A stretch of DNA of 21,907 nucleotides from a virus: positions 1-21,907 of IMG/VR virus record IMGVR_UViG_3300028025_002951; one strand, given 5' to 3'. The notes below the pieces were generated by a model, which did no database searches, had not been told where the DNA came from, and saw only the letters and a list, made by a program, of their open reading frames with translations. Made by a program: the position numbers and the translations under genes. This document shows, piece by piece, positions 1 to 21,907 of the stretch (positions are counted from its first letter, which is position 1; every line of letters starts with the position of its first letter).

Positions 1-4
1 ACAC

Positions 5-526
5 ATGAAAGAACTAATTTTAATTCAATCCGAGCTTAAAGCTCCAAAGAACCAGTTTAACGCTTTCGGCAAATACAAATACCGTTCTGTAGAGGATATT
101 CTCGAAGCGGTTAAACCTTTGCTTCTAAAGTACGAATGCACCTTGACTATTGAGGACGAAGTAAAAGAGGTTGGCGGAATTGTATTCATTGAGGCAACCG
201 CTGCAATTCAAAAAGACATGGAAGGCCGAGCGGTAACGGCGCAAGCCGGTATAGACATCAACCGGAAAGGAATGGATGTGGCGCAAAGTTTCGGAAGTTC
301 AAGCTCATATGCTCGAAAGTACGCGCTTAACGGTCTTTTCCTCATAGATGATACAAAAGACCCAGATTCTACAAACGACCATGGTGGTAAAAAAGAGGAA
401 TTAAATCCTTCGCACGTAAAGTGGAATGGTGCAAAAGATTCTCTGGCTAGTGGAAAAGTTACGCTAGAGCAAATTAAGTCGGTTTATATTTTAACAGCAC
501 AAAACGAAAAACTATTATTATCATGA
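5..526 (+). CDS. erf: ERF-family single-strand annealing protein
   Basis: 173 aa, complete; the ATG lies four bases from the window edge. ERF proteins anneal complementary single strands during phage recombination and double-strand-end repair, usually with a partner exonuclease. Residues 22-32 (GKYKYRSVEDI) and 94-108 (QSFGSSSSYARKYAL) are the recognisable ERF core motifs; the C-terminal 60 residues are polar and variable, as usual. The stop overlaps the next start (ATGA at 523-526), so it is translationally coupled to the exonuclease, the expected partner. Family assignment is firm; activity is inferred from the family. Confidence 0.93.
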   Translation: MKELILIQSELKAPKNQFNAFGKYKYRSVEDILEAVKPLLLKYECTLTIEDEVKEVGGIVFIEATAAIQKDMEGRAVTAQAGIDINRKGMDVAQSFGSSSSYARKYALNGLFLIDDTKDPDSTNDHGGKKEELNPSHVKWNGAKDSLASGKVTLEQIKSVYILTAQNEKLLLS

Positions 527-1122
527 ACTTTAAATGCAGAGCAAGCGCACTTGGTCATTTGATGACTAACGCTAGAAGTAAAACAGAAACTTTGTCTCAG
601 ACGACAAAAAGCTACTTACACGATTGGTACAAAGAGCAGATTTACGGCGTAAAAAAGCAAATTAAATCCAAGTACATCGAAAAAGGTTTGGCTTTGGAAG
701 ATCAGGCTATTGAGTTTTACTCGGTAGCTATGGAAAAGGACTTCATGATTAAAAATCTAGAACATTTTGAGGACGATTTCTTTAAAGGAACTCCAGATTG
801 TTTCCACGACGGAATAGTCTACGACTTTAAAACCTCGTGGGACTGCTTTACTTTCCCTCTGTTCGACGATCAGCCTGATAATGGGTACTTCTATCAGCTT
901 CAGGTTTACATGCATCTGACGGGCTTAAAAAAGGCCAAATTGGTTTACACGCTTCAGGACACTCCAGAATTCTTGACTTACGAGGAGCCGGTAAGCTACG
1001 CGCACGTGGAAAACAAGTTTAGAATCAAGGAATTTAACATCGATTACGATCCAGAAGTAATTGAAACGGCGAAAGCTAAAGTTTTGGAATGTAGAGAATA
1101 TTTAAAAGGAATGAATGTATGA
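523..1122 (+). CDS. PD-(D/E)XK phage exonuclease (YqaJ/Cas4-like)
   Basis: 199 aa. The sequence has the order of a YqaJ/lambda-type recombinase nuclease: acidic helix with E59 and E64 (residues 55-66), GTPD at 89-92 (metal ligand D92), DFKTS at 101-105 (D101 and K103, the D-x-K of the motif) and the helix with Y124, Q125, Q127, Y129 that follows in this family. It should resect duplex ends to give the ssDNA that the upstream ERF protein anneals, forming a two-component recombination system. It overlaps both neighbours by 4 bp. The nuclease fold is well supported; the polarity of digestion cannot be read from sequence. Confidence 0.88.
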   Translation: MNFKCRASALGHLMTNARSKTETLSQTTKSYLHDWYKEQIYGVKKQIKSKYIEKGLALEDQAIEFYSVAMEKDFMIKNLEHFEDDFFKGTPDCFHDGIVYDFKTSWDCFTFPLFDDQPDNGYFYQLQVYMHLTGLKKAKLVYTLQDTPEFLTYEEPVSYAHVENKFRIKEFNIDYDPEVIETAKAKVLECREYLKGMNV

Positions 1123-1343
1123 ATGAGACAGCTGTAGATTGGTTATTCCAGAAACTTTGGGATAATCCAAAAGACAAACTTACTTGGTATAAAATTTTAA
1201 TTGATGCCAAAGAAATGGAAAGAAAGCAGATAGTTGAAGCTCACGGATATCAAAGAAATACAACAATTAAAGCAAATGGAGATATTCTTTTATATCTAAA
1301 AAATGGAGAAGAATACTACAGAGAAAACTACGGAAAAATATGA
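1119..1343 (+). CDS. Small hypothetical protein, cassette A gene 1
   Basis: 74 aa, start overlapping the exonuclease stop (ATGA). The central helix (AKEMERKQIVEAHGY) and the C-terminal EEYYRENYG match the same parts of the protein at 7977-8213 (AEKEQIMDAF, AEQYYNETYG), so the two are diverged paralogues. No catalytic motif is visible; it looks like a small alpha-helical phage accessory protein. The gene after it (1378-1578) is likewise paralogous to the gene after 7977-8213, so a two-gene cassette is duplicated in this block. Function unknown. Confidence 0.8.
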   Translation: MNETAVDWLFQKLWDNPKDKLTWYKILIDAKEMERKQIVEAHGYQRNTTIKANGDILLYLKNGEEYYRENYGKI

Positions 1344-1377
1344 CACCCCACCCCCCCCCTATAAAATCACTAAACAA
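1340..1377 (+). repeat. C9-tract insert flanked by direct repeat ATGACACC
   Basis: The C9 run (1351-1359) is preceded by ACCCCA. The 38-bp segment begins with ATGACACC (1340-1347), and ATGACACC recurs at 1378-1385, where it is the start of the next gene. In the paralogous cassette at 8203 the two genes overlap directly at a single ATGACACC with no insert. This looks like an insertion or tandem duplication that separated the genes. The C-tract itself resembles those at 2313-2321 and 4861-4870. Confidence 0.6.
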
Positions 1378-1578
1378 ATGACACCTAAAGAAAAAGCAAT
1401 CGAAATTTACAATAAAATGAATAACGAAGTTGATAATCGTTATGGAACTGATTTTGTAGCAAAGCAATGCTCTTTATTAGCAGTAGATGAGATATTATAT
1501 GTATGCGATTTATACATTAATTATCATCATATATATGGTTTTTATTTAGAAGTAAAACAAGAACTAGAAAAAATATGA
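1378..1578 (+). CDS. Small hypothetical protein, cassette A gene 2
   Basis: 66 aa. I place the start at ATG 1378 (MTPKEKA), not at the in-frame ATG at 1303, because the longer form would read through the C-tract (Pro-rich) inside the preceding gene and because the paralogue at 8203-8418 starts exactly with MTPKEKA. The paralogues share MTPKEKA at the N-terminus, AVDEI/SVDEI in the middle and EVKQELEKI/EVRQELEKL at the C-terminus; the first 21 bases are identical. The protein is small and helical with no recognised domain. The stop overlaps the next start (ATGA). Confidence 0.75.
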   Translation: MTPKEKAIEIYNKMNNEVDNRYGTDFVAKQCSLLAVDEILYVCDLYINYHHIYGFYLEVKQELEKI

Positions 1579-2021
1579 CATCGCTAAACCAGCAACAGAA
1601 AGACGAAATAGTTAGGCTGTATAAACTTAAAGTAATGAATAAAAATATAGCGACTATTTTAAATATTAGTAGGCACATAGTAAACAATTACATATACAAA
1701 GACTACTTGCTTACCAATGAGAGAGCCAAAAATACGTGCGCTTACATGAAGGATGCGGATCAGGTAATTGAATTGTATGTTAAAGGTCTTCCGTACAAAG
1801 AAATTATGTCTATGACTGGTGTAAAATACCATCATTTGTGCGAGATTATAAAACTTACACCAAAAAGAAGAATTGATCCTTTATCTATAAAATTAGTTAG
1901 GCAAATAGAGAGCATGGTAGAGGAAAATTGGAGAACTTGCGACATAGCAAAAGAGATGAATTTAGACTACAATCGAGTCTCACATTGGGTAAGAAAAGCA
2001 CGAAAGGAGGGTGTACACTAG
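1575..2021 (+). CDS. DNA-binding protein with three HTH-like modules
   Basis: 148 aa. Three helix-turn-helix-like segments follow each other: residues about 7-42 (KNIATILNISRHIVNNYI), 61-93 (YKEIMSMTGVKYHHLCEII) and 104-141 (TCDIAKEMNLDYNRVSHWV). The third is the clearest and resembles resolvase/transposase-type HTHs. The stop codon lies inside an array of phased GTNTANAC sites (2011-2051) that is repeated at 2241-2280 before the primase-helicase gene. The protein is therefore a good candidate to bind those sites, as origin-binding protein, autoregulator or both. DNA binding is inferred from the HTHs; the link to the sites comes from position only. No catalytic domain is seen. Confidence 0.72.
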   Translation: MTSLNQQQKDEIVRLYKLKVMNKNIATILNISRHIVNNYIYKDYLLTNERAKNTCAYMKDADQVIELYVKGLPYKEIMSMTGVKYHHLCEIIKLTPKRRIDPLSIKLVRQIESMVEENWRTCDIAKEMNLDYNRVSHWVRKARKEGVH

Positions 2022-2051
2022 TTTACACTAAGTGTACACCTAAGTGTAAAC
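2011..2051 (+). promoter_or_regulatory. Phased site array A (GTNTANAC x4)
   Basis: Four 8-bp sites at 2011 (GTGTACAC), 2021 (GTTTACAC), 2032 (GTGTACAC) and 2044 (GTGTAAAC). They are spaced 10, 11 and 12 bp, about one helical turn, with TAA/CTA-like linkers. The first overlaps the end of the three-HTH gene. Site type and phasing fit iterons or an operator array. Confidence 0.75.
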
Positions 2052-2240
2052 CAAAATCGGCCTCCATTGGCTCCAAACGCAATAAGTGAACACTTTGAAC
2101 ACTTTTTGACAAAAATGAAAAAAAATAAATTTTCACCTAGTAAAAAAAAATACATTATAAAAAAAAGTGTAAACCTGTAAACCTAGGGCAAAAAACGGCC
2201 TAAAATCCCGCTAATTTAAGCGTATTCGCACTTTAGGGGG

Positions 2241-2280
2241 GTTTACACTAGGTGTAAACTAAGTGTAAACTTGTGTACAC
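2241..2280 (+). promoter_or_regulatory. Phased site array B (GTNTANAC x4)
   Basis: Four sites at 2241 (GTTTACAC), 2252 and 2263 (GTGTAAAC) and 2273 (GTGTACAC), with 11, 11 and 10 bp steps. Same motif, linkers and helical phasing as array A, 190 bp away, so both arrays would present sites on one DNA face. The array lies 73 bp upstream of the primase-helicase start. Confidence 0.75.
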
Positions 2281-2307
2281 TTTTTTGCCAAAAACAGCTG
2301 ATTTATA

Positions 2308-2322
2308 CCCTACCCCCCCCCT
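2308..2322 (+). repeat. C9 tract upstream of primase-helicase
   Basis: ACCCTA followed by C9 (2313-2321) and then CTC plus a T7 run. It is the same ACCCnA-Cn motif as at 1346-1359 and 4857-4870 and lies 31 nt before the ATG at 2353. Long C-runs are striking in this A/T-rich sequence. No flanking direct repeat is obvious here. Confidence 0.6.
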
Positions 2323-2352
2323 CTTTTTTTCAAACCTTTGTAAAACACAAAA

Positions 2353-4560
2353 ATGAACGTAACACTAGGAAGAGCAATTAACTTACTGAACTCAGGGTTC
2401 AGCGTAATGCCCATATCGGAGGGTAAAAAACCTCTTATTTTATGGAAGGAGTACCAGACAAAAAAGATAGAAAAGTCAGAATTAGAGAAGCTCGAATACA
2501 AGACCAAAGGATACGGTATTATAACTGGTTTTTACGATGTTGAATGTATAGATGTAGACTTAAAGGTATTTCCAACTATCCAAGACGGAAAGAAGTTCTG
2601 GAATGACTTTATTTCTTTTATATCAGATTATATTGATGACTTTAATAGAAAGTTTGTAATATATAAGACTATAAATTCGGGATACCATATTATTTACCGA
2701 TGCTCGAAGGTAGAGGGAAACAGAAAGCTTGCAACACTTAAGGGACATTCTCAAGCCTTGATCGAAACTAGGGGAACTGGTGGATACATCTACATATACG
2801 ATAATCAAGTATCTGATTTGTCTTATGAGCAAGTGCAGGAGATTACCGAAGAAGAAAGAGAGATTCTGTTTGGATTGTGTAGGTACTTTCACTACGATGA
2901 AGCGAAGGAGGAAACTAAGATTGAGAATACAGAGTATAGTGGACTTACTCCTTGGCAAGATTACAATCATAGAAACAAGGTGCTAGATTTAATTGCAAAT
3001 GAGTTTACAGCAGTTAAGCACCTAACGGATCGAATAGTGATAAGAAAAACTAATTCTAAGGATGCCTTGCATGGATTTATATACAAGGACAGCGGATTGT
3101 GTTATCTCTTCACTACGGCCACGATTTACCCTCACGAGACACCTTTGACTCCATTTAGTATCTACGCATACAAGTACTTCAATGGAGACTTCTCAATGGC
3201 TGCTAAGGAGCTGTACAAGGAAGGCTATGGCGAGCGAAAGATTCGCAAGGTAGAAATAGAGAAAATTGAAATTCCTCAGGAGGATTTAATATTCCCGATT
3301 GATGTGTTTCCAGAGTCATTGCAGAGTTATATTCTGTTAAATCAGAAAACACTTAATCATTCTATTGACTACATGGGATGTTCATTGCTTTGGCTTTTGT
3401 CTCTTTGCATTGGAAACGCTTGTAAGGTAGAGGTAAAAACGGGATGGAGGGAATCTTGCAACATCTGGATTGGATTAATAGGCAAGGCTGGACTAGGAAA
3501 AACACCTAGTATAAATGCGATTATCTTCCCGATTGCTAAGAAAAATAGCTTTGAGATTAAGCATTACCAGAACGAATACAAAAAGTACAAGGAATTCGAG
3601 AGATTGACTGCAAAGGAAAAAAAGGATGTAGAGGAAATTAAGGAGCCTGTAAGAAAGCAGCTAATTGTAAATGACATCACCGTAGAAGCGTTGGCGGATT
3701 TGCACGAGGAAAATCAAGTAGGTATTGCGGTATTTAAGGATGAGTTGAATGGATGGATCAAGGACATGAATAAGTATAAGCCTGGATCTGATCTCGAGTT
3801 TTGGCTCTCATGTTGGTCTAATCAAGCAGCAATTCTAACTAGAAAGTCTGCAAAAAGTAGCTTTGTTGCGAGTCCATTGATTCCGGTGCTAGGTGGCATA
3901 CAACCTGGAATATTTTCTCAAATTTCCACAATGGAAAACAAAGACAATGGATTCCTAGACCGATTGCTAGTAAGTTATCCGGACAAAGAGATTGAACACT
4001 ACAACAAGAACTCTATTGACCAAGAAATATTGGATTGGTACGAGGCTTACATCAGTCAGTTCTATAACCTAGTGAGAAACCAAGTTTTGCAGTACAATAA
4101 GTTTGGAGAGATTGAGAGTAGAATCATTCGATTTGATAGCAAAGCTGATATTGAGTGGGAGCGTATCTTTAACAACATTACAGATTTGCAGAACTCTGAT
4201 GACATCTCGGAATATGTGAAATCCATGTTGAGTAAGCAGAAGGCTTATGTGCCTAGATTTGCACTGTTGATTAATACGCTCTGGTCATTCGAGACAGGAA
4301 AGGATTTTGATTTTGTTACTAAGGAATCTTTACTGAAGGCAGAAAAGTTGAGTAACTACTTTATTGCAATGTCAAAGAAGATTAAGATTAGCAGTCTTGA
4401 ATCTAATGAGCTTAGTGAGATTATCAGGTCAATGAAAAACGAGTCAATAGAAAAGAAAATCGAGATGATTAATAAGACCATCCCAGATTTTAATCGCTCT
4501 GAGTTAGCAGAGTTACTAAATGTAAGTAGAACAACGATTTATAAACACTTAAAGAAATGA
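2353..4560 (+). CDS. Primase-polymerase / DUF3987 helicase replication protein
   Basis: 735 aa, the main replication enzyme. The N-terminal bifunctional primase-polymerase domain (about 1-150) shows the GKKP segment (24-27), catalytic D67-x-D69, H112 in GYHIIYR and the ETRGTGGY segment (138-145). A linker leads to a DUF3987-type P-loop ATPase with Walker A G377-x4-G-K-T384 and Walker B-like hydrophobic strand ending D463-E464. The last 21 residues (715-735) form an HTH (SELAELLNVSRTTIYKHL), an unusual tail that may contact origin DNA. It should synthesise primers and unwind the fork. The site arrays lie just upstream; the next gene overlaps by 4 bp. Domain assignment is strong; the HTH role is inferred. 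Confidence 0.9.
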   Translation: MNVTLGRAINLLNSGFSVMPISEGKKPLILWKEYQTKKIEKSELEKLEYKTKGYGIITGFYDVECIDVDLKVFPTIQDGKKFWNDFISFISDYIDDFNRKFVIYKTINSGYHIIYRCSKVEGNRKLATLKGHSQALIETRGTGGYIYIYDNQVSDLSYEQVQEITEEEREILFGLCRYFHYDEAKEETKIENTEYSGLTPWQDYNHRNKVLDLIANEFTAVKHLTDRIVIRKTNSKDALHGFIYKDSGLCYLFTTATIYPHETPLTPFSIYAYKYFNGDFSMAAKELYKEGYGERKIRKVEIEKIEIPQEDLIFPIDVFPESLQSYILLNQKTLNHSIDYMGCSLLWLLSLCIGNACKVEVKTGWRESCNIWIGLIGKAGLGKTPSINAIIFPIAKKNSFEIKHYQNEYKKYKEFERLTAKEKKDVEEIKEPVRKQLIVNDITVEALADLHEENQVGIAVFKDELNGWIKDMNKYKPGSDLEFWLSCWSNQAAILTRKSAKSSFVASPLIPVLGGIQPGIFSQISTMENKDNGFLDRLLVSYPDKEIEHYNKNSIDQEILDWYEAYISQFYNLVRNQVLQYNKFGEIESRIIRFDSKADIEWERIFNNITDLQNSDDISEYVKSMLSKQKAYVPRFALLINTLWSFETGKDFDFVTKESLLKAEKLSNYFIAMSKKIKISSLESNELSEIIRSMKNESIEKKIEMINKTIPDFNRSELAELLNVSRTTIYKHLKK

Positions 4561-4853
4561 TTGAAGCACTAGACGAAATATCAGAAATCCCATTTGATGT
4601 ATTTTGGGATAAGTTTATGGAAGTAAATCCAGGTAATTTTGGAATAAGAGTACAAGATATGCATTGGCTAAAGGTTGGTAAAAACGATGATTTATTACCA
4701 CTTTCATACTTGTATCAAAGATATAAGGCACAAGGATATTGGCTTAAGATGAAAGAATCAAACAGAGTTTTAGCTTTTGAATACTTGTGCAAGTTTGGTA
4801 CTGACTATAAAGAACCTTATAAGCATTTGCAACATTTCGATTTACCATTTTAA
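4557..4853 (+). CDS. Small replication-operon protein with DLPF C-terminus
   Basis: 98 aa, overlapping the primase-helicase stop (ATGA at 4557-4560), so co-translated with it. It is acidic at the N-terminus, rich in aromatic residues, and ends HFDLPF. That end resembles the acidic-hydrophobic tip of SSB proteins, which recruits replication and repair enzymes; the same DLPF ends the protein at 5394-5708. No domain is recognised. It could be a small accessory factor for the primase-helicase. The function is inferred from coupling only. Confidence 0.75.
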   Translation: MIEALDEISEIPFDVFWDKFMEVNPGNFGIRVQDMHWLKVGKNDDLLPLSYLYQRYKAQGYWLKMKESNRVLAFEYLCKFGTDYKEPYKHLQHFDLPF

Positions 4854-4876
4854 TTACCCACCCCCCCCCCTAATTA
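4851..4876 (+). repeat. C10 tract flanked by TAATTA direct repeats
   Basis: CCCA plus C10 (4857-4870) lies exactly between two copies of TAATTA (4851-4856 and 4871-4876). It fills the 25-bp gap between the stop of the 98-aa protein and the VRR-NUC start at 4879. This is the third ACCCnA-Cn tract in the block, and the second with short flanking direct repeats. Confidence 0.6.
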
Positions 4877-4878
4877 TA

Positions 4879-5361
4879 ATGAAACCACTAGACATTCTAA
4901 AACAGCTCAAGCAAGAGTCGATGCTAGAATCTTATCCTAATGTGCCCAAGTATGCTATTTCAGCACCAAAGTACGAGGATAAGACAGCCAATGGACTAAC
5001 CAAATGCGTCAAGGAGTTCTTAGAGCTTAGTGGATATCAAGCAGAGCGAATCAACACTATGGGTAGACCAATAGACAACCGGAAGCAAGTGACCGATGTC
5101 ATAGGCAGAACCAAGACCATCGGCTCTATGACATGGGGTAAGTCAACGGCAACCAAAGGATCAGCGGACATTTCAGCCACAATCCTTGGTAGGTCGGTAA
5201 AGATAGAAGTAAAAATAGGCGCAGATAGGCAGTCAGAACACCAGAAAATCTACCAAGAAGCTATCGAAAAGTCTGGAGGTCAGTACTGGATTGTGAAAAA
5301 CTTTGATGACTTCTATAAAAAATATGAAAATTTTCTTTTATCCAATAAATCAATAAGTTAA
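4879..5361 (+). CDS. VRR-NUC domain nuclease
   Basis: 160 aa from ATG 4879; the longer in-frame reading from 4777 crosses the upstream gene and the C-tract and is not credible. The C-terminal half carries the VRR-NUC (PD-(D/E)XK superfamily) signature: GSADIS with D97, IEVK with E110 and K112, and the following R117-Q118...Q122 helix. The N-terminal 60 residues are helical. Phage VRR-NUC proteins are stand-alone structure-selective nucleases, often near replication genes, and may resolve branched intermediates. The neighbours (primase-helicase upstream, SSB-like protein downstream) fit that. Fold confident, substrate unknown. Confidence 0.87.
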   Translation: MKPLDILKQLKQESMLESYPNVPKYAISAPKYEDKTANGLTKCVKEFLELSGYQAERINTMGRPIDNRKQVTDVIGRTKTIGSMTWGKSTATKGSADISATILGRSVKIEVKIGADRQSEHQKIYQEAIEKSGGQYWIVKNFDDFYKKYENFLLSNKSIS

Positions 5362-5393
5362 TATTACAAGACAAAACAAAAACAAACAAAACA

Positions 5394-5708
5394 ATGGCAA
5401 ATTTATCAGAAATCTTCCTAAAGCAGGAAACATTAGAAACCCTACTTACCACCGTTAAGGCAAAGGGTTTAAAAGGAGTCTCTCTAACCATCTCAATGAA
5501 CGATGAGGCGAACGATTACGGGCAGAATGTGCAATCTTATGTCTCACAGACAAAAGAGGACAGAGAGGCTAAAAAGCCTAAATTTTGGACGGGTTCAGGC
5601 AAAGTATTTTGGTCTGATGGAAAACCAGCAATGGTAGTAGAAAAAAAGCAAGCGCATCAATCTAAAGCTCAATATGCCGAGAAAGAAAGCAACGACCTCC
5701 CATTCTAA
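5394..5708 (+). CDS. SSB-like small replication protein (DLPF tip)
   Basis: 104 aa. Residues 26-50 (KGVSLTISMNDEANDYGQN) and the aromatic pair FWTGSGKVFW look like beta strands; a polar linker follows and the chain ends KESNDLPF, the form of an SSB C-terminal interaction tip. The position after primase-helicase and nuclease genes suits a ssDNA-binding or replication-accessory protein. A true OB fold cannot be shown by eye, so this could also be a small conserved phage protein that only borrows the SSB tip. Confidence 0.75.
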   Translation: MANLSEIFLKQETLETLLTTVKAKGLKGVSLTISMNDEANDYGQNVQSYVSQTKEDREAKKPKFWTGSGKVFWSDGKPAMVVEKKQAHQSKAQYAEKESNDLPF

Positions 5709-5934
5709 GTTTATCCTTAAGCGTAGGTTTATTAACAACTTTAATGAATATACAGAGTGGCAAGATATCGGATATGGAGAGTTTCTCTCCATTGAAGATG
5801 TCCAAGACAAAATCAAGCTCATGATTCAGAACTATAAGAATAAGCACATGGAGGTACACTTTGAAATGAATGGCAAATTGCTAGATTTTAATGGGAATGA
5901 AATATCACATCCAATTAAATTTACACCAAAATGA
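5674..5934 (+). CDS. Hypothetical protein (86 aa)
   Basis: Begins with MPRKKA inside the last 35 bp of the SSB-like gene and ends at a TGA overlapped by the next small gene. It has a basic N-terminus (KKATTSHSKFILKRRF), then a mixed region with two likely beta-strand segments (HMEVHFEMNGKLLDFNG). No motif is recognised. The start at 5674 gives a sizeable overlap, but the next in-frame ATG is far inside, so it is retained. Function unknown. Confidence 0.62.
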   Translation: MPRKKATTSHSKFILKRRFINNFNEYTEWQDIGYGEFLSIEDVQDKIKLMIQNYKNKHMEVHFEMNGKLLDFNGNEISHPIKFTPK

Positions 5935-6098
5935 ATAGACATATTTTGCATTTAGTTAAATTTTTAAATACGGCATTTGGCTTTATGACTTGCCTATATT
6001 TAATAACTAAGTCCCAAGGTGCGTTTGCATTTTTACTTTGTCTTTTTATTACCTATATAAATATGACTATTGATGAAATACTCAAACGAACAAATTAA
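5931..6098 (+). CDS. Small two-helix membrane protein (55 aa), easily missed
   Basis: ATG at 5931 overlaps the TGA of the previous gene (5932-5934), the coupling used throughout this operon. The 55 codons end at TAA 6096-6098. The product has a hydrophobic stretch at about residues 5-26 (FLNTAFGFMTCLYLI), a short polar turn (TKSQG), and a second at 31-44 (AFAFLLCLFITYIN), then a charged tail. This is a helical hairpin membrane protein of unknown role. It overlaps the next gene by 26 bp. Confidence 0.58.
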   Translation: MNRHILHLVKFLNTAFGFMTCLYLITKSQGAFAFLLCLFITYINMTIDEILKRTN

Positions 6099-6303
6099 AA
6101 GAGCAGTTAGATCGTGCGTATGTTGCCAAAACAATGGCTTAAAAGTACATCTTGACATGGAAGACCATACCGAAGCTGGAGAGATATTCTTTAACCACTT
6201 CAGTGGAATTGTGGAGCCTAGACTTACTCAACTGCTTGAGAATACTAGATACGTTATTAAGCTACAACTTATTACTAGACACTTACAACACAATTACAAA
6301 TGA
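6073..6303 (+). CDS. Hypothetical protein with Cys cluster (76 aa)
   Basis: I start it at ATG 6073 (MKYSNEQIKRAV); an upstream TTG at 6070 is less likely. The N-terminus has a Cys cluster, CVCC at residues 15-18, within a positively charged helix, and the C-terminal half is helical (LTQLLENTRYVIKLQLITRHL). One Cys cluster alone is not enough to call a metal site. It overlaps the next gene by 4 bp (ATGA). Function not recognised. Confidence 0.66.
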   Translation: MKYSNEQIKRAVRSCVCCQNNGLKVHLDMEDHTEAGEIFFNHFSGIVEPRLTQLLENTRYVIKLQLITRHLQHNYK

Positions 6304-6491
6304 TAAAATATAAATATGAAGAATTGGACTTTCATGTCGATTCAGAATCAGGAAACTTGGTTATCGACTACGGAGAAAATGTAGTTGAAATAGAAAATCA
6401 CTTTGCAATAGAGCTTCTTGGAATATTAATGCATAAGCTACATTTACATATAGAACAAAAAGAAAGTGTTATCAAACGATTCTTTAAATAA
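6300..6491 (+). CDS. Hypothetical protein (63 aa)
   Basis: Start overlaps the previous stop (ATGA at 6300-6303). The sequence alternates strands (DFHVDSESGNLVIDYGENVVEI) and then forms an amphipathic helix (FAIELLGILMHKLHLHIEQ), so a compact beta-beta-alpha fold is plausible. No family is recognised. It is retained because of coupling and coding-like composition. Confidence 0.62.
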   Translation: MIKYKYEELDFHVDSESGNLVIDYGENVVEIENHFAIELLGILMHKLHLHIEQKESVIKRFFK

Positions 6492-6492
6492 G

Positions 6493-6747
6493 ATGGAAGA
6501 AGCTCAAGTACTCAATCCCTTTGGATACCTATCTGCTACCAAGGTACTCGATGAAAACCGCAAACCTAGTGAGTGGTGGATTGAGTACCTAGAGTTTAAC
6601 GAAATAGTAGCTGAAAACGAATTCTATGTTCTTTTTTCAGATGGGTTACTGGTTAAAAAAGGAAGGTCTAAGTTTAGGACTAGCCAGTATTTAAAATCAG
6701 AGAAGTTTAAATCATTTAAGGAATTTTTGACACAATGTGACAATTAG
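6493..6747 (+). CDS. Hypothetical protein (84 aa)
   Basis: Start chosen at ATG 6493 (MEEAQVLNPFGYLSA), one base after the previous stop; a longer in-frame reading begins at a non-ATG codon inside the upstream gene. The chain is rich in aromatic and charged residues (EWWIEYLEFNEI, FYVLFSDGLLVKKG) and ends with a basic helix. No domain is recognised. It is the last gene before the tRNA-like cluster. Confidence 0.7.
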   Translation: MEEAQVLNPFGYLSATKVLDENRKPSEWWIEYLEFNEIVAENEFYVLFSDGLLVKKGRSKFRTSQYLKSEKFKSFKEFLTQCDN

Positions 6748-6750
6748 TGT

Positions 6751-6767
6751 CTAATTATAGTAATTAG
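6751..6767 (+). repeat. 7-bp inverted repeat at the tRNA-like 5' end
   Basis: CTAATTA (6751-6757), TAG spacer, TAATTAG (6761-6767). The right arm covers the first two bases of the tRNA-like RNA. It could be a protein-binding site, a processing hairpin or chance in A/T-rich DNA. Confidence 0.4.
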
Positions 6768-6880
6768 TCAGGTGGCGGAATTGGTGCCAAATATAATCCC
6801 TCCACTCAATAGGGATGAAGGTAATAACGAGGGTAATCGGGAATAACTTTATATTACAGGTTCGAATCCTGTCCTGACTA
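6766..6880 (+). tRNA. Aberrant tRNA-like RNA 1 (Leu-like D region, isotype unclear)
   Basis: Seven-bp acceptor AGTCAGG/CCTGACT (6766-6772 with 6873-6879), discriminator A6880 and no encoded CCA. The T arm is canonical: ACAGG, loop TTCGAAT, CCTGT (6856-6872). The D region GGCGGAATTGGT resembles type II (Leu) tRNAs. The middle is odd. A hairpin ATCCCT/AGGGAT (6796-6801, 6811-6816) has a 9-nt loop, an extra 33 nt follow, and AATATA(A) at 6790 can pair with TTATATT at 6849-6855 right beside the T arm. At 115 nt it is long for a tRNA. It may be a degenerate tRNA or a tRNA-like structure with another job. Confidence 0.55.
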
Positions 6881-6882
6881 CT

Positions 6883-6960
6883 ATGAATAGAGCTGTTGAG
6901 TTAATCACTCAAAGGAATGCAGACAATGGAGATGAGCGACCCATCTATTCATTTTTATAG
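6883..6960 (+). other. Inverted-repeat element containing a 25-codon ORF
   Basis: A perfect 9-bp inverted repeat ATGAATAGA/TCTATTCAT (6883-6891, 6943-6951) encloses a second perfect hairpin, TTGAGT/ACTCAA. The same segment is an uninterrupted ORF from ATG 6883 to TAG 6958-6960 (25 aa, MNRAVELITQRNADNGDERP...). It fits exactly between the two tRNA-like RNAs. It is either a structured RNA spacer, a micro-ORF, or both; neither is proven. Confidence 0.4.
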
Positions 6961-7061
6961 TCAGGTGGTGGAATGGAGACACACATCGGAACTGCTTGTA
7001 AAAGTGATGGCACATTGAGATAACCTTAGATGTGCGTGCAGGATCATAGCCTGCCCTGACA
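6959..7061 (+). tRNA. Aberrant tRNA-like RNA 2 (type II-like, possible TGT anticodon)
   Basis: The acceptor GTCAGG/CCTGAC (6960-6965 with 7055-7060) is the same as in RNA 1, with a mismatched outer pair. D arm GTG...CAC has a Leu-like GGAATGG loop. A long variable arm is formed by GCACAT/ATGTGC. The T stem GCAGG/CCTGC has loop ATCATAG, which departs from TTCRANY. The presumed anticodon arm is extended: CATC/GATG, a bulge, ACT/AGT, then a 9-nt loop GCTTGTAAA. A 7-nt reading CTTGTAA would give TGT (Thr). It is weak as a working tRNA and better read as tRNA-derived. Confidence 0.45.
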
Positions 7062-7084
7062 ACAATTAACTTAAATAAAAAAGT

Positions 7085-7222
7085 ATGAAAGAATATAAAT
7101 GGGGAAGACTGATGATTATCAATCAAATAGGATTGATGATAACGTGGGGGACTTCTACTGTACCAAAACGTAGATACATTACATTAGAAATTCCTTTCTT
7201 AATCATTCAGATCTATATCTAA
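7085..7222 (+). CDS. Small hydrophobic protein (45 aa), easily missed
   Basis: ATG 7085 to TAA 7220-7222. The product begins MKEYKWGRL, has a hydrophobic segment (MIINQIGLMITWG), a basic turn (PKRR) and a second hydrophobic segment (ITLEIPFLIIQIYI). This charge and hydrophobicity pattern is that of a small membrane protein and is unlikely in random sequence of this composition, but no family is recognised. It fills most of the gap between tRNA-like RNA 2 and the next gene. Confidence 0.5.
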   Translation: MKEYKWGRLMIINQIGLMITWGTSTVPKRRYITLEIPFLIIQIYI

Positions 7223-7234
7223 ATAGTAAAAAAC

Positions 7235-7570
7235 ATGTCAATAACAAAAGAAGATAGTAAATGGTCAGCATTGTTTCTAGAAGTGATTGATAAATTGCCA
7301 CATAGCAAAAGTCGAGTCCCATATACATATCATCACGATTACTTACGATTTCATTCTACAGTTTTTGAAGATATGTCAAGAAGTGAAGTTGCTTCGTCAC
7401 ACACAGCTGACGATGATGAATTATACGCAGTTGCGTTAACACAATTACTCATCAATTTGGGGGTGAATTCAATTTATCTTCTTTCTTCAGAAGATTTGGT
7501 GATTTGTAAAAAAGCAAAAGAAATAACAGATGCAGCATTGACTCGTTACAAGTGGAAGCACCTGTCCTGA
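7235..7570 (+). CDS. Hypothetical protein (111 aa)
   Basis: ATG 7235 to TGA 7568-7570. Mixed polar sequence with several His residues (HKLPHSK region, YHHDYLRFH), an acidic patch (TADDDELYAV) and a C-terminal helix (LVICKKAKEITDAAL). No domain is recognised. Its last codons (from 7561) are built on a 14-bp copy of the 3' end of tRNA-like RNA 1, so its C-terminus (KHLS) may have formed by recombination at a tRNA remnant. Function unknown. Confidence 0.68.
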   Translation: MSITKEDSKWSALFLEVIDKLPHSKSRVPYTYHHDYLRFHSTVFEDMSRSEVASSHTADDDELYAVALTQLLINLGVNSIYLLSSEDLVICKKAKEITDAALTRYKWKHLS

Positions 7571-7574
7571 CTAC
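7561..7574 (+). repeat. 14-bp copy of tRNA-like RNA 1 3' end
   Basis: CCTGTCCTGACTAC here is identical to 6868-6881, the 3' T-stem strand plus acceptor strand and tail of RNA 1. No matching 5' half lies nearby. It overlaps the stop of the 111-aa gene. Confidence 0.6.
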
Positions 7575-7632
7575 AAGGCTAAGCGATCCCACCTGCCTAC
7601 AATTGGGATGTGAGTTGTTAGTAGGTAGCCTT
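7575..7632 (+). ncRNA. Structured intergenic element, possible terminator
   Basis: AAGGCTA (7575-7581) pairs with TAGCCTT (7626-7632). Inside, ATCCCA/TGGGAT (7586-7591, 7604-7609) and the competing CTGCCTAC/GTAGGTAG (7593-7600, 7621-7628, one G-T pair) can form. The pairing choices are mutually exclusive, as in a switching structure. The T-rich TCTTATT after the outer stem is too weak for a classic terminator. It fills the gap before the gene at 7654. Confidence 0.4.
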
Positions 7633-7653
7633 TCTTATTAAAATTAAAACAAT

Positions 7654-7920
7654 ATGATACCACCATTTGCAATCCAAGTAGAAGAAGTTCTAGAGCAGAT
7701 TCAAACAATGCTTATCGACAAGAATCGTAAGTACGGAAACTCTGCACTAGAGCCTCTTGGCGTGTTTAGTAAGTTGTCCGCAAAAGAAGGACTACTAATT
7801 CGCATTGATGACAAGCTAAAAAGAATTAAAAACGGAAGCTTGGAGAAAGACGATGAGGACGTGGTAAATGACTTGATTGGTTACCTTGTCCTGCTGAAGA
7901 TCAGCGATAATGTAAAGTAA
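7654..7920 (+). CDS. MazG-like / Nmad1 (DUF1599-type) protein
   Basis: 88 aa. The pattern DKNRKYGNSALEPLGVF, then a middle helix with IRIDDKLKRIKNG and EDVVNDLIGYLVLL matches small phage proteins of the Nmad1/DUF1599 and MazG-like all-alpha NTP pyrophosphohydrolase type, with acidic residues in the last two helices placed to bind Mg2+. Such proteins act on nucleotide pools or in modified-nucleotide pathways. No other base-modification gene is visible in the window, so the substrate is open. Confidence 0.7.
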   Translation: MIPPFAIQVEEVLEQIQTMLIDKNRKYGNSALEPLGVFSKLSAKEGLLIRIDDKLKRIKNGSLEKDDEDVVNDLIGYLVLLKISDNVK

Positions 7921-7931
7921 GTTTTACAAAA

Positions 7932-7964
7932 TGCACAATAAATGTGTAATATATTGCACAATAA
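7932..7964 (+). repeat. Direct repeat TGCACAATAA x2 (operator-like)
   Basis: TGCACAATAA at 7932-7941 and 7955-7964, 23 bp apart, in the 56-bp gap before the gene at 7977. The second copy lies in an imperfect palindrome TATTG-CA-CAATA (7952-7963). Possible binding site for a regulator; no promoter is clearly seen. Confidence 0.4.
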
Positions 7965-7976
7965 GATAATTAATCA

Positions 7977-8213
7977 ATGAAACAGACAGCAATACAACAG
8001 GCCATTGTAATGGTTAGAAACAGAATAGACTCACAAATTGATACCTTGATGGGTAAGCATACAACTCATCATCTTCAAAAAGTTGAGAGAGATTTATATG
8101 ATTTACTTGAGGCAGAGAAGGAGCAGATAATGGATGCTTTTCTTGATGGCTATAGGTCACACCCATATTTAGCTGAACAGTACTACAACGAAACCTACGG
8201 AGATGACACCTAA
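7977..8213 (+). CDS. Small hypothetical protein, cassette B gene 1
   Basis: 78 aa, paralogue of 1119-1343: both have an AxxxEKEQI/KEMERKQI helix followed by a hydrophobic-aromatic stretch and end EQYYNETYG/EEYYRENYG. It is helical throughout with two His residues (KHTTHHL). It overlaps the next gene by 11 bp, without the C-tract insert that separates the equivalent genes in cassette A. Function unknown. Confidence 0.75.
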   Translation: MKQTAIQQAIVMVRNRIDSQIDTLMGKHTTHHLQKVERDLYDLLEAEKEQIMDAFLDGYRSHPYLAEQYYNETYGDDT

Positions 8214-8418
8214 AGAAAAAGCAGAAGAACTGATAGATAAGTTCATACATAGTGAATCCCAAGATGGATACAATGATGTCAGAGATATACACGCTGCTAT
8301 AAGATGTGCATTGATATCAGTAGATGAGATAATCATTGTTTTAAATTTTAATCAATGGAAAAATACAAAGCAAATTGATTATTATATAGAAGTTAGACAA
8401 GAACTAGAGAAACTATGA
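8203..8418 (+). CDS. Small hypothetical protein, cassette B gene 2
   Basis: 71 aa, paralogue of 1378-1578. Identical first 21 bases (MTPKEKA), shared SVDEI core and QELEKL end. The middle is more variable (ESQDGYNDVRDIHAA). The start ATG 8203 lies inside cassette B gene 1, and the stop overlaps the following gene by ATGA, as in cassette A. Helical, no recognised domain. Confidence 0.75.
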   Translation: MTPKEKAEELIDKFIHSESQDGYNDVRDIHAAIRCALISVDEIIIVLNFNQWKNTKQIDYYIEVRQELEKL

Positions 8419-8615
8419 GTCCAGACATCACCATGTGCCCAGGGACAAATTGTCCCTACAAAGAAAGTTGCTACCGATTTACCGCTAAGCCAAGCGAGTA
8501 TTGGCAGTCGTATTTTACAGAGCCACCAATTAAGGACGGAAAATGTGATATGTATTGGGGAGATTTAAGCGAAGCCATTTGGGGTCAGCTTCAAGACATA
8601 GTGAAACCTAAATAA
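8415..8615 (+). CDS. Cys-rich small protein, possible metal binding
   Basis: 66 aa. Cysteines at 8, 13, 19 and 44 (C-x4-C-x5-C ... C) in a CPGTNCPYKESCYRF context with many aromatic residues (YWQSYF, CDMYWGD). The spacing suits a Zn or Fe-S site, but no named family is certain. It is the last gene of the early block, before the convergent terminator. Overlaps the upstream gene by 4 bp. Confidence 0.72.
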   Translation: MSPDITMCPGTNCPYKESCYRFTAKPSEYWQSYFTEPPIKDGKCDMYWGDLSEAIWGQLQDIVKPK

Positions 8616-8704
8616 GGTCAAATGTCGACAAAATGGAGACGGTTCTTACAAATTTATGTAAAAAGGTAACAAGCAATTCGGAATTTTCTCGAACAAGAAC
8701 CTAT

Positions 8705-8730
8705 AAGTTCACATATTGGGAACTTTTATT
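8705..8730 (+). terminator. Hairpin terminator between convergent blocks
   Basis: AAGTTC (8705-8710) and GAACTT (8720-8725) form a 6-bp stem with a 9-nt loop, followed by TTATT. It lies in the 120-bp gap between the last plus-strand and last minus-strand genes. The T-tract supports termination of plus-strand transcription; on the minus strand the tail is weak. No other gene is seen in 8616-8735. Confidence 0.5.
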
Positions 8731-8735
8731 AACCT

Positions 8736-9284
8736 TTAGAATAACTTTTTAGCAACTCCTATCTGGTGAACTTTTTCCAAAGGTTGATATTGATAGCTAA
8801 ACAAATATTTGTTGTCCAAATAGCTAACCGATGCACTCGGCTGGATCAATGAATTAACACCAGCACCCAAGTAAATTCCTTTAGCTTTTTTAACGATTGT
8901 CTCGGTTTTTGTCTCCGTAATAGTATTCGTAACCACGGGTATCTTATAATCGTTCGTAGCGGTCATTTTAAGCACTTCTCCGAGGACTTCTCCGCTTACA
9001 TAGGTGTTACCATATTCAAAAGGTAAAGTGGTCTTAAAATGGCTAATTTGTGGCTTAAAATCGATTAGTACTGTATCCCTAATAATCTGTGATTTTATCC
9101 ACTTTTTCGGCACATAAACTGTGTCTTTCACCTCAACAATCAAAGTGTCCGTTTTTGTCACGGTTTCATATTTGTAGACAGTCTCTTGATCAGGCTTTGG
9201 GTAAATGACAAAAGTCAAAAGGACACCAATTAAAAATGAAATAATTGCGATTCTTATACGCTCGTCATCTAGTACCTCTTTCAT
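8736..9284 (-). CDS. N-anchored envelope protein, spanin candidate
   Basis: 182 aa. Short charged N-terminus, one strong transmembrane helix (about 11-28, IAIISFLIGVLLTFVIY), then a long Thr/Val-rich periplasmic stretch (VTKTDTLIVEVKDTVYV ... TITETKTETIVKK). The C-terminal 45 residues are alternating and aromatic (GIYLGAGVNS, YLFSYQYQ) and end in Phe, like outer-membrane beta segments. It is the last gene of the lysis cassette. A protein tied to the inner membrane and reaching the outer membrane would suit the spanin role, but no lipobox or known spanin family is seen. The topology is read from sequence; the function is inferred. Confidence 0.72.
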   Translation of the reverse strand: MKEVLDDERIRIAIISFLIGVLLTFVIYPKPDQETVYKYETVTKTDTLIVEVKDTVYVPKKWIKSQIIRDTVLIDFKPQISHFKTTLPFEYGNTYVSGEVLGEVLKMTATNDYKIPVVTNTITETKTETIVKKAKGIYLGAGVNSLIQPSASVSYLDNKYLFSYQYQPLEKVHQIGVAKKLF

Positions 9285-9502
9285 TGCTCAATAAATAAAT
9301 TATCCTCTTCAAGTATTTTTCTAAATTCTTTACGGCACCACTCATAGGCTTTATAAGTATCGCTAGAAAGTTCTTTGTACTTCATTTCAGAACGCAATAG
9401 CTGGTCAAAGTCCCAGATTGCGCTTTTGTAATTGTGTCCGTTTATAGCCGAAAGAAAATCTTGATTATCTTCTGGCAAATCAAATTCTAGTGTTGCTTTC
9501 AT
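9281..9502 (-). CDS. Small hypothetical late protein (73 aa)
   Basis: Starts at the stop of the phosphoesterase gene (4-bp overlap) and overlaps the next gene by 4 bp. It opens with a strand (KATLEFDLPEDNQDF) followed by helices with an aromatic core (AIWDFDQLLRSEMKYKEL, YKAYEWCRKEFRKILEED). This layout is familiar from small phage proteins of Bacteroidetes but has no assigned function that I can name. No signal peptide or membrane segment. Confidence 0.78.
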   Translation of the reverse strand: MKATLEFDLPEDNQDFLSAINGHNYKSAIWDFDQLLRSEMKYKELSSDTYKAYEWCRKEFRKILEEDNLFIEQ

Positions 9503-10221
9503 AAATCCATCATTACATTAAAAGGTAATCGTCCATAATCTAAAGTTACACCAACGCCAATTGCCGGCTTCCTACCAGCCTTAGAATATGCCATTGCATA
9601 GCTATCTTTATCAATTCCGCAGCCTACTTGCTTTCCAAATATCTTAAAGTTTTTGCCAACTACGAAATTGGTGTAAGCTTCGGTATGTCGATGTCCTTGA
9701 ACGGTACTAATTAAGTCCGCTTTTGCTCTTGCAATTGCTCCTCCTTGTTCGCCATGTACGTACAAAACATCATTTAAAATATGCTCTTCGGTAAACTCCC
9801 AATGTGGAGTCTCCAAGACTTCTTTGTAGCTCTTAATCCACTTTTTAGAAATACCGGCAGTAAAAGCCTTTCGCATTACCAATCGGTCGTGATTTCCAAT
9901 GATAACAACCGCCTCTGGAAAAGCATCGCGCCATTTTTTTATCCTTTCAATAGCATAGTTCAATTCATCTAAGGCACTCATTCCATCGGGATCAGTCTCA
10001 TGGTAGGATGCATAGTGATTGTCAATAATGTCACCGATAAAGATTGTCTTTTCTGTTTTATATTTTCTCTTCTGTTCAATACAAAACTCAAGATAACCAT
10101 CAAGGCAAAAAGGCTCGTGTAAGTCACCAATTTCTAAGACCCCACCCCCCTTATTTGAATTTCTAATACCTCGAATAATTTCCCACTCTTCGCGGTTTAA
10201 TCTTGGTCTGAATTCTTCCAT
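9499..10221 (-). CDS. Calcineurin-like metallophosphoesterase
   Basis: 240 aa with the complete metallophosphoesterase motif set in order: GDLH (32-35), GDIID (63-67), GNHD (109-112), VHGE (155-158) and GHRH (176-179), which supply the two-metal ligands. Length is normal for a stand-alone enzyme. It lies between the endolysin and the envelope protein, coupled to both, so it is made late. Substrates of this superfamily range from nucleic acids to phosphoproteins and nucleotides, so none can be assigned. Enzyme class is confident; role in lysis or late DNA handling is unknown. Confidence 0.9.
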   Translation of the reverse strand: MEEFRPRLNREEWEIIRGIRNSNKGGGVLEIGDLHEPFCLDGYLEFCIEQKRKYKTEKTIFIGDIIDNHYASYHETDPDGMSALDELNYAIERIKKWRDAFPEAVVIIGNHDRLVMRKAFTAGISKKWIKSYKEVLETPHWEFTEEHILNDVLYVHGEQGGAIARAKADLISTVQGHRHTEAYTNFVVGKNFKIFGKQVGCGIDKDSYAMAYSKAGRKPAIGVGVTLDYGRLPFNVMMDL

Positions 10222-10682
10222 TACATAGCTAAATAGGTTGTTTTTCCGCTAGTTCTTATTGCTTTAAGCTTTTGTCTGCGGTTGCCATTCTTTACAAAAG
10301 AAACGTGTACCCAATCTGGGTTAAAGTCTGTTCCGAATTCCCAAATGAGCTGATCGAAATCGAGTTTATTTTTAATAAAATCGAAAACCATTCGATTAGT
10401 TACTTCGCCGTTGCTTCCATCCATGTCAATGTCAATGGCTTGTCCTTTGCAATGCTGGGAGCTTGCTCTTCCTTTTATAAAATCATTTAAAGCCTTGGAA
10501 CGGTAACCGCTAGAAATAAAAATAGGCGTTTTAAAATGCTCCCTTATTGGTTCAAAAACTTTTTCCGCTAGTAACTTAAAATTCTCAAGATGCTCGGCGG
10601 TTGGCGTATTGTCAATGCCATGACGCTTGGCCGTGTCGCTCCTGGTAATCTCGGCAAGGTTTAAATTAGGACTTATTTTCAT
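10221..10682 (-). CDS. M15-family peptidase endolysin
   Basis: 153 aa. Zn-peptidase M15 signature: SGYRS (58-62), SQH77-x6-D84-I-D86 and WVH126VS, giving the His-Asp-His metal site and catalytic region of D-Ala-D-Ala carboxypeptidase/L-Ala-D-Glu endopeptidases. There is no signal peptide, so it would need a holin to reach peptidoglycan; a holin-like gene overlaps it immediately upstream. The stop TAA and next ATG share one base. It should cut peptide stems of the cell wall at the end of infection. Confidence 0.9.
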   Translation of the reverse strand: MKISPNLNLAEITRSDTAKRHGIDNTPTAEHLENFKLLAEKVFEPIREHFKTPIFISSGYRSKALNDFIKGRASSQHCKGQAIDIDMDGSNGEVTNRMVFDFIKNKLDFDQLIWEFGTDFNPDWVHVSFVKNGNRRQKLKAIRTSGKTTYLAM

Positions 10683-10890
10683 TGTCTGTTTTTTTAAATA
10701 TCTTTTCCGCTGCCGTAATACCTAAAGCGGCCGCAGATAATGCAGCCACGGAATAAACTAAAGCGTCATTTGGATTAAAATACAAAGTCCAACACAAGGC
10801 AATCGCAGTAAGGACACCAACAAGCCTTTTGCTGGAGGCTTGCCCATGCTCTGAAAGGAAACCCTTTGCCCATGTAAAAAAGTTTTTCAT
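10666..10890 (-). CDS. Two-TM holin-like protein
   Basis: 74 aa. Two hydrophobic segments, about 23-38 (LVGVLTAIALCWTLYF) and 44-62 (LVYSVAALSAAALGITAA), separated by a short polar turn, with charged ends (FLSEHGQASSKR, EKIFKKTDNENKS). Size and topology fit small phage holins, and the gene overlaps the endolysin gene by 17 bp. Its start overlaps the stop of the hidden 41-aa gene (ATGA). Holin action is inferred from topology and neighbours. Confidence 0.78.
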   Translation of the reverse strand: MKNFFTWAKGFLSEHGQASSKRLVGVLTAIALCWTLYFNPNDALVYSVAALSAAALGITAAEKIFKKTDNENKS

Positions 10891-11012
10891 CGTCCTTGGC
10901 CTCTGTAAGTTTTTGGTTTTTGCTGGCTTTTAGAATAAGCCTTTTTAGCTTTTCCGTTTCTACGCTTGCCAAAAGAGGTTGGCTTTAAATTTAAGTTACT
11001 CCCCTTTTTCAT
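10887..11012 (-). CDS. Basic 41-aa protein, easily missed
   Basis: ATG at 11012-11010, stop TGA 10889-10887 overlapping the holin start as ATGA; it overlaps the upstream gene by 17 bp. The product starts MKKGSNLNLKPTSFGKRR and ends KTYRGQGR. It is strongly basic (about one third Lys/Arg), with no hydrophobic core. A longer ORF in another frame (10775-10972) covers part of it but runs deep into the holin gene and reads like a shadow. Coupling at both ends and the RGQGR ending support a real gene. The role may be nucleic-acid or membrane-surface binding; unproven. Confidence 0.68.
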   Translation of the reverse strand: MKKGSNLNLKPTSFGKRRNGKAKKAYSKSQQKPKTYRGQGR

Positions 11013-11199
11013 CTTTGCGCTTTTCGAAAATTGCCTTTTCGTTTTTGATTTTAAACACCAGCCAAACGATGGAAAGTAAAGAAATGATTATTGTAAGGAA
11101 AATATTCACGTTCATAAGGTCGATTGCCTGAAAAACATTGGCTAAAATCGCCGCAAATGTGGAGGGTAATCCGATTTCGTCCTTTTGGAAAATATTCAT
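10996..11199 (-). CDS. Single-TM protein, possible second holin or antiholin
   Basis: 67 aa from ATG 11199 (MNIFQKDEIGLPST). A longer reading from TTG 11226 would start inside the proposed promoter and is rejected. The product has one helix of membrane character (about residues 31-50, VNIFLTIIISLLSIVWLVF) and a highly charged C-terminus (KIKNEKAIFEKRKDEKGE). First gene of the lysis unit, ahead of the basic protein and the holin-like protein. Could regulate or assist lysis; no family recognised. Confidence 0.7.
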   Translation of the reverse strand: MNIFQKDEIGLPSTFAAILANVFQAIDLMNVNIFLTIIISLLSIVWLVFKIKNEKAIFEKRKDEKGE

Positions 11200-11223
11200 T
11201 TCATTTAATTGCTTTTCGTTTAT

Positions 11224-11231
11224 CAAAAATA
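11224..11231 (-). promoter_or_regulatory. Bacteroidetes-type -7 element for the lysis unit
   Basis: Minus-strand TATTTTTG matches TAnnTTTG and would give a start about 20 nt before the ATG at 11199. No well-spaced TTG is seen at -33, only a T-rich stretch. It stands just after a terminator, which makes a new promoter expected. Confidence 0.5.
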
Positions 11232-11248
11232 AGTCATTTTAAAGCAAA

Positions 11249-11272
11249 TAAAAAAGGGCTATTTCTAGCCCT
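11249..11272 (-). terminator. Intrinsic terminator after tail genes
   Basis: On the minus strand the 7-bp stem AGGGCTA-TAGCCCT (arms 11266-11272 and 11255-11261, loop 11262-11265) is followed by TTTTTTATTT. Strong hairpin plus T-run between the tail block and the lysis block. Confidence 0.85.
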
Positions 11273-11297
11273 CTAAATTGTCAGGTATGCATTACCA

Positions 11298-11585
11298 TTA
11301 CTTTTCCTTTAAAGCCTCGTAAAGCGGCCCTAAAACAAGCACAGTAAAGCCTTTGGCCTTGACCTTTTCCTTCACTAAATCAGCATCCGATTTGCTTAGC
11401 TCAATGTCGCCCTCGGAATAGTAAATTTTCTTAGCCAGCTCGTAAAGTCTAATCGGGTCGTCTTTCTCTTCAGCGCTAAACAAAGCATTTCCGACCATTT
11501 TTGACAAGTACATAAACTCGCCGTTCTCGCTTGTAATTTTGTTGCCTTCGATGTCTTGCAAGGCAATTGCTAGGTTTACAATCAT
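11298..11585 (-). CDS. Conserved-looking phage protein (95 aa)
   Basis: Last gene before the terminator. Begins MIVNLAIALQDIEGNKI, then a helical middle (VGNALFSAEEKDDPIRLYELAKKIYYSEG), a segment ELSKSDADLVKEKVKAKGFTVLVLGPLYEAL. The arrangement (strand, helices, then a KxKGFTVLVLGP end) is one I associate with small proteins following tail genes in Bacteroidetes phages, without known function. Overlaps the upstream gene by 4 bp. Confidence 0.78.
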   Translation of the reverse strand: MIVNLAIALQDIEGNKITSENGEFMYLSKMVGNALFSAEEKDDPIRLYELAKKIYYSEGDIELSKSDADLVKEKVKAKGFTVLVLGPLYEALKEK

Positions 11586-11863
11586 ATAAGTGTTAGGTTT
11601 AATTTGGTTGCAATATAGGAATACGCGTCGTTATTGTCGCCGTTCCAAAGCAAGTAGTTTTCGCCGTCCATTGTTACGTTACCCTCAGCAAGTGTTTGTC
11701 CAATTAATAAAGGCATTGACTCTGTTCCTTCGCCACTACTGCAAAGTTGGTAATAAAACGAACAAGCCGTCGCAAGATTATCATTTATAATATAGGCGTT
11801 TAATAAGTTAGCCTCTTGGCTTTCGCCGTTTTTCCAAATTGTTATTGGTTCGATTTGTTTCAT
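11582..11863 (-). CDS. Hypothetical late protein (93 aa), tail-linked
   Basis: Starts MKQIEPITIWKNGESQEAN, followed by mixed strands and helices (AYIINDNLATACSFYYQL, SMPLLIGQTLAEGNVTMDGENY) and an aromatic acidic region (LLWNGDNNDAYSYIATKL). No domain named. Position directly after the appendage gene and coupling to the 95-aa protein suggest a tail-fibre accessory or assembly role, which is an inference from context only. Confidence 0.76.
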   Translation of the reverse strand: MKQIEPITIWKNGESQEANLLNAYIINDNLATACSFYYQLCSSGEGTESMPLLIGQTLAEGNVTMDGENYLLWNGDNNDAYSYIATKLNLTLI

Positions 11864-11881
11864 TTTATTTTTTGTTTAAAG

Positions 11882-14611
11882 TTATGCAATCATTAAAACA
11901 CCCGATAAATTATAAACGTCACCGCTAGATAATCCAGCCGCTGAGGTTGGCAGTCCCACAATTCGTAATTTACTTGCGCCAGCGGTCGTTGTTCCAATAA
12001 GCACATTGCCACCTGAGGCAACAGTTAAATTATGTCGATTAGCAGTATTGTCATAACACATATAAAAATTTCCGTCACCAACTCCCATTGAGTATTTGCG
12101 TGAGGTTGACCCTGTTAAATTTATTACGGCATAACTTGAGGCATCAATTGATAATTGTTTCGTGGAGGCATCAGTTCCCCAAGCCGTATTCATTGGTGTA
12201 CTATTATTAATACCAACTGATCCTCCCGCAGTTACGTTAACCCTAACACTTCCTCCCGCAAATATTGAAAATGCACCAGTTAATCCAGATGTTGCCCTCA
12301 TCATTCCAGCATAAACAGAATTTGTTCCATCTGTAAAAAAATTGGCACAATCATAACTTGCATTATTATCCGTTTGTAATCTTAAATAATTAGATGAGCC
12401 AGTAGTAACAACTTGCAGTTTTTGAGCTGAACCAGCATCTGTTGTCGTTCCAATCAGCACGTTGCCGCCGTTTTTAACGGTCATTAAATTAGTTAAAGAG
12501 CCGTTGACAATGTTAAAATCTCCTGTTGTTAACAACCTTACGTTGTCAGTTCCCGAATCAATTCCTAAAGTCTGTATATATAATCCACCGCTTGACCTTT
12601 GGAGCCTTAAATATTTTCCGTTGTTAATATAAATTTCGTCACTTGACCTAATTGCTCCGTTGACATCCAATTTATACCCAGCGTCTGTTGGACTTGTGCT
12701 AATTACTACGTTTCCGTTTTCAAAAATCTTAAACTTTTCTGAATAAGTTGCACCAGTATAAATTGATAAAGTTTGAGATTGAATTGTTAATGGCCTAGCT
12801 GCCGTTCCACCTAAAGATATAATTGCTTGGTCATAAATATAAAGTCCGTTTTTAGTATTTCCAACTAAAGAGGTGCCACTAAATAAACCTACACCGTTAA
12901 CCTCTAAAGTTGTTGCTGGAGTTGTAGTATTAATACCAACATTTCCGTTTGGAAATTTTATTGTTAGTCTTGCAGTTGCTAAACTTCCGCCAGCCTCTAT
13001 AATTTGGAAATCTTCTCCAGTTGTTTGTAAATCGTAATTGTAATTAGTTGCTGAACCAATCCTTACAAATCTGTTTACCCCATTTGCTAAAATTATATTT
13101 CCAGTAAAAGTACTATTACCAGCAGTTGAAATGGATAAATAATCGGTCGTATTAACCCCTAAATTTAAAGCATAGTTATTTTGCGAACGAACGTAAGTTA
13201 TTGTCCCACTTGATACAGTTCCAACGTGTAGCCTTGAATTAACGCCAGCTAAAACAGAAAAAATAATACTATTATCTGAGCCGCTTACTGTTAAATTACT
13301 ATTTGCAGTTGCACCGCCAATACTTAAATAATTGTTTGTCGCATCCCAAACTAATCCGCTTTCTCCAGTTATTGCAGACGTTCCATTAAAATAAGCAATT
13401 TGTCCGCTTGTGCCTGTTCCAGTTACTGGGTTAGTCAAAGCGTTTTGCTTAGAGTTAAAAGTTGTCCAATCGGTACTGGATAGAAATCCATTTTGTGTTG
13501 CAGTTGCTTGCTGAATAGTAATGTTTGGCGTTGTGCCTCCGCTAGAAAACAAAGGACTTGACGCAGTAACCGCGGTTACATAAGTTCCAGCCGCTTGGTA
13601 TTGCGGAATATTTAAGGTACTACCGACCAAAGTAGCCGCGCCACTTGTTCCAGTTGTGGTAAGCGTCAAAGCGTTTTGTTTGTTGTTAAAAGTCGTCCAA
13701 TCCGCCGAGCTTAAAGCGCCTCTATTTGTCGCGCTTGCCGTTGGTAAATTAAACGTATGGGTATCGCTTGCGCTAGAAATTGCAAAGTCTGTTCCGCTAG
13801 TTCCAACCGCAAAGAATTGCACTTGGCTTGTCAATCCGTTTAAAGCGGTTAAACCAGTTGTAAACGTGGTAATAACTTGACACAAATGATTGTCCTCTGT
13901 ATGTAAAGTAATTGTACGTCCTGAATGAGTAACGTAAAATCTAACCGCTAATCTATCTGTTAAAGCTAGAACAGTCTCGGGTACTGCTAAGGTTGAGAAA
14001 TAAGGGTTTAAGTTAGTTCCAAACGCAATCAATTCAGGAGCCGAGCTACTTGTTGCAAGTAAAGTAAAGGTTGTGCCATCGTACTTGTAAAGCTCGATAT
14101 AAAAGGAGGGATTGCCTCCACTAGAAGACGCACTAAAATAGGTTTCAAAGTTCCAATTACCTCCAGGAATAAGTAGTTTATTCGGGTCTAATGCGTCCGT
14201 AATAAACGAGGCAATGTAACCATCCGCGTTTATGCTTATGTCCGTCCCAGTGCCAAAAACTGGGGTTCTGTTTAACTCTTTATAAGCAACTCCGCCGATT
14301 GTTCCTTGCGAAACAGAGCCATTCAAATAGTAGCTAACCGATGAGCCTCCGCCCGTAGTTGCTGGAAAGTCAGCCAAAGAGCCATCGCCTCGGATGTATT
14401 GCCCAACCGTACCAGCTCCACCTAAAACTTGGCTTTCTGTAATCGACAAACCAGTTGCGGCCGTGGCAATGGTTACGGGCAAGTGATTCTGACCGCTTCC
14501 ACTTGGGTCGACTGGATTCTGTCCCTCGGAAACAACAAAGCCTGGAGAGGCTGGAGTTGAGCCAGCTCTAACTACTTGCGCTCTGTATTTGCTAATATTT
14601 ACGTCTTCCAT
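11882..14611 (-). CDS. Tail appendage / fibre protein
   Basis: 909 aa, starting one base after the tail-tip gene. Ser/Thr/Gly-rich, repetitive and beta-strand in character. It has a likely sandwich domain around 95-250 (NWNFETYFSASSSGG, FYIELYKYDGTTF), a tandem motif ADWTTFNNKQNALT (about 303-316) and TDWTTFNSKQNALT (380-393), and recurring GNVLIGTTT/GNVGINTTTP shaft-like motifs to the end. The C-terminus (GLPTSAAGLSSGDVYNLSG) resembles phage appendage ends of this host group, and there is no S74 chaperone. Probably a trimeric receptor-binding or side fibre. Function class fair, receptor unknown. Confidence 0.8.
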   Translation of the reverse strand: MEDVNISKYRAQVVRAGSTPASPGFVVSEGQNPVDPSGSGQNHLPVTIATAATGLSITESQVLGGAGTVGQYIRGDGSLADFPATTGGGSSVSYYLNGSVSQGTIGGVAYKELNRTPVFGTGTDISINADGYIASFITDALDPNKLLIPGGNWNFETYFSASSSGGNPSFYIELYKYDGTTFTLLATSSSAPELIAFGTNLNPYFSTLAVPETVLALTDRLAVRFYVTHSGRTITLHTEDNHLCQVITTFTTGLTALNGLTSQVQFFAVGTSGTDFAISSASDTHTFNLPTASATNRGALSSADWTTFNNKQNALTLTTTGTSGAATLVGSTLNIPQYQAAGTYVTAVTASSPLFSSGGTTPNITIQQATATQNGFLSSTDWTTFNSKQNALTNPVTGTGTSGQIAYFNGTSAITGESGLVWDATNNYLSIGGATANSNLTVSGSDNSIIFSVLAGVNSRLHVGTVSSGTITYVRSQNNYALNLGVNTTDYLSISTAGNSTFTGNIILANGVNRFVRIGSATNYNYDLQTTGEDFQIIEAGGSLATARLTIKFPNGNVGINTTTPATTLEVNGVGLFSGTSLVGNTKNGLYIYDQAIISLGGTAARPLTIQSQTLSIYTGATYSEKFKIFENGNVVISTSPTDAGYKLDVNGAIRSSDEIYINNGKYLRLQRSSGGLYIQTLGIDSGTDNVRLLTTGDFNIVNGSLTNLMTVKNGGNVLIGTTTDAGSAQKLQVVTTGSSNYLRLQTDNNASYDCANFFTDGTNSVYAGMMRATSGLTGAFSIFAGGSVRVNVTAGGSVGINNSTPMNTAWGTDASTKQLSIDASSYAVINLTGSTSRKYSMGVGDGNFYMCYDNTANRHNLTVASGGNVLIGTTTAGASKLRIVGLPTSAAGLSSGDVYNLSGVLMIA

Positions 14612-17600
14612 TTATGTCGTTGGTTCTATTCCTAAATCGTAAAGCTCTATTCTCGCCGTTCCTTTTCTGCAATCAAGTTCGTAACTCATTAGCGCCCAAT
14701 ATCGTCCGTTAAACAAGAAACTTCTAAAAGGGTCGATTGGTCTTCTCTCAATTGTTGCTAAAACTCTGTAATTCGTTCGGCCTTTCAAGTTAGCTAATTC
14801 TTGCACGATAATATCTAGCAAAGGTAACTCTTCAACTCCATCTCTTGTCCAATCCGTAGAAACTGCATTGTCAAAATCTAGCAATCGAATAGCCGAAACT
14901 GAGTTGCTAGTAATTGCGTCTCCAATGTATGTATTATAGTCGGGATGCACGTTGGCATAAGGTGAGCCAGTAACCGCTTTAACTCCTAGCTTAGACAAAG
15001 ATAAGCCATCCGTTTTCTCAATCTTTAGCGAGAGGTTTTCATACCTTACAACGTATCTATTAGGAGTTCCGCCATTGCAAATTAGTTGATGCAATCTTAT
15101 TTCAACCTCGCCGTCAACTGGGACTAAAACATTATTAATTGCAATGCTATTCCAAACCGAGCCAGCCGTAACCGCGAACTCCATGACCGTACTTGTAGCA
15201 GTCCAAGCAAAGGTTGTGGCTCCGCTTCTTGACAAGTATTGGTTGCCAATTTTAATCATAAGACCAACGGCATGAGCGCCAGGAGTTATTGGGTAACTAC
15301 TGCTTACTCTCTCAACCATGTATTGAAAGGTCAAAGAAATAGTATTGGCCGTCTCCTCTGCAATTGTAATGGCTCCTCCAGTTGTGTTGGTACTTGCCGA
15401 AATCCAAGACAAGTTAGGGTCATCTATTCCGTCCGTTGTGGTTGTTGTCCATATTTGAACATACTCGCCACCACCCGAAACGTACTGCACTAAGGCAGTA
15501 TTTCCACTTGGAACGCTTGATGGTTGGTTACTTGGGATTGCCTCGTGATAATCCCAAAGCTTTAATTGGTAAATGCCGTCATAAGTCGAACCTACTCCGT
15601 TTAAATTCCATTCCTCAATCGCAAACTTAGCGTCAAATATTCCGCCTTGGCTATTAGGGTCTAATACTCCAAGATTTAAATAAGAGTTAAACTCTGTAAA
15701 TACTCTTCTAGCTGTTTCTTCCGGAGAGTTTATGTCCGCGTTTAGATCGTCGCCGTTTACAATTGTATTTGTTGCCGTTAAACTTAAATCGGGTAAGAAT
15801 TCGTACATCTTGTAAGACAACTTGCCTAACTCGGTCAATCTAACAACATAGAATTTATTTTTCCACAAAAACACTCGGCAAAGGAATGGGTTAACCATTC
15901 TTTCAATTGTGTCCTTTAGGTAAAGTTGCTCGTTTTCAATCCTTACGCCGTTGCTGAATTTAGCGTCTAGTCCATCGGTAAAGATTGCATTTTGTGGCAC
16001 GTTAAATTGACGGAAAACGCTTTCGTCAGAATCCATCCTAGCCTCGTGTATTTCGCAACCAATAAAGACTGGTCTTTGCTCAACAAAAGATTGATTTAAA
16101 GGTCCAACAACTGCCGACAAAGCCTGAGTTCTAGGGTCAGGCCAAGAGGTAAAGTTTGAACGAATAGAATCAAAGCCTTTTAAGCCATCAATTGCAGTAA
16201 AAGAGAAAAGCTTAGGGCCACTCTTATAAGGAGATGTTATAAAGTCAGGGGCAATATATCCGCTAAAGAAAGATTGAACGCCTTCAAACAAAACATAGTT
16301 TATTCGATTTGTTCCACTTGTTGCACCCATTACAAATGTATTATTTCCAAACGCAATCGATTCAAAAGTAGCAACTGAAGCTGCTGGTATTGCAGTCCAA
16401 TTTATTGCGTTTGTAGAGTAAGCTATTCGGTTAGTTCCAAAATCTGTTACCGCAACAAAATATCCGTTACCAAAAGCTATTTTTTGAGGACTAAATGGTA
16501 TTGAATTACTTATCCAAGTTAATCCGTCAACTGAATATCTCGAACCAGTTGTAAATAGGCCATTAGCAAAAAGAATTGTATTAGAGTTAAAAACTGTTGC
16601 TTGCTCATCCCAATTTAAACCGTCATAAGAAGTAAAAGTTGTTCCGCCTGGTGAGCTATCTGAAACCGCAACCCAAATTCCATTTCCATAAGCAACACCG
16701 CTAAACGTAGGATTTATTGCCGTTGTTCTTGATGTCCAAGTAATCCCATCTGGGGATGTCATTATTCGATTAGTTCCAATGTTAGCAACGGCAACATATA
16801 ATCCATTTCCAAATGAAATATCTTGAAAATACATTGCCTCGCTTGGAGTTCTACTTGTCCAAGTTACACCATCTGGAGAGGTATGAATAAAAGAGGTTGG
16901 AACACCTGGAGAGCCAACTATTGAATAACCAACGGCTACAAATTGACCGTTACCAAAAGTAACGCGCTCAGAGCCTAAATAACCGCCACTTGTCCAAGTA
17001 ATTCCATCCGAAGAATATGAAAAAGATGCAAAAACACCAACAAAAACCCCATTTCCATATGCCATCCCTCTAAAACCTCCACTTGGAGAAGCTGCTTGCC
17101 AATTTGTAATATCATTGTTAGCGCTAATTTGATTTAAAGCAACTTTCCAAGTCCTATTGCCACCAACTAGAAACTCGTTAAAATCTCCAGTCTCTCCAGC
17201 TATTGTAAAGTCAACTGATGAGCCAATAATTGTCTCTAAAGGGTCGTTTCCAGTATTCCCCCAATTGTATGTAATATCGTTAATCAGCAAAGGAGTTACC
17301 GCTCCTGAATAGCCAGTTCTGAAAATTTGCAAGTTCCAAACATTGCCTCCGTAGTTCGTAGCATACCCCCCCTCATATTTTAATCCGTAGTCATTTATAG
17401 GAGCATTTTGACCTGTTAAAACCGTGTAGATTTTAACATCCTCACTAGGCATCGTGTAGCTAAAAGACAAGTTAGAAGACAAGAAAGTATTGCCTGGCGA
17501 AGTATACCACATTGCCGTGTGATATCCAGACTCGGGTGCAACTGCAATTGTAAGAGAATCGCCTTCTGTATAGAATTCTAAAGGAGCGACACCGTTAACG

Positions 17601-17656
17601 GTAATCGTTCCAAGACCTTCTCGAACTGCAAGGAGTAATCTATAATCGTTAGCCAT
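14612..17656 (-). CDS. Tail-tip / hub protein with inserted seven-repeat propeller
   Basis: 1014 aa. Residues about 1-85 resemble a bacterial surface repeat (GDSLTIAVAPESGY, SFSYTMPSEDVKIY). A phage tail-tip region follows (LKYEGGYATNYGGNVWNL, GDFNEFLVGGNRTWKV) and breaks near residue 175. Between about 180 and 460 lie seven repeats anchored at GNG-like sites 201, 235, 283, 324, 364, 396 and 437, most with SPDGITWTS. The tip sequence resumes at SFFSGYIAPDF (462 onward). The C-terminus (about 790-1014) is typical of these proteins. Located after the tape measure and before the fibre, it should form the tip that meets the host. The propeller may bind glycans. Confidence 0.82.
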   Translation of the reverse strand: MANDYRLLLAVREGLGTITVNGVAPLEFYTEGDSLTIAVAPESGYHTAMWYTSPGNTFLSSNLSFSYTMPSEDVKIYTVLTGQNAPINDYGLKYEGGYATNYGGNVWNLQIFRTGYSGAVTPLLINDITYNWGNTGNDPLETIIGSSVDFTIAGETGDFNEFLVGGNRTWKVALNQISANNDITNWQAASPSGGFRGMAYGNGVFVGVFASFSYSSDGITWTSGGYLGSERVTFGNGQFVAVGYSIVGSPGVPTSFIHTSPDGVTWTSRTPSEAMYFQDISFGNGLYVAVANIGTNRIMTSPDGITWTSRTTAINPTFSGVAYGNGIWVAVSDSSPGGTTFTSYDGLNWDEQATVFNSNTILFANGLFTTGSRYSVDGLTWISNSIPFSPQKIAFGNGYFVAVTDFGTNRIAYSTNAINWTAIPAASVATFESIAFGNNTFVMGATSGTNRINYVLFEGVQSFFSGYIAPDFITSPYKSGPKLFSFTAIDGLKGFDSIRSNFTSWPDPRTQALSAVVGPLNQSFVEQRPVFIGCEIHEARMDSDESVFRQFNVPQNAIFTDGLDAKFSNGVRIENEQLYLKDTIERMVNPFLCRVFLWKNKFYVVRLTELGKLSYKMYEFLPDLSLTATNTIVNGDDLNADINSPEETARRVFTEFNSYLNLGVLDPNSQGGIFDAKFAIEEWNLNGVGSTYDGIYQLKLWDYHEAIPSNQPSSVPSGNTALVQYVSGGGEYVQIWTTTTTDGIDDPNLSWISASTNTTGGAITIAEETANTISLTFQYMVERVSSSYPITPGAHAVGLMIKIGNQYLSRSGATTFAWTATSTVMEFAVTAGSVWNSIAINNVLVPVDGEVEIRLHQLICNGGTPNRYVVRYENLSLKIEKTDGLSLSKLGVKAVTGSPYANVHPDYNTYIGDAITSNSVSAIRLLDFDNAVSTDWTRDGVEELPLLDIIVQELANLKGRTNYRVLATIERRPIDPFRSFLFNGRYWALMSYELDCRKGTARIELYDLGIEPTT

Positions 17657-19653
17657 TAGCCTTTATTTATCTTATTGTTTGCTTGTCCTAAAACATAAAC
17701 CAAATCGTTTCCTCTTACAACAAACTCGCCACTTACATCTCTGTTTTGTGCGAATAAACCTCCTTGGGCGCCACCAGTAAATGTAGAACCTTGTGCAGCT
17801 GATCCACCTCCAGCACCTCCTCCGCCTCCGCCTCCGGCTCCACCTGGACCTTTTTTACCCAAAGCTCCAATTACTCCAGAAATTGCAGTTAAAGCAACAC
17901 CGGCAGCAATTGCTAAACCTCCTGATGGAATAGCAGTAAATGGATTAGATAATCCAATAGAAGCTTTACCAAAAGCAATTGTTGCAACACCATAAGCAAT
18001 TAATTGCTCACCAAATTGTCCTAAAAATCTACCAAAAGATTTTAATAATGATTTTCCAACTTCTTGTATAACATTTGCTCCATTTGCTAAAGATTCACCA
18101 ATCGTATAACCTAAATCAACAAAAGCATTAGTTAAATTATTTTGCAATAAATCCCTAACATTAAATGCAAAATCAGCAATTCTTTCTTCAAATTCAGTAA
18201 ATTTTTTAGGATTTAAAGCTGTTTCTAATTGTTGAATAAAAGGAGGTGGACCGGCTGTTTCACTTTCTAATCCATCAACTTTTACATTTATTTTTACTTC
18301 TTTTCCTTGAAGTCCTTTTATTCTTTCTCCAAACTCTAATGCGTTTTGAGAAGTTTTAACTATTTCTTTATTTGCTTCAAAAGAAGCTTTTTCAAGTTGA
18401 TAAACAGAGAATGTATATTGATCCCAAGCATTATCGCCAGTTACAACAGGTATAATTGGCTCTTTATTTGTACTTAAAACTTTTAATATTTGCTTTTCGT
18501 ATTCTTTACTTGAAAATGTTAATTTATCTGTTAATGCTCTAGCACTTTCTTGTCGCAAATTATATTCGTCCCAACCTTCAGAATATTTTTTTAGTTTCTC
18601 TTTATTTTCATCAATTCCTTTACCAGATTGTTTAACAAAATTTGCACCTTTTGAACTTTCATTTACAATTTGAGATTCAATAAATAATTGCTCTTTTATA
18701 ATCTTATTTCTTTGCTCTGCACTTTTTAATTGTTCCTTAATCAATTTATCGATATTCATCTGAATGATTAATGCGTCATCATTCTCCGCAGTAAATTGAC
18801 CAGCAACTCTAGCACCAGCATCAACCTTATTATTTATAGCATCTTGTAATTTTTCTCTTAATTGTAAAATTTCATTTGCTCTTTGCTCTTCTTGTAACCT
18901 AAGTGTTAAAACATCGCCTGCTTTTTTATCCAATTCAGCAGATAATGCTTTAGCTTTTGCTAGAGCCAATATATCATTTGTTAAATTCTTATAAGACTCA
19001 CCAACTTTGCCAGTTAATATCTGTTCATCGGTTAAACTTTTTAAATATTGAGGATACTGCTTTTTTAATTCCTCTACGGCTTGTAATCTTTTTTCTAATG
19101 AAATATTAGTGTTTTGAGCTTGAACTGTTAAAAGCTTAAAATTAGATATTTCTTTTTGAGCAGAAATTTGACCTTCTAAATTTGCTTTTGTTACTCCCTC
19201 TAATGTTTCTCTATATTCATCTAATCGATCTCTTAATGATTTTGTAGCACTTTCAGCTTTATTCGCATTTTTTTCATAGTAAGTCCAAGCCGCAGTTATA
19301 GCTGATACACCTAAAATCAAAAGATTTCCAGAGCTAAAAATTGCACCAAATGCTGTTTTTAGTTTTGATCCTAATGAATCTCCAGTTTGACCTAAAGCTG
19401 AAAATGATTGAGATAATTGTTGAATGTTGTTACCAACACCAATAATTCCAAAAGGTGCGTCTTGAATTACTCTAGCAAAATCAATTCCTATACCATTATA
19501 TCTGCTAGTAGCTTTTCCTAATTGCTCAACTTTAGGAGCAGTTGATTGTGCAGCGTTGCCTAACTTTTCTAGTTGAGTTGTCGCCGCGCTAACTCCGGTT
19601 GCTACTCCAGCAACATTTACAGCAAAGTCAACTTCTATTCTTGGATTTGACAT
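17656..19653 (-). CDS. Tail tape measure protein
   Basis: 665 aa. N-terminal IEVDFAVNVAGVATGVSA, then a hydrophobic helix region (109-126, GNLLILGVSAITAAWTYY), long coiled-coil-like helices (about 130-460) rich in Lys/Glu/Gln, a second hydrophobic region before residue 600 and a Gly-rich stretch (602-618). This is the pattern of a tape measure protein. It lies just after the G/T chaperones and before the tail tip. At about 0.15 nm per residue it would predict a tail of roughly 100 nm. The gene looks more A/T-rich than its neighbours by eye. The start overlaps the T gene by 26 bp. Confidence 0.9.
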   Translation of the reverse strand: MSNPRIEVDFAVNVAGVATGVSAATTQLEKLGNAAQSTAPKVEQLGKATSRYNGIGIDFARVIQDAPFGIIGVGNNIQQLSQSFSALGQTGDSLGSKLKTAFGAIFSSGNLLILGVSAITAAWTYYEKNANKAESATKSLRDRLDEYRETLEGVTKANLEGQISAQKEISNFKLLTVQAQNTNISLEKRLQAVEELKKQYPQYLKSLTDEQILTGKVGESYKNLTNDILALAKAKALSAELDKKAGDVLTLRLQEEQRANEILQLREKLQDAINNKVDAGARVAGQFTAENDDALIIQMNIDKLIKEQLKSAEQRNKIIKEQLFIESQIVNESSKGANFVKQSGKGIDENKEKLKKYSEGWDEYNLRQESARALTDKLTFSSKEYEKQILKVLSTNKEPIIPVVTGDNAWDQYTFSVYQLEKASFEANKEIVKTSQNALEFGERIKGLQGKEVKINVKVDGLESETAGPPPFIQQLETALNPKKFTEFEERIADFAFNVRDLLQNNLTNAFVDLGYTIGESLANGANVIQEVGKSLLKSFGRFLGQFGEQLIAYGVATIAFGKASIGLSNPFTAIPSGGLAIAAGVALTAISGVIGALGKKGPGGAGGGGGGGAGGGSAAQGSTFTGGAQGGLFAQNRDVSGEFVVRGNDLVYVLGQANNKINKG

Positions 19654-20310
19654 TTCTTTCTAGTTTACTTGCAATTTCCAACAATTTCTTTGCTTTAGCA
19701 AAGTCTTCGGCTGTTGACTCCAAAGGCTTTGGAATATAATCCCATGGTAAAGGCCATATTTTAGATGGACTTAAATTTGCTCCCTTTTTTAAATGAGGTT
19801 GCAAACCAATTAAAGCGTGTACTCTAAGACTTTCTATTAAGTCTTTATAGTCTGTCTCATGGCCTTTAATTAAAGCATTAATCTCTTTTATGCTTAAAGA
19901 AAAAAGCTGCTCATAAGGCACCTTAGTACGCCCTACGAGCAGCATTAAATATTCTCGAGCAGTTGTCTGCTCTTCATCATTTACCTTTTTTTTTCCTCGG
20001 TAGGATTTTCAATGCCAAGCTCAATTAAAAGGTCAGCTAAAACATCGTTAAATATATTCATAACATCTTTTCCATCAATCCAAGTTTTTAACTCATGAAT
20101 TTCTACTGGTTTAATGGATTTACGAATGCAAGCAACTTTATGACATTCTAGCAACAAAACATAGATTAAATCTAGTTTTGGAATTGATTTGCCACTAAAT
20201 GCCTCGGCAATTCCTTGTTGTGTAAAATCCTCAAAGTTCGCCAAAGCGCCCAAATTTGGGTAAAAGAAAATCTCCCCTTCTTTAAAAGGAGCTGAATGGT
20301 ACTTAGCCAT
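19628..20310 (-). CDS. Tail assembly chaperone G-T fusion by -1 frameshift
   Basis: The product joins gene G (20310-19987) to the -1 frame (19987-19628): 227 aa, junction NPTEEKKKVNDEEQ. The T frame stays open from the A9 run through VNDEEQTTAREYLMLLVG into the 105-residue T ORF whose first internal ATG is 19945; that ATG is inside the open frame and is probably not a true start. Residues HLKKGANLSPSKIWPLPWD in T match tail assembly chaperones of this host group. In lambda-type tails G and G-T bind the tape measure and recruit tail tube subunits. Gene order (tube, G, T, tape measure) is the classical one. Confidence 0.85.
19981..20310 (-). CDS. Tail assembly chaperone G
   Basis: 109 aa, 0-frame product. 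It starts MAKYHSAPFKEGEIFFYPN and is helical through the middle (AIAEAFSGKS, LDLIYVLLLECHKVACIR, MNIFNDVLADLLIELG). The end reads NPTEEKKR with its stop 12 bases after the A9 run begins. Lies between tail tube and tape measure genes, the standard place for gpG. It is the abundant partner in the G / G-T ratio expected from partial frameshifting. Confidence 0.85.
   Translation of the reverse strand: MAKYHSAPFKEGEIFFYPNLGALANFEDFTQQGIAEAFSGKSIPKLDLIYVLLLECHKVACIRKSIKPVEIHELKTWIDGKDVMNIFNDVLADLLIELGIENPTEEKKR
19986..19994 (-). promoter_or_regulatory. A9 slippery site for -1 frameshift
   Basis: Nine A residues on the minus strand, read GAA AAA AAA AGG in the 0 frame. A_AAA_AAA permits tandem slip into the -1 frame (AAG GTA AAT), bypassing the TAA at 19983-19981. 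No stimulatory structure was identified. Confidence 0.8.
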
Positions 20311-20319
20311 ATATTTTGT

Positions 20320-20736
20320 TTAGGTTGGTATTACGCTAATAACAGGAGCGCCAGCGAAATCAAAAGTTCCTGAGAAAGATACTTGAGAGTTTCTTTCAGC
20401 AGTAATCTCAATTGAGTTTAACTGAGCATCAACTGTAATAATTTTGTCACCAGAGTCAGTACCTCCAAAAACCAATTCAAACACTTTTCCGATGTCTTCC
20501 ATCAAGTCAAAAGCTGAAAGGTTAGATACTCCAGTAGATGCAAAATCTAGGTCTCCTGAGAAAGAGAATGATCCTGATTTGTCGCCGCCTTCTAGTCTAA
20601 CTCCATAGTCTCCGGTGCAATCGTTTCTAACGGTTACAGATTCGTTGGAGATGGAAACTGAAGCGGAAGTTTTACAAACGACTGGAAGAGAGTTCCACTC
20701 GAAAGTAAAGAAATTGCCTAATTGATATGTTGCCAT
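20320..20736 (-). CDS. Major tail tube protein
   Basis: 138 aa, all-beta in appearance: alternating strands (GNFFTFEWNSLPVVC, SASVSISNESVTVRND, DKSGSFSFSGDLDF, NSIEITAERNSQVSFSGTFDF), as in TP901-1-type tail tube proteins, with the DYGVRLEGGDKSGSF segment seen in this group. Gene order (tail terminator upstream, chaperones downstream) supports the call. It has its own strong promoter, fitting a high-copy structural protein. Confidence 0.87.
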   Translation of the reverse strand: MATYQLGNFFTFEWNSLPVVCKTSASVSISNESVTVRNDCTGDYGVRLEGGDKSGSFSFSGDLDFASTGVSNLSAFDLMEDIGKVFELVFGGTDSGDKIITVDAQLNSIEITAERNSQVSFSGTFDFAGAPVISVIPT

Positions 20737-20752
20737 TGCTTATTCGTTTTAA

Positions 20753-20780
20753 CAAATATACATAAAATTTTAATTATCAA
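20753..20780 (-). promoter_or_regulatory. Bacteroidetes promoter for the tail tube gene
   Basis: Minus strand TTG (20780-20778), 17-nt spacer, TATATTTG (20760-20753), matching TTG-(17-23)-TAnnTTTG. The start would lie about 7 nt downstream, roughly 10 nt before the tail tube ATG at 20736. The element lies in the 40-bp gap after the upstream gene and reaches into its stop region. Confidence 0.72.
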
Positions 20781-21226
20781 GACACGAAGAAAATATCCAA
20801 TGTGTAAGACAAGATTTTTTGGTAAGCTATTTGGCTACTACCTTGCTCAATTTGAACTCTCGAAAAGTTTTTACGGATATTAATTGCTTGCAAATCTATT
20901 GGTAATACAATATCTGTCAAATTCATTTTTAGCTGAATAGCATTGGAAATATTTTCAGATAATTTCTTACCTCCGTTACCCTGAGCAAACTTGGTGACAA
21001 TATTTATTTGAAAGGTTGCATTTTGTCTAATTGTGCAATCGTTGTTCGTTGTCTCAGTTTCGTTTTGATCTGTGATAAGAACGTAAGCTGCCGAGCCTTG
21101 GTAGACAGCTGGATTAATGCCAGGAGGTAATTCAGTATCGTAAATGGGCAAAGTCACACCGCTAAGAGTTAAAGGTGAAATTGCTGCAATGACTGCCTTT
21201 CGTATATCGGTTGCTATTTCTCTCAT
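20777..21226 (-). CDS. DUF3168-like tail terminator / completion protein
   Basis: 149 aa. Strand-helix pattern with MREIATDIRKAVIAAISPL, YDTELPPGINPAVYQGSAAYVLITDQNE, FQINIVTKFAQGNGGKKLSENI and a C-terminal QKILSYTLDIFF, as in DUF3168 proteins that cap the tail tube. Position between the gp10-like protein and the tail tube protein fits. Its stop region holds part of the tail tube promoter. Starts 4 bp before the upstream stop. Confidence 0.8.
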   Translation of the reverse strand: MREIATDIRKAVIAAISPLTLSGVTLPIYDTELPPGINPAVYQGSAAYVLITDQNETETTNNDCTIRQNATFQINIVTKFAQGNGGKKLSENISNAIQLKMNLTDIVLPIDLQAINIRKNFSRVQIEQGSSQIAYQKILSYTLDIFFVS

Positions 21227-21687
21227 TTTAGAACTTTATTTATTTCGTCTACCATATCATTTACTAAATTAGCCGAATTTCTGTAAAATGCTGGCATCAA
21301 GTAAGGCTGTCCAACAATACGACCTTTACCATTTCTATAATATGTCCTAGCAAGCCTTCTAACTTCTTCAGAATAATTTGGATTTGATAAAATCTCTCTA
21401 GCACTTAATCCTGTTCCAAATTCCATCCAAGCCTCCCATTGTTCACCACTCGTTGGAACATCTACACCAACTTGCAATAATAATCCATTGTTAGAAGATT
21501 TTTTATCAATTTTTTGCTTGATGTTTAAAGGAAACCCCTCCCATTGAGTTGGAGCAGATGTAATTGCTTGCTTCTCGACATTTGTTGCTGTGTTAGCTAA
21601 AACATCCTTAACTGCTTCAATCATGGCAGTTTCTTTTTTTTTCACATAAGCCAAAGCTTCATCTAATCCTTTTACAGTTACTGCCAT
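21223..21687 (-). CDS. HK97 gp10-like head-tail protein
   Basis: 154 aa. Opening MAVTVKGLDEALAYVKKKE, then a helix with TNVEKQAITSAPT, a strand-rich middle (LLLQVGVDVPTS, WEAWMEFGTG) and QPYLMPAFYRN near the C-terminus, the familiar end motif of HK97 gp10-type proteins that act at the head-tail junction. It overlaps both neighbours by 1-4 bp in the usual order. Confidence 0.85.
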   Translation of the reverse strand: MAVTVKGLDEALAYVKKKETAMIEAVKDVLANTATNVEKQAITSAPTQWEGFPLNIKQKIDKKSSNNGLLLQVGVDVPTSGEQWEAWMEFGTGLSAREILSNPNYSEEVRRLARTYYRNGKGRIVGQPYLMPAFYRNSANLVNDMVDEINKVLK

Positions 21688-21907
21688 TACACTCCAACCA
21701 TTTTAATGATATACTCTTTGTGTTGCCTTTGGTCATCTAATTGAACGCCAAGAATTTTGTAATAGCGGTTACGATAATAGACCTGATGATCTTCGCTAGG
21801 AATAAAAGAAACGCGATGTTGAATAGTAATTGTATACGTATTTGGCAAAACCATTTCTCCAGCCTCCAAAGCGTTTCCTCCGTTTGTTTGCTTTACAGAA
21901 GCATAGG
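21687..21907 (-). CDS. Head-tail connector protein (partial, cut by edge)
   Basis: The frame stays open to the right edge (from about YASVKQTNGGNALEAGEM), so the true start lies outside the window; the TTG at 21869 is not a credible start. The visible 73 residues end with strand-rich NTYTITIQHRV, EDHQVYYRNRYYKILGVQLDD and KEYIIKMVGV, as in small head-closure/adaptor proteins. Position before the gp10-like gene supports this. Family label tentative because the N-terminus is missing. Confidence 0.7.
   Translation of the reverse strand, partial: YASVKQTNGGNALEAGEMVLPNTYTITIQHRVSFIPSEDHQVYYRNRYYKILGVQLDDQRQHKEYIIKMVGV

Follow-up and report, generated by a model that had tools for sequence, protein, structure and literature searches.

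The 270 bp from 2011 to 2280 of the window, by which we mean the whole 21,907-base uncultivated virus contig analyzed here, are very probably an iteron replication origin, and sequence comparison points to the primase-helicase encoded at 2353-4560 as its initiator. The original prediction likewise read this region as a phage origin, but assigned the sites to the protein with three helix-turn-helix (HTH) units encoded directly upstream. The origin part of that reading is well supported, as iterons surround an A+T core beside the initiator gene in nearly every family member, whereas the pairing with the three-HTH protein is not. Because the repeats change with the reading residues across about 100 phages, we regard the tail of the primase, rather than the three-HTH protein, as the probable reader.

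The left-hand genes of the window encode an ERF annealing protein, an exonuclease, small proteins, the three-HTH protein and the primase-helicase, and genes in the right half lie on the other strand. In cellular assemblies, primase relatives were found mostly in Bacteroidota, and therefore the phage host is probably a member of Bacteroidota. Searches of phage records returned no DNA match to the window, no match for the three-HTH protein and only distant matches for the primase. Primases 76-99% identical to that of the window were present on 80 viral contigs. Relatives whose primase is at least 75% identical, and whose contigs reach far enough upstream, kept the place and layout of the array, with the occasional loss of a site. 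Three runs of 9-10 C (1351-1359, 2313-2321 and 4861-4870) were also seen in the window, each preceded directly by an ACCC/CACCCCA/CCCTA-like stretch and followed about 10-35 bases later by a start codon; the run at 2313 varies in length or is missing in relatives.

All eight sites reported for the two outer groups were present in the window (Table 1), and their steps of 10, 11 and 12 bp on the left and 11, 11 and 10 bp on the right agree with the claimed phasing of 10-12 bp. The two extra sites placed between the groups were also confirmed (2167 and, with one mismatch, 2175). A further pair, conserved but weaker, lies at 2086 and 2095 and was absent from the original list; TGGACAC is sometimes seen there in relatives. 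The first iteron, at 2011-2018, encodes the final residues V-H of the three-HTH gene. Over the whole window, GTNTANAC occurs 12 times against 5.1 expected, and GTKTAMAC has 9 copies in 1575-2352, a number reached by none of 2000 Markov shuffles (shuffle maximum 2). Between the halves 2011-2102 and 2167-2280 lies a core that coincides in part with the window's most A+T-rich 60-mers and contains ATGAAAAAAAATAAATTTT, nearly invariant among close relatives. Each half holds six sites, provided both weak inner-left sites are counted. The single strand of the array region is predicted to fold (z -7.1), chiefly because the near-palindromic outer arrays pair with each other. A single-strand stem-loop origin was rejected, since the predicted hairpin consists mainly of the inverted outer arrays themselves.

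Table 1 Coordinates of the array, the two neighboring genes and similar arrays on contigs lacking this family's primase
Feature	Position	Strand	Sites or basis
Three-HTH protein, 148 aa	1575..2021	+	Pfam HTH families; structure model
Left outer iteron group, 4 sites	2011..2051	.	GTGTACAC 2011-2018, GTTTACAC 2021-2028, GTGTACAC 2032-2039, GTGTAAAC 2044-2051; sequence, kept in relatives
Left inner pair, degenerate	2086..2102	.	GTGAACAC 2086-2093, TTGAACAC 2095-2102; matches family layout
A+T core, presumed unwinding region	2103..2166	.	88% A+T
Right inner pair	2167..2182	.	GTGTAAAC 2167-2174, CTGTAAAC 2175-2182; sequence
Right outer iteron group, 4 sites	2241..2280	.	GTTTACAC 2241-2248, GTGTAAAC 2252-2259, GTGTAAAC 2263-2270, GTGTACAC 2273-2280; sequence, kept in relatives
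Primase-helicase, proposed initiator, 735 aa	2353..4560	+	Pfam, PDB profile match, AF2 model, Foldseek
Prim-Pol domain	residues about 9-161 of the 735-aa protein
DUF3987 MCM-like AAA+ ATPase domain	residues 338-676 of the 735-aa protein
C-terminal HTH codons (residues 699-734), proposed iteron reader	4447..4554	+	model; covariation
Recognition helix (residues 726-734)	4528-4554	+	AlphaFold2 model
Array on primase-less contig L118	2198-2229
Array on primase-less contig L135	2330-2642
Array on primase-less contig L131	4639-4866
Array on primase-less contig L181	3326-3553
Array on primase-less contig L150	3919-4238

The HTH claimed for the end of the primase was recovered both by Pfam (HTH_11 at 701-735) and in the model, with helices at 699-709, 715-721 and 726-734. 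Among 32 family members, Pfam found DUF3987 in all 32, Prim-Pol in 27 and C-terminal HTH families in many. The N-terminus matches pRN1 ORF904 (profile E 8e-4; Foldseek against 1rni, E 4e-7). In Foldseek the middle domain matched MCM-type AAA+ helicases, with E values between 2e-4 and 1e-3 and low TM-scores, and we treat this match as a lead rather than an assignment. On contig L140, a second primase fragment on an unrelated start (6323-6851) is a probable assembly chimera.

To follow the array across the family, we used 63 representatives, defined as non-redundant primase-helicases below 92% identity. In 62 of the 63, an array lay within 0-900 bp of the member's own primase gene, either upstream or at or after its stop, while the same motif score was reached by only 3/453 control 900-base stretches. 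Two further scans yielded a second set of 43 new representatives, 38 with arrays. Paired sites were confined to one region per contig in the 13 contigs considered. More distant members carry differing arrays, such as GGTTTAAA, GTGTAACAT, GTGTAACC, GTGTAAAGT, GTGCGACAT, GTGTGAAA and others. On the long contigs, GC skew reflects the strand on which the genes lie and gives no sign of the array, and is thus uninformative as an origin test.

The best motif was upstream of the primase in 34/63 representatives and at or after the stop in 29/63. This freedom of position indicates that the array is more than a promoter for the primase. It also bears on the possibility that the arrays serve only as an operator, letting the primase or some other HTH protein repress or activate a core promoter, with no role in an origin. 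Such a reading would fit the upstream position of the array in the window and a promoter-like TTTG-N17-TAAATTTT at about 2105-2133 in the A+T core, nearly invariant in close relatives, which we take to resemble the Bacteroidetes promoter consensus. We nevertheless consider it improbable, since the arrays at or downstream of the stop keep a similar layout, about twelve sites around an A+T core exceed the needs of an operator, and the reader that covaries with the sites is the primase-helicase. Autoregulation could coexist with origin function. The primase stop codon and the first iteron share bases in L133 (6254), L140 (5196) and L109 (945), where the last codon plus stop (GTN TAA) forms the start of the site.

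In family members, the sites form four clusters, an outer and an inner one on either side of a central A+T stretch, in a mirrored layout. On either side of the core, sites are densest at about 30-50 and 80-130 bp, and the core itself averages 91% A+T. The mean number of sites per half was 5.7 and 6.2; because the search for a center favors symmetry and 8/61 arrays gave no clear center, the count of six per half is suggestive only.

We compared iteron distance, calculated free of orientation, with distance in the recognition helix. The two track each other when the rest of the protein is controlled (partial Mantel r 0.62, 0/2000 permutations), in a permutation test that controls for primase body distance only and treats phages that are non-independent. 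Given the helix, the protein body showed r -0.004 with iteron distance. When arrays upstream and downstream of the gene are analyzed apart, each set shows the covariation (r 0.61 and r 0.60, respectively), and this equal signal means that it is not explained by tight linkage between the HTH codons and the array. Of 621 variable primase columns scanned without bias, residues 727, 731, 729 and 728 took ranks 1-4, all within the last helix (726-734) of the AlphaFold2 model. Further, 66 pairs with identical helices, whose bodies are 50-93% identical, carry near-identical iterons (mean distance 0.03 versus 0.38 overall). L243 and L246, with bodies 83% identical, differ in one of seven scored helix residues (Q or R) and in an A-to-G change in the array: helix SLQMIYKY pairs with TTTTAAAC, and SLRMIYKY with xxTTGAAC.

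Several pairings between residue and base were apparent. TTTAAA-type cores accompany Leu, Val or Ile at 726, and GTG or TTG accompanies Arg726; Arg727 goes with G at the fifth position of the iteron; Lys731 goes with an AAAC or GAAC ending and Arg731 with AAC or GAC. Among 38 further phages held out, the Arg731 rule scored 13/13 versus 1/25, the Lys731 rule 10/11 versus 0/27, the Arg727 rule 5/6 versus 0/32 and the Leu/Val/Ile726 rule 4/4 versus 0/34, with exceptions such as L121, L214 and L284; as the exact patterns of the rules were fixed after the held-out list had been viewed, this is a strong check and not a blind one. The statistical covariation at residues 726-731 thus suggests that the C-terminal domain of the primase determines iteron specificity.

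The three-HTH protein was originally proposed to be the origin binder, with its several modules spanning the phased sites. It does contain three HTH units, as claimed, seen by Pfam HTH families and in a structure model (mean pLDDT 81) that shows three units of three helices each, and its gene adjoins the array on the upstream side in every close relative with enough DNA. A Foldseek search with this protein gave no significant match, and the gene was found in the window's clade only. Within close relatives its sequence falls to 50-60% identity (about 50% at the lowest), whereas the sites remain nearly unchanged. Even in L044, where the primase is 92% identical to that of the window, the three-HTH protein is 51% identical and the array is the same. 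A probable recombination between the primase and three-HTH genes, with the array unchanged, was noted in L044 (5228-8190).

More distant relatives, obtained by searching viral contigs for a pattern of three adjacent sites, have primases 41-51% identical to that of the window and carry the same sites beside the primase, often beginning at its stop codon. We found no three-HTH gene in these relatives. A three-HTH profile searched against L109, L121, L133, L140, L146, L172, L183, L185, L196 and others gave best E values of 0.14 or worse, none plausible, and against 85 further loci it gave none at E<0.01. These phages thus show what the original prediction itself named as counting against it, the sites being kept where no HTH gene adjoins them. 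The primase is the partner that stays constant, and the covariation points to the primase as well. It is therefore very unlikely that the three-HTH protein is the origin binder. It probably acts as an accessory or regulatory DNA-binding protein rather than as the reader of iterons throughout the family; by analogy with pRN1 ORF56, one might guess at a function in copy control or regulation.

Arrays of GTGTAAAC or GTGTACAC also occur on contigs without this family's primase (Table 1). We sought the primase on array contigs L108, L118, L129, L131, L135, L150, L156, L159, L162, L177, L178 and L181, many of them fragments, and found none. Some of these arrays may be due to chance, and others may be origins of other initiators or contig ends. 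Small-terminase-like genes, recognized by eye in translations, lie near the arrays of L131, L135 and L150, as might be expected if the array were a packaging or partition site and not an origin. Since in this family the array accompanies the primase gene and varies with the recognition helix, we give this explanation hardly any credence.

The best reading of the window is a self-specific iteron origin, akin to SaPI Rep-ori in logic, a likeness of function. In SaPI Rep-ori, the C-terminal domain of the initiator helicase reads iterons beside its own gene (PMC7581432). Both this system and SCCmec Cch2, whose origin is putative, resemble the present one in having short iterons by the initiator gene and a C-terminal reader, and SaPI5 Rep combines primase and helicase as the window protein does. 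Unlike in SaPI, the ATPase here is DUF3987 with MCM-like model matches and shares its chain with a Prim-Pol primase, the hosts probably belong to Bacteroidota and the origin may be placed on either side of the gene. Pfam assigned DUF3987 to family members, not the D5 or DUF927 of the SaPI Rep type. In phage P4, the alpha protein unites primase, helicase and origin binding, with a C-terminal winged helix that reads repeats, and replication requires two separate sites, ori and crr. Compared with P4 alpha, the primase type, host and repeat sequence differ here.

By domain make-up, pRN1 ORF904 is nearer to the window protein, with Prim-Pol common to both: it has a Prim-Pol N-terminus, a helicase and a C-terminal DNA-binding domain, and the origin adjoins the gene (PMC4234260). 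However, the pRN1 origin is a 100-nt stem-loop without recognized iterons and its helicase is SF3 (PMC4234260), whereas clear iterons covarying with the HTH are present here. An AEP primase fused to the putative helicase DUF3987 is described in mobile elements, and a C-terminal WH domain of PolpTN2 was proposed for origin recognition (PMC5862659); the AEP-DUF3987 fusions share the domain make-up of the window protein. A literature search covering few subscription papers found no iterons or reading code described for this primase family.

From these data we infer the following mode of action. The C-terminal HTH of the primase would read each 8-bp iteron as an asymmetric site, with residues 726-728 of the recognition helix setting one half of the iteron and residue 731 the other. 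About six iterons per side, an outer group plus an inner pair, would arrange the subunits of the initiator about the A+T core, which the MCM-like ATPase domain would then open; thereafter the Prim-Pol domain would make the first primers. A doubtful but possible extension is that each half-origin, with its roughly six iterons (3-4 outer and 2-3 inner), corresponds to a single MCM-like hexamer, that a head-to-head double hexamer loads itself around the A+T core, and that specificity evolves residue by residue along a code that can be read. If true, this would be a one-protein, loader-free counterpart of the archaeal/eukaryotic MCM double hexamer, carrying its own primase.

Taken together, these results assign a candidate origin, initiator and DNA-reading helix to a large group of uncultivated phages, probably of Bacteroidota, and DUF3987 gains a likely role as a self-loading replicative ATPase. 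They also supply about 100 protein-iteron pairs from nature whose reading code is simple and open to test, and in which origin specificity changes far while the layout stays. The system is ordinary in principle; it is a new and unusually legible variant, a fused primase-ATPase-HTH initiator with a readable specificity code.
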